Shown here one piece after another: positions 1 to 64,000 of a stretch of 64,000 nucleotides of DNA; the first letter of the stretch is position 1, and every line of letters begins with the position of its first letter. Origin of the DNA: Cellvibrio zantedeschiae (lineage in GTDB: Bacteria; Pseudomonadota; Gammaproteobacteria; Pseudomonadales; Cellvibrionaceae). The stretch covers positions 744,001 through 808,000 of the forward strand of contig NZ_BMYZ01000001.1 in the NCBI RefSeq assembly GCF_014652535.1, written 5' to 3'. A program made the position numbers and the translations under genes. The notes beneath the pieces were generated by a model. It did not search any database. It worked only from the letters and a program-made list of their open reading frames with translations, and was not told where the DNA came from.

Positions 1-631
1 AGGCGACCTGGCAGACTTCCGTCTTCTGCGTATGCGCGCTCGTCGTGGGCAGGTGCATATTATTTCGCCGCAAGATTTGCTCATCACCATGTTCGAGCAA
101 AAGGTTGAGAACCTCGCGGACGCCTTGGAAGATATTCATCGCAAGCTCGAAGAAGTTAGTCACATGGTGCTGGAAGATGAGGATTCAGAGCTGGAAGAGG
201 CGATTGATAAGCTTGCCAAGTTGGAAGATAGCAATGGAAAAATCCGCCTGTGTTTGATGGATACCCAGCGCTCAATCTCCTTTTTGCAGCGCTACATTCG
301 CGACAACAATGAACTCAACGAAACAGCGCGTGAGATCAAGCGTGACGTGGATACGCTGATGGCGCATACCGCGTTCTTGTTCGATAAAATCAACTTCTTG
401 ATGGACTCAACGCAAGGCTTCATCAACATTGAACAGAACCAGATTATTAAAACCTTCTCGGTAGCGGCCGTGATTTTCCTGCCGCCCACTGTGGTTGCGA
501 GCTTTTACGGCATGAACTTTAAAATTATGCCTAACGTGGAGTGGGCGCACGGCTGGGTATTTGCACTCTTGATCATGCTGCTCTCGGGCTTGCTGCCTTA
601 CTGGTACTTTAAAAGCAAAGATTTGCTGTAA
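1..631 (+). CDS. corA: CorA-family Mg2+/divalent cation transporter, C-terminal part (5' truncated)
   Basis: The reading frame is open from base 2, so the gene begins outside the window and only about 209 C-terminal residues are seen. They comprise a long helical, acidic stretch typical of the CorA cytoplasmic stalk, then two membrane segments. The first ends in the YGMNF signature that forms the CorA pore mouth; the second is near GWVFALLIMLLSGLLPYW. A short basic tail follows. The family forms pentameric inner-membrane channels for Mg2+ or Co2+/Ni2+. Substrate cannot be told from this fragment. A rho-independent terminator follows 20 bases after the stop. Confidence 0.9.
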   Translation, partial: GDLADFRLLRMRARRGQVHIISPQDLLITMFEQKVENLADALEDIHRKLEEVSHMVLEDEDSELEEAIDKLAKLEDSNGKIRLCLMDTQRSISFLQRYIRDNNELNETAREIKRDVDTLMAHTAFLFDKINFLMDSTQGFINIEQNQIIKTFSVAAVIFLPPTVVASFYGMNFKIMPNVEWAHGWVFALLIMLLSGLLPYWYFKSKDLL

Positions 632-650
632 TTTCTGGTTCATCAGACAC

Positions 651-680
651 AAAAAAGCCCGATTTATATCGGGCTTTTTA
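651..680. terminator. Bidirectional rho-independent terminator
   Basis: GCCCGA/TCGGGC inverted repeat around a short AT-rich loop (657-674), flanked by A-run on the left and T-run on the right. It sits between two convergent genes (corA and the 104-aa gene), so it can serve both. Confidence 0.85.
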
Positions 681-691
681 CTATTGGGGCT

Positions 692-1006
692 TTATTCTTC
701 TACCCATTCCCAACGCAGTGGCTGGCCAAAATCGTCCAAAATGACTTTCTTTTTAGGGCGAGGTTTAAAGTGCTTTAAAGACGCTTGGGGTTTGCGACGC
801 GCTTCAATAGCGGCAACAACTTCTGGAATCGGGGTTCGATCTTCCTGGCTTTGGCCCTCGAAAATGCTCATTAGCGGCGCCTGCGCATAGGGGCGGCCGC
901 TCAAACCGCGCGGAACTTCATTGACGCTACCGCCTTCTTGCAAAAAGGAATCGATTTGCGCCTGCAGCTCCGCATGCAATTCGCGTCTGGTTTTGGTGGG
1001 TTTCAT
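692..1006 (-). CDS. Small hypothetical protein, faint SutA-like motif
   Basis: A 104-aa soluble protein with no signal peptide or membrane segment. An N-terminal helical part ends in FLQEGGSVNEVPRGLSGRPY (about residues 21-40). The C-terminal half is basic and proline-rich (KHFKPRPKKK) and ends in a tryptophan-containing acidic tail. The FLxxGGxVxEV pattern recalls the segment in the small RNA-polymerase-binding regulator SutA of Pseudomonas, but the rest does not match from memory, so no function is assigned. It is convergent with corA and divergent from queE. Codon use looks native. Confidence 0.65.
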   Translation of the reverse strand: MKPTKTRRELHAELQAQIDSFLQEGGSVNEVPRGLSGRPYAQAPLMSIFEGQSQEDRTPIPEVVAAIEARRKPQASLKHFKPRPKKKVILDDFGQPLRWEWVEE

Positions 1007-1371
1007 ACTGCTATTTGTCTGCTCGTAGATCTACAAATTCAAGGGCCATTTGCCAGCATAGCAGCCGCAAGACTGGCTCGGCAACGCTTAAGCTATAATT
1101 GCTGGCAGCGTTTTCATCGCTCGTCCTTGAGCTTTATCTCTTTTATTAAGGCTCTTTATTGTTTTCTATTGATAGGCTTTCTCGCTCTGTTTACTGCGCT
1201 TTCTCGCTTCTATTACTGCGCTTTCTCGCTTATGGGCCGCGCTTTGGGTAAACTGCCGCTCTTTTTTGCGGGTGGCTGAATTTCGCCCACGTTGGCTATA
1301 GTGTTGCCCCCTTTCCAAAGTTGTTCCGTTCTAACCAGGTTGTTCCATCTATTACGTAGTTTCAGGTTGCT
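1007..1371. other. Intergenic region between divergent genes, with tandem repeat
   Basis: This is the shared upstream region of the 104-aa gene (leftward) and queE (rightward). It contains a TATAAT-like hexamer at 1093-1098 and a TATAGT hexamer near 1298, neither with a good -35 partner, and a 22-bp tandem repeat at 1176-1240. I see no coding potential and no convincing preQ1 riboswitch. Confidence 0.6.
1176..1240 (+). repeat. 22-bp tandem repeat, about 2.5-3 units
   Basis: Units begin at 1176, 1198 and 1220. The first two read GCTTTCTCGCT followed by YCTRTTTACTGC-like sequence and differ at only a few bases. The third keeps the first 12 bases and then decays. Pyrimidine-rich on the plus strand, in the queE leader. 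Confidence 0.7.
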
Positions 1372-2022
1372 ATGACTCAAGCCAGTTTGAAAATCACCGA
1401 GATTTTTTACTCCTTGCAAGGTGAATCCACCACTGTAGGTTTACCGACAGTATTTGTGCGCCTGACTGGCTGCCCCCTGCGTTGCTGTTATTGTGATTCT
1501 GAATACGCATTTTATGGGGGTGAACGCCTATCGCTAAACGTCATTCTGGAAAAGGTTGCAAGCTACAATCCACGCTATATTTGCGTAACTGGTGGAGAGC
1601 CCTTGGCGCAACGCGAATGCCTGAAATTGCTAACATTATTGTGCGATGCGGGTTATCAGGTTTCGCTGGAAACCAGCGGTGCCTTGGCGGTAGATGCGGT
1701 TGATCCGCGCGTGATCAAAGTGATGGATTTAAAAACCCCCGGTTCCGGTGAAGTCGCGCGCAATCGCTGGGAAAATATTCCGGTACTTACACCGCAGGAC
1801 CAAATTAAATTTGTAATTTGCAGTCGTGAAGATTACGAGTGGGCGCGTTTCAAGCTAGATGAATTTGCGCTCGCCGAAAAAGTATCCGATGTACTTTTTT
1901 CCCCAAGTTTTGGCCAGATTCAGCCGCTCGAATTAGCGGAGTGGATTCTGGCAGACAATTTAAAAGTTCGCTTTCAACTACAACTGCATAAGCTCCTGTG
2001 GAATGATGTTCCGGGTCATTGA
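1372..2022 (+). CDS. queE: 7-carboxy-7-deazaguanine synthase QueE (radical SAM)
   Basis: Converts 6-carboxy-tetrahydropterin to 7-carboxy-7-deazaguanine in queuosine/preQ0 synthesis. The 216-aa length is normal for the family. The radical-SAM CX3CX2C cluster site is visible as GCPLRCCYCDSEY (about residues 34-46), preceded by the substrate-region start KITEIFYSLQGES. The glycine-rich SAM motif VTGGEPLAQ follows. The ATG at 1372 is chosen because it gives the expected N terminus. queC follows 76 bases downstream and acts later in the same pathway, so the two are likely co-transcribed. Confidence 0.95.
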   Translation: MTQASLKITEIFYSLQGESTTVGLPTVFVRLTGCPLRCCYCDSEYAFYGGERLSLNVILEKVASYNPRYICVTGGEPLAQRECLKLLTLLCDAGYQVSLETSGALAVDAVDPRVIKVMDLKTPGSGEVARNRWENIPVLTPQDQIKFVICSREDYEWARFKLDEFALAEKVSDVLFSPSFGQIQPLELAEWILADNLKVRFQLQLHKLLWNDVPGH

Positions 2023-2098
2023 TGCCATTCAATTAATTCCTTAACGCTGAGTGTCATTTAATTTCGCAGTTAAATTTGTTTAAATTTAGGTTATGTAT

Positions 2099-2779
2099 AT
2101 GTCATCAAAAAAAGCGGTAGTCCTTGTCTCAGGTGGATTGGATTCAACTACCGCGCTTGCCATTGCGCGTAGCGAAGGTTACGACTGCTACACCATGAGT
2201 TTTGATTACGGTCAGCGTCATCGCGTCGAATTATTTGCAGCAGAACGCACCGCCAAGGCTATGGGTGCAATTGCACACAAAGTTATTAGTTTGGATTTAC
2301 GCACTATTGGCGGCTCGGCATTGACAGATGAATCTATCGCCGTACCAGAGCATGAAACTGCGGGTATTCCAATTACTTATGTGCCTGCGCGCAATACCGT
2401 ATTTTTATCGATTGCGTTGGGTTGGGCAGAAGTCTTGGGTGCAGAGGATATTTTTATTGGTGTTAACGCGGTAGATTTTTCCGGTTACCCGGATTGTCGC
2501 CCTGAATATATTGCTGCGTTTGAAAAAATGGCGAACCTTGCAACACGTGCGGGAGCAGAGGGTGGTCATTTAAAAATTCGCACGCCGCTCATCGATTTAA
2601 GTAAAGGCGATATTATTAAACTCGGTATGGGTTTGGGTGTTGATTACAGTTTGACGGTGTCATGTTATCAAGCAAATGACAAAGGCGAAGCATGCGGTAA
2701 GTGCGATAGTTGTCGTTTACGTAAAGCTGGTTTTGAGCAAGCCGGCGTTGTTGATCCAACTCTGTATATAAAAGCCTGA
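2099..2779 (+). CDS. queC: 7-cyano-7-deazaguanine synthase QueC
   Basis: ATP-dependent conversion of 7-carboxy-7-deazaguanine to preQ0. The N-terminal PP-loop [13 protein letters not shown] binds ATP. The C-terminal four-cysteine zinc site is CYQ...ACGKCDSC. Two in-frame ATGs exist (2093 and 2099). I prefer 2099 because the AGG at 2088-2090 is then 8 bases upstream and the protein starts [13 protein letters not shown], as in homologues. It ends one base before the stop of the opposing GGDEF-EAL gene (2781), with no visible terminator between the convergent genes. Confidence 0.95.
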
Positions 2780-2780
2780 T

Positions 2781-5700
2781 TTATATAAGCGCGTGACTTT
2801 GCGGCTGAGCTAAATGTTGGCGCAGCTGCACTTCAAATTCTTCGATAGCGACAGGGCGGCCAAAATAATAACCTTGGAATATGGGGCAACCATTTTCTTC
2901 CAAAAATTCTTTTTGCTCTTTGGTTTCAACGCCTTCGGCGAGCACATTCAAATTCATATTTTTTGCCATGGCGATGATGGTGCAAACAATAATTGCATCA
3001 TTGGGGTCAATGGTAATATCGCGCACGAAAGATTGATCAATTTTCAGTTGATAAAGTGGCAGGCGTTTTAAATAAGAAAGTGACGAGTAGCCAATTCCAA
3101 AATCGTCCATCGCAAAGGCTATGCCTTGTGCTTGCAACTCCTGCATTTTTTCGATGCTTTGATCAACATTCTTAAGCAGCGAGCTTTCGGTCAATTCCAA
3201 TTTCAAACGCTGTGGATCTATATTGCTTTCGCGCACAATTTTAAGTACGTCCTCCACAAAGCTCGCTTGGTTAAATTGCACGGGGCTCACATTCACAGAG
3301 ATGGTCAGGTGTTCAAAATCGGGCTGTTTACTCCACTCGTTAATTTGCGCGCAGGCAAATTTAATAACATCTTTACCAATACCCACAATCAAACCTGTCT
3401 GCTCTGCAACAGGAATAAAATCTGAGGGTGGAATCATGCCTTTGGTAGGGTGTTTCCAGCGCAATAATAATTCAGCGCCCAATGCGCGACCGCTTGAGTC
3501 AACCTGGATTTGGTAATAAGGAATAAGTTGATTTTCCAATTCATAGGCGCGTCGCAAATCAGTTTCTATGCTTGCACGCGTTTCAAGACGCGATTGCATA
3601 TGCGGATCAAAAAACCGGATGGCATTGCGACCGCTGTCTTTAGCTTGGTACATGGCCACGTCGGCGTGCCGTAATAAATCATCAATCGATGCGCTTTGGT
3701 TGTTAAACAGATTTACCCCAATACTGATCGTGCAATGAAATACGGTTTGCTGTAATGGGTAGGGCAAATTAATTAATTCATGCAATTGTTCTGCGCGGCT
3801 TTTGGCTTCAATTGCGGCGAGCTCGGCGTCAACACTTAAGTTGTCAAAAACCACAACAAATTCATCACCGCCCAAACGCACAGCGAGATCTGTAGCGCGA
3901 ATAAAGTTGCTAATGCGCTCGGCAACTTGAATTAACAGTTGATCGCCGATGTGATGGCCCCGCGTATCGTTGAGTAACTTAAAGTGATCGAGGTCAATAA
4001 AAAGTAAGGCAGCGTGGTTTCCGGTGCGTGCACTTTGGGCGGTAATGAGTTTTAATCTGTCCAGCATCATACGTCTGTTGGGCAAGCGTGTTAGTGGATC
4101 AAAAAATGCCAGGTTGAAGATTTTTTCCTGATCATTGGCACGGCGCATTTCACCTGAAATGCGTTCCGCGAAAATTAATATAAGAGCTTGCGTTTGCGCT
4201 GAAATAGGCAGCGGATGTTCGGCTAATACTGATAAGGTGCCAATAGAAACTCCGTCAGTATTTTTAATGGCGGCTCCGAGAATACCTTCGATTTTGTGTT
4301 GTTGGTACATGCTATTGCCGGGATATTGCTGGTAAGCACCCTCTGCAATGAAGCAGGTCTGGTCGCGCAAAATATCGGCGCAGGCTGTGCCTGCAAAAAG
4401 ATAATTAAAGTTTGGTTGACGCGCCCCTCTGATCAGATAAGTGTGCGCATTTGCTTCATCAGTATTGAGAGGGTTGGTTAAGCTAATTAAAGCATGTTCA
4501 GCGCCTATGGCATCGCTCAAGGATTTTAATAAGGTTTCAAAAAAGTCCGGTGCATCGGCAGAGTCAGTTGCTGCGGTTCTGAGTGCAGCATCCAAACGCT
4601 TACGCTCGGTAATATCTTGAAAAGTTCCTTGTACTAGCGGAGTGCCATCATTGATGTTAATGCTGCCCTGCGCATCAAGGCAAAAAACTTTTCCACCAAC
4701 CTTAATGCGCATTTCAATTGATATGTTGGATGCGGTTGCCAAGCAGTTATTTAATGCTTGCCGGAAAGCTTTGCGGTCCTCAACCAAAACAGCGCTCGCA
4801 ATAAATTTTTTAAACTGGCCTTTGAGTGCATGGCTTGGCAAGTTAAATAATTCGCTCATGGACGAGCTGAAATTGTAATTATCGCTTTCAGGATCCCAAC
4901 TCCAATGCGCAACACGCGCCATCATTTGTGCGCGCTCAAGGCGGTGTTCGCTTTGGCGCAATGCATGTTCAACTTGTTTGCGTTCTTGTAATTCTTGCTC
5001 AAGGCTTTGCAAGGCGCGACGCTGTGGACCCAAATCAATATCCAGGCAATACATCTCTTTGTCGTTTGGTGTTTGGATCAATACGTGATTGGAATACACC
5101 CATACTTCATTGCCATCTTTATCTTGCAGCGGAATTTCACCGGAAGGAATTGCGTGGCCAAGTAGATGCCAGTTTTCAATCGCTTCATAAACGCCGCTGC
5201 GCATAAAATCTGGAATAATTAAGTCTTCCAGTTTTTGTCCCATAACATCGACAGCTTTAAATCCGTAGAGATCTTCGCTCGCTTTGTTCCAAAAAATAAC
5301 TTCGTGAAAGCGGTTGTAACCTTGTACGGCAATATTGGTGGTGCTTTCAAAAATGTTGCGGAAGCGCTGCTCGTTGGCAAGGTCAGTTTTGTGATCAGAC
5401 ATGCGCTTGGTAATGTTGCGAGCAAGACAAATAAAACGATCATCATCGCGTTGGTCGCCAAGTCGTTTGGAAATTGAAAGTTCAAACCAAAGCGAGTTGG
5501 GGCGGTGTTCATACTCAATTGTTTTACCTTGCGAGATTCCCCAATCGTCTGCTTCAGCTAACGCTTTTTTCCAGGTCGTTAAGGTTTTGGGTGGCAATAT
5601 GCTGGGAATATGTTTGCCCAAAATAGCCGCTGCCGAAAATTCGGCAATAGGCGATGAACCTGTGGCGGACAAGCAATTACCTTTACGGTCCACTTCAAAC

Positions 5701-6680
5701 AATAAGTCGGGGATAGTTTGAATAACGGCTTGAATATGCTTTTGTTGTTCATTGCGGGCGATGCTCATTTCAAGCAATCGCTCGGATTTATAGGCGATTT
5801 CTGCGCTCGCAATGGTGATCATCAAACTTAACAAGGTGAGGCTGGCTGAATACAGCCAAATTAGGTAGTAGCTGATATGCGTGTCGCTTGCGGTGAAAGG
5901 GCCAAGTCCGTTAACGGTTGACCATATGGCAATAAAACTAAATCCAATTGTGCAAAGCGTGCCTCCCAATAATCCCAACCGCAGCGCGGCCCAGGCCACG
6001 CAGATAAAACTAGTAAAGACGATTGGCAAGTGAAGGTTGTTAGCAAAGTTATTGAGCGGGAAGCAGAGCAGTGCAACAAAAAAACTGACCGCAAGAATGG
6101 AGATGGTTTCGATTCTTTTATCAAGTAACTTGCGCAGGTTGTCGATCGTCAAACCAATCAAAAAGGGCGCTGCGAGCAATGCTCCGAGGCTATCGCCCAT
6201 CCACCATGCGAGAAGTGTGTATCGGTCCAGGTTGTAGTGCGCAATGTAAGTGAGCGCCAGGCTGCCGATGGTGACCGGTATCAGCATGGTAGAAACCGAT
6301 ATGGCGAGGAAGCACAAAGCGTTGGCCCTGTGCATAAAAAGTACCTGGCAATCGAGGCGACGCAAAAGTAAGAAGGTAGCCAGAGGACCCAATGTATTGC
6401 CAAGGGCGATAAGAACATTGACAAGCTGATTGGAGCCAGTGGTCAAGTTAATAAGAAGAGCGCCGAGAAAAATACCCGGCCAAACTTGAATCGACCACCG
6501 ATAAAGCGCCGCAATGGCTATACCAGTTGGCAGCCAGAACAAAGTTACTTTGGATGAGGTAAAGGGTACGCACAGCCCAAGCCAGCCCGTCATAAGGTAG
6601 GCGAGGGTGACAAGCGCATTTTGAGTCAGCCTGTGGATATAAGGCTGAAATCTTCCCAGCTTGGGTGACACAAGGTGCAT
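2781..6680 (-). CDS. MASE1-PAS-GAF-GGDEF-EAL cyclic-di-GMP turnover protein
   Basis: A 1299-aa inner-membrane sensor. Residues about 20-300 form a MASE1-like block of roughly eight membrane segments. Three PAS-like regions follow (about 320-430, 440-560, 580-700; the last ends GTFQDITERKR). Then a GAF-like region (about 710-850), GGDEF (about 865-1030) and EAL (about 1045-1290). The diguanylate cyclase site RLGGDEFVVVFDN is intact (about 930-942). The EAL signature reads ELLLRW, keeping the glutamate, and DDFGIGYSS is present (about 1195). So both synthesis and hydrolysis are possible; the direction is not evident. It lies between queC and tRNA-Lys, which are closely linked in Pseudomonas, and looks like an accessory insertion. 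Confidence 0.92.
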   Translation of the reverse strand: MHLVSPKLGRFQPYIHRLTQNALVTLAYLMTGWLGLCVPFTSSKVTLFWLPTGIAIAALYRWSIQVWPGIFLGALLINLTTGSNQLVNVLIALGNTLGPLATFLLLRRLDCQVLFMHRANALCFLAISVSTMLIPVTIGSLALTYIAHYNLDRYTLLAWWMGDSLGALLAAPFLIGLTIDNLRKLLDKRIETISILAVSFFVALLCFPLNNFANNLHLPIVFTSFICVAWAALRLGLLGGTLCTIGFSFIAIWSTVNGLGPFTASDTHISYYLIWLYSASLTLLSLMITIASAEIAYKSERLLEMSIARNEQQKHIQAVIQTIPDLLFEVDRKGNCLSATGSSPIAEFSAAAILGKHIPSILPPKTLTTWKKALAEADDWGISQGKTIEYEHRPNSLWFELSISKRLGDQRDDDRFICLARNITKRMSDHKTDLANEQRFRNIFESTTNIAVQGYNRFHEVIFWNKASEDLYGFKAVDVMGQKLEDLIIPDFMRSGVYEAIENWHLLGHAIPSGEIPLQDKDGNEVWVYSNHVLIQTPNDKEMYCLDIDLGPQRRALQSLEQELQERKQVEHALRQSEHRLERAQMMARVAHWSWDPESDNYNFSSSMSELFNLPSHALKGQFKKFIASAVLVEDRKAFRQALNNCLATASNISIEMRIKVGGKVFCLDAQGSININDGTPLVQGTFQDITERKRLDAALRTAATDSADAPDFFETLLKSLSDAIGAEHALISLTNPLNTDEANAHTYLIRGARQPNFNYLFAGTACADILRDQTCFIAEGAYQQYPGNSMYQQHKIEGILGAAIKNTDGVSIGTLSVLAEHPLPISAQTQALILIFAERISGEMRRANDQEKIFNLAFFDPLTRLPNRRMMLDRLKLITAQSARTGNHAALLFIDLDHFKLLNDTRGHHIGDQLLIQVAERISNFIRATDLAVRLGGDEFVVVFDNLSVDAELAAIEAKSRAEQLHELINLPYPLQQTVFHCTISIGVNLFNNQSASIDDLLRHADVAMYQAKDSGRNAIRFFDPHMQSRLETRASIETDLRRAYELENQLIPYYQIQVDSSGRALGAELLLRWKHPTKGMIPPSDFIPVAEQTGLIVGIGKDVIKFACAQINEWSKQPDFEHLTISVNVSPVQFNQASFVEDVLKIVRESNIDPQRLKLELTESSLLKNVDQSIEKMQELQAQGIAFAMDDFGIGYSSLSYLKRLPLYQLKIDQSFVRDITIDPNDAIIVCTIIAMAKNMNLNVLAEGVETKEQKEFLEENGCPIFQGYYFGRPVAIEEFEVQLRQHLAQPQSHALI

Positions 6681-7060
6681 GAATTGCTCTCTGCGAACAG
6701 CGTGATCTTTTCTATAGCGAGCTCTTGCCGAAGGTGGGCAAATCTATTCATGACGATCCTTTTCTAGTTAGGCTTCTCTAGGTAGGCTTCTAGGATCAGG
6801 CGTGCATTAAAGTACGTGCTCTGCTTATAGGATAGATTGGGTTTGGCGTTTTGCTCTGATTTTCTTTACATAACTTGGCAGATACATAGACAAAAGCCAT
6901 GTTGTTCGAGTAGTTACTGGGACGACAACTTGCCTTTTAAATAATCAATTCACTTTTTTTCCTTTCGATTTAGGGAGATAGGCGTAAAAAAGGCTTGTCT
7001 TTTCAGAGTAAAACATTATTATACGCGCCTCTTAATTAGGTCTCCTTGATTAAGACTTTT
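6681..7060. other. Intergenic region between the GGDEF-EAL gene and the tRNA genes
   Basis: About 380 bases of AT-rich sequence. It holds the divergent upstream region of the GGDEF-EAL gene and, at its right end, the tRNA promoter (6995-7024). A short direct repeat (CTAGTTAGGCTTCT / CTAGGTAGGCTTCT) lies near 6763-6790. No ORF of interest. Confidence 0.5.
6995..7024 (+). promoter_or_regulatory. Candidate sigma-70 promoter of the tRNA-Lys pair
   Basis: TTGTCT (6995-7000), an 18-base spacer and TTATAC (7019-7024), followed directly by a GC-rich discriminator GCGCCTC. Such discriminators are known from stringently controlled stable-RNA promoters. The first tRNA begins about 30 bases downstream of the expected start, leaving a short 5' leader. 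Confidence 0.6.
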
Positions 7061-7136
7061 GGGTCGTTAGCTCAGTCGGTAGAGCAGTTGGCTTTTAACC
7101 AATTGGTCGCAGGTTCGAATCCCGCACGACCCACCA
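7061..7136 (+). tRNA. tRNA-Lys (UUU)
   Basis: A 76-base cloverleaf with acceptor GGGTCGT/ACGACCC, D arm GCTCAGTCGGTAGAGC, anticodon loop CTTTTAA with TTT at 7094-7096, T arm containing GGTTCGAATCC, and encoded CCA. It is the first of two identical copies. Confidence 0.97.
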
Positions 7137-7186
7137 TATTTAGCTTTGGATATGTGTGTTTACCAGTATTCAAAGCACCCAAGTTT

Positions 7187-7262
7187 GGGTCGTTAGCTCA
7201 GTCGGTAGAGCAGTTGGCTTTTAACCAATTGGTCGCAGGTTCGAATCCCGCACGACCCACCA
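7187..7262 (+). tRNA. tRNA-Lys (UUU), second identical copy
   Basis: Identical over all 76 bases to the copy at 7061-7136, including the encoded CCA, and separated from it by 50 bases of unrelated spacer. No promoter is evident in the spacer, so the pair is probably one transcript, ended by the terminator at 7291-7322. Confidence 0.97.
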
Positions 7263-7290
7263 TTTTCAAGCCTTGCGCTGTGAATAAACG

Positions 7291-7322
7291 AAAAAAGGAT
7301 GCCAAATGGCATCCTTTTTTCG
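7291..7322. terminator. Rho-independent terminator after the tRNA pair
   Basis: GGATGCC-AAAT-GGCATCC stem-loop (7297-7314) with an A-run before and a T-run after. It lies between the rightward tRNA genes and the leftward DUF4239 gene and can act in both directions. Confidence 0.88.
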
Positions 7323-7384
7323 TCTGGCCTGTATGTTTCGTTCTGTCCTGTGGGCATCCCATATGCGAGTGGCCAGTTCCCGCT

Positions 7385-8173
7385 TTACTCTTTCATAATA
7401 TTATCCCGCACAAACTCAAGTCCGTCCGGCTTTATGCTGTAGTCACCGCGATATGGATAATCCATTACCGCAATTAAAAAAACCAACAAACCTAACAATC
7501 CCGCCATAAGTATGTTGAGCAAACTTTGCAGGCGAAAATTTTCAATAATAAACAACCAGCTCACCATAATATTGAGTAGAGCTCCAATAATAATCACCAT
7601 ATACATAGTTGCTGGCAGGCCACTTTGGACGCTTTGCAGGCGCAAACTATTTTGCGTAAGTGCGTTATTGAACTGGTTGAGTGCCTCTGTATGAATGATT
7701 TTTTCGCGCTCGGTATTCGGGGTAAATTCAAGTAGAGTCGTATTTATCTGATTGAGTTGATGGGTGCCAAACATGGGCGCCTCACCTTGTTGCTGTCGCG
7801 GCCATACGTCTTCAATCACTATGCGCACATATTCTTTAACTTGCTGGCGTAGCTTGCTGCGCTCAGGTTCCGGGTAGCTGTTTATATCGCGATATAAAGC
7901 ACTAATCGCAGCTGCTTCTTGCGAGGCTATGTCGCCAGCCTCGGAGTAGCTTGTATAGGTGCTAACAGCAATCAATCCAAGGGTTATCCCATAAAATACG
8001 CCAACAGCAGCCAGATAAAAACTGACTATGTCGTTGTTGGGGTGTTTACCAATAAAGCGCAATACCAAACGACGGCTCAACCATAAACCCAACATTGAAA
8101 ATGTCACGAAAGCCACTACTACAAGCGCACAAAATAGCCAATTTGGTAAATCATAAAGCCAATATAAATTCAT
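7385..8173 (-). CDS. DUF4239 membrane protein
   Basis: A 262-aa integral membrane protein of the uncharacterised DUF4239 (bestrophin-like) family. Two N-terminal membrane segments (about residues 11-32 and 52-72) precede a roughly 110-residue soluble part containing EAAAISALYRDINSYPE, a family hallmark. Two C-terminal segments follow (about 190-235). The family's role is not established; remote similarity to bestrophin anion channels has been proposed. It is divergent from nadA and convergent with the tRNA genes, in a slot between tRNA-Lys and nadA. Confidence 0.82.
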   Translation of the reverse strand: MNLYWLYDLPNWLFCALVVVAFVTFSMLGLWLSRRLVLRFIGKHPNNDIVSFYLAAVGVFYGITLGLIAVSTYTSYSEAGDIASQEAAAISALYRDINSYPEPERSKLRQQVKEYVRIVIEDVWPRQQQGEAPMFGTHQLNQINTTLLEFTPNTEREKIIHTEALNQFNNALTQNSLRLQSVQSGLPATMYMVIIIGALLNIMVSWLFIIENFRLQSLLNILMAGLLGLLVFLIAVMDYPYRGDYSIKPDGLEFVRDNIMKE

Positions 8174-8508
8174 GCAGCGAACTCCGGGCGGTTGTGTACG
8201 GTTCGTGGCGAAAGAGCAGATTACATATGTATAGCTTATTGTTTGGCGTTGTAAATTGGGTAATTTTGCTCGGCATCTTTGATTGCGGCATATAGCGCTT
8301 ACAAAATAGCTGACTTGAAGCGTTTAATTCCAACCTAAAAAGACTTGGAATCAGATATTGAGGCTGCTCCAAATGATTTATTACCAGCCTGTGTTTTTAG
8401 CGGTTGTCATATCACTTACCGCTTTTCGCTCATAAATTCTATTTTTGCTGTGATAGAATCGCGCCTCATTTTTAGCTGTACGGCTTGGTTTAATAAGGGG
8501 AGCGGGCA
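8174..8508. other. Intergenic region between divergent DUF4239 and nadA genes
   Basis: About 335 bases. Near nadA a -10-like TAGAAT (8454-8459) is followed by CGCGCCTC, the same GC-rich discriminator seen at the tRNA-Lys and ffs promoters; no good -35 hexamer is visible. No ORF worth reporting. Confidence 0.45.
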
Positions 8509-9564
8509 ATGACTGAACTACTACATATGGGTGCAGCCAGCACCAACGCTCAGGAACTGGTCCGCGAGCACCTTGCCCGTGCCTGGAATGCCCCGCAATA
8601 CACGCCTGAACAACAAGCAGATTACATCGCCCGTATTAAGGCTCTATTGAAACAGCACAACGCCGTGTTGGTTGCCCATTACTACACAGATCCTCTTATC
8701 CAGGCGTTGGCAGAAGAAACGGGCGGCTGTGTGTCAGATTCATTGGAAATGGCGCGCTTTGGTAAAAATCACCCGGCCGATACCCTGATTGTTGCCGGCG
8801 TAAAGTTCATGGGCGAAACCGCCAAAATTCTCACCCCTCATAAGCGCGTTCTTATGCCTACGCTGGAGGCCACCTGTTCTCTGGACTTAGGTTGTCCAAT
8901 TGATGAGTTTTCAGCTTTCTGTGATGCCAATCCCGACCGCACTGTAGTGGTGTACGCCAACACCTCCGCTGCTGTAAAAGCGCGGGCTGATTGGGTGGTG
9001 ACTTCTAGTATCGCTTTGGATGTGGTGGATTATCTCGATCGCCAGGGTAAGAAAATCCTGTGGGCGCCGGACAAGCATTTGGGTACCTATGTGCAGCAAA
9101 AAACCGGTGCGGACGTGCTACTTTGGGATGGCGCCTGCATCGTGCACGAAGAGTTTAAAGCGAAAGGCGTTGAAGATTTAAAAACGCTTTACCCCAATGC
9201 CGCTGTGCTTGTTCACCCCGAATCACCCAAAGCCGTGGTAGATTTGGCGGATGTTGCAGGCTCAACCTCACAACTAATTAAAGCCGCGCAAACCCTGCCC
9301 AACAAAGAATTTATTGTCGCCACCGACCAGGGCATTTTCTACAAGATGCAGCAGTTGAATCCTGACAAGGTTTTCCATATCGCCCCGACTGCCGGTAGCG
9401 GTGCGACTTGCCGTTCTTGCGCCAATTGCCCCTGGATGGCAATGAACGTGTTGGACAACCTGGTCAATGTGTTTGATCGCGATGATAACGAGATTCATGT
9501 AGACCCTGAGTTGGCAAGACAAGCCATGATTCCGCTGCAGCGCATGCTGGACTTTAAAAAGTAA
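8509..9564 (+). CDS. nadA: Quinolinate synthase A
   Basis: Condenses iminoaspartate with dihydroxyacetone phosphate to quinolinate in de novo NAD synthesis, using a [4Fe-4S] cluster. The 351-aa length fits the family. Visible signatures are [26 protein letters not shown] and the cysteines expected as cluster ligands in [19 protein letters not shown] and [10 protein letters not shown]. The ATG at 8509 has a GGGGAGCGGG ribosome site just upstream. nadA lies near dapA-bamC-purC, as in Pseudomonas. Confidence 0.96.
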
Positions 9565-9687
9565 GCAAATCCTGAAATTAACATTCAGTAGATGGGGCTT
9601 TTGCTTGTCTCCCAGCCTCTCACTCAGTACCATTGCGCCTTCCTGAATTTAGTGTGCGCTACATTTTATTAGCTAACGGAGCTTTTG

Positions 9688-10557
9688 ATGATCCAAGGTA
9701 GTATGGTTGCCCTAGTAACACCAATGAACGCAGATAACTCACTCGATTGGGCGAGCCTGCACAAGTTGGTTGAGTGGCACCTTGAGCAAGGCACCCACGC
9801 TATAGTTGCCATGGGCACTACCGGTGAATCCGCTACCTTGAGTGTTGAAGAGCATTTGGCCGTTGTTAAAAAAGTTGTTGATCAAGTTAACGGCCGTATT
9901 CCAGTTATTGCTGGCACTGGCGCAAACTCTACGTCCGAAGCTGTTGAGCTGACGCAAGCTGCCAAAGATGTGGGGGTAGATGCTTGTCTTTTGGTGACTC
10001 CTTACTACAACAAACCAACCCAGGAAGGTTTGTTTTTGCATCATCAGCATATTGCCCAGTCAGTGGCGATTCCCCAGATCCTCTACAACGTACCGGGCCG
10101 CACCGGTGTGGATATGAAGACTGAAACTGCCCTGCGTATTGCAACTATTCCCAATATTATTGGTATTAAAGAAGCAACGGGCGATTTGGTGCGCGCTAAA
10201 GCATTAATCGATCAAGCTCCTGACAGTTTTGCCATTATTTCTGGCGACGACGCCACCGCAGTTGAACTGATTCTGTTGGGCGGCAAAGGTGATATATCGG
10301 TAACGGCCAACGTAGTACCTAATCAAATTGCACGTATGTGTGAATTGGCTTTGGCGGGTAAGGCAGAAGAAGCGCGTGCAATTAACCAACGCTTGCTTCC
10401 ATTGCACGATGCAATGTTTGTGGAGTCAAACCCAATTCCTGTTAAGTGGGCGGTTGAGCAATTGGGATTGATTAAATCCGGAATCCGTCTGCCACTGACA
10501 CCTTTGGCTGAGCAATACCAAGCGCAAGTTGCAGCGGCTTTGAGCGCAGCAAAATAA
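9688..10557 (+). CDS. dapA: 4-hydroxy-tetrahydrodipicolinate synthase
   Basis: Condenses pyruvate with aspartate semialdehyde, the first step of the diaminopimelate/lysine branch. The protein has 289 aa. Class I aldolase features are clear: MGTTGESATL near the N terminus, LYNVPGRTGVD with the catalytic tyrosine, and GIKEATGDL with the Schiff-base lysine. I use the ATG at 9688 rather than the TTG three bases upstream, since MIQGSMVALVTPM is the expected start and ACGGAG lies upstream. Downstream bamC is separated from it by an MFS gene, an unusual insertion. Confidence 0.96.
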   Translation: MIQGSMVALVTPMNADNSLDWASLHKLVEWHLEQGTHAIVAMGTTGESATLSVEEHLAVVKKVVDQVNGRIPVIAGTGANSTSEAVELTQAAKDVGVDACLLVTPYYNKPTQEGLFLHHQHIAQSVAIPQILYNVPGRTGVDMKTETALRIATIPNIIGIKEATGDLVRAKALIDQAPDSFAIISGDDATAVELILLGGKGDISVTANVVPNQIARMCELALAGKAEEARAINQRLLPLHDAMFVESNPIPVKWAVEQLGLIKSGIRLPLTPLAEQYQAQVAAALSAAK

Positions 10558-10563
10558 GTATTA

Positions 10564-10605
10564 AGCTCTACTGTCACAAGGCAGTGGAGCTACTCTAGTG
10601 TTTTA
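10564..10605 (+). terminator. Stem-loop after dapA, possible terminator
   Basis: A 10-bp stem AGCTCTACTG / CAGTGGAGCT (one G-T pair) closes an 8-base loop at 10564-10591. A weak T-rich stretch follows after a few bases. It could end dapA transcription before the inserted transporter gene. Confidence 0.5.
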
Positions 10606-10660
10606 ATTAGCTCCATTAATAAGCTTCACCAATAATTATAAAGTTTTCCAATCGGCATCG

Positions 10661-10674
10661 GTTTGGTACCAAAC
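10661..10674. promoter_or_regulatory. Perfect 14-bp palindrome, candidate operator of the hexuronate transporter
   Basis: GTTTGGTACCAAAC is fully self-complementary and lies 69 bases before the transporter start. It resembles the TTGGTATACCAA core recognised by ExuR/UxuR-type GntR regulators of hexuronate genes in enterics. The regulator itself is not in this window, so the assignment is inference. Confidence 0.55.
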
Positions 10675-10742
10675 ACAACAATCAAAAGCGATTTCAGCAA
10701 TCGTAATGGGTATATAAAAACTTAACCAGACAGAGAGAACAC

Positions 10743-12122
10743 ATGAGCAGTCTTAATCAAGTCAATGCCAATATTGGCAGATATCGTTGGACAATTTGTG
10801 CGCTGATTTTTTTTGCCACTACCGTTAATTATCTCGACCGACAAGTTCTTAGTCTTCTCGCTCCCGATCTTTCCAAAGAGTTTGGTTGGACCAACAGCGA
10901 TTACGCCAACATTACCGCTGTATTCCAATTCGTGTACGCTATTTCAATGCTCTTTGCCGGGCGCATCATCGATATATTAGGCACCCGTGCTGGCTACATT
11001 GCTGCCATTATTGTTTGGTCCATTGGCGCTATCATGCATGCCTACGCCATTCCAATGGGCGAGTTCACCAATAATATATTGGCGCTTGCAGGCCTTGCCG
11101 CGGTTCCAGTATCCATTGCCGGTTTTATGATTTCCCGTGCAGTGCTGGCGTTTGGTGAAGCGGGAAACTTCCCCGCTGCCATTAAAGCGACTGCCGAATA
11201 TTTCCCTAAAAAAGAACGCTCTTTTGCAACCGGTATTTTTAACTCGGGTGCAAATGTTGGTGCTATCTTGGCACCCTTACTTGTGCCCTGGATTGCCGCT
11301 CATTGGGGTTGGCAAACGGCGTTTATTCTTGTGGGTGCGGTAGGTTTTGTGTGGATGGGTTTTTGGTTTGTTTTTTATGATGCCCCGCATAAACAAAAGC
11401 GTTTATCTCCAACTGAACTCGCGTACATCAATAGCGATAACGACGAGCCTATTGCCCCGGTAACGACTAAAGAAGAAAAAACTTCCTGGTTCAAATTGCT
11501 TGGCTATCGCCAAACCTGGGCATTTGCCTCTGGTAAATTTATGACGGATGGCGTTTGGTGGTTCTATCTATTTTGGTTGCCCAAGTATTTGGAAGCACAA
11601 TTTGGATTGCACAAAACCGAGATTATGATTCCACTGGCTGTGCTCTACAGTATGACCATGATAGGAAGTATTGGCGGCGGCTGGTTCCCCACTTATTTTA
11701 TGAATAAGGGTTACAACGTTTACGATGGCCGCATCCGCGCCATGTTTGTTATTGCACTTTTCCCCTTGGTGGTTTTGTTGGCGCAACCCTTCGGCTCCTA
11801 CAGCTATTGGGTTCCGGTATTGTTGATTGGCATTGGCGCGTCGGCGCATCAGGCGTGGTCCTGTAATATTTTCACCACTGTTTCTGATATGTTCCCTAAA
11901 AAAGCAGTGGCGTCAGTGGTAGGTATTGGCGGTATGGCTGGCGGATTGGGTGGTGTTGCTCTGTCTAAATTAGGTGGCTGGTTGTTCGACTATTATGGCG
12001 CTTTGGGTGAAATTTATACCGGGTACGCCATTATGTTTGGAATTTGTGCTGTGGCTTACTTAATCGCATTGGGGATTATGGTTTCGTTGGTGCCTAAATA
12101 TAAGCCAATTTCAGATTTGTAA
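10743..12122 (+). CDS. exuT: MFS transporter, hexuronate (ExuT-like) anion:cation symporter family
   Basis: A 459-aa inner-membrane protein with about 12 membrane segments. FATTVNYLDRQVLSLLAPDL near residue 20 is the hallmark of the anion:cation symporter group that includes ExuT, GarP and GudP. Further typical motifs are FGEAGNFPAAIKATAEYFP and FLPKYL-type sequence in the second half. Uptake of galacturonate, glucuronate or a related sugar acid is likely; the exact substrate cannot be read. The gene sits alone between dapA and bamC with its own palindromic site, suggesting separate regulation. Confidence 0.85.
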   Translation: MSSLNQVNANIGRYRWTICALIFFATTVNYLDRQVLSLLAPDLSKEFGWTNSDYANITAVFQFVYAISMLFAGRIIDILGTRAGYIAAIIVWSIGAIMHAYAIPMGEFTNNILALAGLAAVPVSIAGFMISRAVLAFGEAGNFPAAIKATAEYFPKKERSFATGIFNSGANVGAILAPLLVPWIAAHWGWQTAFILVGAVGFVWMGFWFVFYDAPHKQKRLSPTELAYINSDNDEPIAPVTTKEEKTSWFKLLGYRQTWAFASGKFMTDGVWWFYLFWLPKYLEAQFGLHKTEIMIPLAVLYSMTMIGSIGGGWFPTYFMNKGYNVYDGRIRAMFVIALFPLVVLLAQPFGSYSYWVPVLLIGIGASAHQAWSCNIFTTVSDMFPKKAVASVVGIGGMAGGLGGVALSKLGGWLFDYYGALGEIYTGYAIMFGICAVAYLIALGIMVSLVPKYKPISDL

Positions 12123-12320
12123 GATCGCTTCGCAAAATTGTGCTGCAGGTATTGATGTAATAACTTAAGCTGGCGAGCCTGAAGCTATAGGCTTGGTCTC
12201 GTCGGCCGCCTCCCGAACTTTATTAGCTTGCCCGTGTCTAGAAGCAAGCCTTGGGATGCGCGGATTTATGTGCAAGATTTGGCAATTAGATATTCGGTTT
12301 TATCCTCTTAGAGAATTTTC

Positions 12321-13544
12321 ATGAATTTAATGACTACAAAGGCCCGGACTGTATCATCCTCTTCATTTTCAACAGTTTTGGTTCGTTTAGGATGCTTGGC
12401 CTGTTTAAGTGTGTCGCTCTCAGGTTGCGGTGTATTTTTTGGCGATGATGGTGTTTTCCGCAATCGCGAAAATGATTATCTGAAAGCCGATAGTCTGCCT
12501 CCTTTGGTGTTGCCAGCTAGCACAAATAAAGAAGCCTTGGGTGAGTTGTATCCCATCCCGCCAATTAGTGCCGCCGATTTCGGTTATGACGCTACGGCCT
12601 CTGAATACGAAGTTCCACGCCCCATGCCTTTGTCTGCCAACATGTTGCAAGACAGCGTAAAAATTCAACGTGTAGGCGAGAATTCCTGGATTTTGGTAAA
12701 TGATGCGCCGGGTGAACTCTGGCCGCGTATTCGTAACTTCCTTAACGCGAACAACTTGAGCGTAACCCGTGCAGACTTGAAGCAGGGGATTATTGAAACG
12801 GATTGGCTGCAATTTAAAACTGATCTGAACAGCCAGGATAAATATCGCCTGCAAATCGATCAGGGCATCCAGCCTGAGACGAGTGAAATTCATATCACCC
12901 ATATGAGCGTTGCTAGCGCGACCAAGCCTGTAAAAGACCCTGAGTGGCCGTCAAAATCAGCGAATCCCGAGCGTGAGAAGTGGCTGTTGGATGAACTGGC
13001 AGCGACTCTGGCCAGCGATACGACTGAAGGCGGCACCTCAATGTTGGCGCAAGGTATTAGCAGTACTGCCTCTGCCAAAGCCGCTTTGGGTATGTTTAAA
13101 AACGAACCTGTCATGACTTTAAAATTGGATAAAACCCGCACCATGGCGACTATCGCCTATGCCGCCAAGCGCGACGGTTTCCAATTATTTGAGTCAGATG
13201 CAAGCACCGGCATGTTCTACGTGTACTACAAAAATCCGGAAGATGCGAAACCGGGTTGGTTCAAGCGTGTGTTTCATATAGGTGCAGGTAAGCCAAAAGC
13301 GGCAACCACGCCTTATAGTTTGGAAAAAATCACCGCGAATATGTTGAAAGGTGAGGCTTTTGAATCTGCGCCTTACTCAATTCGTGATGACGAAAAAAAT
13401 CTGAAAGATGCACCCGGTTATCTGGTGGTTGTCACCGGCAAGCCAGGAGATTATTTGATCCGTGTGCGCGATCCTTACGGCAAACGTCTAAAACCGCGCG
13501 AAGCACGTGAGCTGATTACCAAGTTGCGTAAGAACTTGATATAA
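12321..13544 (+). CDS. bamC: Outer membrane assembly lipoprotein BamC
   Basis: A 407-aa lipoprotein subunit of the BAM complex, which inserts beta-barrel proteins into the outer membrane. The N terminus has a long signal peptide with lipobox LSGCGVF (Cys about residue 36), followed by the unstructured DYLKADSLPPLVLP segment typical of BamC. Two helix-grip domains follow (about 100-230 and 260-405). I use the ATG at 12321; another at 12330 is possible. The next gene starts directly after its stop, so the two are surely co-transcribed. Confidence 0.93.
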   Translation: MNLMTTKARTVSSSSFSTVLVRLGCLACLSVSLSGCGVFFGDDGVFRNRENDYLKADSLPPLVLPASTNKEALGELYPIPPISAADFGYDATASEYEVPRPMPLSANMLQDSVKIQRVGENSWILVNDAPGELWPRIRNFLNANNLSVTRADLKQGIIETDWLQFKTDLNSQDKYRLQIDQGIQPETSEIHITHMSVASATKPVKDPEWPSKSANPEREKWLLDELAATLASDTTEGGTSMLAQGISSTASAKAALGMFKNEPVMTLKLDKTRTMATIAYAAKRDGFQLFESDASTGMFYVYYKNPEDAKPGWFKRVFHIGAGKPKAATTPYSLEKITANMLKGEAFESAPYSIRDDEKNLKDAPGYLVVVTGKPGDYLIRVRDPYGKRLKPREARELITKLRKNLI

Positions 13545-14360
13545 GTGTTGGATCTGTTTTCTACCGGCGTGCGCTTGCGCTTTGCTTCCCTGGGAAGCGG
13601 AAGCAGGGGTAACGCCACCTTGGTGGAGTGGGCGCAAGGTTCACTCCTGATTGACTGCGGATTTACCGTGAAGGAAACCGAGTTGCGTATGGCGCGCCTC
13701 GGTAAAACCGCGCGCGATTTAACCGCTATCCTGGTTACCCACGAACACTCGGATCACATCAAAGGCGTGCCCGCTCTAGCGCGCCGCTACGATATTCCCG
13801 TGTATATGACTCCCGGAACTTATCACAGCAGGGATTTGGGTGAGCTACCCAAGCTCAATCTCATCCATGCCTATACGCCTTTCCAGTTGGAGGGTTTGCA
13901 GGTAAATCCCGTTGCAGTGCCCCATGATGCGCGTGAGCCGGCGCAATTTGTCTTCGAATATGAAGGCTTGCGCTTGGGAATACTCACGGATTTAGGTAGT
14001 ATTACACCCCATGTAGAAGCGGCCTATCAGGCGTGTGATGCGATCCTGTTGGAAGCTAATCACGATCCTTTTATGCTCGCATCAGGTCCTTATCCCCCCT
14101 CGCTTAAGCAGCGGGTCGGTGGTCAATGGGGGCATTTAAGCAATCAGCAAGCAGCGGGTTTTCTGCAGCGAATCGATACCCGACGTTTGCAACATCTGGT
14201 GGTGGCGCATATCAGCCAAAAGAACAATTCTTTGGACGTAGCGCGTGCAGCACTTGAACCTGTTACCCAAGCCGTGCAACAAGTAACCTACGCCTGCCAG
14301 GATCAAGGCTTTGATTGGCTGGCAGTTGTTCAGGTGGAGCGCATAGCCGCGAGCGCCTGA
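13545..14360 (+). CDS. MBL-fold metallo-hydrolase (YycJ/VicX-like)
   Basis: A 271-aa cytoplasmic metallo-beta-lactamase-fold hydrolase. The family start FASLGSGSRGNATLVEW and the metal motif THEHSDHIKGV (HxHxDH) are intact; PHDAREP and AILLEANHDPFML supply further ligands. The family is often annotated as a nuclease-like or phosphodiesterase-like hydrolase, with unknown substrate here. Translation starts at GTG (13545) immediately after the bamC stop, implying translational coupling. The bamC-MBL-purC order matches Pseudomonas. Confidence 0.9.
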   Translation: MLDLFSTGVRLRFASLGSGSRGNATLVEWAQGSLLIDCGFTVKETELRMARLGKTARDLTAILVTHEHSDHIKGVPALARRYDIPVYMTPGTYHSRDLGELPKLNLIHAYTPFQLEGLQVNPVAVPHDAREPAQFVFEYEGLRLGILTDLGSITPHVEAAYQACDAILLEANHDPFMLASGPYPPSLKQRVGGQWGHLSNQQAAGFLQRIDTRRLQHLVVAHISQKNNSLDVARAALEPVTQAVQQVTYACQDQGFDWLAVVQVERIAASA

Positions 14361-14412
14361 GCATTATCGTAAAAGTCGACTAGAATTAATTTCAACTTAA
14401 GTGAGTACAACA

Positions 14413-15123
14413 ATGGAAAAGCGCGAAGAGCTCTATGCGGGCAAAGCCAAATCTGTTTACAAAACCGATGATCCAGATCGCGTGATCATGGTTTTCCGTA
14501 ACGATACCTCTGCATTCGATGGTAAGAGAATCGAGCAGTTGGATCGTAAAGGTATGGTGAACAACAAGTTCAATGCCTTCATCATGGGTAAGTTGCAAGC
14601 AGCAGGTATTCCAACTCACTTTGAAAAGTTGTTGTCCGACAACGAAGTGCTTGTGAAAAAAATGGAAATGATTCCGGTTGAATGCGTTGTGCGCAATCTA
14701 GCTGCTGGTTCGTTGGTGCGTCGTTTGGGGGTGCAAGAAGGTTTGGAATTGAATCCACCTACCTTTGAACTGTTTTTGAAAAATGATGCGCTCGGTGACC
14801 CAATGGTTAACGAATCGCACGTTCAATCTTTTGGTTGGGCGACCACTGAACAATTGGCACGCATGAAAGAATTAACGTTCAAAATTAACGCCGTTTTAAA
14901 AGAATTGTTTGCTAGCGGCAATATGTTGCTGGTGGATTTCAAAGTGGAATTCGGTTTGTTCAAAGGCGAAGTTATTCTGGGTGATGAGTTCTCTCCCGAT
15001 GGCTGCCGCCTGTGGGATAAAGACACGCGCGAGAAATTGGATAAAGACCGCTTCCGTCAAAATTTAGGGAATGTTGTTGAGTCTTATGAAATTGTAGGTA
15101 ACCGTTTGGGTTTAACCTTTTAA
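14413..15123 (+). CDS. purC: Phosphoribosylaminoimidazole-succinocarboxamide synthase (SAICAR synthase)
   Basis: Catalyses ATP-dependent addition of aspartate to CAIR in purine synthesis. The 236 aa match the short bacterial form. [19 protein letters not shown] near the N terminus, [16 protein letters not shown] and [16 protein letters not shown] are family signatures. A GTG at 14401 would add four residues. I prefer the ATG at 14413 because [14 protein letters not shown] is the usual start. It ends the dapA-bamC-MBL-purC cluster. Confidence 0.96.
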
Positions 15124-15160
15124 GACGCGTGTGATTAATTAAGATGTAACTAGGGGCACT

Positions 15161-15188
15161 TTGTTGCCCTTAGATCTCTGCTTATAAA
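15161..15188 (+). promoter_or_regulatory. Candidate promoter of the small PilZ gene
   Basis: TTGTTG (15161-15166), 16-base spacer, TATAAA (15183-15188). It lies 26 bases before the GTG start, which itself has a strong AAGGAG site at 15201-15206. Confidence 0.4.
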
Positions 15189-15213
15189 CGCTATAAAATT
15201 AAGGAGATCTGCT

Positions 15214-15480
15214 GTGAACGAAAGACGTCTATTTGAGCGGACCACCACGTCAGTGCGAGTGGAAATGAGCAATCCCAGTTTTGGCACTATTGTAGGTTTT
15301 GCTAAAGACGTATCAGATGGCGGTGCACAGGTGCAAATTGAAAACCAACCTTGCCCTCCGATCGGAACAGAGGTCATGGTGATGTTTAGAAAATCCATTG
15401 GCCCAATTAACCATGAGCCTGTACGCATGAAAGTGATGCACCAGTTCAGGAATACTATTGGTTTAATGTTTGTACGTTAA
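15214..15480 (+). CDS. Stand-alone PilZ-domain protein
   Basis: An 88-aa single-domain PilZ protein. Cyclic-di-GMP contacts expected in PilZ are present: RRLFERTTTSVRVE matches the RxxxR region and DVSDGGAQVQ the D/NxSxxG motif. It starts with GTG, chosen because AAGGAG lies 7 bases upstream. As an isolated adaptor it could couple c-di-GMP, made for example by the GGDEF-EAL protein in this window, to an unknown partner. A bidirectional terminator follows. Confidence 0.85.
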   Translation: MNERRLFERTTTSVRVEMSNPSFGTIVGFAKDVSDGGAQVQIENQPCPPIGTEVMVMFRKSIGPINHEPVRMKVMHQFRNTIGLMFVR

Positions 15481-15490
15481 TTCCATAGTA

Positions 15491-15526
15491 AAAAAGCCAT
15501 GCAGTTTTGCTGCATGGCTTTTTTTA
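15491..15526. terminator. Bidirectional rho-independent terminator
   Basis: GCCATGCAG / CTGCATGGC 9-bp stem with a TTTTG loop (15496-15518), A-run before and T-run after. It separates the PilZ gene from the convergent LRR lipoprotein gene. Confidence 0.9.
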
Positions 15527-15527
15527 T

Positions 15528-16046
15528 TTAGTGGCACTGCTCTGGCAATACCAGCTTCAAATTCCCATGCTGAAAATTAGTGGCGAGCTGTTTTAAATCG
15601 CGGCACGCTAATTTTGCGTTATCTGAAACATCCACTTCTTTCAGCGCTAACAGATGCAACAATGGTTCAGCACTGGTTAAGTTATTTTTGCGTAGGATCA
15701 AGACCTTCAATTTACTGAAGTTGGTAATGGGCGCTACGGATTGCAGCGAGTTCTCAGCCAGATTTAATTGTTCAATTGCATGAAACTTTTCCAGCCCGGC
15801 GAGTGAACTAATGCCCGCATGGCTGCAGTTGAGCTGCTTTAAGTCTTCAGCTTTGGAGATTTTGTTGTCCAGAATTGTTTGCTCAACACATGAACGTAAG
15901 TGAGCATCTGCAATTGTGAAGTCTTTAAATAATGATGGCGGTGTATAAACAATATTGTTGTTCACACTAACTGAGTAATTTTTGCAGCCAGCGATAGTGC
16001 TTACCAAAATTACGCCAAGGATTTTGTAGATATATTTGCTGTGCAT
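15528..16046 (-). CDS. Leucine-rich-repeat lipoprotein
   Basis: 172 aa. A lipoprotein signal peptide with lipobox STIAGCKNY (Cys about residue 21) is followed by about 40 residues, then four to five leucine-rich repeats of bacterial type. Examples are LAGLEKFHAIEQLNLAENSL and LLHLLALKEVDVSDNAKL. The repeats form the whole C-terminal half. Such repeats normally make a curved protein-binding surface; the partner is unknown. The lipoprotein would sit in the periplasm. It is transcribed leftward and shares a terminator with the PilZ gene. Confidence 0.82.
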   Translation of the reverse strand: MHSKYIYKILGVILVSTIAGCKNYSVSVNNNIVYTPPSLFKDFTIADAHLRSCVEQTILDNKISKAEDLKQLNCSHAGISSLAGLEKFHAIEQLNLAENSLQSVAPITNFSKLKVLILRKNNLTSAEPLLHLLALKEVDVSDNAKLACRDLKQLATNFQHGNLKLVLPEQCH

Positions 16047-16293
16047 AATGAATGTGCCTGTTATGTACCTGATTGGCAGTGCTGACTAATTCAGACCTTG
16101 TAATTGAAGGTCATTCTGGCAGCCTCGTTCAAGCTTGCCAACCGCTTTGTGGATTTAAAACCTGCCAGTTGCATAAGAGTTTTTATAGGTGTCCGCGTCT
16201 GTAGCACGCTCGCCTTCGCTGTTGATAGAGTATTGGAAAGACTTAAGGTTCGTAGGATTTTTCTTTGATTTTTTAACGAGAGACACACACATC

Positions 16294-16947
16294 ATGAAAA
16301 AACTAATTGTATTTTTATCGATTATCGCATTCACAGGTTGTGCGACTGTAGATCAGCAAACCGGCGAGCAAAACCCTAATAAAACTGGCAAAGGCGCTGG
16401 TATTGGGGCCATTGCAGGCGCAGTATTGGGCGCTGCCGTATCGAGTAAAAGTGACCGCGGTCGCGGCGCTGTAACAGGCGCAGTGCTGGGCGCTGCAGTT
16501 GGCGGTGGCGTTGGCCATTATATGGACAAGCAAGAAAAAGAATTGCGCGAAAAGCTGAAAGACAGTGGTGTACAGGTTAATCGCCAAGGCAATGATCTGA
16601 ATTTGATCATGCCTGGCAATATCACTTTTGCGGTTGGCAAATCTGACATACGTTCGGACTTTTACTCGGTATTAAACTCCGTTGCACAAGCGCTGAAACA
16701 GTATGATCAAACCACTGTACGCATCAGCGGCTTTACGGATTCAACCGGGCCTTTGTCGTTCAACCAACGCTTGAGTGAAGAGCGCGCAAACAGTGTTCGC
16801 ACTTATTTGTTGGCGCAGGGCGTAGCAAGTGAGCGCATCGATTCTGCTGGTTATGGCCCTGCGAATCCTATCGCTAGCAATGCCAGTGAAGATGGACGCC
16901 AAGCTAACCGCCGCGTAGAAATCAAATTAATCCCGATTCAACAATAG
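16294..16947 (+). CDS. OmpA-family lipoprotein with glycine-zipper (YiaD-like)
   Basis: 217 aa from the ATG at 16294, chosen because it begins a clean lipoprotein signal peptide, MKKLIVFLSIIAFTGCATV (lipobox FTGC). Residues about 35-85 form a glycine-zipper of two GAxxGAVLGAAV-type repeats, likely membrane-inserted. The C-terminal OmpA/Pal-like peptidoglycan-binding domain (about 110-215) shows ISGFTDSTGPLSFNQRLSEE and RRVEIKL. The role is probably structural, tethering the outer membrane to peptidoglycan. The same frame is open upstream to 16189 but lacks a credible start. Confidence 0.9.
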   Translation: MKKLIVFLSIIAFTGCATVDQQTGEQNPNKTGKGAGIGAIAGAVLGAAVSSKSDRGRGAVTGAVLGAAVGGGVGHYMDKQEKELREKLKDSGVQVNRQGNDLNLIMPGNITFAVGKSDIRSDFYSVLNSVAQALKQYDQTTVRISGFTDSTGPLSFNQRLSEERANSVRTYLLAQGVASERIDSAGYGPANPIASNASEDGRQANRRVEIKLIPIQQ

Positions 16948-16983
16948 TTGTCGTCCAAGTAGCATTGCAAGTGCAATTGCGCC

Positions 16984-17012
16984 TTGCAATGCGAAATGAA
17001 ACTGTTGATAAT
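16984..17012 (+). promoter_or_regulatory. Promoter of the SRP RNA gene
   Basis: TTGCAA (16984-16989), exactly 17-base spacer, GATAAT (17007-17012), then GCGCGCCTC as GC-rich discriminator. Transcription would start near 17019, leaving about a 40-base leader with a CTTGCAA/TTGCAAG hairpin before the mature RNA. Confidence 0.65.
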
Positions 17013-17057
17013 GCGCGCCTCTTGCAAGGTGCCCAGCTGATTTTGCAAGCCGCAATG

Positions 17058-17163
<106 letters not shown>

Positions 17164-17342
17164 CCTCCAACTCCAGTTTTATTCTTTAAATCCCCATTCG
17201 TTTTTCATCCTGCTCGCTGCCTTTGCGCGATCTTTCACGTGTCTATTTGCACCCTGTAAGGCTATAATTGCTTTCAATTTTGGCGATCTTCCCATTCGTT
17301 TTTCTAAGTCCGCCTGCGGACATTTAAGGGTTAGCAATTGGC

Positions 17343-19289
17343 ATGAGTTATCAAGTTCTCGCTCGCAAATGGCGTCCGCGTATTTTCCGCGAAATGGTTG
17401 GGCAGGAGCATGTCCTGCAGGCGCTGATTAACGCGCTTGATCACAACCGTTTGCATCATGCTTATCTGTTTACCGGTACCCGAGGTGTAGGTAAAACCAC
17501 CATCGCACGTATTTTGGCGAAGTGTTTGAACTGTGAAACCGGTGTGAGCTCCGAACCCTGCGGTACTTGCTCTGCTTGCCGTGAAATTGCCGAAGGCCGT
17601 TTTGTCGATTTGATTGAAGTGGATGCGGCCTCGCGCACCAAAGTTGAAGACACCCGCGAGCTCTTAGAGAACGTCCAATACGCGCCCACTCGCGGCCGTT
17701 ACAAAGTATATTTGATCGACGAAGTTCACATGCTCTCCAACAGCAGTTTCAACGCATTGCTGAAAACACTGGAAGAACCGCCACCGCATGTAAAATTCCT
17801 GCTGGCGACGACTGATCCGCAAAAGCTCCCAATGACAATCCTGTCGCGCTGTTTGCAGTTCAATCTTAAAAACATGACGCCCGAGCGCATCGTCAATCAC
17901 CTCAAGTTTGTGCTTGAGCAGGAAGTCATTCCATTTGAAGAAAGCGCGCTCTGGCTGTTGGGCCGAGCTGCCGACGGCAGTATGCGCGATGCTCTAAGCC
18001 TCACAGATCAATCCATTTCCTACGGTTCAGGCAAAATCACCCAGGCCGAAGTTGCTGCAATGCTAGGCACTTTGGACCAAGCGGCGGTGTATGAAATCGT
18101 TAATGCGCTGGCTTCGCTGGATGGCAAAGCAGTTCTGGGTGCGGTGCAAAATATGGCGGAACAAGCGCCAGACTATGCGAATGCGTTAGCGGAAATGCTG
18201 TCTGTTTTGCACCGAATTGCGATTGCCCAAGCCTTGCCAGAGGCAGTGGATAACAGCCACGGTGATAAAGAGCGGATCATGCAACTTGCACAGCAATTAC
18301 CGGCTGAAGATGTGCAATTGTTTTATCAAACTGCATTGCTCGGCCGCCGCGATTTACCGCTGGCACCTGATGCCCGCGCCGGTTTTGAAATGGTGCTTCT
18401 GCGCATGTTGGCATTTAAGCCGCAAGGCGTAATTGATGTGCCGACTCAATCCTTGCCGCAATCTTCAGCGCAAGCAAGACCGGCACCTGCTGTTGTAGCT
18501 GCTCAGGCAAATGTTTCACCCGCAGCTGTTGCGCCGCAAGTCGCACCTGTTCAGGCTGCGCCTCAATCAGTGCAAACCGCGCCTTCTGCTGCGCCAGTGC
18601 CAGTGTCGGCGCCATCCCAAACACCTCCACCTTTTGATGGCCCTTACGATAATGCGCCGGAAATCAGCGGTGATGAGTATGATGAATATTCGGATGCACC
18701 TGCGTATCTGGATGCAGGCGATTATGGTTCTGTTAATGAGGTACCTGAACCAAAAAAGTCTGAAACGCCTGAAACCCAGGCGGCAGTCATTATTGAAACC
18801 AAGCCTGAAATCATTGCACCTCCTCCTGCACGAGAAGTTATTCAACCGCTCGCTCCTGAGTTGCCGCCCGTTACCGCGAAAGCGGTTCGCAAAGTTCCTT
18901 ACGAGCAAGCTTCACCGCAGGATTGGCCAGAAATTTATTTAGGTCTGGGTGTAACTGGAATTCTGCAAAGTACCGTCGCTAATTGCCAATTGGTTGCGCG
19001 TAACGGCAATGAATTTCAATTTATTGTGGATGAAAACAACAGCACGCTTTATGACCCAAGTCATCAGCAGCGCTTAGCGGATTTGCTCAGCAATTATTTT
19101 ATCGAGCGTGTACACGTAAAAATTCAACCGGGAAAATTAACCGCTGAAACACCAGCGCTGATTGCCAAGCGCCATCAGGAAGAGCGTTATGCCAATGCGG
19201 TGAATGCAATTAAAACTGATCCAATTGTGCAGCAATTGATTGAACATTTTGGCGCAACCCTGCGTGAAGATACTATTCAGGCCATTTAG
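17343..19289 (+). CDS. dnaX: DNA polymerase III subunit tau (gamma by frameshift)
   Basis: 648-aa clamp-loader ATPase. Walker [10 protein letters not shown] (about residues 45-53), zinc cysteines in CLNCETG...CGTCSACRE (about 64-79), Walker B LIDEVHML and sensor [11 protein letters not shown] are all present. The AAA+ core runs to about residue 360. A long Ala/Pro/Gln-rich linker follows, then a C-terminal tau-type domain (about 525-645) that binds polymerase and DnaB. Within the linker lies a -1 frameshift signal (18738-18782) that would give a 473-aa gamma form. ybaB and recR follow, the classical order. Confidence 0.96.
18738..18782 (+). promoter_or_regulatory. Programmed -1 ribosomal frameshift signal in dnaX
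   Basis: Slip heptamer A-AAA-AAG at 18752-18758 in the same phase as the Escherichia coli dnaX site (CCA AAA AAG in frame 0). A Shine-Dalgarno-like GAGGT (18738-18742) sits 9 bases upstream. A -1 stop follows at once: GTC then TGA (18761-18763). A 6-bp GC-rich stem CGCCTG/CAGGCG with a 5-base loop (18766-18782) starts 7 bases after the slip site. Slippage gives 472 frame-0 residues plus one Val. Confidence 0.82.
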
Positions 19290-19348
19290 TTTTGGTCAGG
19301 CCAATTTTGGTCAAGCCATTTAATTTTGTAATTGAAAAAGAGGTAGCT

Positions 19349-19666
19349 ATGAACATCGGCGACTTAATGAAACAAGCGCAACAAATGCAAGCCAACATGC
19401 AAAAAATGCAGGAAGACCTCGCTCATGCAGAAGTGAAAGGCGAAGCGGGAGCAGGTTTGGTTTCGGTAGTAATGACGGGCCGACACGATGTTAAGCGCGT
19501 GAATATTGATGCGAGCTTGATGAGTGAAGATAAAGAAATGCTGGAAGATTTACTTGCAGCTGCAGTGAATGATGCCGTAAGAAAAGTTGAAACCCAAAAT
19601 CGGGATCAAATGGCCAAGATGACTGCCGGTATGGGTTTGCCTGCAGATTTTAAAATGCCGTTTTAA
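19349..19666 (+). CDS. ybaB: YbaB/EbfC nucleoid-associated protein
   Basis: 105 aa from the ATG at 19349, preceded by AGAGGTAG as ribosome site. The N-terminal helix is Met/Gln-rich ([20 protein letters not shown]), as in all YbaB proteins. [20 protein letters not shown] and the short C-terminal [15 protein letters not shown] segment complete the fold. It forms dimers that bind DNA and is encoded between dnaX and recR across bacteria. The open frame extends upstream to 19292, but that part is not family-like. Confidence 0.95.
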
Positions 19667-19747
19667 TTTGAAATAAATATTTTGTTAAGCGGGACGACTC
19701 GATTTACATAACGTTATTACCGAATAAATCTTGAGAAAATTTAATAA

Positions 19748-20356
19748 ATGTTCAGCCCCTTAATCGACGAACTTATGTCATCTCTGCGCTGCTTACCTGG
19801 CGTTGGGCCGAAATCGGCGCAACGTATGGCTTTGCATTTATTGGAGCGCGATCGTGAAGGTGCAGAACGTTTAGCGCAGAGTTTACATAAAGCCGTGGAA
19901 GGTGTCGGCCGCTGCAAAAGTTGCCGCACACTTACTGAGCAGGACTTTTGCGGTATTTGTAATAACGCACGTCGCGACAGCAGCATTATTTGTGTTGTTG
20001 AAACACCTGCAGATGTTTTAGCCATTGAGCAAGCGGGTACTTATCAAGGTAAATATTTTGTATTGCTCGGCCATTTATCACCTATTGATGGTATAGGGCC
20101 AGAAGATATTGGTATCGACCAACTTATTAATTTGTTACAGCAAGCAACAGCAAATGCTGAACCCATTAAAGAAATTATTCTTGCCACAAATCCCACCGTC
20201 GAAGGTGAAGCTACGGCTTATTACATTAGCGAGCGCGCTAAGCACCACAATGTTCTTGTTTCGCGAATTGCACACGGTGTTCCGCTGGGCGGCGAATTGG
20301 AATTTATTGATGGTGGAACCCTGGCGCACGCGTTCTCTAGCCGTAGAAGTTTTTAA
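19748..20356 (+). CDS. recR: Recombination protein RecR
   Basis: 202 aa. Acts with RecO (and RecF) to load RecA on gapped DNA. Order of parts: helix-hairpin-helix [14 protein letters not shown] (about residues 17-30), four-cysteine zinc motif [16 protein letters not shown] (about 57-72), Toprim domain with [14 protein letters not shown] and [12 protein letters not shown], and C-terminal [17 protein letters not shown]. All key residues are present. It follows ybaB by about 80 bases and precedes rnd by three bases. Confidence 0.96.
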
Positions 20357-20359
20357 TTT

Positions 20360-21547
20360 ATGATTATTTCCACAGAACCGGTTTGGATTGCGCAGGATGC
20401 AGAGCTTGCAGATTTGTGCACACGCTTGCGTCAGCAAGCAGCAATTGCCGTCGATACCGAATTTATGCGCACGGATACTTTTTATCCAATTGCAGGTTTG
20501 ATTCAACTTGGCGATGGCAAAACCAGTTATTTAATTGATCCGCTCGCTATCCAGGATTTTTCATCTTTGCGCGAACTGATGTTGGATGAGCAAGTTGTAA
20601 AGGTTTTGCACTCGTGTTCTGAAGATATTGAAGTATTTGAGCGTTTGTTAGGTGTGGTTCCGTCCCCCATTTTTGATACGCAAATTGCAGCTGCCTTCGC
20701 TGGTTTTGGTTTTTCCCTCGGTTACGCGGGTTTGGTGAAAGCAGTTCTTGCGATTGAAATTCCCAAAGATGAAACTCGCTCTGACTGGTTGCAACGTCCT
20801 CTAAGTACGTCGCAATTAAAATATGCTGCGCTGGATGTTGCACACATGCTGATTGTGTACGGCAAGTTGCTACAAACTTTGAAAGCAAGCGAGCGTTTGC
20901 AATGGGTGAAAAGTGATTGTGCAGATTTAGTTGTTAATGCGCGTAAGCCTGATGATTATGCTGAAGCTTTTCATAAAGTCGGTTTTGCGTGGAAGTTGCG
21001 GCCGCTGGAATTGGCTATATTGCGCGATCTTTGCATTTGGCGTGAAGTTGAATCGCGTGCGCGCGATATTCCGCGCAATCGTTTAATCAAAGAGCCTTCG
21101 TTATTTGAAATCGCACGTAAGCAACCGCAGGACGCTGCGCATTTGCAGCGCATAGAAGATATTCCTTCGCGTACTTTGCGCAACGATACCGAAACCTTGT
21201 TAAGAATCATTCAGGACAGCGCCGCCACGAATCCAGCCACTTGGCCTGCGCGTTTGGATGCACCGCTAGCACTTAGCGAAGCACCCTTGATGAAATCCTT
21301 AAAAAAATATGTTCGCGATGTGGCGGAGGGGTTGAGCCTGCCTCCTGAATTGTTAATTCGTAAAAGAGAATATGAAGCTATAGCGCGTTCCGGGTTAAAA
21401 GGCGGAACTTATAGTTTGCCTGAGCGTTTACTTGGCTGGCGATATGAAATTATCGGAAAAGGATTATTAGAGGTCGCTCAAAATACCACAGTAGGTATTA
21501 ACAGTTTGGATGCTGAAGAATCTGTTTCACCCACCATCATCGAATAA
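20360..21547 (+). CDS. rnd: Ribonuclease D
   Basis: 395-aa 3'-5' exoribonuclease for tRNA maturation. DEDD exonuclease residues are visible in VDTEFMRTD, HSCSEDIEV (Asp), FDTQIAA and LKYAALDVAHM (Tyr/Asp). HRDC-type helical domains follow (about 205-290 and further C-terminal). The C terminus is longer than the E. coli protein by about 20 residues, which are acidic. The start is three bases after recR's stop, so recR-rnd are likely in one transcript. ycgL and ycgN follow, as in Pseudomonas and enterics. Confidence 0.93.
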   Translation: MIISTEPVWIAQDAELADLCTRLRQQAAIAVDTEFMRTDTFYPIAGLIQLGDGKTSYLIDPLAIQDFSSLRELMLDEQVVKVLHSCSEDIEVFERLLGVVPSPIFDTQIAAAFAGFGFSLGYAGLVKAVLAIEIPKDETRSDWLQRPLSTSQLKYAALDVAHMLIVYGKLLQTLKASERLQWVKSDCADLVVNARKPDDYAEAFHKVGFAWKLRPLELAILRDLCIWREVESRARDIPRNRLIKEPSLFEIARKQPQDAAHLQRIEDIPSRTLRNDTETLLRIIQDSAATNPATWPARLDAPLALSEAPLMKSLKKYVRDVAEGLSLPPELLIRKREYEAIARSGLKGGTYSLPERLLGWRYEIIGKGLLEVAQNTTVGINSLDAEESVSPTIIE

Positions 21548-21574
21548 GCAAACTGTTATTGAGTAACCAAACTA

Positions 21575-21868
21575 ATGAAAATTATTTGCCAGATTTATCG
21601 TAGCCCAAAAGAAGAGGGCATGTATCTTTACGTTAAAAAAGAAGATGGAATCAGTAAAGTTCCAGAAGAATTATTGAGACTTTTTGGTACACCTCAACCC
21701 GCTATGGTGTTGTTGCTAACGCCGGAAAAAAAATTAGCACGCGTGAGTGTCGAGAAAGTCGCAGAAAGCCTTGAGTCGCAAGGTTATTATTTACAATTGC
21801 CGCCGCGCAACGAGCAAGATCCGGAAATGCAGGCTATGCGCACAAAAAATTCCAAACTTTCAGGTTAA
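21575..21868 (+). CDS. ycgL: YcgL-domain protein
   Basis: A 97-aa small soluble protein of the YcgL (UPF0745) family. [20 protein letters not shown] at the start and [20 protein letters not shown] in the middle are diagnostic, and GYYLQLPPR is near the C-terminus. The biochemical role is not established. It lies between rnd and ycgN, with only short gaps. A nine-base duplication, CAGGTTAAG, spans its stop codon and the leader of ycgN. Confidence 0.92.
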
Positions 21869-21885
21869 GGTGCAGGTTAAGTAAA

Positions 21886-22326
21886 ATGCCAGTACAAGTT
21901 TTTTGGCGTGCGAAAAAATTGCATGAAATGTCTCCCGCAGAGTTTGAGTCTCTGTGCGATGGCTGCGGCAAATGTTGCCTGCATAAATTGGAAGATGAAG
22001 ACACCGGCGATGTTTATTACACCAAAGTGGCGTGTCGTTTTCTCGATCACGATACATGTAAATGCCAGGTTTACGCGGAGCGCCAAAAACATGTTCCCGA
22101 TTGCATTACGCTTACGCCGGAATCTGTTAAAGATACATATTGGTTGCCTGAAACCTGTGCCTATCGTTTAATTGATGAAGGCATTCCACTATTTGACTGG
22201 CATCCATTGATATCCGGCGATCCAGATTCAGTTCATAAAGCGGGTATGTCAGTAGCAGGGCAAGTTGTGCACGAAAATTCAGTCAACCCCGACGATCTTG
22301 AAGATCACATTGTGCGTTGGGTGTAA
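21886..22326 (+). CDS. ycgN: YcgN-family cysteine cluster protein
   Basis: 146 aa of the UPF0260/YcgN family. The cysteine cluster is complete: [12 protein letters not shown] near residues 25-36, [25 protein letters not shown] and PETCAYR. Such CxxxCxxCC patterns suggest metal or Fe-S binding; function is unknown. The C terminus ends EDHIVRWV, as in homologues. It overlaps the open frame of the next gene, whose real start lies 8 bases beyond this stop. Confidence 0.93.
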
Positions 22327-22334
22327 GGAGAATC

Positions 22335-22862
22335 ATGAGTCAAATCACAACAATACAATATGCGTGGGCGATCTATTTCGCTGGCAGCCTTGGCTGCACA
22401 ATCGCCGCTTGGTGGATGTTTATTTGGGCATGGCGTTTTGTCCGCTACGCAGCAGTTGTTACTGTCCTGACTCTGCTGTTCACGCCTTATGCAATAGATG
22501 CAGAAACCATGACTATGGCACCTGCCATTTACACGCTGGTATTTGAAGGTATGTCGCAAGGCTTGCCAGCGATAACGCCGCTCATAAAACTCATGGTGGG
22601 TATTTGGTTGATTGGGATAATCCTGGTGTTGGTATTTGTAGTGCTTACCCGCAAATCGGGCGAACAAAAATCACCGCGCAATAAACCCAGAGGCACTCAA
22701 TCCTCTAGCTCCCGAAATTCCCGCCGGTTAGAACACCATGGTGGACGTCGCCATGAAACGCCCGTTGTGCGCTCGTCGTCGCGCGGCTTGAGTCGCGATG
22801 AGTTCGAGGCGCGAGAAGAATTGTTGAAAGGCGAAGTGCCCATGCGTGCCATCAGGGATTAG
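22335..22862 (+). CDS. Inner-membrane protein downstream of ycgN
   Basis: 175 aa from the ATG at 22335, chosen for the AAGGAG just upstream. Three hydrophobic segments are visible (about residues 10-30, 33-52 and 80-105). The first two form GSLGCTIAAWWMFIWAWRF and a hydrophobic run after it. The last 60 residues are a basic, Ser/Arg-rich cytoplasmic tail (for example SSSSRNSRRLEHHGGRRHE). I recognise no named domain. Position at the end of rnd-ycgL-ycgN, before a terminator, suggests co-transcription. Confidence 0.75.
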   Translation: MSQITTIQYAWAIYFAGSLGCTIAAWWMFIWAWRFVRYAAVVTVLTLLFTPYAIDAETMTMAPAIYTLVFEGMSQGLPAITPLIKLMVGIWLIGIILVLVFVVLTRKSGEQKSPRNKPRGTQSSSSRNSRRLEHHGGRRHETPVVRSSSRGLSRDEFEAREELLKGEVPMRAIRD

Positions 22863-22876
22863 TTTTAATTTACATC

Positions 22877-22907
22877 AAAAAGCCGGCTCAGCCGGCTTTT
22901 TTTATTT
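22877..22907 (+). terminator. Rho-independent terminator after the ycgN operon
   Basis: AGCCGGC-TCA-GCCGGCT 7-bp GC-rich stem (22881-22897) followed by seven T and preceded by A-rich sequence. Confidence 0.92.
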
Positions 22908-23031
22908 AAGGTGTCAGGAAAATGGCGATTTGCCATTTTAGTGCTATAAATGAATGAAGATATTACCCGGGAATTCAATTGTGAACCTTGGGACATTTAA
23001 CCTTATCGCCGCCTGACAGAAGGCTCTGATT

Positions 23032-25122
23032 ATGCGCAACAGAATATTTTTACTTCTCATTTTATCGGCATGCTTTTCGGTTACGCCTGGTGCATTCGCG
23101 CAGACTTCAGAGCCCGCGAAAGAAGCTAGTCATTCTTCTGCGGTAACTCAATCCAAAAATGAAAAAGCGGTAAAAAAAGAAGACACTAAAACGTCCGCAG
23201 ACGCCAAAAGTAGCGCTGCAACAAAAACTGCCAGTGATAATAAAGCGGCAAAAATATTGCCTTCAGATGTGCGTGTGCTTATAGATGTATCGGGCAGCAT
23301 GAAGCAAACCGATCCTAAAAATTTGCGCAAGCCAGCACTGGATTTGATTGTCCGCTTATTGCCAGATAAAAGCCGCGCGGGTGTTTGGACGTTTGGTAAC
23401 TCGGTCAATATGCTCATGCCTTTCAAGCCAGTGGACGCTGCCTGGCGTAAACAAGCTGCTGCTAAATCCAACGAAATCAATTCTATTGCCATGTATACCA
23501 ATATCGGCAAGGGGTTGGATGAAGTTAGTTTTGACAAAAACTCCCTCAGTCCCGATTACAAAACCCATATAGTGTTATTGACCGATGGTGTGGTTGATAT
23601 TGGCAAAGATGCGGTGGGGAATAATACCGAGCGTCAGCGCATTATTAACGACATTCTGCCTAGCTTGAAATCAGCGGGCTACGTTGTTCACACCATTGCG
23701 CTCTCTGAAAATTCTGACATGGATTTACTGAAGAAAATCTCCATAGCGACCGACGGTGTTTACACATTAGCGGTTTCTGCTGATCAATTGATGAGTGTGT
23801 TTTTAAAAATATTTGATCAAGCAGTTCCTGCAGAACGCGTTCCTTTGGAAAATAACGGCTTTTTAGTTGACGCCAGTATTAAAGAATTTACCGCGCTCAT
23901 TTTCCGTAAACCCGGCGAAGACAGAACTGTTATAGAATCGCCTGAAGGCAAGGAATATTCTGCCACTAACCCCGGCGACGGAATCAATTGGTATCGCACA
24001 GATAAATACGATTTGATTACGGCGGATTTACCCAAAGCCGGGCAATGGAAAATAAAGACCGAGATAGCGCCGCAGAGCCGCATTACCGTGGTGAGTAATT
24101 TGCAATTGATTGTTGATCCTCTAAAGAACAATATTCATAGCAATGATGCATTGCCGGTGTCCTACTCGTTTCAAGAAAATGAAAAAACCATTACTGATAA
24201 AGAATTTTTGGGTTTAATAGAAGCTAACGCCATAGTGGCTAAAGATAACACCGAAGAAAACACCAGCGCTTCGTTTACCGCATCTGTACCACCGGCAGAC
24301 GGCTTTTTTCACCAAAGTTTGAACACTTTTCCTTCAACAGGTGATTATGAACTGCACATATATGTTGATGGAAAAACCTTTAAACGAGAGTTCAAACACA
24401 GCTTAACGGTGCGAGACAGCCTGCTGGTTTTGGAAAAAACCAAAGCTGATGATGAGCATGGTAAAACGACCTACACCTATAAAATATCTACCGATGAGAA
24501 AATAGTTGATATCAAAAAAACACAAGTGAGCGTGAGTATAAAAAATTCACAAAACAACAATCTCGATAAAAATCTAAGCTTGCTGGATTCCAATCGCTGG
24601 GAGTTCTCTTTCTCGCCCATCCAGGAAGGTGAATATAATATTGATATTCGTGCACAAGGCGATTTGTTGGATGGTGGTAAGTTAGATGAAACCTTACACG
24701 CAGATACTTTTACACACACCATTAAAAAGGCTGAGCAAGCTTCATCTGTAGCTAAAGAAGAACCCAAAGCTGTGGAAGAAAAGCCGGAAGAATCCAATAA
24801 TATGTTGCTGTATGCCGCTATTGGTTTGGGCAATTTATTGTTGATAGTCGCAATCTATTTTGCATACAGATTTTTTATGGGCGGCAAGGCAAAAGATGAG
24901 TTGGCGGAGTTTGAAAAAACTTTGGCCGCAACCTCTGCAACTGACGTAAAAAGTTCTGGTAAAGCTTCAGAAGAAAAAACGGTTACAAAAAAGCCGCCGG
25001 AAAAAACTGAAATTGATTTGTCCGATGAAGACCCAGCCCATATTCCCATGAGTGATGATGATTCCAGTCTGGACAAATTATTCCCTTTGGATAGTATGGA
25101 TGACCCTACTGACAAAAAATAG
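23032..25122 (+). CDS. VWA-domain membrane protein (TIGR03503-like)
   Basis: 696 aa. Sec signal peptide (MRNRIFLLLILSACFSVTPG, cleavage near AFA-QT), then a Lys/Ser-rich linker. A von Willebrand A domain follows (about 78-265) with an intact MIDAS DVSGSM (near 85) and LLTDGVVDIG. Extended beta-rich periplasmic regions run to about 580. One membrane helix is at about 592-615, then an acidic cytoplasmic tail. The layout fits the TIGR03503 family as I recall it; role unknown. It precedes a GNAT gene by only 8 bases. Confidence 0.82.
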   Translation: MRNRIFLLLILSACFSVTPGAFAQTSEPAKEASHSSAVTQSKNEKAVKKEDTKTSADAKSSAATKTASDNKAAKILPSDVRVLIDVSGSMKQTDPKNLRKPALDLIVRLLPDKSRAGVWTFGNSVNMLMPFKPVDAAWRKQAAAKSNEINSIAMYTNIGKGLDEVSFDKNSLSPDYKTHIVLLTDGVVDIGKDAVGNNTERQRIINDILPSLKSAGYVVHTIALSENSDMDLLKKISIATDGVYTLAVSADQLMSVFLKIFDQAVPAERVPLENNGFLVDASIKEFTALIFRKPGEDRTVIESPEGKEYSATNPGDGINWYRTDKYDLITADLPKAGQWKIKTEIAPQSRITVVSNLQLIVDPLKNNIHSNDALPVSYSFQENEKTITDKEFLGLIEANAIVAKDNTEENTSASFTASVPPADGFFHQSLNTFPSTGDYELHIYVDGKTFKREFKHSLTVRDSLLVLEKTKADDEHGKTTYTYKISTDEKIVDIKKTQVSVSIKNSQNNNLDKNLSLLDSNRWEFSFSPIQEGEYNIDIRAQGDLLDGGKLDETLHADTFTHTIKKAEQASSVAKEEPKAVEEKPEESNNMLLYAAIGLGNLLLIVAIYFAYRFFMGGKAKDELAEFEKTLAATSATDVKSSGKASEEKTVTKKPPEKTEIDLSDEDPAHIPMSDDDSSLDKLFPLDSMDDPTDKK

Positions 25123-25130
25123 CCTTTACG

Positions 25131-25607
25131 ATGTTGGATCTGCGTGTTGATTTAGAAAAGTGTACATTTGAACTTATCAGCGAACTGCGGTTGCCTTTGG
25201 TTAACCGCTTCTATTCCAGTTGTAATTATCGGGTTAAATGCGGGCGCTTTGAGCGTGTTTACAGCTTAGCCTTAGAAGGCAACATTATTGCGGCAGCGCG
25301 TTTAATTCCCCAGCGTTCCGGTCATTTCCTATTGCGAAATCTGTGTGTTGAGCCAGCCTTGAGAAACCAAGGAGTAGCGAGTTATTTATTGCGCACGCTA
25401 CTGGTAAGTTTGGGTGAAGCAAACTGTTATTGTTATGCGCTTCCGCATCTGCAACATTTTTATTTGTCGTTGCAATTTACACATCTCGCTCCAGAACAAG
25501 TTCCTCAGGATATAGCTGAGATGTATATTCGCCATCGTGAACGCAAGCGCGGTTGGTTCCTTATGGGATACATCAATTCCGCTGGTTTGGCGCAATTAGA
25601 ACCATAA
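25131..25607 (+). CDS. GNAT-family N-acetyltransferase
   Basis: 158 aa. The acetyl-CoA-binding core is visible as [20 protein letters not shown] (R/QxxGxG/A-type motif A, about residues 74-93). It is preceded by the beta strands [20 protein letters not shown]. The acceptor cannot be predicted. The ATG is 8 bases after the VWA gene stop, so the two are probably co-transcribed. The N-terminal region ([20 protein letters not shown]) has no extra domain. Confidence 0.83.
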
Positions 25608-25672
25608 GTAAAATCTACTGGTTCTTGCGTTTTTCCGGCGCTATGATTCGGCATCAACCAAGGAGATTTGCT

Positions 25673-26140
25673 ATGAATATTAATATTGGTATCAACGAGC
25701 AAGACCGTCAGGAAATCGCGCAAGGTTTATCCAGATTACTGGCAGACACCTATACCCTTTATTTAAAAACCCATAATTTTCATTGGAATGTCACCGGGCC
25801 TATGTTTCAAACCTTACATTTAATGTTTGAAACGCAATATACCGAACTCGCGTTGGCTGTGGACCTAATTGCAGAGCGTATTCGCTCGCTTGGTGTTTAT
25901 GCGCCAGGAACTTACAAGCAATTTGCAACCTTAAGCAGTATTGAAGAAGACGATGGTATTCCAAAAGCGCAAGATATGATTCGTTTGTTAGTTGAAGGGC
26001 AAGAAGCTGTTGTGCGTACTGCGCGCTCGCTTTACGATGTGGTTGAAAAAGCCAACGATGAAGCAACTGCAGATTTACTCACCCAACGTATTCAGCTGCA
26101 CGAAAAAACTGCCTGGATGTTGCGTAGCTTGCTCGAATAA
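25673..26140 (+). CDS. dps: Dps-family ferritin-like protein
   Basis: 155 aa from the ATG at 25673, which has AAGGAG upstream; the frame stays open to 25553 but that part overlaps the GNAT gene. The Dps ferroxidase region is clear: [17 protein letters not shown] and [20 protein letters not shown] supply the His, Asp and Glu ligands. Homododecamers of this family oxidise and store iron and protect DNA. No lysine-rich DNA-binding tail is present at the N terminus, so DNA binding is uncertain. A strong terminator follows. Confidence 0.93.
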
Positions 26141-26153
26141 TTTCTCAGCACAT

Positions 26154-26190
26154 AAAAAAAGCCGATCCCGTGAGGGGCCGGCTTTTTTTA
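26154..26190. terminator. Rho-independent terminator after dps
   Basis: 10-bp stem AGCCGATCCC / GGGGCCGGCT with one mismatch and one G-T pair, GTGA loop (26160-26183). A-run on the left and T-run on the right, so it can also serve the convergent kinase-like gene. Confidence 0.88.
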
Positions 26191-26203
26191 TGTCGGAAAA
26201 ATG

Positions 26204-27604
26204 TTAAACCAATGGCAGTTGAATATTAAAACAGGTGCCAAATTTCTCGTCGGAAGTCACTGACATTTGGCCATCGTGATGATCTGTAATAATAAAATAG
26301 GAATAAGACAATCTGTGTTCAACAGGGCAAGCAGGGTCGCGATCAGAAATAGAGAAGAATGGTTGGAAAATATCTTCTTGTTCAAGCGGGCTTAATGCCT
26401 TGCCATTGTGTTGCACTTTAATCCATAGGGAATCGTAAAATTCGCTAATCTCAATATTAATCGCAGGATTCTCATGCGATGCTTTATTCAATGAGTGGAA
26501 CGCATTGCGCAACAGGCGCACAAATACTTGCTGTAGCTCTGAGTGATAGCAAGGAATATGCGGCAGCCCTTCGTGATAATGGCGAGTGATGTGAATATCG
26601 CCGAACCGCAAGCCCGATAAATCTGTAAATAAGCTGCCTGCTAAATTAATGCTCTGATCCATTAGCACTTTAATGTCGGCAGGTGCTTTTTCATGGTGAT
26701 GGCTGCTGGCTAAATCTAATAAGTTTTGAATGATAGCGGATGCTTGTTTACCGCTGAAGCACGCATTTTTCAATGTATCTAGCAGCTCGCTTTTAATTGC
26801 ACTTACTTCATTGGAAGAAAGTTTTTCTTGTGCATTAAGGAGGCTGGATAAAATGGATTGCAATGGCAAATTAATATCGTAGGCCATAGCGGAAGCCAGT
26901 TCACCCATGGCAGAAATTTTATCGCGTTCCGACACTTTATTTTCTGCTTTCATTTGTTTGGTGATGTCATCCACCAAAATCACTACGCCTGTTTCGTCTT
27001 TATCGGTTAGCGCATAAATAGTGATGTCAAAATAATATTGGTCCCGTTGGCTGTGTTTAATCGCCATGGTTTTTTTGGTTTGCAGAACTTCTGCAACTTG
27101 ATCTGGCGTGAGCGTGATTGCAGGGTAGGCTTCCCACAAGTTCTTGCCCAGTACGCTTGCAATAGGGCGCCCGGTTGAAGTTTCCGCCACCTGGTTCCAT
27201 TGAATAATTTCCATACGTTGGTTTAAACCAATCAGCATGAGTGGCATGGATTCCACGATATTGGTGATATATTCTTCGCGGCTTTTAAGTGCTTCTGTGG
27301 TTTCTATGAGCGATGCAGTTCTTCTTGCAACACGATCTTCAAGCGTTGCTTTAATGTCTTTCAGCTCACGGTTGGCACGGCCAGCGCGGCGGTTAGACAG
27401 TAATAGAAAAATCATCACAATTAAAAGCGTAAGTATGAGAACGCTACTGGAAAAATTGGCTACCCACTGCCATTTTGTCGTGCCGTCGGGATTTCTAAAA
27501 CGCCAGAAAATATCGGCATAGGCGTGAAAACTAACTGAGCTGAGAAGCAGGGCGGCTAAGCATTTTTTCATGGGCCACTTTTTCATAGAGACATCACTGT
27601 ACAT
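26204..27604 (-). CDS. Degenerate PAS sensor histidine-kinase-like protein
   Basis: 466 aa. One membrane helix (about residues 49-70) after a signal-like hydrophobic start, a coiled linker, a PAS domain (about 108-225), then HisKA and HATPase-like regions. The H-box reads MGELASAMAYDINLPL, where homologues have AHEIN or AHDIN, so the phospho-acceptor His is Tyr (codon TAC). The N-box LLRNAFHSLNKA is kept. G1 is altered (VQHNGKALSP) and the GLGLS motif is replaced by HRLSYSYF. It may be a pseudokinase. No response regulator is adjacent. An ATG at 27588 (MKKWPMKKC) is an alternative start. Confidence 0.85.
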   Translation of the reverse strand: MYSDVSMKKWPMKKCLAALLLSSVSFHAYADIFWRFRNPDGTTKWQWVANFSSSVLILTLLIVMIFLLLSNRRAGRANRELKDIKATLEDRVARRTASLIETTEALKSREEYITNIVESMPLMLIGLNQRMEIIQWNQVAETSTGRPIASVLGKNLWEAYPAITLTPDQVAEVLQTKKTMAIKHSQRDQYYFDITIYALTDKDETGVVILVDDITKQMKAENKVSERDKISAMGELASAMAYDINLPLQSILSSLLNAQEKLSSNEVSAIKSELLDTLKNACFSGKQASAIIQNLLDLASSHHHEKAPADIKVLMDQSINLAGSLFTDLSGLRFGDIHITRHYHEGLPHIPCYHSELQQVFVRLLRNAFHSLNKASHENPAINIEISEFYDSLWIKVQHNGKALSPLEQEDIFQPFFSISDRDPACPVEHRLSYSYFIITDHHDGQMSVTSDEKFGTCFNIQLPLV

Positions 27605-27834
27605 GGGGGGAGGCGCTAATTTATGTCGGCCTGCCTGAAGTTGCGTATTGTATTACATCTGTGAACTTAGGTGAAATTGATCCTTCTATTGACGAGCTTG
27701 TGAGATGGTTTCAAGCTTTCGTCTATTAAGATCACTATCTTAGGTTTAGAAACCTAATCCCAGCTGAATAGCGCTGATCCGGCGTTCCGTTTGGATTAAA
27801 TCTGGTGAACTTTCGTTGCAGAGCCTGTACCTGA

Positions 27835-28929
27835 ATGATACGAAATAAGAAAACAATGTTAATTGTGCTTGCTGCATTCGCGCTTGGCTTTGTGGTGAGC
27901 GAATATCGCCATCAAAAACTGGCAGAGCAAGATTCTCATGCTGCACCTGGAGCTCAATTTAGTGTACCTAAGCCATCAACTAAACCCGCATTAAATGAAG
28001 TACCCTCAAGCACGCCAGATACCGGATCTTTTACTCCTGATGAAAAAATGATCGAACCATTTTTGTGGGAGAAAATAGAACAACTAATTGCCAGATCACA
28101 ATTCGATGATGCCATTCGCCTTTTGCAAACCCAAATGGGCGAGCCTAAAAACGCCGCACGAGCCTGGCTGACATTGGCGTCAATTTATAAAAAGCAATCC
28201 CAGCCCCTGGCTGCCGTAGATGCATGGTTTCGTTATGTGAAACTGGAAATGGATGACCAAAAAATAAATAAAGCCTTAGGTGATATAAAAATTTATTTAT
28301 TGCAGCTAAAAGATACGCCGGTATTAATTAATAACGATTATTCCTGGTTGCTGGCGCAATTTGATGAATTGCTAAAATATAATCCTAACGATGGTGACTT
28401 GCACCTTATTCTCGCGGCGCTCTTGGTGCAGCTGAATGACGATTATCAGGCGCAATATCACGCACTTATGGCAGTGAATGATCCGCGTGCCCAGAAAAAG
28501 GCAGAAGTTATACTCGCCCAACTCAATGGTACCAATACGCCGGAGGAAATAAGCATCCCTTTAATTCGTCACGGTAACCAATATTTAGTCAATGTATATA
28601 TTGAAGGTAATTCGGCCAAATTATTACTGGACACTGGTGCATCACTGAGCGGCTTATCTGCTAGCTATACCGCAAAATATCCGTCGCTGATTAAGGCTAC
28701 AAAACCCATTCGTTTAAATACAGCGAGTGGCGCGCATGATAGCTTTTTATTTACGGTTAACAGCATCGCCATTGAAGATATGGTTTTTAATCAACATATC
28801 CTCACGCAGTTGCCAATGGATAATTCGCAGGGGTTTGATGGCTTGTTAGGGGTAGATATTCTTGGCCGCTTTGATTTTTTCATTGACCAAAATTCAGCCG
28901 TTTTGCGATTAAAGGCTAGGAAGCAGTAG
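27835..28929 (+). CDS. Membrane-anchored TPR/retropepsin-like aspartic protease
   Basis: 364 aa. One N-terminal membrane anchor (LIVLAAFALGFVVSEYR), then a helical, TPR-like part (about 75-235: FDDAIRLLQTQMGEPKNAAR, AWLTLASIYKKQSQPLAAVD). A retropepsin-like domain closes the protein (about 240-362) with catalytic LLLDTGASLSGL (Asp 266) and GFDGLLGVDILGRFDFFID. This is a single-domain clan AA protease that would work as a dimer, on the periplasmic side. Substrate unknown. hrpA follows 58 bases later. Confidence 0.85.
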   Translation: MIRNKKTMLIVLAAFALGFVVSEYRHQKLAEQDSHAAPGAQFSVPKPSTKPALNEVPSSTPDTGSFTPDEKMIEPFLWEKIEQLIARSQFDDAIRLLQTQMGEPKNAARAWLTLASIYKKQSQPLAAVDAWFRYVKLEMDDQKINKALGDIKIYLLQLKDTPVLINNDYSWLLAQFDELLKYNPNDGDLHLILAALLVQLNDDYQAQYHALMAVNDPRAQKKAEVILAQLNGTNTPEEISIPLIRHGNQYLVNVYIEGNSAKLLLDTGASLSGLSASYTAKYPSLIKATKPIRLNTASGAHDSFLFTVNSIAIEDMVFNQHILTQLPMDNSQGFDGLLGVDILGRFDFFIDQNSAVLRLKARKQ

Positions 28930-28987
28930 TGCGTCCGAATTTCGCTCCCATGGTATTATGCGCACCTGAGTTTAAAAGGTGAGATGT

Positions 28988-31900
28988 ATGGCTGGCGAAT
29001 GGTTGGAATATAAACAATCTGTCGACAATGTAATGGCGCAAGACCATTATAAATTGCTACGCCGCTTGGGCGAGTTAGAAAAACTTGCGCGCGCTCAAAA
29101 GCCATACGAGCTTGCTTTGGAAAAATGGCAACAGCAATTACTTTTATCAAAAGCCAAAGTGGAAAATCGCAAGCTGCTTATACCCACTAGTATTCATTTC
29201 CCCGATTTACCCGTATGTGAAAAGCGCGAAGAGATAGCACAGATTATTGCGAACAACCAAGTAGTTGTGCTGGCTGGTGAAACTGGTTCGGGTAAAACCA
29301 CACAAATTCCTAAAATCTGTTTAACCCTGGGGCGCGGTGCGCGTGGGCTAATTGGCCACACCCAGCCGCGTCGTATCGCGGCTAATACGGTGGCAACACG
29401 TATTGCCGAAGAATTGCATACCAAGTTAGGTGAAAAGGTTGGCTACCAGGTTCGTTTTAGCGATCAGTCGAGTGAGCAAACTTTAATTAAGGTAATGACT
29501 GACGGTATTTTGCTGGCTGAAATTCAAAATGATCCTTATTTAAATAAATACGACACGCTAATTATCGATGAAGCGCACGAGCGCAGTTTAAATATTGATT
29601 TTCTGCTCGGTTACCTGAAGCAATTATTGCCGCGCCGTCCCGATCTAAAGCTAATAATCACCTCGGCAACAATTGATTTAGAAAAATTTTCTCAGCATTT
29701 CAATAATGCTCCTATTATCGAAGTCTCTGGTCGTACTTATCCGGTTGACGTTTGGTATCGCCCGCTATTTGAATCCCAGGCAAAAGATGACGAAAGCGAA
29801 GACACTGAACAAGATATTTACAGTGCGATGGTTGATGCTGTGCATGAAATCGAATTGCACGAAAAAACCGGCGGAGGTCCACGCGGTGGCGATATTTTAA
29901 TTTTTCTTAGCGGTGAACGCGAAATTCGTGAGGCGGCCGATGCGTTGCGCAAAGCGCAGTTTGCGCACATGGAGGTCGTACCTTTTTATGCCCGTTTAAG
30001 TTTGGCAGAGCAGCAACGTGTATTTGCTCCGCACACAGGTCGTCGTATTGTCTTGGCGACTAACGTTGCCGAAACATCCATCACTGTGCCTGGTATTCGT
30101 TACGTAATTGATCCTGGTTTTGCGCGTATTTCACGTTATTCTTATCGCACTAAAGTTCAGCGTTTACCTATTGAACCTGTCTCGCAAGCGAGCGCAAACC
30201 AACGTAAAGGCCGATGCGGCCGCGTGGCGGAAGGTATTTGTATTCGTTTATACAGCGAAGAGGATTTTAACAATCGCCCTGCGTTTACAGATGCAGAAAT
30301 TTTGCGCACAAATCTCGCGGCAGTGATTTTGCAAATGTTGCAACTGAAAATGGGCGACATTCATAAGTTCCCTTTTATTGATGCGCCGGATCATCGTTTA
30401 ATTAGCGATGGCTATAAATTGCTGGAAGAGTTACAAGCGGTAAATACTAAAAACCAACTTACATCGGTGGGAACGCAGCTGAGTAAGTTGCCGCTTGATC
30501 CGCGCCTTGCGCGCATGTTACTCGCAGCGCAAGAACAATCCTGTGTGCGGGAATTATTGATTATTGCGAGTGCACTGTCGGTACAAGATCCCCGTGAGCG
30601 TCCGGTGGAAAAACAGCAGGCAGCTGACCAAAGTCATCGCCGTTTTTGGGCGGAATTTTCAGACTTTGCCGGCTTTGTAAATCTATGGGATTATTTTGAA
30701 ACCCAACGTCAGGAGCTCTCGCAAAACCAGTTGCGAAAATTGTGTAAAAAAGAATTTTTAAATTACATGCGTTTACGTGAGTGGCGAGATATTCACCACC
30801 AATTGTGCGTAGCCATTAAAGATTTAGGCTTTAAAGCAAATACGATTCCTGCTGGATACGACCCCGTTCATAAAGCCTTATTAAGTGGCTTGCTCGGCAA
30901 TCTCGGTTTTAATCACGAAGAGCGCGAATACCTGGGTGCGCGTAACCGTAAATTCAGTATTTTCCCCGGCTCGTCATTAATTAAAAAAACACCTAAATGG
31001 ATTATGGCAGCGGAGCTGATTGAGACTTCAAAGTTATTTGCTCACACTGTGGCCAAGATTGAGCCAGAATGGGCTTTGGCTGCGGCAGAGCATTTGGTTA
31101 AGCGCCAGTATTTTGAGCCACATTACAACAGCCATAGCGGCCAGGTAATGGCTTATGAAAAAGTAAGCTTGTATGGGCTCACTTTAATTGAAAAGAAATC
31201 AGTCATTTATTCGCACATAGATCCAGCCATTTGCCGTGAGGTTTTTATTCGTGCTGCTTTTGTTGAAGGGCAATATGCGGAAAATCCCAAGCGTAAAAAT
31301 ATGCAGCGCAAAGGGGCAGTGAACGATTTCTTTGAGCATCAACAAGCTCTACTAAAGGAATTGGATGATCTGGAAGCAAAATCCCGCCGTCGCGATATTC
31401 TAGCGGACGAGCAAGTGATTTTTGAATTCTACAATGAAGTGATTCCAGAACAGATTATTAATCTTGCGGGTTTTGAAAATTGGCGAAAAAAAGCTGAGCA
31501 AGAAAATCCCAAGGTTTTATTCATCAGCCGCGAAGCTTTAATGCGGCACGGTGCGCTGGATATTACCCAGGCACAATTTCCCAACGAATTAGAATGGCGC
31601 GGCATGGTATTTCCGCTAACTTATCATTTTGAGCCAAGCCACCCTGATGATGGTGTGAGTATTCATGTCCCTATGAGTGTGCTACATCAATTACCAGAGC
31701 AGCGTCTTGAATGGTTGGTGCCGGGAATGCTGCGCGATAAATGTATTAATTTGGTAAAGAGTTTACCTAAGTCGTTACGCAAACATTTCGTACCCGTACC
31801 AGATGTGGTTGATAAAGCCTTGGCCGCAATGTCGCCCGATAATAAACCCTTAACCGATGCATTGGGTTTGCAATTAAAGCGTCAAACAGGAGTTGATGTT

Positions 31901-32947
31901 GGTGTAGATGCATGGCTGGAAACGCAAGTGGATAATTATTATCGCTTCAATATTAAAGTGGTGGATGACAAAGGCAAAGTGATTGCCAGTGGTCGAGACT
32001 TGTCGCCACTGCGCGAAAAATACCGCGCGCAGGTGCAACAAAATATTCAATCGGCGGCGACGAACATCGAGCGCGATAATATTACCCAGTGGGATTTTGA
32101 ATCCTTGCCGCAAGCCATTCAATTGCAACGCAATGGGATTGGTATTCGCGCTTATCCTGCATTGGTTGATAAAACGAGTTCTGTTGCCTTGCAAGTTTTG
32201 GATAATCCACAACAAGCTTTGGAGTTGACGCAGCGCGGTCTTGCGCGCTTGATGCATCTCCAGCTCAACCAAACTGTAAAATATTTGCAAAAGGAATTAT
32301 TGAAAGGGCAAGAGATCGCTTTGACACTTGCAGGTATAGGCTCTCGGGATCAAGTCTCTGACGATATTATTCTAGCTGCGATTAAGCAATTAGCATTGCG
32401 TGATACCTTGCAATTGCCGCGCACTAAAGCAGAATTTGACGAAAGGTTAACTTCAATCAAAGATAAGTTAGTTGCAGCGGCAGAAGATATTAGCTCGCAT
32501 TTACTTGCAAGTTTGAAGCTGTTGGTTGATGTAAAGAAAACGATTAAGCAACAAAAAAATGCTTTGGCTCTTGCGTTCGCGCTCAGTGATATTCAGGAAC
32601 AACTTAAACATTTGTTTTATCCCGGTTTGGTTTATAAAACGCCGGATGAATGGTTGCGCCAGTACTCTCGTTATTTACGTGCAATTCAATTGCGCTTGGA
32701 AAAAGCTGCACTTAATCCACAAAAAGATAAATTAACTTTGCTGGAAATCCAACCTTATTGGCAGCGCTTGCAAGAGTATATTGAAAAAGAAGGCGCGTTT
32801 GTAATGACGCAGAATGCAGCTCTAATGGAATACCGGTGGTGGATTGAAGAGTTGCGGGTGAGTTTATTTGCGCAGACCTTAAAAACCCAGATTCCTATTT
32901 CGCCCAAACGTTTGGATAAGCAGTGGGAATTGGTGCTGGAAAAATAG
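28988..32947 (+). CDS. hrpA: ATP-dependent RNA helicase HrpA
   Basis: 1319 aa DEAH-box helicase. Motif I GETGSGKTTQIPK, Ia TQPRRIAA, II DEAH, III SATI, V/VI TNVAETSITVPG and QRKGRCGRV are all present in the first 430 residues. Helicase-associated and OB regions and the long HrpA-specific C terminus follow. HrpA is implicated in mRNA processing and rescue of stalled ribosomes. The ATG at 28988 is chosen because AAAGGTGAG lies upstream; the frame opens nine bases earlier at GTG. A -10-like TATTAT followed by GCGCACC is at 28954-28966. Confidence 0.95.
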   Translation: MAGEWLEYKQSVDNVMAQDHYKLLRRLGELEKLARAQKPYELALEKWQQQLLLSKAKVENRKLLIPTSIHFPDLPVCEKREEIAQIIANNQVVVLAGETGSGKTTQIPKICLTLGRGARGLIGHTQPRRIAANTVATRIAEELHTKLGEKVGYQVRFSDQSSEQTLIKVMTDGILLAEIQNDPYLNKYDTLIIDEAHERSLNIDFLLGYLKQLLPRRPDLKLIITSATIDLEKFSQHFNNAPIIEVSGRTYPVDVWYRPLFESQAKDDESEDTEQDIYSAMVDAVHEIELHEKTGGGPRGGDILIFLSGEREIREAADALRKAQFAHMEVVPFYARLSLAEQQRVFAPHTGRRIVLATNVAETSITVPGIRYVIDPGFARISRYSYRTKVQRLPIEPVSQASANQRKGRCGRVAEGICIRLYSEEDFNNRPAFTDAEILRTNLAAVILQMLQLKMGDIHKFPFIDAPDHRLISDGYKLLEELQAVNTKNQLTSVGTQLSKLPLDPRLARMLLAAQEQSCVRELLIIASALSVQDPRERPVEKQQAADQSHRRFWAEFSDFAGFVNLWDYFETQRQELSQNQLRKLCKKEFLNYMRLREWRDIHHQLCVAIKDLGFKANTIPAGYDPVHKALLSGLLGNLGFNHEEREYLGARNRKFSIFPGSSLIKKTPKWIMAAELIETSKLFAHTVAKIEPEWALAAAEHLVKRQYFEPHYNSHSGQVMAYEKVSLYGLTLIEKKSVIYSHIDPAICREVFIRAAFVEGQYAENPKRKNMQRKGAVNDFFEHQQALLKELDDLEAKSRRRDILADEQVIFEFYNEVIPEQIINLAGFENWRKKAEQENPKVLFISREALMRHGALDITQAQFPNELEWRGMVFPLTYHFEPSHPDDGVSIHVPMSVLHQLPEQRLEWLVPGMLRDKCINLVKSLPKSLRKHFVPVPDVVDKALAAMSPDNKPLTDALGLQLKRQTGVDVGVDAWLETQVDNYYRFNIKVVDDKGKVIASGRDLSPLREKYRAQVQQNIQSAATNIERDNITQWDFESLPQAIQLQRNGIGIRAYPALVDKTSSVALQVLDNPQQALELTQRGLARLMHLQLNQTVKYLQKELLKGQEIALTLAGIGSRDQVSDDIILAAIKQLALRDTLQLPRTKAEFDERLTSIKDKLVAAAEDISSHLLASLKLLVDVKKTIKQQKNALALAFALSDIQEQLKHLFYPGLVYKTPDEWLRQYSRYLRAIQLRLEKAALNPQKDKLTLLEIQPYWQRLQEYIEKEGAFVMTQNAALMEYRWWIEELRVSLFAQTLKTQIPISPKRLDKQWELVLEK

Positions 32948-32965
32948 TTTATTGGTAAGCACTTT

Positions 32966-32990
32966 TTGCTTTGCTTTGCTTTGCTTTGCT
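32966..32990. repeat. (TTGCT)5 short tandem repeat
   Basis: Five perfect copies of TTGCT, 18 bases after the hrpA stop codon. This is a slippage-prone microsatellite outside any coding region. Confidence 0.9.
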
Positions 32991-33013
32991 TTTGATTTAA
33001 ACATCCCATGCAA

Positions 33014-33200
33014 GCTCCCCGAGCACTGGAAGAAAATGACTGGCAAACGCACAGGAAGTGCGTTTGAGTGACTACGCGGCATGGATGCCGCGTCGGAACG
33101 ACGGTCATTTTCTGAGGTGCGGAGGATACAGGAGCGAGACGGGTGTCTTTTTTTGCTTACTTTTTTGGACAAGCAAAAAAGTGAGGCCTGCGGCAGGCGT
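33014..33200 (+). repeat. Structured repeat element, copy 1 (forward)
   Basis: Copy 1 of a roughly 190-base element. An outer stem AGAAAATGAC (33031-33040) / GTCATTTTCT (33104-33113) encloses two hairpins. The first is AAACGCAC-AGGAA-GTGCGTTT (33045-33065); the second is CGCGGCAT-GG-ATGCCGCG (33075-33092). Two more hairpins follow: CTTACTTTTTT / AAAAAAGTGAG (33156-33185) and GCCTG-CGG-CAGGC (33186-33198). The same order occurs inverted in copy 2. Confidence 0.85.
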
Positions 33201-33249
33201 TCGTACTTTAATTTTTATGAATAAATTGATTTTTAGAGAAATTTTGTTT

Positions 33250-33440
33250 CGCCTGCTGGCGAGTCACTTTTCTTTGTCTCGCCAAAGAAAAGTAACCCAA
33301 AGAAAGGCGACCCCAACTCACGCCTGTTTCCTGCGCTTCTCGAAAAATAGCTGTCGTTCCGACGCGACATCCATGTCGCGTAGTCACTCAAGCGCACTTC
33401 CTGTGCGCTTGCCACCTATTTTTCTGCGATGCTCGGGGCG
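33250..33440 (-). repeat. Structured repeat element, copy 2 (inverted)
   Basis: Reverse-strand copy of the element at 33014-33200, separated from it by about 49 AT-rich bases. Outer stem GAAAAATAG (33342-33350) / CTATTTTTC (33416-33424). Inner hairpins use CGCGACAT/ATGTCGCG (33363-33380) and AAGCGCAC/GTGCGCTT (33390-33410). The distal hairpins are at 33263-33296 and 33250-33261. Stem bases differ from copy 1 in compensatory pairs, while loops and linkers such as TCGGAACGAC and GAGTGACTA are unchanged. Confidence 0.85.
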
Positions 33441-33482
33441 TTCAAATGGGGACCCCACTGGTGCCACATTTGAGTTTGGTAT

Positions 33483-34280
33483 TTATCTTTGTTCAGCGGT
33501 AAGGATTTTGGTGATCACATTCCCTAAAATCCATTGCTGCAAATATTGCGCTGCTTGCATGGGAACTTGTTCCTCATCAAACCACTCACACAATCCCTCA
33601 CATACTTCTGCAAAATTCTTTCCTTCCAGAAATGCTTGCAAGGCCCAAGCTTCAGTTTGTTGTAATGGCCGGTAGACAACACGTAAATCATCTCGCCAAA
33701 TTAACCAGGCATTGGCTTCACTCATTATTTCCGGTTCAACTGTATTTTCTTCATTGATTAACGAACTCCATAATGCGGGAGCATTGCTGTAGAAGTTTAA
33801 TAGTTGTGCCGATTCGTGAAACTTTAATTGCATTGTCATCCATGCATCCGGGGCGAGCGCTCGTACATCGTCCAGCGTGGAAGTAGGCTCATCGGCTGCA
33901 TCAAATGCCATGGTTTGAGCCCATTCGAAGGCTGCAATTTCTGCAATTGGGATTTTGGTTTTCCAGATTGTATGAGTGCTTAAAAATTCTGCCAGCTTTT
34001 CTCCTAACCAACGCAGCGACGGATGATGCGACGGATATGCTGTAATAAATTCATTGGCGATAGCGAGAAAATCATCTTCGCCAACAAATGCTTCAAGCGC
34101 AGTGTAATCATTACGCAGCGCATCAATTAACCGCAACCTGTAGGCGTGATGATAAATTCCCAGGCGTTCTTGTCTTGAGAACGCTGGCGTCTCCAGTGTT
34201 AGATCCGCTGCGTGTTGCGTTTTATCGAGCACGAAATCTTGTAGCGCAGATTGCAGTTCTGCCAGGCTTTTTGTTTTCAT
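33483..34280 (-). CDS. bufC: DUF2063 bufferin/HvfC-type RiPP partner protein
   Basis: 265 aa. The N-terminal DUF2063 domain (about residues 8-100) begins LAELQSALQDFVLDKTQHAA and includes RLGIYHHAYRLRLIDALRNDY, the family signature. The C-terminal half is variable and helical. Members partner MNIO (DUF692) enzymes in RiPP maturation, probably in binding and presenting the precursor; the older label putative DNA-binding protein is not supported here. Last gene of the bufA-bufB-DoxX-bufC operon, starting three bases after the DoxX stop. Its 3' side abuts the inverted repeat element. Confidence 0.85.
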   Translation of the reverse strand: MKTKSLAELQSALQDFVLDKTQHAADLTLETPAFSRQERLGIYHHAYRLRLIDALRNDYTALEAFVGEDDFLAIANEFITAYPSHHPSLRWLGEKLAEFLSTHTIWKTKIPIAEIAAFEWAQTMAFDAADEPTSTLDDVRALAPDAWMTMQLKFHESAQLLNFYSNAPALWSSLINEENTVEPEIMSEANAWLIWRDDLRVVYRPLQQTEAWALQAFLEGKNFAEVCEGLCEWFDEEQVPMQAAQYLQQWILGNVITKILTAEQR

Positions 34281-34283
34281 GAA

Positions 34284-34736
34284 TTATTTGCGCGTGAGTA
34301 AGTGGTCAAGCGAAACTTTACCGGGGCCTGCGATTGCCAACCAGAAAAATATCGCGAAGTAAGCCGTTTCGGAAAATCCAAGCAGTGTATCCAGAGAGTC
34401 TACATCTTCCCAGAGCGCGCTTTTTATCGCCACAATCATGATTACCCCGAGAATGCCGCCAGAAATTCTCGTAAAGAGCCCCAGGATAATCAATATACCG
34501 CATACAAATTCTGCGCCGGAGGTAAATGGCGTGAGTATATGTGGGAAGGGAATTCCCCAGCTGATAAAGTTTTCGGTAATGGCTTCCAGGTTTTGCAGTT
34601 TACCCCAGCCGGCGGTAATAAATATTTCGCCTACCACCAAACGAGCCACCAAGGGACCAAGCCACTGAATATAAGCTGCTACGCTTTCTGGCCAACGGAG
34701 TGTGATATTGATAAATGAATTCCAGATATTGGTCAT
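34284..34736 (-). CDS. DoxX-family membrane protein of the bufferin operon
   Basis: 150 aa with four membrane segments and the DoxX signature region VARLVVGEIFITAGWGKLQN (about residues 29-48). FVCGILIILGLFTRISGGIL and the C-terminal FFWLAIAGPGKVSLD are typical. DoxX genes often accompany bufferin/HvfA clusters; the role there is uncertain, possibly redox or export related. It lies between the DUF692 and DUF2063 genes with small gaps, so it is co-transcribed. Confidence 0.85.
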   Translation of the reverse strand: MTNIWNSFINITLRWPESVAAYIQWLGPLVARLVVGEIFITAGWGKLQNLEAITENFISWGIPFPHILTPFTSGAEFVCGILIILGLFTRISGGILGVIMIVAIKSALWEDVDSLDTLLGFSETAYFAIFFWLAIAGPGKVSLDHLLTRK

Positions 34737-34762
34737 GGGGCATCCTTAAACCTTTTAGTTAG

Positions 34763-35626
34763 TTAACAAATATGTTGATGGTGATTATTTTCAGATAAAA
34801 CATCTGCATAAATACTGCGAGCCTTTTCCAACTCTTTGAGGAGGGTATTGAGCGGTGGAATATCATCATCGCGCTCAATCATTGTGCTGATATGGCCAAA
34901 ACGACGGACGCTTTCGGCGTAGAGTTCCCACACCGAATCGATAATTTCATGATCATGTGTGTCAATGCTGTAGTCGCCCTTATTTAAATGTCCAGCTAAA
35001 TGAATTTGCTGGATGCGCTCGGCAGGAATTGCATCTAAATAAGTTAGCGGATCAAAATTATGATTGTGTGCGCTTACATGAATGTTGTTGATATCGAGAA
35101 GGATCAAGCAATCTGCTTCTTTTGCTAAAGCGCTTAAAAATTCCCATTCCGAAATGGTTGAGTGCTGGAAGGTTAAATAGCTCGATACGTTTTCCAATAA
35201 AATACGTTGCCCTAAAAATTCTTGTACTTGTGTAATTCTTGCGACTAAATGTTTGAGTGCCTCTTCGGTGTAGGGCAAAGGCATTAGGTCATGGAGGTTA
35301 ATGCCTTGGGTACCCGTCCAGCACAAATGATCTGAAATCCATTTAGGTTTTACGCGTTGGGCGAGTTTTTTTAATTCCGCCAGGTAGTTATTATTCAGTG
35401 GATCAACACTGCCAATCGATAATGAAACACCGTGCATCACAACAGGATAGCGCTCACAAATTTGGTCCAGATAATGGAGCGGTTTACCACCCGCAACCAT
35501 GTAGTTTTCGCTGAGTATTTCCAACCAATCTACATTGTGATCATGCTCAATAAGGTCGGTGTAATGCTCGCTACGCAAGCCAAGCCCGAAGCCTAGATGA
35601 GGTTGTAGTTGCGAGTGAGTTGCCAT
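34763..35626 (-). CDS. bufB: MNIO enzyme (DUF692), bufferin-modifying
   Basis: 287-aa TIM-barrel multinuclear non-heme iron oxidative enzyme. Motifs: LGFGLGLRSEHYTDLIEH, WLEILSENYMV, SDHLCWTG, ILLENVSSYL, LLDINNIHVSAHNH, IHLAGHLNKG and THDHEI, which supply the His/Asp/Glu iron ligands. Family enzymes modify cysteines in a precursor peptide, for example to thiooxazole or oxazolone-thioamide groups. Its likely substrate is the Cys-rich peptide encoded 88 bases upstream. The protein is cytosolic. Confidence 0.92.
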   Translation of the reverse strand: MATHSQLQPHLGFGLGLRSEHYTDLIEHDHNVDWLEILSENYMVAGGKPLHYLDQICERYPVVMHGVSLSIGSVDPLNNNYLAELKKLAQRVKPKWISDHLCWTGTQGINLHDLMPLPYTEEALKHLVARITQVQEFLGQRILLENVSSYLTFQHSTISEWEFLSALAKEADCLILLDINNIHVSAHNHNFDPLTYLDAIPAERIQQIHLAGHLNKGDYSIDTHDHEIIDSVWELYAESVRRFGHISTMIERDDDIPPLNTLLKELEKARSIYADVLSENNHHQHIC

Positions 35627-35714
35627 GGAATTGCCTGAAAATATTTATCGATTAACTTTAATAAAGGCTGCGTAGTAACAACACTTACGCAGCCCTTGCG
35701 AAGATCACAACAAA

Positions 35715-35969
35715 TTATTTCATTTCTTTGCCGCCTTTAGCGGCGCAATCTTTAGCTGTAGTTTCAGTAAAGCCTTTACCTTTACAAGCGTTTTGGCCTT
35801 TACAAGCATTGGTTGCAGTTTTGCAAGCAGAGTGACCTTTACAGGCATTAGCACCGCTGCACTTAACGGTGCCTTCGCTTGCAGCAGGCTTATCGTCTGC
35901 GAATGCCATACCAGTTGAGAATAAAGCTGCAGTAGCCAATACGAGAGCAGAAGTAGTCATTGTTTTCAT
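35715..35969 (-). CDS. bufA: BufA2-like bufferin precursor (Cys-rich periplasmic RiPP metallophore)
   Basis: 84 aa from the ATG at 35969; the open frame continues to 36038 but lacks a signal peptide start. Sec signal peptide with cleavage after MAFA (residue 24). The mature peptide has six cysteines (37, 43, 49, 56, 62, 75), with three CKG repeats in the pattern CxGxNACKGxxxC...[14 protein letters not shown]. This fits the BufA2 family, whose modified cysteines bind copper or related metals in the periplasm. First gene of the operon with the MNIO, DoxX and DUF2063 genes. Confidence 0.88.
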
Positions 35970-36026
35970 TTCAGTAAATCTCCATTCATTGATATTTAGG
36001 TGGTAGTAGGTTGAGGGAATAATACT

Positions 36027-36041
36027 GAGTTGCCTCAACTC
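36027..36041. promoter_or_regulatory. 6-3-6 palindrome in the bufA leader
   Basis: GAGTTG-CCT-CAACTC, perfect 6-bp arms, about 58 bases upstream of the bufA start and just downstream of the candidate promoter. It could be an operator or an RNA hairpin. Confidence 0.45.
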
Positions 36042-36047
36042 CTATAG

Positions 36048-36074
36048 TAGATGCAGAGGTAATACGTTTGTTAC
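36048..36074 (-). promoter_or_regulatory. Candidate ECF-type promoter of the bufferin operon
   Basis: Read leftward: GTAAC (36074-36070), a 16-base spacer, then CATCTA (36053-36048). Caulobacter bufferin operons are driven by the ECF factor SigF through a GTAAC-N16 promoter; the -10 match here is imperfect. A sigma-70 alternative, TACTAT, overlaps the same place. Confidence 0.35.
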
Positions 36075-36431
36075 ACGCAATAGAAAATAAAATGTGTCTT
36101 CGATAAGTTTTTTGTAAAACTGGCCAAACATGCAGGTTAAGCACTTGTCTGGAAAGCACTCTGGCGGGCAGCCAAGCCCTGCTCACTAAATAATCAATAA
36201 ATAGGTAAAGAGGTTTTTTGGCTCAATTTGCAATAGAAAGAATTGATGCATATAGCGAAATATTGGCTTTCCTTTATTACTCTTTTGTTGCGAAAATCGC
36301 CGCCGCATCTACGCTGTAATACAACTGCAATAAAGTCACAACATAATGCGCGCCAGAACGCTACAAATGCTATGCGTCGCGTCAGTAATTTATGTAATGA
36401 CCATATCTATTAAAACCTAGGGGACAACCTC

Positions 36432-37502
36432 ATGAAAAAAGCTCTACTTCCTTTAATGATTGCTTCACTTGTACCTGCCGCTGCCTTTGCTGATGTGACT
36501 GTTTACGGTAAAGCAAACGTTGCTTTTCAATCTACCGATAAAAATGTAGGTGGCGAATTTACAGAAGTGGTAAGTAACGCTTCACGAATCGGTTTGAAAG
36601 GTACTGAATCAATTAATGATGACTTGAAAGTAATTTACCAATTCGAATACCAAACCAAAGTTGATGATGGTTCAAATAGCTTGTCATCAACACCTTCTTG
36701 CTCTGCCACTTCAAAATCTACTACTGCTACCCCCACTGCTACCACGACTACTACCACTACCTGTACTATCAGTGGCGGCGGTCAGACCTTCTCCCAACGT
36801 AACATTTACGTTGGTTTGAAAGGCTCTGGTGGTACTGCAATGATCGGTATGTTTGATACTCCATTCAAAGTGGCGCAAGAGAAAGTTGACTTGTTCAACG
36901 ACTACATTGGTGATATCCAGGCTGTGTTGCAAGGCGAGACTCGCGCTAAGAACATCATTCAGTACTCAACACCAACCTTTAGCGATATTACTGTTAACGT
37001 AGCTTACGTGAACGCTGAAAAAGATGCCGTAAATGTAGACGATGGTTACTCTGCATCTATCGTGTATAGCACTAAAAATGTGTACCTGGCTTTGGCTAAC
37101 GACAGCAACGTAACTAACGCCAGCGGTGCAGTTGTTCACACTACAGATACAGATATCCTGCGTGCTGTGGGTCGTTTCAATGTTGGTCCAGTTGTATTGG
37201 GCGCAATTTGGGAAACTTACGACAATGGCGTAATCGATGAAGATGGTTTTATGGTTTCTGCACAATGGAATGTGAATGATAAGTGGGCTTTGAAAGCTCA
37301 ACACGCTGCTTCAGATATGATTCAATTAGGCGGCGAGCAAACCAGCATTGGTGCAGATTACAAATTGTCCAAAGCAGCTAAAGTGTTCGGTTATTACACT
37401 CAAATCGAAGACGAGCGTTTGAATGCTACTACCAAGTTAGTGGACAACGCAGCGCGCGCTGACGACAAGTACCTTGCTGTTGGTATCGAACTCAACTTCT
37501 AA
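36432..37502 (+). CDS. General porin (16-strand OmpC/porin_4 type) with Thr-rich loop
   Basis: 356 aa. Signal peptide cleaved after AFA (residue 20), then DVTVYGKANVAFQ, typical of the first porin strand. SRIGLKGTESINDDLKVIYQ and SQRNIYVGLKGSGGTAMIGM are classic porin segments. The last strand ends in the BAM-recognised Phe (AVGIELNF). Residues about 84-115 form an unusual Thr/Ser-rich insert with two cysteines (90 and 111), likely an extracellular loop. Probably a passive uptake channel; specificity unknown. Single gene with its own terminator. Confidence 0.92.
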   Translation: MKKALLPLMIASLVPAAAFADVTVYGKANVAFQSTDKNVGGEFTEVVSNASRIGLKGTESINDDLKVIYQFEYQTKVDDGSNSLSSTPSCSATSKSTTATPTATTTTTTTCTISGGGQTFSQRNIYVGLKGSGGTAMIGMFDTPFKVAQEKVDLFNDYIGDIQAVLQGETRAKNIIQYSTPTFSDITVNVAYVNAEKDAVNVDDGYSASIVYSTKNVYLALANDSNVTNASGAVVHTTDTDILRAVGRFNVGPVVLGAIWETYDNGVIDEDGFMVSAQWNVNDKWALKAQHAASDMIQLGGEQTSIGADYKLSKAAKVFGYYTQIEDERLNATTKLVDNAARADDKYLAVGIELNF

Positions 37503-37515
37503 TAATGTTGAAGTT

Positions 37516-37543
37516 TGGAAAGGGTGCTTCGGCACCCTTTTTT
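37516..37543 (+). terminator. Rho-independent terminator after the porin
   Basis: GGGTGC-TTCG-GCACCC stem with a stable UUCG loop (37522-37537) and a T-run; A residues extend the stem. Confidence 0.93.
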
Positions 37544-37592
37544 ATTTTGCTAGCTTAATGAATGCTTAGGTAAACCGTTACTGGAGTAGGCT

Positions 37593-38066
37593 ATGTTTTT
37601 AAAATTGACCCTGATAATTGCTTTGTGTTTTTCATGCGCGAATGTATTTGCAAAAGACCAGAAAGAAGAGTGTGGTCCTGCGGTAGATAATGCAGACCAG
37701 CTGGCAGCAGCGAAAGAGTGTGACTATTCCGATACCGGTTTAAATGGTGTCTTACATCGCACCCTCTCAGGTAAAAAGAAATCCAATGCGACAGATGATG
37801 TTAATAAAGACGCCCAGATAAATAAGGAACAGAAGCGCGAGACTGAAATTACCAAAGTGGCGGTCGAAGAGAAAATCGCGGACAAAAAGAATATTCTGAA
37901 GGCCGACGAATTTAGCTCTCCACAACAACTGCAAACGGCAAAATTCACCTTGTTGGAAACCTTAGCGCTTGAATGCACAAAAGGATTCGTGGTTGAAGGG
38001 GAGAGGTACTTGCCCGTCAAAAATAGCAAGGCTTTGAAGCTTGAGTTGATCTACCACTGCTTATAG
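37593..38066 (+). CDS. Secreted hypothetical protein
   Basis: 157 aa. Signal peptide MFLKLTLIIALCFSCANVFA with cleavage before KDQKEE. The mature part is very rich in Lys, Glu and Asp over about residues 55-110 and probably disordered. A short C-terminal block, LETLALECTKGFVVEGERYL, looks folded and has Cys residues near both ends. I recognise no family. It stands alone between the porin terminator and mlaA. Confidence 0.65.
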   Translation: MFLKLTLIIALCFSCANVFAKDQKEECGPAVDNADQLAAAKECDYSDTGLNGVLHRTLSGKKKSNATDDVNKDAQINKEQKRETEITKVAVEEKIADKKNILKADEFSSPQQLQTAKFTLLETLALECTKGFVVEGERYLPVKNSKALKLELIYHCL

Positions 38067-38297
38067 CGCCAGCTATTGATTGATTACATGGGGCATCAGT
38101 TACAATTGTCACTTATGGTATAACACCATGCTTTTATAATGGCCGCACTGGCCATTTTTTGTTTTCACTCCCTACCAGCACATTTCTACAATCTGAATGG
38201 GTTGTTGCGGCTAAGGACTTTGGGTAAAGTGGCGCCCCTTTTGTGTTGCCGCCACGCTTCACCTTTCTGTTTGTTCACTCTGCATTCTGGCGAATCA

Positions 38298-39077
38298 ATG
38301 AGTACTATGAAAACTTCACTGCTTACTGCCTCCATATTCCTTTCATTGCTGGTTAATTTCGCAATGGCAGCCGATCCTGAAACCCAGGATGGCGCACCTG
38401 TTACTGAATCCAAAGCTACCATGGTGAAATCTGCGGTCGATCCCTGGGAAAAATTCAATCGCTCTATGTTTAGTTTTAACCAGGGGGCTGATAAGTATTT
38501 CCTAAAACCCCTCGCAAAAACCTACGTGCGTTTGACCCCGGGCTTTTTTCGTCGCGGTGTCGATAATGTTTTATCCAATGTTATGGAAATCCCCAGTGCA
38601 CTCAACGGATTGCTGCAAGGTAACTTTCGCGGTGCTGGTCATGACACGGGTCGTTTGCTGGTCAATTCAACCTTGGGTTTGGCGGGCATTTTGGACGTCG
38701 CACAATACATGAACCTAAAGCCAACCGATCATGAAGACTTTGGCCAAACCTTGGCGGTGTGGGGTGTTAGCGCTGGGCCATATATGGTACTACCTATCCT
38801 TGGGCCAAGTAATTTGCGGGATACTGGCGCTGTACCAGTGGATTGGTATACAGATCCCAAAACTTACATCGACCATATTCCTACCAAGAATACCGTGCGA
38901 GCGGCCTCTGTGTTGAATACGCGCGCAAACCTTATGCCTTTGGAAAAGGGGATCACTGGCGACAAATATGTGTTCTTTCGTGAGGCTTATTTGCAGCGCC
39001 GCAATTTCTTAATCAATAACGGCAAAGTGGAAGATAGCTTTGGTGAGGACGAGGAATCAGAGGACTCGGGTTTTTAA
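38298..39077 (+). CDS. mlaA: MlaA/VacJ outer-membrane phospholipid transport protein
   Basis: 259 aa from the ATG at 38298, which starts a signal peptide (MKTSLLTASIFLSLLVNFAM). Family signatures are DPWEKFNRSMFSFNQGADKY, SNVMEIPSALNGLLQG, RLLVNSTLGLAGILD and the later GPYMVLPILGPSNLRDT. MlaA removes mislocalised phospholipid from the outer leaflet with the Mla system. No lipobox cysteine is seen, unlike E. coli MlaA, so a cleaved soluble or barrel-associated form is implied. The C terminus is acidic (EDEESEDSGF). Confidence 0.93.
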   Translation: MSTMKTSLLTASIFLSLLVNFAMAADPETQDGAPVTESKATMVKSAVDPWEKFNRSMFSFNQGADKYFLKPLAKTYVRLTPGFFRRGVDNVLSNVMEIPSALNGLLQGNFRGAGHDTGRLLVNSTLGLAGILDVAQYMNLKPTDHEDFGQTLAVWGVSAGPYMVLPILGPSNLRDTGAVPVDWYTDPKTYIDHIPTKNTVRAASVLNTRANLMPLEKGITGDKYVFFREAYLQRRNFLINNGKVEDSFGEDEESEDSGF

Positions 39078-39085
39078 TCCGAGTC
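39063..39085. terminator. Hairpin across the mlaA stop, possible convergent terminator
   Basis: GACTCGG / CCGAGTC 7-bp stem with a T-rich loop that contains the mlaA stop codon. No T-run follows on either side, so termination is uncertain. Confidence 0.4.
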
Positions 39086-39099
39086 TGTCGAAGCTCGCA

Positions 39100-39408
39100 T
39101 TACTTGATGATTTCAATAATTTCCAGGCCGAGAACATAACCTGAATCGCCATCACTGCTGCAGCGTGCAACTTTGGCCTTGGCGTGTAGTGTTGGATTGT
39201 GGCCATGGTCAGAAGATATTTCTACTACCAAATCAGTTCCCGCAGGAATTTGGGTTTTAGTTTCAACCTGCATCCCCCCGCCGCTCAAGTCCCGACATAA
39301 ACCTTCGATAACACCCTCATCATGAGAGAGCTTGGCGCTTAATGGAGCGCTGATTTTCATGCGGATAAAGTCACGTTTTTCACTAAAGCCTTTATCTATA
39401 GAGCTCAT
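39100..39408 (-). CDS. PilZ-domain protein
   Basis: A 102-aa stand-alone PilZ protein. KRDFIRMKISAPL provides the RxxxR arginines and RDLSGGGMQVE the D/NxSxxG motif, so c-di-GMP binding is likely. VLGLEIIEI ends the domain. It lies divergent from the HsbR-like regulator and convergent with mlaA. It is the second stand-alone PilZ in the window but only distantly similar to the one at 15214. Confidence 0.87.
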   Translation of the reverse strand: MSSIDKGFSEKRDFIRMKISAPLSAKLSHDEGVIEGLCRDLSGGGMQVETKTQIPAGTDLVVEISSDHGHNPTLHAKAKVARCSSDGDSGYVLGLEIIEIIK

Positions 39409-39718
39409 ATTCTGTCCTCTTATAACTTGTTATCTATCTAGTTATGTATCTGGGCAACGGATGGCAATATTGCTTCTGACTAACACCAATGAGTGTAGCA
39501 CAGGCAGGAAAAAAGCCAGCTGGCCACCTTGTTATCTCGGAGGTGAATGTGAAATCTTGCGAATCAAATAGCACTTTATATAAGCTTTGTTCAGCTGGGG
39601 TAAAACTAAACCGGCTTAGCATAAATACTGCTACGAATTGCTTGCGGGAAGAGTGCTGAAAGAGTAGTGTTGTGCGCCTCTTAAACATGCCCTAAACCAT
39701 AGCTGAGAAACACCTTAG
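39409..39718. other. Intergenic region between the divergent pilZ and hsbR-like genes
   Basis: About 310 bases with no convincing ORF, RNA or repeat. It must hold both divergent promoters, but I see no clear consensus. Confidence 0.4.
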
Positions 39719-40906
39719 ATGGCGGAGAAACCTAAAAAGCTGCTCATCATTGATGACGACGCACTTGTTCGGCGCAGTATTGCTGTCTATTTAGCCGATA
39801 GTGGGTTTGAAGTTTTTGAAGAGGGCGAAGCCAACCATTTATGCGAGGCTATCCAGAAATACGCTCCCGATCTCGTCATTACTGACCTGCGTATGCCCGG
39901 AGCTGATGGCTTACAGGTACTCAAACAGATAAAACAACATCAACCCGATTTGCCTGTCATTATTATTTCCGGCGCAGGTAGTGTAAGTGATGTGGTGCAA
40001 GTTCTTCGATTAGGTGCAAGCGATTATCTGGTTAAGCCGGTTCTGGATATTGAGGTATTAGTTCATGCCATCAATAAGGCCTTAGAACGTACCAAGTTGT
40101 TATTAGAAAACCAGCGCTACCGAGAACAGTTAGAAACTGCCAACCAGGAATTGCGCGAAAGTTTACGAGTGTTAGAGCGCGATCAGCTCGCCGGTAAACA
40201 AGTCCAAAAACGTTTAATGCCCAACCGCCTGATTACCCAGGATCATTACGAAGTTGCCCACTACATAGCGCCATCCCTGTTCCTCAGTGGCGACTTTATC
40301 GACTACGCCCATATTAGAAAACGCTACCTTGCTTTCTATCTTGCCGATGTTTCTGGTCACGGTTCCTCCTCCGCATTTGTCACCATCTGGTTAAAACACC
40401 TTGTCAGTCGCATGGTTCGTGAAGAAGGCTTGTTTGGCGATGAAGAATCTTTCGCTAGCGGCGCCAACCACCTGCTTCAAACTGTTAACCGCGAAATTAA
40501 AGAAACCCGTTTAAATCATCATTTGACCTTCTTTGTTGGGGTTATAGATACGCATACGCAATTGATGAACTATGCTGTTGCAGGTCATTTGCCCATGCCG
40601 GTTTTAAAAACGGAAGATGATTGTCGTTACTTAGAAGGTAATGGCAAACCGGTTGGAATCTTTAAAGATGTAACTTGGCAAACCTATCAGTTGCAATTGC
40701 CAGAAATTTACACGCTTTCATGTTTTTCTGATGGGGTTTTAGAGATATTGCCAGCGGATACGATTCAAGAGAAGGAAGCTTTATTATTACAAAAAGTTGC
40801 AGAATCAACTGGCAGCTTGGAATCCATCTGCAATACTTTACATGTTAAGGATGATGGCGAAACGCCAGATGATATTGCCATCCTTACGATTGCTAGAGGT
40901 AAGTAA
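39719..40906 (+). CDS. hsbR: HsbR-like response regulator with PP2C phosphatase domain
   Basis: 395 aa. N-terminal receiver (about 5-120) with acidic pair DDD, phospho-acceptor in LVITDLRMPGADG and KPVLD lysine. A helical linker follows, then a SpoIIE/PP2C domain (about 190-392) with LADVSGHGSSSAF and FSDGVLEI metal-binding motifs. It matches Pseudomonas HsbR, which controls the phosphorylation state of the anti-sigma antagonist HsbA and so motility versus biofilm. The STAS gene begins one base after its stop. Confidence 0.88.
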   Translation: MAEKPKKLLIIDDDALVRRSIAVYLADSGFEVFEEGEANHLCEAIQKYAPDLVITDLRMPGADGLQVLKQIKQHQPDLPVIIISGAGSVSDVVQVLRLGASDYLVKPVLDIEVLVHAINKALERTKLLLENQRYREQLETANQELRESLRVLERDQLAGKQVQKRLMPNRLITQDHYEVAHYIAPSLFLSGDFIDYAHIRKRYLAFYLADVSGHGSSSAFVTIWLKHLVSRMVREEGLFGDEESFASGANHLLQTVNREIKETRLNHHLTFFVGVIDTHTQLMNYAVAGHLPMPVLKTEDDCRYLEGNGKPVGIFKDVTWQTYQLQLPEIYTLSCFSDGVLEILPADTIQEKEALLLQKVAESTGSLESICNTLHVKDDGETPDDIAILTIARGK

Positions 40907-40907
40907 A

Positions 40908-41390
40908 ATGCGTCCCGGTCAGATACTCGTTGCAGACCACGCCGGTGTTTACATCATTAAGATGACCGGTGATGTTCGTCTCACCTTGTGTATATCTTTT
41001 GATAATTTTATTGATGCGATGCTTGCAGCGCCTGATTTTTCGTCGGTGTTGTTTGATTTATCTGAAGCGGAAGCGGTTGATAGCACTACGCTGGGCCTAA
41101 TGGCAAAAATTTCCTTGCTGGCTCAAGACAAGCGCAATATAACTCCGGTTATTTTGGCTACAAATGCGAGCATTAAGCGCATTTTGGACACCATGGGGTT
41201 CGCAGATATTTTTAAAATTGTAAATAAACTAGAAGTCGATATAGAGCCGGAAAAGCCGTTGTCGCCGATAGAATGTGGTGAGCAGGAAGTAAAAGAAAAG
41301 GTATTAGAAGCGCACAAAATTCTGATGGGTCTAAATGAACAAAACCGCGAGACGTTTAAAAACCTGGTTAATATGCTCGAAAACTCCTAA
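40908..41390 (+). CDS. hsbA: STAS-domain anti-sigma factor antagonist (HsbA-like)
   Basis: 160 aa from the ATG at 40908. The N-terminal STAS domain (about 1-105) has the phosphorylatable Ser 59 in EAVDSTTLGLMAKIS. A helical C-terminal extension (about 115-160) matches the length of Pseudomonas HsbA. In Pseudomonas, HsbA binds the anti-sigma factor FlgM or the cyclase HsbD depending on its phosphorylation. Translationally coupled to the HsbR-like phosphatase upstream. Neither flgM nor hptB is in the window. Confidence 0.87.
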   Translation: MRPGQILVADHAGVYIIKMTGDVRLTLCISFDNFIDAMLAAPDFSSVLFDLSEAEAVDSTTLGLMAKISLLAQDKRNITPVILATNASIKRILDTMGFADIFKIVNKLEVDIEPEKPLSPIECGEQEVKEKVLEAHKILMGLNEQNRETFKNLVNMLENS

Positions 41391-41435
41391 AAAATCCCTC
41401 TATATCCAACTGCCTTTCCTCTTAACTCTCTTCGT

Positions 41436-41957
41436 TTAAATCATTTTGTTTTTTGCAATTGATTTGGCACGCATAAATTCTGCATGCGACATATAAATCA
41501 AATCTGCCACTTTGCGAATAACGTATTCTTCGTATTTATTTAAATCTTCGTCGACAAATGCGACTTCCCACATGGACACGAGCAGTTCAAATTTTTCTTG
41601 CGCGTTGCAATGCTGGTGAATGAGTGAAGTGAATTGATGTAACGAAGTTGCTTCTGAGCTTTCTTCTTTCGCCAAATCAATCAGCTCGTTGAGCTGTGCA
41701 TCGGCTATAGCAAATTTTTGTTTGAGATGTAATTTGAGTGATTGCATTTCGCGCTCATCAAAAACGTGATCAGCCATAGCAACTTCTATTAACAAAGCTG
41801 CAACCGCTAATTGTTTTTGAGAATGGGAAAGTGGGGCAGAAGCACCACCTGCAGGTTGCAGGTGGCGTTCAAAAAACGCAGAGATTTTACTTAACAAAGT
41901 GAACTCTAGTTTTACAAAGTGATAATTAAAGAGCGCGTTCTTTAAGCAGCTTTTCAA
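41436..41957 (-). CDS. TerB-like protein
   Basis: 173 aa in the longest form. A TerB fold of helices (about 45-160) shows [20 protein letters not shown] with acidic residues, repeated as [20 protein letters not shown], the two metal-binding-like motifs of the family. The ATG at 41957 overlaps tal by 32 bases. A TTG at 41898 would give [13 protein letters not shown], which looks more like homologues and avoids overlap. No other ter genes occur here, so tellurite resistance is not implied. Confidence 0.82.
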
Positions 41958-42882
41958 GGCTGAGTTGATCTTTCACAAAGCCGCGAATACCTTCAGCTAA
42001 CTTGTCATTTGCCATTTGGTTTTGGTTCATACCGAAACGGAAGCTTGGCTCAGTCTCAATAACCTTGGCAATTTTTTCACCAGTGTTTGATGGAGAGAGA
42101 ACACGCTCCAATTTACCTTGGTCTTGTTCCAACTCTTGTAACAAGTTAGGGCTAATGGTCAAGCGGTCGCAACCTGCCAAGGCTTCAATTTCGCCAAGGT
42201 TACGGAAGCTCGCGCCCATAACAACAGTGTTGTAACCGTTTTGTTTGTAGTAGTTGTAAATGCGGCGAACAGAAACTACCCCTGGATCTTCTTCTGAGGT
42301 GTATTCTTTTTTGTCAGTGTTGGTTTTGTACCAGTCGAGGATGCGACCCACGAATGGAGAAATCAAAAACACACCTGCGTCAGCACAAGCTGCAGCTTGT
42401 TCAAAGCCAAACAACAAAGTCAGGTTGGTGTTGATGCCTTCTTTTTCCAGCACTTCTGCTGCGCGAATGCCTTCCCAAGTAGAAGCCAATTTGATTAAAA
42501 CGCGTGACTTGTCAGCGCCGCCTTTGGCATAAAGTTCAATCAAATGACGGGCTTTGGCGATACTTGCTTTGGTGTCGAAAGACAAACGTGCATCAACTTC
42601 AGTAGAGATACGGCCTGGAACCAGTTTCAAAATTTCCAAACCAAGGCCAACGGCCAGGTTGTCGCTTGCAGCGCTCAATTGTTCTGCACTGTTGGTAATG
42701 CTTTTAGCGGCGTTAATAGAAGAAGCCAACAAATCCTGGTATTGCGGCATTTGTGCAGCTTTGTATACCAAAGATGGGTTGGTAGTTGCGTCCAAAGGCT
42801 TGTACAAGCGGATTGCTTCAATATCGCCAGTATCGGCAACTACGTCGGTAAATTGTTTCAGTTGTTCGAGTTTGCTAGTCAC
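41926..42882 (-). CDS. tal: Transaldolase
   Basis: 318 aa, pentose phosphate pathway; transfers a dihydroxyacetone unit between sugar phosphates. Class I aldolase-type barrel with [19 protein letters not shown] near the N terminus, the Schiff-base lysine in [17 protein letters not shown], and [15 protein letters not shown]. Length equals the TalB type. The start is at 42882 with clear ribosome-site purines (AACTCCGTTATAGG-like context on the minus strand). Its 3' end overlaps the start of the TerB-like gene if the ATG is used there. Confidence 0.95.
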
Positions 42883-43030
42883 GGTAGTTTTCCTATAACG
42901 GAGTTAAAAGTTGATATGTCTAATTTGCCGTAGGATAGATTATAGTCTTTTTGACTCTTAGCTGATAGTCATCTTTTATCTAAAGCCTGCTGCTTGATAA
43001 AAGCTTTACTCTTGGGCTGACTAAGCGCTT

Positions 43031-44035
43031 TTATTCGGTCAATTCGGAGTTAAATGGTAACTCATTTAGCGCTTTGAGCGCTGCTTTTATTACCTCAATT
43101 CCCGCGTTTGGCTTGTGAGCTTGCTCTGAAATGACGCGTCTGAACTTACGTGCGCCCGGTAAACCTTGATACAGCCCCAATATATGACGGGTCATATAAT
43201 TTATACGTACACCTTTAGCCAGCTGGACTTCTGCATAAGCAATAAAACCTTCAATCACTTCTTCCCGGCTGATCACCGGCTTATCAATACCGTAAATCCG
43301 CTGGTCTACTTCTGCCAACAAATAGGGGTTGTGGTAAATCTCGCGCCCCAGCATAACCCCGTCGACTTCATTCAATAGATTCAATGATTGTTCCAAAGTA
43401 GTTATGCCGCCATTAATGATAATTTCAAGTTCAGGGTGATCTTTTTTTAGCTGCGCGACCTTGTCGTATTGCAGTGGCGGAATTTCGCGGTTTTCCTTAG
43501 GGCTCAAGCCTTTCAACCAAGCTTTGCGCGCGTGGACAATAAAGGTTTTACAGCCCGTATCAGCAACTGTGCGAACAAAATCCAGCATGCCTTCATAGTC
43601 TTCCATATCGTCAATGCCGATACGATGTTTTATGGTCACGGGGATCTTAACCGCAGCTTGCATGGCTGAAATGCATTCTGCGACTAGCTTGGGTTCGGCC
43701 ATCAAACACGCGCCAATCATATTGTTTTGCACGCGGTCACTTGGGCAACCGCAATTGAGGTTCACTTCGTTGTAGCCCCAATCTTCTGCAATTCTTGCGC
43801 ATTCGGCCAATGCTTTGGGATCGCTACCGCCGAGCTGTAGGGCAAGAGGATGCTCGCAAGCGTTGAACTCCAAAAAGCGTTTGCGATCACCATGAATCAA
43901 TGCGCCTGTTGTGACCATTTCGCTATAGAGCACGGCTTCTTTAGTGAGTAGACGCCAAAAGCTGCGGCAGTGGGTATCTGACCACTCCATCATAGGGGCG
44001 GCAGTGAAACGACGATTTATATTGGCAGAGGTCAT
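43031..44035 (-). CDS. dusA: tRNA-dihydrouridine(20/20a) synthase DusA
   Basis: 334-aa FMN enzyme that reduces U20/U20a in tRNA D-loops. TAAPMMEWSDTHCRSFWRLL at the start is the DusA form; FNLNCGCPSDRV-type sequence (NLNCGCPSDRVQ) contains the catalytic Cys. TIKHRIGIDD, FIVHARKAWLKGLSP and IIINGGITT follow in order. Ends in a helical RNA-binding domain (MTRHILGLYQGLPGARKFRR). Monocistronic between tal and moaC. Confidence 0.96.
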   Translation of the reverse strand: MTSANINRRFTAAPMMEWSDTHCRSFWRLLTKEAVLYSEMVTTGALIHGDRKRFLEFNACEHPLALQLGGSDPKALAECARIAEDWGYNEVNLNCGCPSDRVQNNMIGACLMAEPKLVAECISAMQAAVKIPVTIKHRIGIDDMEDYEGMLDFVRTVADTGCKTFIVHARKAWLKGLSPKENREIPPLQYDKVAQLKKDHPELEIIINGGITTLEQSLNLLNEVDGVMLGREIYHNPYLLAEVDQRIYGIDKPVISREEVIEGFIAYAEVQLAKGVRINYMTRHILGLYQGLPGARKFRRVISEQAHKPNAGIEVIKAALKALNELPFNSELTE

Positions 44036-44137
44036 TGCTGGGTGAATTCGTAAAAATGATTGCTGACGCGGTCACAAGGGACGCTTATCATACCTTATTA
44101 GGTACCTAATTAATGAATTGAAGTAAAAGAGCCCTTT

Positions 44138-44614
44138 ATGTCGTTAACCCACATTGATGAACAAGGTAAGGCCAGCATGGTGGATGTGAGCGAGAAGCCC
44201 GTCACCACCCGCGAAGCGCGCGCCTGTGCTCGCGTTCGTATGCAACCTGCGACCCTCGCGCAGATTCAAGCAAATAGTTTCAAAAAAGGTGATGTGCTCG
44301 CCGTTGCGCGTATTGCCGGAATTCAGGCCGCAAAAAAATGTGCCGATTTAATTCCCCTGTGTCATCCCTTAATGCTGAGCAAGGTTAGCGTGGAATTTGA
44401 AATTAACTTGCCTGAAAGTTCAGTAGAAATTCATACACTGTGCAAACTTTCCGGTCAAACAGGTGTTGAAATGGAGGCGCTTACCGCTGCGAGTGTGGCG
44501 GCCTTAACTATTTATGACATGTGCAAAGCAGTGGATATGGGAATGGTGATTGAAAATATTTGCCTGCTCGAAAAATCCGGCGGTCGCCGTGGCCATTATA
44601 AGCGTGCGGAGTAG
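44138..44614 (+). CDS. moaC: Cyclic pyranopterin monophosphate synthase MoaC
   Basis: 158 aa. Forms cyclic pyranopterin monophosphate in molybdenum cofactor synthesis, acting after MoaA. Signatures are [55 protein letters not shown] and the catalytic Lys in GGRRGHYKR. The start ATG at 44138 is the only sensible one. moaD and moaE follow with almost no gaps. No moaA, and no molybdenum riboswitch that I can recognise, is nearby. Confidence 0.96.
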
Positions 44615-44617
44615 GGC

Positions 44618-44866
44618 GTGATTAGAATTTTATTTTTTGCGCAACTTCGCGAGCAATTGCAGTGTGAGAAAATAGAGGTGGAATATATCCCTTCTTTAAC
44701 CATTTCTTTGTTGCGCGAGCGGCTTGTTAGTTTGCGTCCCGAGTGGGCCGATTTTTTGGCAAACGATAAATTACTCTTCTCTGTAAACCAAACTTTGGTG
44801 AAAGCATCCCATCCAATAAATGACGATGACGAAGTAGCGTTTTTTCCGCCGGTAACGGGTGGCTAA
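44618..44866 (+). CDS. moaD: Molybdopterin synthase sulfur carrier subunit MoaD
   Basis: 82-aa ubiquitin-like sulfur carrier. Ends in the required Gly-Gly (FFPPVTGG), which is adenylylated and thiocarboxylated. IRILFFAQLREQL is the typical first strand. It begins with GTG three bases after moaC and ends directly before the moaE ATG, so the three genes form an operon. Confidence 0.95.
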   Translation: MIRILFFAQLREQLQCEKIEVEYIPSLTISLLRERLVSLRPEWADFLANDKLLFSVNQTLVKASHPINDDDEVAFFPPVTGG

Positions 44867-45313
44867 ATGATATCGATTCAGCAGCAAGACTTTGATGTGG
44901 GTGAAGAATATAAGGCGCTCGTTGCGGACGATACATCGGCAGGTGCGGTAGTAACTTTTGTCGGCCGTGTTCGCGATTTAAATTTGGCGCGCAATGTTTT
45001 CGGTTTGCATCTAGAGCATTACCCGGGTATGACGGAAAAATCATTGCAAGACATTGTTGATGAGGCTCAACCGCGCTGGAAAATTTTACGTTACAAAATT
45101 ATTCATCGAATAGGCGACTTACACCTTGGCGATAACATTGTGTTTGTCGGCGTCACCAGCGCCCACCGTGAAGATGCTTTTAGTGCGGCTAATTTTTTAA
45201 TGGATTACTTAAAAACGCGCGCACCCTTCTGGAAGAAAGAATTAACTGAACAGGGCAGCGTTTGGGTTGAGTCACAAGACAAAGATGCGGTAGCGGCAAA
45301 GCGCTGGGAGTAG
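44867..45313 (+). CDS. moaE: Molybdopterin synthase catalytic subunit MoaE
   Basis: 148 aa. Transfers sulfur from MoaD to cPMP to make molybdopterin. VVTFVGRVRDLNLARNVFGL, LEHYPGMTEKSL, IIHRIGDLHLGDNIVFVGV and the catalytic KTRAPFWKKE segment are all present. It abuts moaD, giving a moaCDE operon; the next gene has its own upstream region. Confidence 0.96.
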   Translation: MISIQQQDFDVGEEYKALVADDTSAGAVVTFVGRVRDLNLARNVFGLHLEHYPGMTEKSLQDIVDEAQPRWKILRYKIIHRIGDLHLGDNIVFVGVTSAHREDAFSAANFLMDYLKTRAPFWKKELTEQGSVWVESQDKDAVAAKRWE

Positions 45314-45396
45314 TCAAAATGCTTTTAGGAGAAAGATTGATCTGCTGTTAAGTGAATTAGATAAGTGTTTGTAAATATAACAATTGAGAGAAAAAT

Positions 45397-45936
45397 ATGG
45401 AAAGCAGGAAAAGTGTTAAAGCGGCATTGGGTTTGTTGGCATTGTTGACGGCAGCTTCATTTGCCCAAGCGGCTGAGCCTATACAGCTTAAGAACCCATT
45501 TAGTATTGATGAGGTGAAATGGGTTAAAGAAGTAGGTAATTCGTCTGTTAAAGGCAAGGTGTTTCTAAAGTTGCCTGATGGGCAATACAAAGGCTGTGCG
45601 GGTTTTAATATTGAACTGCTTCCAGTTGCAAAGTATTCCAGTGAGCGAATTTTTAATGTTTACGGCAACAATGAACAAGGCCAAATTTTATTGAAAGATA
45701 ATCCGCCAAAATTTACGCCAGATCCAAAGGAATACCATGAGTTGCTAATCAAAGGGCAGTGTAACGAGAAGGATGAGTTCCTGTTTGCCAATGTAAAATC
45801 AGGTGATTACTACCTTATGGCGTTTATTATATGGGATGCCAAAGTAGATGCTAAGCCCGCAAAAGATGGTGGCGCAGTCATGAAGAGGATTCATGTTAAA
45901 GAAAATGCGACATTGGAAGTCTTATCAAAAAATTAA
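45397..45936 (+). CDS. Secreted hypothetical protein
   Basis: 179 aa. Signal peptide (VKAALGLLALLTAASFAQA, cleavage near residue 27), then a beta-rich mature domain of about 150 residues. This contains KGKVFLKLPDGQYKGCAGFN and KSGDYYLMAFIIWDAKV, reminiscent of carboxypeptidase-regulatory-like beta sandwiches. Two cysteines (in KGCAG and KGQCNEK) may pair. No family recognised. Followed by a strong bidirectional terminator. Confidence 0.68.
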   Translation: MESRKSVKAALGLLALLTAASFAQAAEPIQLKNPFSIDEVKWVKEVGNSSVKGKVFLKLPDGQYKGCAGFNIELLPVAKYSSERIFNVYGNNEQGQILLKDNPPKFTPDPKEYHELLIKGQCNEKDEFLFANVKSGDYYLMAFIIWDAKVDAKPAKDGGAVMKRIHVKENATLEVLSKN

Positions 45937-45954
45937 TATTTTTTTCAATAACAA

Positions 45955-45983
45955 CAAAAAGGCCAGCAAGTGCTGGCCTTTTT
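45955..45983. terminator. Bidirectional rho-independent terminator
   Basis: GGCCAGCA-AG-TGCTGGCC 8-bp stem (45961-45978) with A-run and T-run on either side, between the 179-aa gene and the convergent sppA. Confidence 0.93.
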
Positions 45984-46009
45984 GTTGTGTGAGTTTTTGG
46001 CTAAAAATA

Positions 46010-47872
46010 TTAAGGGCTTACACATTCCAAACAGCTGGCGTAAATACCCTGTGGATCCGTCATTTTTTGCAGCGCAAGCAGGGGCTTTAAGAGTGGCGAC
46101 AACTCTTGCTGCACCAAACTTAAATCCGCCAAGGGTTTAAATAAAGATTTAGGAATAAATCCTTTGGCGTCTTCACCCACCAACTTGCGAATAAATTCTT
46201 CTTTAGGCGAAAGCTTTTGAGTGATGAGTTTTACGCTGTAATCTTTCAAATCAGCTTTATTAGCCGCCGCCGCTATTACATCGTTTAAAGTGCCCAAATT
46301 GTCTACCAAACCGATTTCTTTTGCTTTGACACCTGTCCATACGTGGCCTTGGGCAATTTCATGAATTTGGGCTACATCTTTTTTGCGAGCATCGGCTACT
46401 AGCTCAATAAAACTTTGGTAGGTGTGGTCTACGCCGGATTGAATAACGCTATTCATTTTGGGGGCGAGTGGGCGGTCAATGCTCAATGCACCACCTAATT
46501 CCGTGGTGCTTACACCATCTGTATTCAAGCCAATTTTTTGCAAACTGTTTTCAAGTGTCGGGAAGGCGCCGAATACACCGATGGAACCCGTAATCGTTGT
46601 TGGTGTTGCCCAAATTTCATCGCCAGCGGTCGCCATCCAATAACCGCCGGATGCAGCAACGCTACCCATAGAAATATAAATGGGAATATTCCTTTTGCGG
46701 ATAGCTTCAATCTCTGCGCGAATAATTTCTGATGCAAATGCACTCCCTCCGCCACTGTCAATGCGGATAACCAAGGCTTTAACAGATTCGTCTTCTTCTA
46801 CACTTCGCAATATTTCCACGAAGTTTTCACTGCCGATAGATCCCTCTTGCTGATGGCCATCCTGGATGGTGCCGGATGCGACAATTAAACCAACTTGGTC
46901 AGCTTTTGGTAATTTGTGTAAATGCGCTTCGGCAAGATAAGAATGAACGCCTACTGCATTGTAATAATTGCCTTCATCACTTTTGCCAAATTTCTCGATC
47001 AATAAATTGTCGATCTCGTTGCGCGATACTAATTTATCAACCAATTTTTCGTTAAGCGCGAGTTGTGCGCTATTGCCTTTAACCTCGACTAATTTACTGT
47101 CCAGATTATTAATGAGTTGATTTAAACTGCCTTCCGGTAATTTGCGTTGTGTTTCCACGGTTTTTGTATATTGCGCCCACAATGCGTTCAACCATTGTGC
47201 ATTATGCTCGCGCGATTCGTCCGACATGTTGTCGCGCAAAAAAGGTTCTACATAATCTTTATATTTACCCGAGCGGAATACATGCACATTAACCCCAAGT
47301 TTTTCCAGCGCCGTTTTATAGTAGGTGATATAACGCCCAAAACCCGTTAGCTGCACTTCACCCATTTTGTGTAAATAAATTTCGTCGGCATAGGACGCAA
47401 GAAAATATTGATCCTGACTGTAGCCATCGTTGACGGCGAGTATGTGTTTCCCTTTGGCCTTGAAGGTTTGTAAGGCTTGGCCAATTTCGCTCATTTTGGT
47501 TATGCCGCCGCCACGAAGACCGCCTAGCTCGAGCACTATGGAATCTATGCGATTATCATCAGCAGCGCGGTTGATTGCTTCAACCACATCGCGCACCAAT
47601 GTTTCGCTCTCTTCATTTTCATCTTTGAGTAACAGGCTGGCGGTATCCATGTAGGTGCGCTGATCTACCAAAACTCCACTGGGTGCTACGCGCAACGCAA
47701 ATTTTTCAGGCAAAGGTTTAGGTGCGCTGCTGCCAATCGCAACCAAAATAAGGATTAAAAAGAAGATGAAAAAAATATTCAGTAGGGTGTTGCGGCAAAA
47801 AGTAATAATCGAACCTATGCCACCAAAAAATCGACGAAAAAATCCGCGCGGTTTTTGTTGAGGATAATTCAC
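46010..47872 (-). CDS. sppA: Signal peptide peptidase SppA (67K type)
   Basis: 620 aa, the long two-repeat form. N-terminal membrane anchor (about 25-50). The N-terminal repeat carries the catalytic Lys (VHVFRSGKYKDYVEPFLRDN); the C-terminal repeat carries the nucleophile Ser in SMGSVAASGGYWMATAGDE. IRIDSGGGSAFASEIIRAEI is also typical. It degrades cleaved signal peptides at the inner membrane. The gene is last in the leftward arsC-wrbA-DUF2069-sppA run, 20 bases after DUF2069. Confidence 0.94.
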   Translation of the reverse strand: MNYPQQKPRGFFRRFFGGIGSIITFCRNTLLNIFFIFFLILILVAIGSSAPKPLPEKFALRVAPSGVLVDQRTYMDTASLLLKDENEESETLVRDVVEAINRAADDNRIDSIVLELGGLRGGGITKMSEIGQALQTFKAKGKHILAVNDGYSQDQYFLASYADEIYLHKMGEVQLTGFGRYITYYKTALEKLGVNVHVFRSGKYKDYVEPFLRDNMSDESREHNAQWLNALWAQYTKTVETQRKLPEGSLNQLINNLDSKLVEVKGNSAQLALNEKLVDKLVSRNEIDNLLIEKFGKSDEGNYYNAVGVHSYLAEAHLHKLPKADQVGLIVASGTIQDGHQQEGSIGSENFVEILRSVEEDESVKALVIRIDSGGGSAFASEIIRAEIEAIRKRNIPIYISMGSVAASGGYWMATAGDEIWATPTTITGSIGVFGAFPTLENSLQKIGLNTDGVSTTELGGALSIDRPLAPKMNSVIQSGVDHTYQSFIELVADARKKDVAQIHEIAQGHVWTGVKAKEIGLVDNLGTLNDVIAAAANKADLKDYSVKLITQKLSPKEEFIRKLVGEDAKGFIPKSLFKPLADLSLVQQELSPLLKPLLALQKMTDPQGIYASCLECVSP

Positions 47873-47892
47873 AATCTGATCCTTTTAAAAAT

Positions 47893-49279
<1,387 letters not shown>

Positions 49280-49349
49280 AGTCGTCATCTTGATAAAAAC
49301 CGCATTATAGCCCTTAATCAGTCCCGGGCGTATTACACGAGGGTGCATC

Positions 49350-50573
49350 TTGTTCAGTCAGGCCAATCATTATTATCGCGTCAGCCGCCGTTTTCTTACG
49401 CTTGCTTACAGTCTTTACGATGAAAAAGACTGCCAAAAAAGTGCAGGCTCCTTAACTTATATGACCTTGTTTGCAATAGTCCCCATGCTGACGGTTTGCT
49501 ATTCAATGTTCTCGCTGATTCCTGCCTTTCAATCTGTTGGTGATCAATTCCAGGCGCTGATCTTTTCACAGCTATTACCCGGTAATGAGCAGGTGATTGC
49601 TAAGTATTTGAGCGACTTCTCACAACAGGCGCGCAAGCTGACGGCTTTTGGTATCGTTTTTTTAATGGTTTCTGCTTATTTTATGCTCAAAAATATTGAG
49701 CAAAACTTTAATAATATCTGGAACGTAACGCGCGCGCGCCGCGGTGTTGCCAACTTTTTGCTCTACTGGGCGATCCTCAGTTTGGGTCCTCTACTGCTAG
49801 GACTAGCGGTATTTATGAAGACTTACCTAATCGCGCTGCGAACTTTTGTGGGTCATTATGAAAGCCTGAGTTTCATGGATTTTGTATTTGAATGGCTGCC
49901 GTGGTTACTCACTGCTGCTGCATTTACCTTGTTATTTGTGGCGGTTCCCAATTGCAAAGTTCGCTTCAAGCATGCGGCAATCGGCGGTGCGGTTACTCTT
50001 GTGGTGTTTGAGCTAATTAAATTTGCCTTCAGTTTTATGGTGACTCACTCCAACTTCAAGCTTATATACGGTGCCTTTGCAGTAGTCCCGCTGTTTTTAT
50101 TGTGGATCAATGCTAGTTGGATGGTCATTTTGGGTGGGGCGGTTTTGGTTAGGAGTATCGAGCTATTCCAGGTCAATTTACGTGATCGCGCTTACCCGGA
50201 TTTCTTCGCCTGTTTGCTTGTGCTTTGGCAATTTCATCAGGCCTCTGATAAGGGCAACAGCGTTGCTAATCATGAACTCCTGAACATGGGGCTCTCAAGT
50301 CTTCAATGGCAGCGCATCCGAGAGGCATTACTGGCCAATAACGTCATCGTTAGCACCCAGCTGAACGAGTTTGTACTCAGGCGCGATTTAGCGCGCTTAA
50401 CCTTGAACGATGTTCGTGCTTTTGTGGGGGAGGCAGGGCGGCTACCGGCGGAACAAAAACAATTGGAGCATTTGCCCTGGCTTGCGAATGCGCAGGAGTA
50501 CCTGGGTAAGTTGGACGAGGCAGCCAGCGAGCGCTTCAACCTTTCAGTCGAAACCTTTTTCGATCGCCGTTAG
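49350..50573 (+). CDS. YihY/UPF0761 family inner-membrane protein
   Basis: 407 aa. Six membrane segments in the first 275 residues with the family sequence SAGSLTYMTLFAIVPMLTV and, further on, WASLGPLLLG-type, VPNCKVRFKHAAIGG and YGAFAVVPLFLLWINASWM. A soluble C-terminal part of about 130 residues follows. Once mis-called ribonuclease BN; function unknown. The start is TTG at 49350, since the next ATG lies within the first conserved segment. It is divergent from arsC. Confidence 0.9.
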   Translation: MFSQANHYYRVSRRFLTLAYSLYDEKDCQKSAGSLTYMTLFAIVPMLTVCYSMFSLIPAFQSVGDQFQALIFSQLLPGNEQVIAKYLSDFSQQARKLTAFGIVFLMVSAYFMLKNIEQNFNNIWNVTRARRGVANFLLYWAILSLGPLLLGLAVFMKTYLIALRTFVGHYESLSFMDFVFEWLPWLLTAAAFTLLFVAVPNCKVRFKHAAIGGAVTLVVFELIKFAFSFMVTHSNFKLIYGAFAVVPLFLLWINASWMVILGGAVLVRSIELFQVNLRDRAYPDFFACLLVLWQFHQASDKGNSVANHELLNMGLSSLQWQRIREALLANNVIVSTQLNEFVLRRDLARLTLNDVRAFVGEAGRLPAEQKQLEHLPWLANAQEYLGKLDEAASERFNLSVETFFDRR

Positions 50574-50692
50574 AGTATTTGGGTATGTGGGGGACGGCAT
50601 TTATCGCCGAAACCAAAAATATTCCGGCGAAATGAGAATGCCTGTCTATACTCAGGTTATTCCATTAACCGTAGCCCCATAAAGCACGATTT

Positions 50693-51058
50693 ATGACCAT
50701 ACCCCTTCTTATTTGTGATGATTCCAACATGGCCCGCAAGCAAGTGGCCAAGGCTCTGCCGGCGGGCTGGGATGTTGAAATTACCTTTGCAACCAATGGA
50801 TTGGAAGGCATACAGGCGATTCGTGATGGAAAAGGCGAGATGGTATTTCTGGATTTAACCATGCCGGAGATGGATGGTTACCAAGTTTTGGAAGCTGTTA
50901 AAAATGAAGGTTTGGATGCCATGATCATCGTGATTTCAGGTGATATCCAACCCGATGCCTACACCCGCGTTACTAAAATGGGCGCTATGGAATTTATCCA
51001 AAAGCCCGTAAGCCCCGAAAAGCTGCAAGAAGTGCTGCGCAAGTTTGGCTTGATCTAG
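50693..51058 (+). CDS. CheY-like single-domain response regulator
   Basis: 121 aa, receiver domain only. Acidic pair DD at residues 9-10 (LLICDDSNMARK), phospho-acceptor Asp in MVFLDLTMPEMDGYQVL, Ser/Thr in IIVISGD and Lys in FIQKPVSPEK. No output domain. It does not adjoin a kinase on its own strand; the LytS/LytTR pair is convergent 8 bases beyond it. A function in chemotaxis or a phosphorelay cannot be chosen from sequence. Confidence 0.9.
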   Translation: MTIPLLICDDSNMARKQVAKALPAGWDVEITFATNGLEGIQAIRDGKGEMVFLDLTMPEMDGYQVLEAVKNEGLDAMIIVISGDIQPDAYTRVTKMGAMEFIQKPVSPEKLQEVLRKFGLI

Positions 51059-51066
51059 TTATCTAG

Positions 51067-51780
51067 TTACAAGCTAAAAAACCCTTTAAACCTTGCCGTA
51101 TGCCGCCGTGAGATTTCTATCTCCAATCCTGTCTTGAGCGTCACCTTGTAACTTCCATTCAGCCAAAGGTCTACTTTGGCGATGTATTCAATATTAATAA
51201 TTTGCTGGCGGTTTGCCCTGAAGAATTGTTTTTCAGGCAGGCGCTCCTCCAGTTTCCCCAAGGTGCGGTAAACCAGTGCTTTACTTTCCCCCCAAAAGAC
51301 ATAGGTGTAATTTCCATTGCTCTCAAAATAAATAATCTCGCCCAGTTGTACCCAGTGGCAATTTTCACCTTCGCGCAATAAAACTCTACTAGTGAATTCC
51401 AGAAGTTCTTCTTTGGGGGTTGGTGTTTCCTCTATACCTGTGCCCAATTTATCAATGGCGGTTTTTAAGCGTGCGGCAGAAATGGGTTTCAATAAATAAT
51501 CGACGGTGGAAAACTCAAATGAGCGCAGCGCGTAATCAGCGTAAGCTGTGATAAAAATAATCTTGGGGTCGTAATCTAAAGCTTCGAGCAACTCAAAACC
51601 ATTTTCGCCCGGCATATTAATGTCCAGAAATAATAAATCCGGGCGTTCAGCTTCAATGATTGGGCGGGCATCGCGCGGGCTTTCCGCTTCACCGCACAGC
51701 TCAATATTCGGGTGAGCCTGTAACAAATCTTTTAGTTCAGTTCGCGCAAGGCGAGAATCCTCAACGATCAATGCTTTCAT
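51067..51780 (-). CDS. LytTR-family response regulator (AlgR/LytR type)
   Basis: 237 aa. Receiver (about 1-120) with Asp in LLFLDINMPGENGFELLEAL and Lys in YLLKPIS. A LytTR DNA-binding domain follows (about 140-236): ESNGNYTYVFWGESKALVYR, FFRANRQQIINIEYI and KTGLEIEISRRH. It regulates transcription by binding direct-repeat sites. Its ATG overlaps the stop of the LytS-type kinase gene by four bases (ATGA), so it is its partner. Confidence 0.92.
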   Translation of the reverse strand: MKALIVEDSRLARTELKDLLQAHPNIELCGEAESPRDARPIIEAERPDLLFLDINMPGENGFELLEALDYDPKIIFITAYADYALRSFEFSTVDYLLKPISAARLKTAIDKLGTGIEETPTPKEELLEFTSRVLLREGENCHWVQLGEIIYFESNGNYTYVFWGESKALVYRTLGKLEERLPEKQFFRANRQQIINIEYIAKVDLWLNGSYKVTLKTGLEIEISRRHTARFKGFFSL

Positions 51781-53855
51781 TGTGCGTACTCAATTGGCAG
51801 GCTTAAGTCTGCAACAACTTGATCCTGTTGTTGATGTAAATTAAAACTCGCGTTACTTCCATAAAGAAGCGCCAAACGTTCGCGAATATTGGCAACCCCT
51901 ACGCCAAAGCCGGATGTTTTTGCGTTGGATGAGAGCATGCCGTGGTTGCTTAAAATACACTTTAAGGTTTGTTCTTCTTTATAAATATGAAGATGCAAAC
52001 AACCTCCAGCATGCAATTGGCTAATGCCATGCTTTATTGCATTTTCAACCATAATTTGCAGCATCATGGAGGGTATCAATACATTCTCAAGTTCAACGCT
52101 GATGTTCTCTTCGTACCTTAAGCGCCGCTCCAATTGTATTTTGGAGAGTTCAATATAGTTTCGCACCAGTCCCAATTCCATCGCCAGCGGCACCTTATCT
52201 TGTGAGTTAGTGGTGATAGGGCTGCGTAGTATGTCGGACAGAATTAACACAGCTTCGCGGGCTTTTTCCCCATCTTCTTTAATAAGTGCGCGAATATTAT
52301 TTAACGCATTGAAAATAAAATGCGGGTCGATTTTTCCAGCCAGCGCACTGAGCTGGATTTTCTTCATATTATTTTCAAGTTGCAATTGTCTTATGGTGGT
52401 GTCCACCTTTAAGCGTTGCGATGCTGAAATTTGGTAAATAAGTAACCATAAGAAGCAGCAGAGTACACAGACAAAAATGCTGGTGTAAAAATAATAACTT
52501 GTGGTTACAAATTGCTGGTACTTCATAATAAGACCAGTATTAGCGCTCAGATAATTATAAAAATAATTACAGAACCAGAGTGTACAGGCTTGCAGAAAGC
52601 CGAACAGTAATGACATCACCATAAGCCGATAGGTAAAGCTCAACAACGTAAAATCAGCGGGTTGGTAATATCGCATAAAAGTTCTTAGCGAAACCCCCAT
52701 GAAAACGCCAACCAACACAAATGCGAAAATGAAGACAGGCGTGGATGATTTATCCACACTTTCCAGCCCCAATAAGCCAGTGAAATAGAGGCCGCTAGCA
52801 ACTAGCAACCAGCCGCCTGTGTTGTACAGCCAAAATTGAATTGATTTTTTCAAATCAAAGTTAACGACTTGCTCATTAGGTTGTAACTTCCAGCGGGTGG
52901 AAAAGCTCAAAGCCAAAAAGAACAACACGGCGATTAAAGTGTCCTGTATACATTCGCGCATGGCACCACCAAACGCGTTAGGTGATGCCCACAGCGAGTC
53001 GCCACCAAAAAACAAATAGGGCGATAGTGCATTGTCGGCGGCATGTACAAATCTGTATCTAAGGTTGTTGCCCCACATACTCATTACAGTAGTGCAAAAG
53101 GTTAAAATCAAAATGGAAGGAATCAGGGGTAACAAGCGGGATTTAAACAGGGCTTCTTTTGGTTTAAGGAAAAATATAAACAATGCGAAGAGAGTGCAAA
53201 AAAACACGCTGATGACGGAGTAAGCAAAATATTCTTTGGAGAAAATAAGCCACATCTTACTTTCTGCCGGAACATAAGACATGGTGATTACAGCGTATTC
53301 AAAAAGCCTGCACGCGATCAAGCAAGCAGCCGCTTTAATAATATCTGCACTGGTAGTTGCGGTGGAATTTTTATGTTTTGCTTCTTTATATTTTTCTTCG
53401 GCATTCATTAATACAAAGAGCAAGGACCAAATCAACATAGCGTAAAGGTCGTGCCGAAATGCATCCGTTACTTGCCCACAGCTATAGGGCGGTCTTGCAA
53501 AATCTGAAGCACAAACAGTCGGTAGTGAAAGAATTAATCCCGCTTGGTGAATCAATGTATCAATACTGGAAAAACAGATAGCAGCTATGCAAGCGAGGGG
53601 AATCAACTGTATTGGATGCCGTTCATACCAGCGATGCTTTACATAGAGTTTGTAAAACACCAGTCCGGCTAGCGCTCCGGTGATTGCGGTTGGGAGAAAT
53701 AATAAAAAATTGGAGAATATAGAGCCAGCGTAAAGCGAAATATTAATACTGTGCGCAAGATTGTAAAAAAGCCATCCTAATATATTAAAGAGCCAAAAGC
53801 TCGTGGGCGCCTGGAAAATCCTAAAAAGATCCCTGATTGAAAAACTAGATTTCAT
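51777..53855 (-). CDS. LytS-type membrane sensor histidine kinase with duplicated membrane module
   Basis: 692 aa. Two membrane blocks precede the kinase. The first starts FWLFNILGWLFYNLAHSINI (about residue 20) and the second FWLYNTGGWLLVASGLYFTG (about 338), suggesting an internal duplication. Between them are more hydrophobic segments and a loop with cysteines. The His_kinase domain has the phospho-acceptor in KIDPHFIFNALNNI (about 514), and the ATPase part has MLQIMVENAIKHGI and GFGVGVANIRERLALLYG. It partners the LytTR regulator, which it overlaps by four bases. The signal is unknown. Confidence 0.9.
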   Translation of the reverse strand: MKSSFSIRDLFRIFQAPTSFWLFNILGWLFYNLAHSINISLYAGSIFSNFLLFLPTAITGALAGLVFYKLYVKHRWYERHPIQLIPLACIAAICFSSIDTLIHQAGLILSLPTVCASDFARPPYSCGQVTDAFRHDLYAMLIWSLLFVLMNAEEKYKEAKHKNSTATTSADIIKAAACLIACRLFEYAVITMSYVPAESKMWLIFSKEYFAYSVISVFFCTLFALFIFFLKPKEALFKSRLLPLIPSILILTFCTTVMSMWGNNLRYRFVHAADNALSPYLFFGGDSLWASPNAFGGAMRECIQDTLIAVLFFLALSFSTRWKLQPNEQVVNFDLKKSIQFWLYNTGGWLLVASGLYFTGLLGLESVDKSSTPVFIFAFVLVGVFMGVSLRTFMRYYQPADFTLLSFTYRLMVMSLLFGFLQACTLWFCNYFYNYLSANTGLIMKYQQFVTTSYYFYTSIFVCVLCCFLWLLIYQISASQRLKVDTTIRQLQLENNMKKIQLSALAGKIDPHFIFNALNNIRALIKEDGEKAREAVLILSDILRSPITTNSQDKVPLAMELGLVRNYIELSKIQLERRLRYEENISVELENVLIPSMMLQIMVENAIKHGISQLHAGGCLHLHIYKEEQTLKCILSNHGMLSSNAKTSGFGVGVANIRERLALLYGSNASFNLHQQQDQVVADLSLPIEYAQ

Positions 53856-54181
53856 AATTGGCTTTTTATTGTGGTTATTTGAATAAAAGGAAACTTATAG
53901 GAATTTAGCTGGCATTTCTAGTTATTTTGTCGGGCAAAAACTGCTTTGGAGCGCGAGTTGTTTTTCTTATATAGATGTGCCCACCGTTTAAACAGAAAAT
54001 ATGCCATTTACTTTGTGTAGCTACCGTTCGCCATTTAACTGGCTGTGCTGTTTTTGGGGTCTGCTAATCTCTAGCCGCTGTAAAGGCGGCATGGATTTTT
54101 ATTGCCAAGGTGAAAGCATGTAATTGTTGCCAAAGTAAAAAGTATCCTGAACGAATATGAATAAATAATAAAGGAGATGCG
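53856..54181. other. Intergenic region between divergent LytS and DUF1800 genes
   Basis: 326 bases. It holds a promoter candidate for the DUF1800 gene at 53945-53973 and, nearer the gene, a short GCCGC/GCGGC hairpin at 54074-54090 in the predicted leader. An AAGGAGA ribosome site lies at 54171-54177. I see no small ORF worth reporting. Confidence 0.5.
53945..53973 (+). promoter_or_regulatory. Candidate promoter for the DUF1800-DUF1501 pair
   Basis: TTTGGA (53945-53950), 17-base spacer, TATATA (53968-53973), giving a leader of about 200 bases with a small hairpin. Confidence 0.35.
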
Positions 54182-56101
54182 ATGAATCCTGTTATTGGAA
54201 AGCTATTGAGAAAAAACTTATTAGGTTGGGGATGCTTGCTAGTGATGAGCAGCCTTATTCCCGCTTGTGGTGGCGGAGGTGGTTCTGGTGGTGACCAAAA
54301 CTCTAATAGCTCATCTTCTACTCAAATCGAACCACCACCCATTGTTCCAAAGCCGGTGGTACTAAAACCAGATACAGCGCCCGATCCTGCATTACCTGCA
54401 CGCGGTTCGCCGGATTGGGATAAAGCTGTAGAAGCTTCCCGATTTTTATCCAAGGCAACCTTTGGTGCAACAGCAAAAGATATTGATTACATCATTAAAA
54501 ATGGCAAGTCTGCGTGGCTTGAACAACAGTTTGCAAAGCCGCAAACACCGCAACTAACCCTGTTTAAAAAACGCCTTGAAGATTTGGGCTTTGTTGCTGT
54601 GCCACCTTATATGTATAACGGCGGTGACTCTACGCGTGAAGAGTTTACATTTGAGCGCGTTATTTTTCAGCATCATATCTGGATGGAAACAAGTATTTGG
54701 GGTGAAGATCAACTTCGCTCGCGCGTCGCTCATGCATTGAGTCAAATTCTGGTAGTTTCACAGTTTGGTGCAAATCAATTTGCGCGCGAAACAGGGTTTG
54801 CAAATTATATTGATATTTTAGCGCATGGCTCTTTTGGCAATTATGGTGAGCTATTAACGGATATTACCTTAAATCCCATTATGGGGCTTTATCTCAATAC
54901 GCTGAATAATCCCAAAGCAGATGAAGCTAAATTTACCCGACCAGATGAAAATTATGCACGCGAAGTTATGCAATTATTTAGCATTGGTTTGTATCAGCTC
55001 AATAATGACGGCACTTTAAAGCTGGATGCAAATGGGAAAAAAATAGCTACCTACAATCAACAAACGGTTAAAGAGTTCGCTCGCGTTTTCACGGGTTGGA
55101 GTTATTCAACCTATACCGAATTTGCGCAAAATGGTGTTTTTACAATTTACCCTGCGGCAATCGCTAACATTGATCCAATGAAAGCGTTTCAGGAATATCA
55201 CGATGTGGGTAGCAAAACGTTATTGAATGGTGAGGTTATTCCCGCGGGGCAAACGGCCAGGCAAGATATAGATTCGGCAATTCGCAATATTATGAATCAT
55301 CCTAACGTGGGACCATTCATATCCAAGCAACTTATTCAATATTTGATCACCAGTAATCCCTCTAATGCTTATGTAAACCGTGTTGCTACTGTTTTTAACG
55401 ATAATGGCAGCGGCGTGAAAGGTGATATGAAAGCAGTGGTTAAAGCTATTTACATGGATGACGAAGCCAATACGCCTGCCGATCAAAATAGTAGTTATGG
55501 AAAATTTAAAGAAACCCCCTTGGCAGTTTCCGGTATTTGGCGCGCTTTTAAAGCGCAAGGTGTTCCTATTAAAAGTCCGCGCACAGGAACTGTAACGACT
55601 ATTGCCCATCATCATTACGGCCCGGAAGAACAAGAGATGCTGCATGCGCCTTCTGTTTTTAACTACTACAGCAGTGATTACAGCCCGCCGGGCAATTTAT
55701 CTAAAAAGAAAATACTCGCTCCGGAAACTCAAATCTTTGATGGCCTGCTTGCGGTGCATCAAAATAATCTCATGGCTAATATTATTTTTAGGCGGGCGAT
55801 GAACGATAAAAATATTTATACCGGTGAAGATGCTGGTGAAATCAATGGCATTATTCCTTATGGAGACTATTGGAATCCTCACGTAAAAGCATTGTTGAAC
55901 TTAACCGAAGAGCGCGCGCTGGCAGAAAAACCTGAAGCGTTAGTAGACAGGATTAATTTGCTGTTAACCCAAGGGAAAATAAATGCGGAAGATTCGGCGC
56001 TTATTGTTAAGCATATTAGTTCGATTGCCGATCCGCTAGAACGTATTTATGAAGCGATTTACATAATTGCTATTTCACCTGAATATGCTGTGCAAGGATA
56101 A
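54182..56101 (+). CDS. DUF1800 secreted lipoprotein
   Basis: 639 aa. A lipoprotein signal peptide ends in SSLIPACGGGGGSGGDQNSN, a lipidated Cys followed by a Gly/Ser/Asn linker and then a proline-rich stretch. The DUF1800 domain covers most of the rest: ASRFLSKATFGATAKDIDYI, LRSRVAHALSQILVVSQFG, ENYAREVMQLFSIGLYQLN and TVKEFARVFTGWSY. The family is uncharacterised but almost always adjacent to DUF1501 genes, as here. Likely cell-surface or periplasmic. Confidence 0.9.
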   Translation: MNPVIGKLLRKNLLGWGCLLVMSSLIPACGGGGGSGGDQNSNSSSSTQIEPPPIVPKPVVLKPDTAPDPALPARGSPDWDKAVEASRFLSKATFGATAKDIDYIIKNGKSAWLEQQFAKPQTPQLTLFKKRLEDLGFVAVPPYMYNGGDSTREEFTFERVIFQHHIWMETSIWGEDQLRSRVAHALSQILVVSQFGANQFARETGFANYIDILAHGSFGNYGELLTDITLNPIMGLYLNTLNNPKADEAKFTRPDENYAREVMQLFSIGLYQLNNDGTLKLDANGKKIATYNQQTVKEFARVFTGWSYSTYTEFAQNGVFTIYPAAIANIDPMKAFQEYHDVGSKTLLNGEVIPAGQTARQDIDSAIRNIMNHPNVGPFISKQLIQYLITSNPSNAYVNRVATVFNDNGSGVKGDMKAVVKAIYMDDEANTPADQNSSYGKFKETPLAVSGIWRAFKAQGVPIKSPRTGTVTTIAHHHYGPEEQEMLHAPSVFNYYSSDYSPPGNLSKKKILAPETQIFDGLLAVHQNNLMANIIFRRAMNDKNIYTGEDAGEINGIIPYGDYWNPHVKALLNLTEERALAEKPEALVDRINLLLTQGKINAEDSALIVKHISSIADPLERIYEAIYIIAISPEYAVQG

Positions 56102-56106
56102 TAACT

Positions 56107-57477
56107 ATGAAAATAATAAATTCGCGTCGTTCATTTATTAAAAATATGGGTGCAGGTCTTTTAGGAGGCGCAGCTTTTGGCAGCGGAATTTTGCCGGCTT
56201 TTGCTAACGCGGCAACAAACTCATCTAGCCAATACAAAGCTTTGATTTGCCTTAATCTGAATGGCGGCAATGATGCATTTAATACCATAGTTCCCATGGC
56301 TGATTCTGTTTACGCAAACTACAACAAAATCAGGCAAGAGTTAGCGTTGCCGAAAGAGAAACTAAATGCGCTTGTGCATGCTAATACAGCATCAGCACCT
56401 TATGGTTTGCACCCGGTGTTGGGTGATGTAAGTAAACTTTACAACAAAGGTAAACTTGCTGTTGTCGCTAACCTTGGCAATTTAATTGAGCCCGTTGAGA
56501 AAGCTTCTTACAAACAAGCGGGCACGCGTTTGCCCAGCAGTTTATTTGCGCACAATGATCAAGCAATATTTTCGCACGCATTAAATAACGGCCCGTTGGA
56601 TAGCGGGTGGGCGGGGCGCATAGCTGAAGCTTTGGGTGATTTTAATATCAATCAACAATTAGCGATGAATATTACCTTGTCGGGTTCTAATCAGTTGCAA
56701 CGTGGTCACGAAATAATGCCGTTTGGGTTAACCAAAGCAGGTATTAATAAGATGAGCGCTTTATCGGAAGATAATCCTGGAGACTTGTCTGCAAAAAGAG
56801 CGCAATTATACCGGCACTTTTTAGGCCGCAATCACGCTAATCCTTTACAGCAATATTTTTCTGATACAGGAACCCAAGCGTGGACAATGTCCAAATACGT
56901 TGCAGATATTTTGGATCGCCAGCCAAAAATCAATACTCCTTTGATGTCATCACGAGGCTTGAGTGAAAGCTTCGCAACGGTTGCACGTATCATTGCCGCA
57001 AACCAGGACTTTCAAGTTAAGCGCCAAATTTTTTACATTAATTTTGGCCCTTTCGACACTCATGGTTATCAATTAATTGGACAAGCGAATTTGTTGACGG
57101 AATTAAATAGCGCCTTGTCTGAGTTTTATGAAACCCTAACTGCATTAGGTTATGAAGATAAGGTCACTACTTTTACGCTGTCTGAATTTGGCCGAACTTT
57201 GTCTCGTAACGGTACAGATGGGACGGACCATGGCTGGGGTAGCCACCATTTTGTCATGGGTGGTGCGGTAAAGGGGCAACAAATTTTTGGGAAAATGCCT
57301 AGTCTTGAATTGGGTAGCGATGATGATATTGGTGAAGGCAGAATTATTCCAACACTCAGCTTTGATCAGTATGCTGCAACGCTTGCGCAATGGTTTGGCG
57401 TGAGCAGTGATGATGTGGATAAGATATTCCCAAATTTAAAAAACTTTTCTACTAAAAACATCGGCTTTTTAACCTAA
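56107..57477 (+). CDS. DUF1501 Tat-exported protein
   Basis: 456 aa. Tat signal peptide: SRRSFIKNMGAGLLGGAAFG (twin arginine near residues 6-7). The DUF1501 domain belongs to the sulfatase/alkaline-phosphatase-like fold: LICLNLNGGNDAFNTIVPMA near the start, FYINFGPFDTHGYQ, TFTLSEFGRTLSRNGTDGTD and HGWGSHHFVMGGAVKG. Partner of the DUF1800 gene, five bases upstream. Tat export suggests folding or metal loading in the cytosol. Confidence 0.92.
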   Translation: MKIINSRRSFIKNMGAGLLGGAAFGSGILPAFANAATNSSSQYKALICLNLNGGNDAFNTIVPMADSVYANYNKIRQELALPKEKLNALVHANTASAPYGLHPVLGDVSKLYNKGKLAVVANLGNLIEPVEKASYKQAGTRLPSSLFAHNDQAIFSHALNNGPLDSGWAGRIAEALGDFNINQQLAMNITLSGSNQLQRGHEIMPFGLTKAGINKMSALSEDNPGDLSAKRAQLYRHFLGRNHANPLQQYFSDTGTQAWTMSKYVADILDRQPKINTPLMSSRGLSESFATVARIIAANQDFQVKRQIFYINFGPFDTHGYQLIGQANLLTELNSALSEFYETLTALGYEDKVTTFTLSEFGRTLSRNGTDGTDHGWGSHHFVMGGAVKGQQIFGKMPSLELGSDDDIGEGRIIPTLSFDQYAATLAQWFGVSSDDVDKIFPNLKNFSTKNIGFLT

Positions 57478-57494
57478 TCATTCCCATTCAATTA

Positions 57495-57537
57495 AATCCG
57501 CGTTAGATTGCGCACTCTTGTGTTACTAGCGCGGATT
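57495..57537 (+). promoter_or_regulatory. 12-bp stem-loop ending 5 bases before the avtA start
   Basis: AATCCGCGTTAG (57495-57506) pairs with CTAGCGCGGATT (57526-57537) with one G-T pair, around a 19-base loop. The 3' arm covers the region where the ribosome site of avtA should be. It may be a terminator-like structure after DUF1501 or a translation control. Confidence 0.5.
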
Positions 57538-57542
57538 CCTAC

Positions 57543-58796
57543 ATGCAATTTTCCCGATTCGGCAAAAAACTCAGCGGCAACGCTGGCATAGTTCAATTAA
57601 TGGACGACTTGGGTGATGCCCTGCGTACCAATCCTAATATGATTTTTATGGGCGGCGGTAACCCTGCTCGAATTCCCGCAATGGAAGAAGCTTTTGCCGA
57701 AGCGCTCGAAAAAACCTTACAAAGCCCACAAGAATCCCATCAGCTCTTAGGTGTATATCAACCGCCACAAGGCGATGTGGATGTGCTTGATGCTTTGGCA
57801 AAAATGCTCGGCAGCGAATACGGCTGGCCGCTCACGCGCGACAACATCGCTCTCAGTAACGGTAGTCAGTCGGCGTTTTTTGTTTTGTTTAATATGTTTG
57901 CGGGTGATTATGATAACGGCATAAAAAAGCAAATTCAGTTTCCGCTTGCGCCGGAATATTTGGGGTACAACGACCTCGGTATTAGCGATGAGTTTTTTAC
58001 CTCCACTCGCCCAAGTGTTGAATTGTTGGATGACGGCTTTTTTAAATATCACGTAGATTTTACTAAACTCAAAATAACGGAAAGTACAGGCGCCATTTGT
58101 GTGTCGCGCCCAACCAATCCTACTGGTAATGTGTTGAGTGATGAAGAGCTTGATCACCTCGACCAGCTTGCGCAAGAACACGATGTTCCTCTAATTGTTG
58201 ATGGCGCCTACGGAACACCTTTTCCCAATATTTTATTTGCAGATATCAAACCCCACTGGAATCAAAATACGATTTTGGTGTTGAGTCTCTCCAAGTTAGG
58301 TTTACCTGGTGCTCGTACTGGCATCGTGATTGCGAATCCAACTGTGATAAATGCTTTCGCAAAAGCCAACACTATTCTAAATTTAGCCTGCGGTAATTTT
58401 GGTCCTGCGCTTGCGAAACAATTGTTAGTTGATGGAAAAATCTTGCAGCTTAGTCGCGAAGTAGTTGCACCTTTCTATCGCGAAAAAATGGAAAGTGCGG
58501 TACGCATTTTTAAACAGCATCTCGGTAATTTACCTTACCGAATCCATAAACCCGAAGGCGCAATTTTCCTGTGGCTGTGGTTTAAAGATTTGCCGATTAC
58601 CAGCGAAGAACTTTACCAGCGTTTAAAAGCACGCGGCGTTTTGGTAATTTCCGGCCACCATTTCTTTCCCGGTTTGGAAGAAGAATGGCAACACAGCCAT
58701 GAGTGTATTCGCGTGACTTATTGTCAGGATGCGAGTGTGGTGGAGGCGGGTGCGAGGATTATTGCGGAAGAGGTGAGGGGAATATTTAATTTATGA
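57543..58796 (+). CDS. avtA: Valine-pyruvate aminotransferase-like PLP enzyme
   Basis: 417 aa, fold-type I aminotransferase of the AvtA type. QFSRFGKKLSGNAGIVQLMD and MIFMGGGNPARIP are diagnostic for AvtA. The PLP lysine is in VLSLSKLGLPGARTGIV. VSRPTNPTGNVLSDEEL and VDGAYGTPFPN contact the cofactor. Transfers the amino group between valine or alanine and keto acids. The start ATG is 5 bases after a strong stem-loop. No adjacent branched-chain biosynthesis genes. Confidence 0.93.
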   Translation: MQFSRFGKKLSGNAGIVQLMDDLGDALRTNPNMIFMGGGNPARIPAMEEAFAEALEKTLQSPQESHQLLGVYQPPQGDVDVLDALAKMLGSEYGWPLTRDNIALSNGSQSAFFVLFNMFAGDYDNGIKKQIQFPLAPEYLGYNDLGISDEFFTSTRPSVELLDDGFFKYHVDFTKLKITESTGAICVSRPTNPTGNVLSDEELDHLDQLAQEHDVPLIVDGAYGTPFPNILFADIKPHWNQNTILVLSLSKLGLPGARTGIVIANPTVINAFAKANTILNLACGNFGPALAKQLLVDGKILQLSREVVAPFYREKMESAVRIFKQHLGNLPYRIHKPEGAIFLWLWFKDLPITSEELYQRLKARGVLVISGHHFFPGLEEEWQHSHECIRVTYCQDASVVEAGARIIAEEVRGIFNL

Positions 58797-58833
58797 TTGG
58801 GACTATTAACGGACGGGGATTAAGCGAGGAAAT

Positions 58834-59154
58834 ATGATTTCGAATAAAAATGTTTTCTTCCTTGGTTCATTGAGCGGCTTGGTAGCAGGGCTGGCGTGGG
58901 GACTCATTATCTTTACTGGTTTTGCCCAATTGTTCAAAGTAATAATCTTGATTATAGGTGTGGTAACTTATTTTTATTTGCAGAATTACACAATGAAAGG
59001 AGTCGGGGTGCCAAATTCAAAAGAAATGTATTCTTCCAAGTTCTGGTCGTTAACATCTCAAAGATTTCAGAAGTTCAGCATTTTTTTTAGCGGTGCACTC
59101 GCGCCTTACTTTATTGCGTTAGCTAGCTATATAGTTTTTAGTTCAATAAAATAA
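58834..59154 (+). CDS. Small membrane protein of unknown function
   Basis: 106 aa with about three hydrophobic segments: FFLGSLSGLVAGLAWGLIIF, FKVIILIIGVVTYFYL and, at the C terminus, APYFIALASYIVF. A polar loop of about 35 residues lies between the second and third. I recognise no family. The ribosome site GAGGAAAT is upstream. It is a single gene behind avtA with no clear terminator between them. Confidence 0.6.
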   Translation: MISNKNVFFLGSLSGLVAGLAWGLIIFTGFAQLFKVIILIIGVVTYFYLQNYTMKGVGVPNSKEMYSSKFWSLTSQRFQKFSIFFSGALAPYFIALASYIVFSSIK

Positions 59155-59246
59155 CTGATCTTCCCTAAGAGCTGATCCTAGGGCTATTGTCTCCATGCAG
59201 TGTGACTACTTTCGGCTAAATTTACTGCGTACCCTTAAAAGCTAAA

Positions 59247-59597
59247 TCACTTCCGCCAAAACCATTTCTTCGGCGCAGCCGTCAACTCTGCAATTTGCGC
59301 CTGCTTATGCTCATCATCGGTAAACCAATAATAATCGTGCTTGGTTTTTGGTTTTATCCATCCTTTAAATTGCGCAATATGTTCAACATTTAATACTGGC
59401 ATGCCGAGTTTTCGGTCCGCATTAAAGCTGCGGTTCCAGTCAACCAAAATTTCTACTTTTGCGGTAGCAACAGCGAGCTGTTCGGTTTCTGCTTGTATAA
59501 GGCGGCAAGCAATGAAACCAACAACAGGTTCGGTGCGGTTATAGTTTTCAAAAAATATATTCGCGCCGGAAATTACAACGGTGTAGTACTTCATCAT
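59247..59597 (-). CDS. Small hypothetical cytosolic protein
   Basis: 116 aa, no signal peptide or membrane segment. Composition is ordinary, with several aromatic residues (KHDYYWFTDDEHKQAQ, KKWFWRK at the C terminus). The mixed beta-alpha pattern at the start (YYTVVISGANIFF) suggests a compact domain. No family recognised. It lies 12 bases after the DUF1704 gene on the same strand and may be translated with it. Confidence 0.6.
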   Translation of the reverse strand: MMKYYTVVISGANIFFENYNRTEPVVGFIACRLIQAETEQLAVATAKVEILVDWNRSFNADRKLGMPVLNVEHIAQFKGWIKPKTKHDYYWFTDDEHKQAQIAELTAAPKKWFWRK

Positions 59598-59609
59598 TTA
59601 ATAAACACG

Positions 59610-60947
59610 TTAGTCTAATTCAACATCAGTTTTATCTGGATACAGCGGAACGGATACAGGCATTTTTTGGAAGAGCTTGCTGAAGTGTTGCTGCACTTTA
59701 GCGATGTTCATTAAGCCCATGCTGCTTGAGAATCCAAACCACACATAAAGCCCGTTCAAATCGCGAAACATCGGTGGCAAATATTTTGGTCCTGCAATGA
59801 CACCTTCCAAATAGCGCTCGTAAAGCAACGGCAAATCGTCCAGGGTTACTTTGCCAACAAACAGCATGGGAATAATTTCGGGTACACCGGATTGAATAGC
59901 GCTGCGAATAAAATTCACGTTTTCCACGAAACCTTTCACATAAGAAATATCCTTGGTAAACACTGAACCACCGCTTAATGTGCCGCCGCGGAACACCCGC
60001 TGGGTAACACGGTAGCTATCGTGCTCGCTAATTCCCCGGTCCAGGAAATGCCGGTATACCTCGCAAAAATCTGCCCCTTGTTCCGCCAGGTCCACCGCTA
60101 CTACGCGGTCGCTAATACGACGTGCGCGTTGGGGAAATGAGCTAAAGGTCAGGGTTTCCATCAGCACGGCCATGCCTTCCTGAATTGCGGTAATACGCGG
60201 CGAGCCTACGCTCAACCAGGTTGCCCAGGGTTGTTGACGGCCATTGAGGGTGGTGCCTATATGAACCCAGCCCTCGTGCACCTCCAGCACTTGCAAGTCC
60301 AATTCAGAGAACACGGCGCGGCGGTTGATCTTAATACAGTCACCGCCAGCGGAGGCGTCAGACACTATGTCATCGCTGATTTCGACTCTTACTTCGCCAT
60401 TGCCAAAATAGTCGTTCATTCTCCAGAGCAGGCTACTAACAGCTTGCTCCGAGCTAATGTTGTTGGTGTAGGGGCGGTTGAGATGTTCCACTGCGGGTAG
60501 CGAGAACACGTGGCACAGGCGCTCGCCCATTTCGCGCAGGGTTTTGCGGTCGCCCCGGATTTTGTCCTGCGCCGAGCCATAGAGTAACTTGCTGAAGTGG
60601 CCGAATTGATGGGTTCCGCGCGCCTTCAAAAGCTCGATCACAATCTGGTATTGGTCGATGGTGGCGAGCAGTATGTGGCCTAGCGCATCGCCGCGCCCCA
60701 AATCACGGCGCACATCGGTTTTGAGTTCTTTGAGCTGTTGATAAACTTTTTCGGTATCGAACGCGAGGCGTTGGTTTTGATAGAAATCGGCGCCGAGTTG
60801 CGGTAATTCGCGACCGCCTTTAGCGCAGAAAATGGCCTCAAGCTCGCTGGGCCATTTGATCGCATCCAGAATGCGAATCGGTTTTTGCAGGGCTACCAAG
60901 CGATTGGATAGGCTTCGCAAACGCTCCAAATAGGCTTGATTCGTCAT
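59610..60947 (-). CDS. DUF1704 (QEGLA-motif) metallopeptidase-like protein
   Basis: 445 aa of the family once named flavohemoglobin expression-modulating QEGLA motif protein. The motif is QEGMA here (about residue 255). A zinc-peptidase-type HExxxH is present as VHEGWVHIGTTLNG (about 224-229), and the downstream ICR-like EQGADFCEVYRHFLDRG follows. Related eukaryotic enzymes (MATCAP) are tyrosine carboxypeptidases, so peptidase activity is plausible but unproven. Soluble, no signal peptide. Confidence 0.87.
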   Translation of the reverse strand: MTNQAYLERLRSLSNRLVALQKPIRILDAIKWPSELEAIFCAKGGRELPQLGADFYQNQRLAFDTEKVYQQLKELKTDVRRDLGRGDALGHILLATIDQYQIVIELLKARGTHQFGHFSKLLYGSAQDKIRGDRKTLREMGERLCHVFSLPAVEHLNRPYTNNISSEQAVSSLLWRMNDYFGNGEVRVEISDDIVSDASAGGDCIKINRRAVFSELDLQVLEVHEGWVHIGTTLNGRQQPWATWLSVGSPRITAIQEGMAVLMETLTFSSFPQRARRISDRVVAVDLAEQGADFCEVYRHFLDRGISEHDSYRVTQRVFRGGTLSGGSVFTKDISYVKGFVENVNFIRSAIQSGVPEIIPMLFVGKVTLDDLPLLYERYLEGVIAGPKYLPPMFRDLNGLYVWFGFSSSMGLMNIAKVQQHFSKLFQKMPVSVPLYPDKTDVELD

Positions 60948-61226
60948 AAAGGATGTTCATCATAAAGGCGATAAGGCAACAGCGATTGCGCTGTCATCGA
61001 CGCGCCCATTCTAACTGTTGGCAGGCCAAAAGTGATTATCCGGGTGGCGATTTATGGCAAAAACTTGAGAATTTCTTTTAATTTATTGCCGCAGGGTATA
61101 AAACCGTAAAAATGCTTGCTTGGGCTTCGTTAGTCAGTGTAAATAGCCGACGTTAATTTTTTGCCCCGTGAAAAGCACGATTTTGAATCGAGCAGCCGAA
61201 TCTTACTGAGGTTATTAAGACTGCCC

Positions 61227-61538
61227 ATGGCATTTGTTGCACTGGAAAAACTTCATCAGCTTTACGACGGCTATCGTCGTGTGTTTCGGATTGGTGGCCG
61301 CGAGTGGATTCTATTGCAAGAAGAGGGCAGGGTTTATTGCATCGCTAACCAATGCCCCCATTTGCAAGCGCCTTTGACACAGGCAAGCATTAGTAAAAAT
61401 ACACTGCGGTGTCCCGCCCACGGTATTGAGTTTGATTTGCGCTCTGGTATGCCAATTAATCCATTAAGCTGCCGCCATGCACTGACTTTTTTGCCATTAA
61501 TTTACGACGGAAATCAAATTGGCTTAGATCTCCACTAA
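61227..61538 (+). CDS. Rieske [2Fe-2S] ferredoxin-like protein
   Basis: 103 aa from the ATG at 61227; the upstream frame to 61161 is not family-like. Rieske motifs CPHLQAPL (CxH) and CPAHGIEFDLRSG (CxxH) are intact, spaced by about 17 residues. A soluble electron carrier or ferredoxin subunit, of the type also fused to dioxygenases; no oxygenase is adjacent. The preceding 280 bases back to DUF1704 hold no other gene that I can support. Confidence 0.88.
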   Translation: MAFVALEKLHQLYDGYRRVFRIGGREWILLQEEGRVYCIANQCPHLQAPLTQASISKNTLRCPAHGIEFDLRSGMPINPLSCRHALTFLPLIYDGNQIGLDLH

Positions 61539-61570
61539 GCATAATCCCAAAACAATAAGCAAGGTTGGCC

Positions 61571-62887
61571 ATGTCTATTTTATCGGTTGTTATTTGTATT
61601 GCGTTGTTGGTGTTATTAACGGCGCGCTGGAATATTAATCCTTTTATTGCTTTTCTTATTACGGCAATTTCCGGCGGTGTGATGCTGGGTATTCCGCTCG
61701 ATAAAATCCCCGACTCTGTTGAAAAAGGTATGGGCGGCATTCTTGGGTCGCTGACTGCAATTATTTGTTTGGGCGCTATGTTTGGGAAGTTAATTGCAGA
61801 TTCTGGTGCAGCGCAAAAAATTACCGCCGTGTTGATTCAATTTTGCGGTGAAAAATATATTGCCTGGGCCTTAATGCTTACGGGGTTTTTTGTGGGGATT
61901 CCGCTATTTTATAATGTGGGTTTTGTGCTCCTGGTGCCCCTGGTTTTTTCAGTTGCCTATCAAACTAAATTGCCCGCAGTTTATTTGGGTATTCCTTTGC
62001 TTGCAGCGCTTTCTGTTACCCATGGCTTCTTGCCTCCGCACCCTTCGCCCACTGCTCTGGTACCGCAATTTCAAGCGGACATGGGGCTAACCTTGATTTA
62101 CGGTTTAGTCGTGGGCTTACCTACCATGATGATCGCGGGCCCAATTTTTTCGCGCTTTTTAAAAAATATTCACAGCGAACCTTTATCCACCTTTACACCG
62201 CAAATAATTCCCGACCATGCTTTACCCTCTACGGGAAAAAGTTTTTTTGTTGCGTTATTGCCCGTGTTGATGCTGAGCCTTGCCAGCGTGTTAACGCCTT
62301 TACTGGCGGAACAAATTCAGTTCAAACCTTATGTTTCCTTTTTCGGAAACCCGCTTATGGTGATGTTAGTTTCCTTGATCATCGCTACTTATAGCCTGGG
62401 TTTGGCGCGTGGCCACACGCTTAAGTCGATAATGCAAACCTATACGCAAGCCTTAAAAGATATTTCTGTTATCCTGCTCATCATTGCAGGTGCAGGCGCA
62501 CTTAAGCAGATTTTTGTCGATAGTGGTGTGAGCACTGAAATTGCTGCCGGGTTAAAAAATATCCCGGTTAACCCGCTCTTTCTTGGCTGGTTAATCGCGT
62601 TAATTATCCGTATTTGTCTTGGCTCAGCTACTGTTGCGGGTTTAACTGCTGCGGGTATTGTTGCGCCATTGGTGTTAGCTTCGCCGTCTATCAACCCTAA
62701 TCTTATGGTGCTTGCTATTGGTGCGGGTAGTTTGATGTGCTCGCACGTGAATGACTCCGGCTTTTGGATGTACAAAGAGTATTTTAATTTAAGTTTGAAG
62801 CAGACCTTTGCTTCCTGGTCTGTGATGGAAACTATAGTGGGTACTTTGGGGTTAATTGGTGTTCTGCTACTGGATGTTTTTGTTTAA
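61571..62887 (+). CDS. Gluconate:H+ symporter family permease (GntP)
   Basis: 438 aa with about 12-14 membrane segments. The ATG at 61571 is preferred over a TTG six bases earlier. FLITAISGGVMLGIPLDKIP, LGAMFGKLIADSGAAQKIT and GFLPPHPSPTALVPQF are hallmarks of GntP permeases. It transports gluconate or a related sugar acid with protons. No gluconate kinase or regulator is next to it, so the substrate is not proven. It may supplement the hexuronate transporter at 10.7 kb functionally. Confidence 0.9.
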   Translation: MSILSVVICIALLVLLTARWNINPFIAFLITAISGGVMLGIPLDKIPDSVEKGMGGILGSLTAIICLGAMFGKLIADSGAAQKITAVLIQFCGEKYIAWALMLTGFFVGIPLFYNVGFVLLVPLVFSVAYQTKLPAVYLGIPLLAALSVTHGFLPPHPSPTALVPQFQADMGLTLIYGLVVGLPTMMIAGPIFSRFLKNIHSEPLSTFTPQIIPDHALPSTGKSFFVALLPVLMLSLASVLTPLLAEQIQFKPYVSFFGNPLMVMLVSLIIATYSLGLARGHTLKSIMQTYTQALKDISVILLIIAGAGALKQIFVDSGVSTEIAAGLKNIPVNPLFLGWLIALIIRICLGSATVAGLTAAGIVAPLVLASPSINPNLMVLAIGAGSLMCSHVNDSGFWMYKEYFNLSLKQTFASWSVMETIVGTLGLIGVLLLDVFV

Positions 62888-62972
62888 TTAGATTCTGTTT
62901 CATCACTCTACTTTCACTCTCCAGACTTCAATTGCTAGTAAGTCTTGGTTTAATTTTTAAAAGGTAATGTTT

Positions 62973-64000
62973 ATGTCATTCTTCGCTCGTTTATTAGGTA
63001 AAAAACCGCAACCTAAGCCGGTTGAAAAGAAATCCACTAATTTGGAAGTGCTTTCGCTTGATGCTTTAGTAGCAGTTATTAAAAGTGGCGACGATGAAGC
63101 ATTGCGCATTGCTGCAATTCAAAAAATTACCGATCAGGAAACGCTATTGAGTCTTGCAGGAATTACCGAAGCATCAAACCTGAATGCCGGTATACAAAAA
63201 GCTGCAAAGCAGCGTTTGGCTAATTTGGTTGATTCGGGGGCGATTAACGGCGAACAATTAAGTCAGCGTATTAGTGACAAAATGGCACTCTTCGCGCTTC
63301 TGGGTTTAACGAATAATAAGCAATTGTTTGACGATGCATTTAATGCAATTACAGATCAAGCTGAATTGGCAAAGTTTGCTGTTGACGGCGCGACCAGCAA
63401 ATTACGTCAGCATGCGGCAGAAAAAATTACCGATAAAGATATTTTGCAACAACTGTTGAAAGACACTAAAACCAAAGATAAAACCGTTTTTAAAATTGTT
63501 AAAGAAAAGTGTGATGCGTTTAAGGAGGATGAAAAGCGTTCCGCTGAAATCCTGGCGTCGGTAGCCGCAGTTGTGCAATCTTTAGAGCAACACAGCAATC
63601 GTCCATTCGACGGTCAATTTGTTGCGAAGTTTACCTATTTACAACAACAGTGGGATACAAAAAAAGCTGACGCAAATAGTGAGCTTATTGAACGCGTGGC
63701 TCAGGCTGTTAAAAAAGCCCAGCTAACTATAGATAACATTTCTGCGGAAGAGGTTGCGCAGGAAAAACAACGTAAAGCAGAAACAGCCGCAGCTGAAGAG
63801 CGTCAAGCCCATATTCAACAACTGCAATCGATTTTGGTATCTGTTGTAAGCAGTGAAGTTAACGTTGAAGAAACCCAAGCCTTGCTTAAATTATTGAATT
63901 CAGCATGGGAATCACTCGCCGCCGTAAAAGCACCAAGCGCCAGCGAACAAAAAATCGTAAATAATTTACACCGTGTTATTGCTGATGAGCTGGCTAACCA
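62973..64000 (+). CDS. DUF349-domain protein (3' truncated by window end)
   Basis: The ATG at 62973 has AAAAGGTAAT upstream, and the frame stays open to the last base, so the gene continues beyond the window. 342 residues are seen. The N-terminal half has HEAT-like repeats, such as EALRIAAIQKITDQETLLSL and KLRQHAAEKITDKDILQQLL. The C-terminal part matches DUF349 (PFDGQFVAKFTYLQQQWDTK), a helical family often found in large proteins linked to stress tolerance. Function unknown. Confidence 0.85.
   Translation, partial: MSFFARLLGKKPQPKPVEKKSTNLEVLSLDALVAVIKSGDDEALRIAAIQKITDQETLLSLAGITEASNLNAGIQKAAKQRLANLVDSGAINGEQLSQRISDKMALFALLGLTNNKQLFDDAFNAITDQAELAKFAVDGATSKLRQHAAEKITDKDILQQLLKDTKTKDKTVFKIVKEKCDAFKEDEKRSAEILASVAAVVQSLEQHSNRPFDGQFVAKFTYLQQQWDTKKADANSELIERVAQAVKKAQLTIDNISAEEVAQEKQRKAETAAAEERQAHIQQLQSILVSVVSSEVNVEETQALLKLLNSAWESLAAVKAPSASEQKIVNNLHRVIADELAN

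Follow-up and report, generated by a model that had tools for sequence, protein, structure and literature searches.

Two facing copies of a structured repeat of about 190 nt lie between hrpA and a bufferin operon in the window (the whole 64,000-nt stretch of Cellvibrio zantedeschiae DNA that was analysed), and they belong to a family dispersed over the genome. The structure of the repeat and its assignment to the TwoAYGGAY class are well supported. The most likely reading, which judging from sequence we hold at about even odds, is that the hairpins of this dispersed RNA repeat would dock CsrA and that its scattered copies would titrate this protein.

The gene hrpA is encoded on the + strand and stops at 32947 (NCBIfam TIGR01967 match). 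The bufferin operon is convergent to it; its nearest gene, ending at 33483, was HvfC-like with a score below the cut-off of the HvfC model, and BufB (NF050167) was next. This bufferin-type operon (33483-36038) comprised the MNIO maturase BufB and a small Cys-containing precursor-like ORF at 35715-36038. A first-pass annotation had described two elements of roughly 190 bases facing each other across this gap, and this was borne out (Table 1). It had placed them correctly, with ends slightly too short and an AT-rich spacer of 49 instead of 48 bases. The inverted arms, 33005-33143 and 33312-33450, were 78% complementary. Both copies were found to adopt the same fold, as had been proposed, with -88.2 kcal/mol for copy 1 (z -6.2) and -85.9 kcal/mol for copy 2 (z -6.0), and 0/200 shuffles were equally stable in either case. 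The paired stem differences reported between the copies were confirmed, and both copies have the same AGGAA and ATGGAT loops. The ORFs listed over the copies (e.g., 33058-33675) were taken as chance because they cross hairpins. A match to plant MIR2646 (50.7 against a gathering score of 245) was likewise taken as chance.

Table 1. Positions in the window of the two repeat copies, their parts and adjoining motifs
Feature	Position	Strand	Remark
Copy 1 of repeat, outermost stem P1 to terminal hairpin	33005..33198	+	in 3' region of hrpA
Copy 1 stem P1, 5' strand CCCATGCAAGCTCC	33005..33018	+	cognate-pairing energies
Copy 1 stem P1, 3' strand GGAGCGAGACGGG	33131..33143	+	cognate-pairing energies
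Copy 1 core	33031..33113	+	stem P2 encloses both GGA-loop hairpins; centre of TwoAYGGAY match
Copy 1 stem P2	33031-33040 / 33104-33113	+	
Copy 1 hairpin 1	33044..33066	+	pentaloop AGGAA 33053-33057 (A-GGA-X, cf. CsrB repeats, RsmZ SL3/SL4)
Copy 1 hairpin 2	33074..33093	+	hexaloop ATGGAT 33081-33086 (ANGGAX, high-affinity RsmE type)
Copy 1 putative 3' pseudoknot	33145..33185	+	
Copy 1 pseudoknot S1a GTC	33145-33147	+	
Copy 1 pseudoknot pyrimidine linker L1	33148-33155	+	
Copy 1 pseudoknot S2a	33156-33167	+	
Copy 1 pseudoknot S2b	33174-33185	+	
Copy 1 pseudoknot S1b GAC, in loop	33168-33170	+	
Copy 1 terminal hairpin, Y-type 3' end GCCTGCGGCAGGC	33186..33198	+	
AT-rich spacer between copies	33199..33246	.	
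Copy 2 of repeat, X-type 3' end (CTCGCC..GGCGAAA)	33247..33450	-	3' of bufferin-operon gene ending at 33483
Copy 2 hairpin 1 pentaloop AGGAA	33398..33402	-	
Copy 2 hairpin 2 hexaloop ATGGAT	33369..33374	-	
Copy 2 putative 3' pseudoknot hairpin (S2)	33263..33296	-	
T-rich (GCTTT)n tract upstream of copy 1	32963..32999	+	tandem TTTGC at 32965-32987, after hrpA stop
TGGCACC motif upstream of copy 2	33460..33466	-	

BLAST yielded 31 matches to the repeat in this genome, and R1, a covariance model built from 31 copies of the same genome, yielded 33. To the 31-copy alignment we applied the consensus structure of that same alignment (32 pairs, 992 paired cells), and standard pairs occupied 98.6% of the cells. 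Changes on both sides were seen at 23 of the 32 pairs compared to a shuffled mean of 11.8, with 0/500 shuffles reaching 23, and pairing fell to 37-50% of cells when the partners were slid. One of five measures, the number of further standard pair types, demonstrated no excess (38 vs. 36.3 in shuffles, 131/500 of which reached 38). Another alignment comprised 29 copies from this genome and its relatives; it had been fitted to the model and has copies in common with the 31-copy alignment. It also gave 98.6% paired, and 18 pairs had changed on both sides. The repeat is neither unique to this locus nor marked by non-compensating stem changes.

Loci shared between species allowed 16 comparisons, eight of which joined the same copy in two species (identity rank 1 or 2). 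Sixteen pairs differed in these eight: seven changed on both sides, six on one side with the pair kept, and three were broken, one of them perhaps through a shift in the alignment; a standard pair was kept in 13/16. All 16 comparisons together gave 63 both-sided changes, eight one-sided changes with the pair kept, and 13 broken pairs. The selection on structure that had been proposed from the two copies is supported both by covariation with shuffled and slid controls and by these same-copy changes between species. On the strand bearing GGA, G·U occupied 14 cells at 10 pairs, compared to two cells at two pairs for A·C (31 copies); the GGA-bearing strand is therefore probably the one that folds.

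Stem P1 and a 3' pseudoknot, both predicted from sequence, extend the fold given in the first-pass annotation. In P1, a CCC-containing 5' end pairs with the segment preceding GGG. Cognate P1 strands gave a mean pairing energy of -14.6 kcal/mol vs. -9.6 kcal/mol with the partners of other copies (41/43 copies usable; 0/10000 permutations, kinship uncorrected). On the 3' side of P1, the 3-4 nt that follow GGGT are complementary to the loop of the hairpin behind them, giving a putative H-type pseudoknot. With anchors fixed beforehand, an uninterrupted run of three or more Watson-Crick pairs was present in 25 of 28 usable copies vs. 37% of non-cognate combinations, and the preference for the own partner was equalled in 0/10000 permutations (kinship uncorrected); 15/43 copies had been dropped because they had no 10-pair hairpin within 60 nt, many of them through nested inserts. 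An earlier version of the test left 13/69 modules unassigned and dropped 14 of the remaining 56, chiefly on the basis of a list made by hand. Since partners were picked by match in that version, it was biased, and the anchored test was relied on instead.

The pseudoknot linker, in many copies TTTCTTTT, lies in parallel orientation to the hairpin strand AAAGAAAA. Against this purine strand the parallel match was better in 17 of 38 distinct cases, equal in 18 and worse in three, and in both orientations the match exceeded that of shuffled linkers. These data are no more than suggestive of a pyrimidine triple helix that the linker could form with the pseudoknot hairpin. The intrastrand triplex repeats treated by Holder et al. 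(2015, PMC4666352) are similar in being dispersed, intergenic, possibly triplex-forming and variable in their loci, with no strand bias reported in the passages of that paper that describe them. TM_ECO, as characterized there, is a G/C-rich, purine-motif DNA triplex, whereas the possible third strand of the present repeat is a pyrimidine linker within a pseudoknot.

Paired stem changes might also arise by template-switch correction of imperfect DNA palindromes, with no selection on RNA. Quasipalindrome correction is a known mutational route, and template switching, like recombination, could underlie the apparent in-place inversions described below, but the crossing pairs of the pseudoknot covary, the intermediates are G·U and not A·C, and GGA is kept in the second hairpin loop of 31/31 copies. 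We consider this origin very improbable. As to the choice between RNA and a REP/MITE type of single-stranded DNA, which had been offered as alternatives, RNA fits better given the ratio of G·U to A·C, the covarying pseudoknot and a match to an Rfam RNA family, and the REP type was not supported.

That match is to TwoAYGGAY (RF01731) and covers the core of the repeat. Its gathering score of 43 bits was passed by five of nine scored copies in the genome (best 54.2) and also by the copy at locus L009 (44.4), and the window copies scored just below it with 42.9 and 40.5. Two GGA-loop hairpins inside one enclosing stem, with sister copies above the gathering cut-off, link the repeat to this class. 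It differs from TwoAYGGAY in that the first loop is usually a pentaloop, the unit is a multi-copy dispersed repeat, the outermost stem covaries, and the Rfam match does not extend to the 3' pseudoknot domain. Weinberg et al. (2010, PMC2864571) described TwoAYGGAY as probably an RNA, with occurrences in human gut, gamma-Proteobacteria and Clostridiales, and CsrA binding was predicted for it by Gardner and Eldai (PMC4333381); in the relevant parts of these publications, those found on the class, its function is so far predicted only. Among the papers listed by our literature search, we found no account of TwoAYGGAY as a dispersed repeat, nor of CsrA-binding dispersed repeats. A multi-copy, covarying TwoAYGGAY repeat with an extra 3' domain offers dozens of natural variants in a single genome for the CsrA idea.

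RF01731 matches were present in 18 of 274 genomes of the taxonomic class, including this one, and 14 of these genomes exceeded the cut-off; with at most nine candidates scored per genome, seven of these genomes had seven or more matches. None of 14 control genomes had an RF01731 match. A pseudoknot-type hairpin followed the core, outside the Rfam match, in at least 10 of the 17 other genomes (by eye), and loop conservation among such distant matches is partly built into the Rfam model used to find them. The search with R1 detected the repeat in 8/57 genomes including this one, with 33, 11, 15, 12, 1, 11, 1 and 2 matches, counted under stricter filters and with some genomes incomplete. No R1 match was obtained in 16 of 20 congeners. 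An exact pattern search of a contig collection returned 15 stretches, every one of them from a MAG with the label Cellvibrionaceae or Gammaproteobacteria.

The loops were compared with the RsmE recognition rule A(N)GGAX, under which, in the account given in PMC4005645, hexaloops are strong and N-less pentaloops weaker. The second hairpin loop was A-N-GGA-T in 28 copies and A-N-GGA-A in one (N being T, A, G or C), which gives A-N-GGA-T/A in 29/31, and A-GGA-C in the other two; GGA was present in 31/31. The first hairpin, usually a pentaloop, was A-GGA-A/C/T in 27 copies, ACGAC in two, CGGAC in one and AAGAA in one, with GGA in 28/31, absent from 3/31, and X free; ACGAC also recurs in other genomes. 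The rule was followed by 31/31 second hairpins and 27/31 first hairpins. As set out in the sections of PMC7652899 and PMC5027483 that concern CsrB, its repeat is CAGGA(U/A/C)G. The loops thus resemble those of CsrB and RsmZ (CAGGA(U/A/C)G and ANGGAX), as does the mix of hexaloop and pentaloop, known from RsmZ SL2 and SL3/SL4. CsrB and RsmZ are dedicated sRNAs with several sites per molecule, whereas the repeat has few putative sites per copy in about 33 copies. Most CsrA SELEX ligands have four or fewer contiguous stem pairs (PMC7652899 / PMC5027483, passages on SELEX), and the stems of the repeat are longer than those of most such ligands.

In the proposed mechanism, repeat copies would be transcribed along with neighbouring 3' regions, and the strong-type hexaloop and the weak-type pentaloop hairpin of one RNA would jointly hold a CsrA/RsmA dimer, while the pseudoknotted 3' part may steady the RNA. 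Copies on abundant transcripts would serve as scattered docking sites and add to the CsrA-titrating capacity of the cell, and the repeats would spread as non-autonomous elements. If CsrA docking is true, repeat expansion would be linked to the setting of a global regulator. CsrA has two genes in this genome and a match in 55/57 genomes. As 16 of 20 congeners gave no match to the repeat although nearly all have CsrA, the repeat is not essential to the Csr system.

Some copies were seen by eye to carry inserts, for which there are two sites: ahead of GGAAACAGG and within the 3' hairpin loop. The first of two insert families, with a unit of about 47 nt, had 13 matches in the genome and matches in 6/16 other genomes searched, and it contains CTGC-ATGGAT-GCAG and a CAGGAG hairpin. 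This 47-nt repeat (CATGGATG and CAGGAG hairpins) occupied the same spot, after GCGCA or CACA, in L024, L028, L029, L019 and L017; its host copies differ in their core, and L024 carries it in the 3' hairpin loop as well. The other family, of about 76 nt, had 21 matches in the genome, of which some are partial; G011, a congener in which R1 matched nothing, has 16. AGGANN and A[TG]GGA[TCA] loops on stems with paired changes were read in 10 of 12 fetched loci by a script that sought GGA-type loops, and the other two gave no such reading. The 76-nt repeat was observed at L026:3470-3545 and L190-L201, and it is dispersed also in congeners without R1 matches, e.g., G011. The three GGA-loop families were judged by eye to be unrelated; if they are, the paired GGA loops in all of them would be the strongest new pointer to a GGA-binding protein.

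The repeat may instead be a selfish, MITE-like non-autonomous element with a folded DNA or RNA strand that is read by a mobilising enzyme, its likeness to CsrA sites being incidental and without regulatory effect. We hold this possible, on the unlikely side. GGA-loop pairs in two further families are not predicted by incidental resemblance, but the patchy distribution among species agrees with such an element, as does the turnover of sites. The gene hrpA was found in 21/21 genomes of the genus, and among 12 loci inspected by eye, four relatives (G017, G020, G005 and G006) had the same convergent neighbour but no repeat pair in the gap. The earlier remark that the placement may be chance is therefore justified with regard to the identity of the neighbouring genes. 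A second site was filled in G003 and G005 and empty in this genome, again as a MITE-like element would predict; at the one filled/empty site aligned, no target duplication was readable, the flanks being too diverged to fix the ends. When 39 relatives' loci were compared with 23 own loci, nine own loci had an occupied matching gap in a relative, some with the same copy (core identity 0.91-0.97) and others with a different copy, the latter also in keeping with mobility.

Two repeat blocks look inverted in place between collinear flanks, which likewise suits a MITE-like element. The clear case is L020:2953-3310 compared to L167, with 221 nt inverted at 91% identity, flanks direct at 87-88%, and a core identity of 0.97. 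The convergent pair at L009:3424-3899 compared to L169 (inverted match of 86% over 483 nt; identities of the two cores 0.92 and 0.81) is weaker because a palindromic pair also aligns directly, at lower identity. A palindrome, CTGGATCCCCGC..GATGACG, lay near 7/31 copies (flanks of L010, L020, L021, L022 and L026) and seems to have been carried along with the inverted block in L020/L167. CTGGAT..GATGACG was rejected as a terminal repeat of the element, being near only 7/31 copies and in mixed positions.

A mobilising enzyme linked to the repeat, as a MITE-like origin would have it, was sought among REP-associated transposases, which the first-pass annotation had pointed to. A Y1_Tnp gene was present in 8/8 carrier genomes vs. 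7/11 non-carriers (19 genomes searched), yet no copy lay nearby: R1 at E <= 1 matched none of 12 loci, 10 around Y1_Tnp genes and two around csrA. The Y1_Tnp loci came from all eight carriers plus G004 and G007, with the second Y1_Tnp gene of G023 and G025 left out; in G023, G025 and G051, which are diverged, the sensitivity of R1 is lower. This genome has a single REP-associated tyrosine transposase gene (NF047646; L171:2765-3295), and no R1 match occurred in the 6 kb of sequence retrieved around this gene. It is flanked by short inverted repeats in which GTACGAT or ATCGTAC occurs. A REP/RAYT origin is not supported by position, as 0/10 Y1_Tnp regions contained a copy. A reverse transcriptase was rejected as mobiliser, with no RVT_1 match in 6/8 carriers, this genome among them (G000, G005, G017, G020, G023 and G051), and one match each in G003 and G025. 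Plasmid and phage collections gave no blastn match to 177 bases of copy 1 at E 1e-5.

The repeat is like REP/REPIN sequences in being intergenic, multi-copy and hairpin-forming, in occurring as singlets and inverted pairs, and in the presence of a Y1_Tnp gene in all eight carriers. It differs in its length of about 190 nt with a pseudoknot, which is outside the 20-40 nt given for REP palindromes in the part of PMC4666352 that deals with them, in the lack of any copy in the 10 Y1_Tnp regions, and in that the repeat flanking the Y1_Tnp gene of G017 is of another, GTAG type. Should CsrA not bind, what these data describe is a large structured repeat that appears to be mobile and for which no mobilising enzyme is known.

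The position of copies relative to genes was taken from mechanical ORF calls. Between codirectional genes, 13/31 copies were sense and 11/31 antisense; seven of 31 lay between convergent genes, and divergent gene pairs were avoided (0/31). With 13 sense and 11 antisense, not every copy can be sense in the mRNA of its neighbour, and a strict orientation in 3' UTRs was rejected; the same lack of a clear sense bias speaks for a MITE-like element. A sense upstream gene was present for 20 copies, and for 12 of these the distance from its stop to the start of the copy is 34-49 nt. This spacing, the absence between divergent and presence between convergent genes, and the 3' pseudoknot would each agree with a REP/BIME-like 3'-end element in which stems and pseudoknot would give transcripts stability or set their limits at gene ends, CsrA being irrelevant. 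Avoidance of promoters is, however, also expected of harmless insertions, and the GGA loops are left unexplained. By eye, no T-run followed the 3' hairpin in the copies, which is therefore not a standard intrinsic terminator. We consider a 3'-end role of this kind improbable.

A wider form of the CsrA-docking proposal is that several separate repeat families converged on a CsrA-binding hairpin pair and together would constitute a scattered, growing and invertible CsrA reservoir, the RNA of the 190-nt family being protected by its pseudoknot triple helix. Sequence comparison leaves this doubtful in our view. If it were true, the spread of repeats would re-tune a global regulator, and copy numbers from 0 to 33 among congeners would amount to regulatory differences between species.

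Upstream of the repeat, TGGCAC occurred within 60 nt in 15/31 copies. A sigma-54 promoter in the TGGCACC motif was considered against the consensus and dropped, since the spacing was variable by eye. T-rich GCTTTT tracts, like the one that precedes copy 1, were also seen by eye upstream of several other repeat copies.
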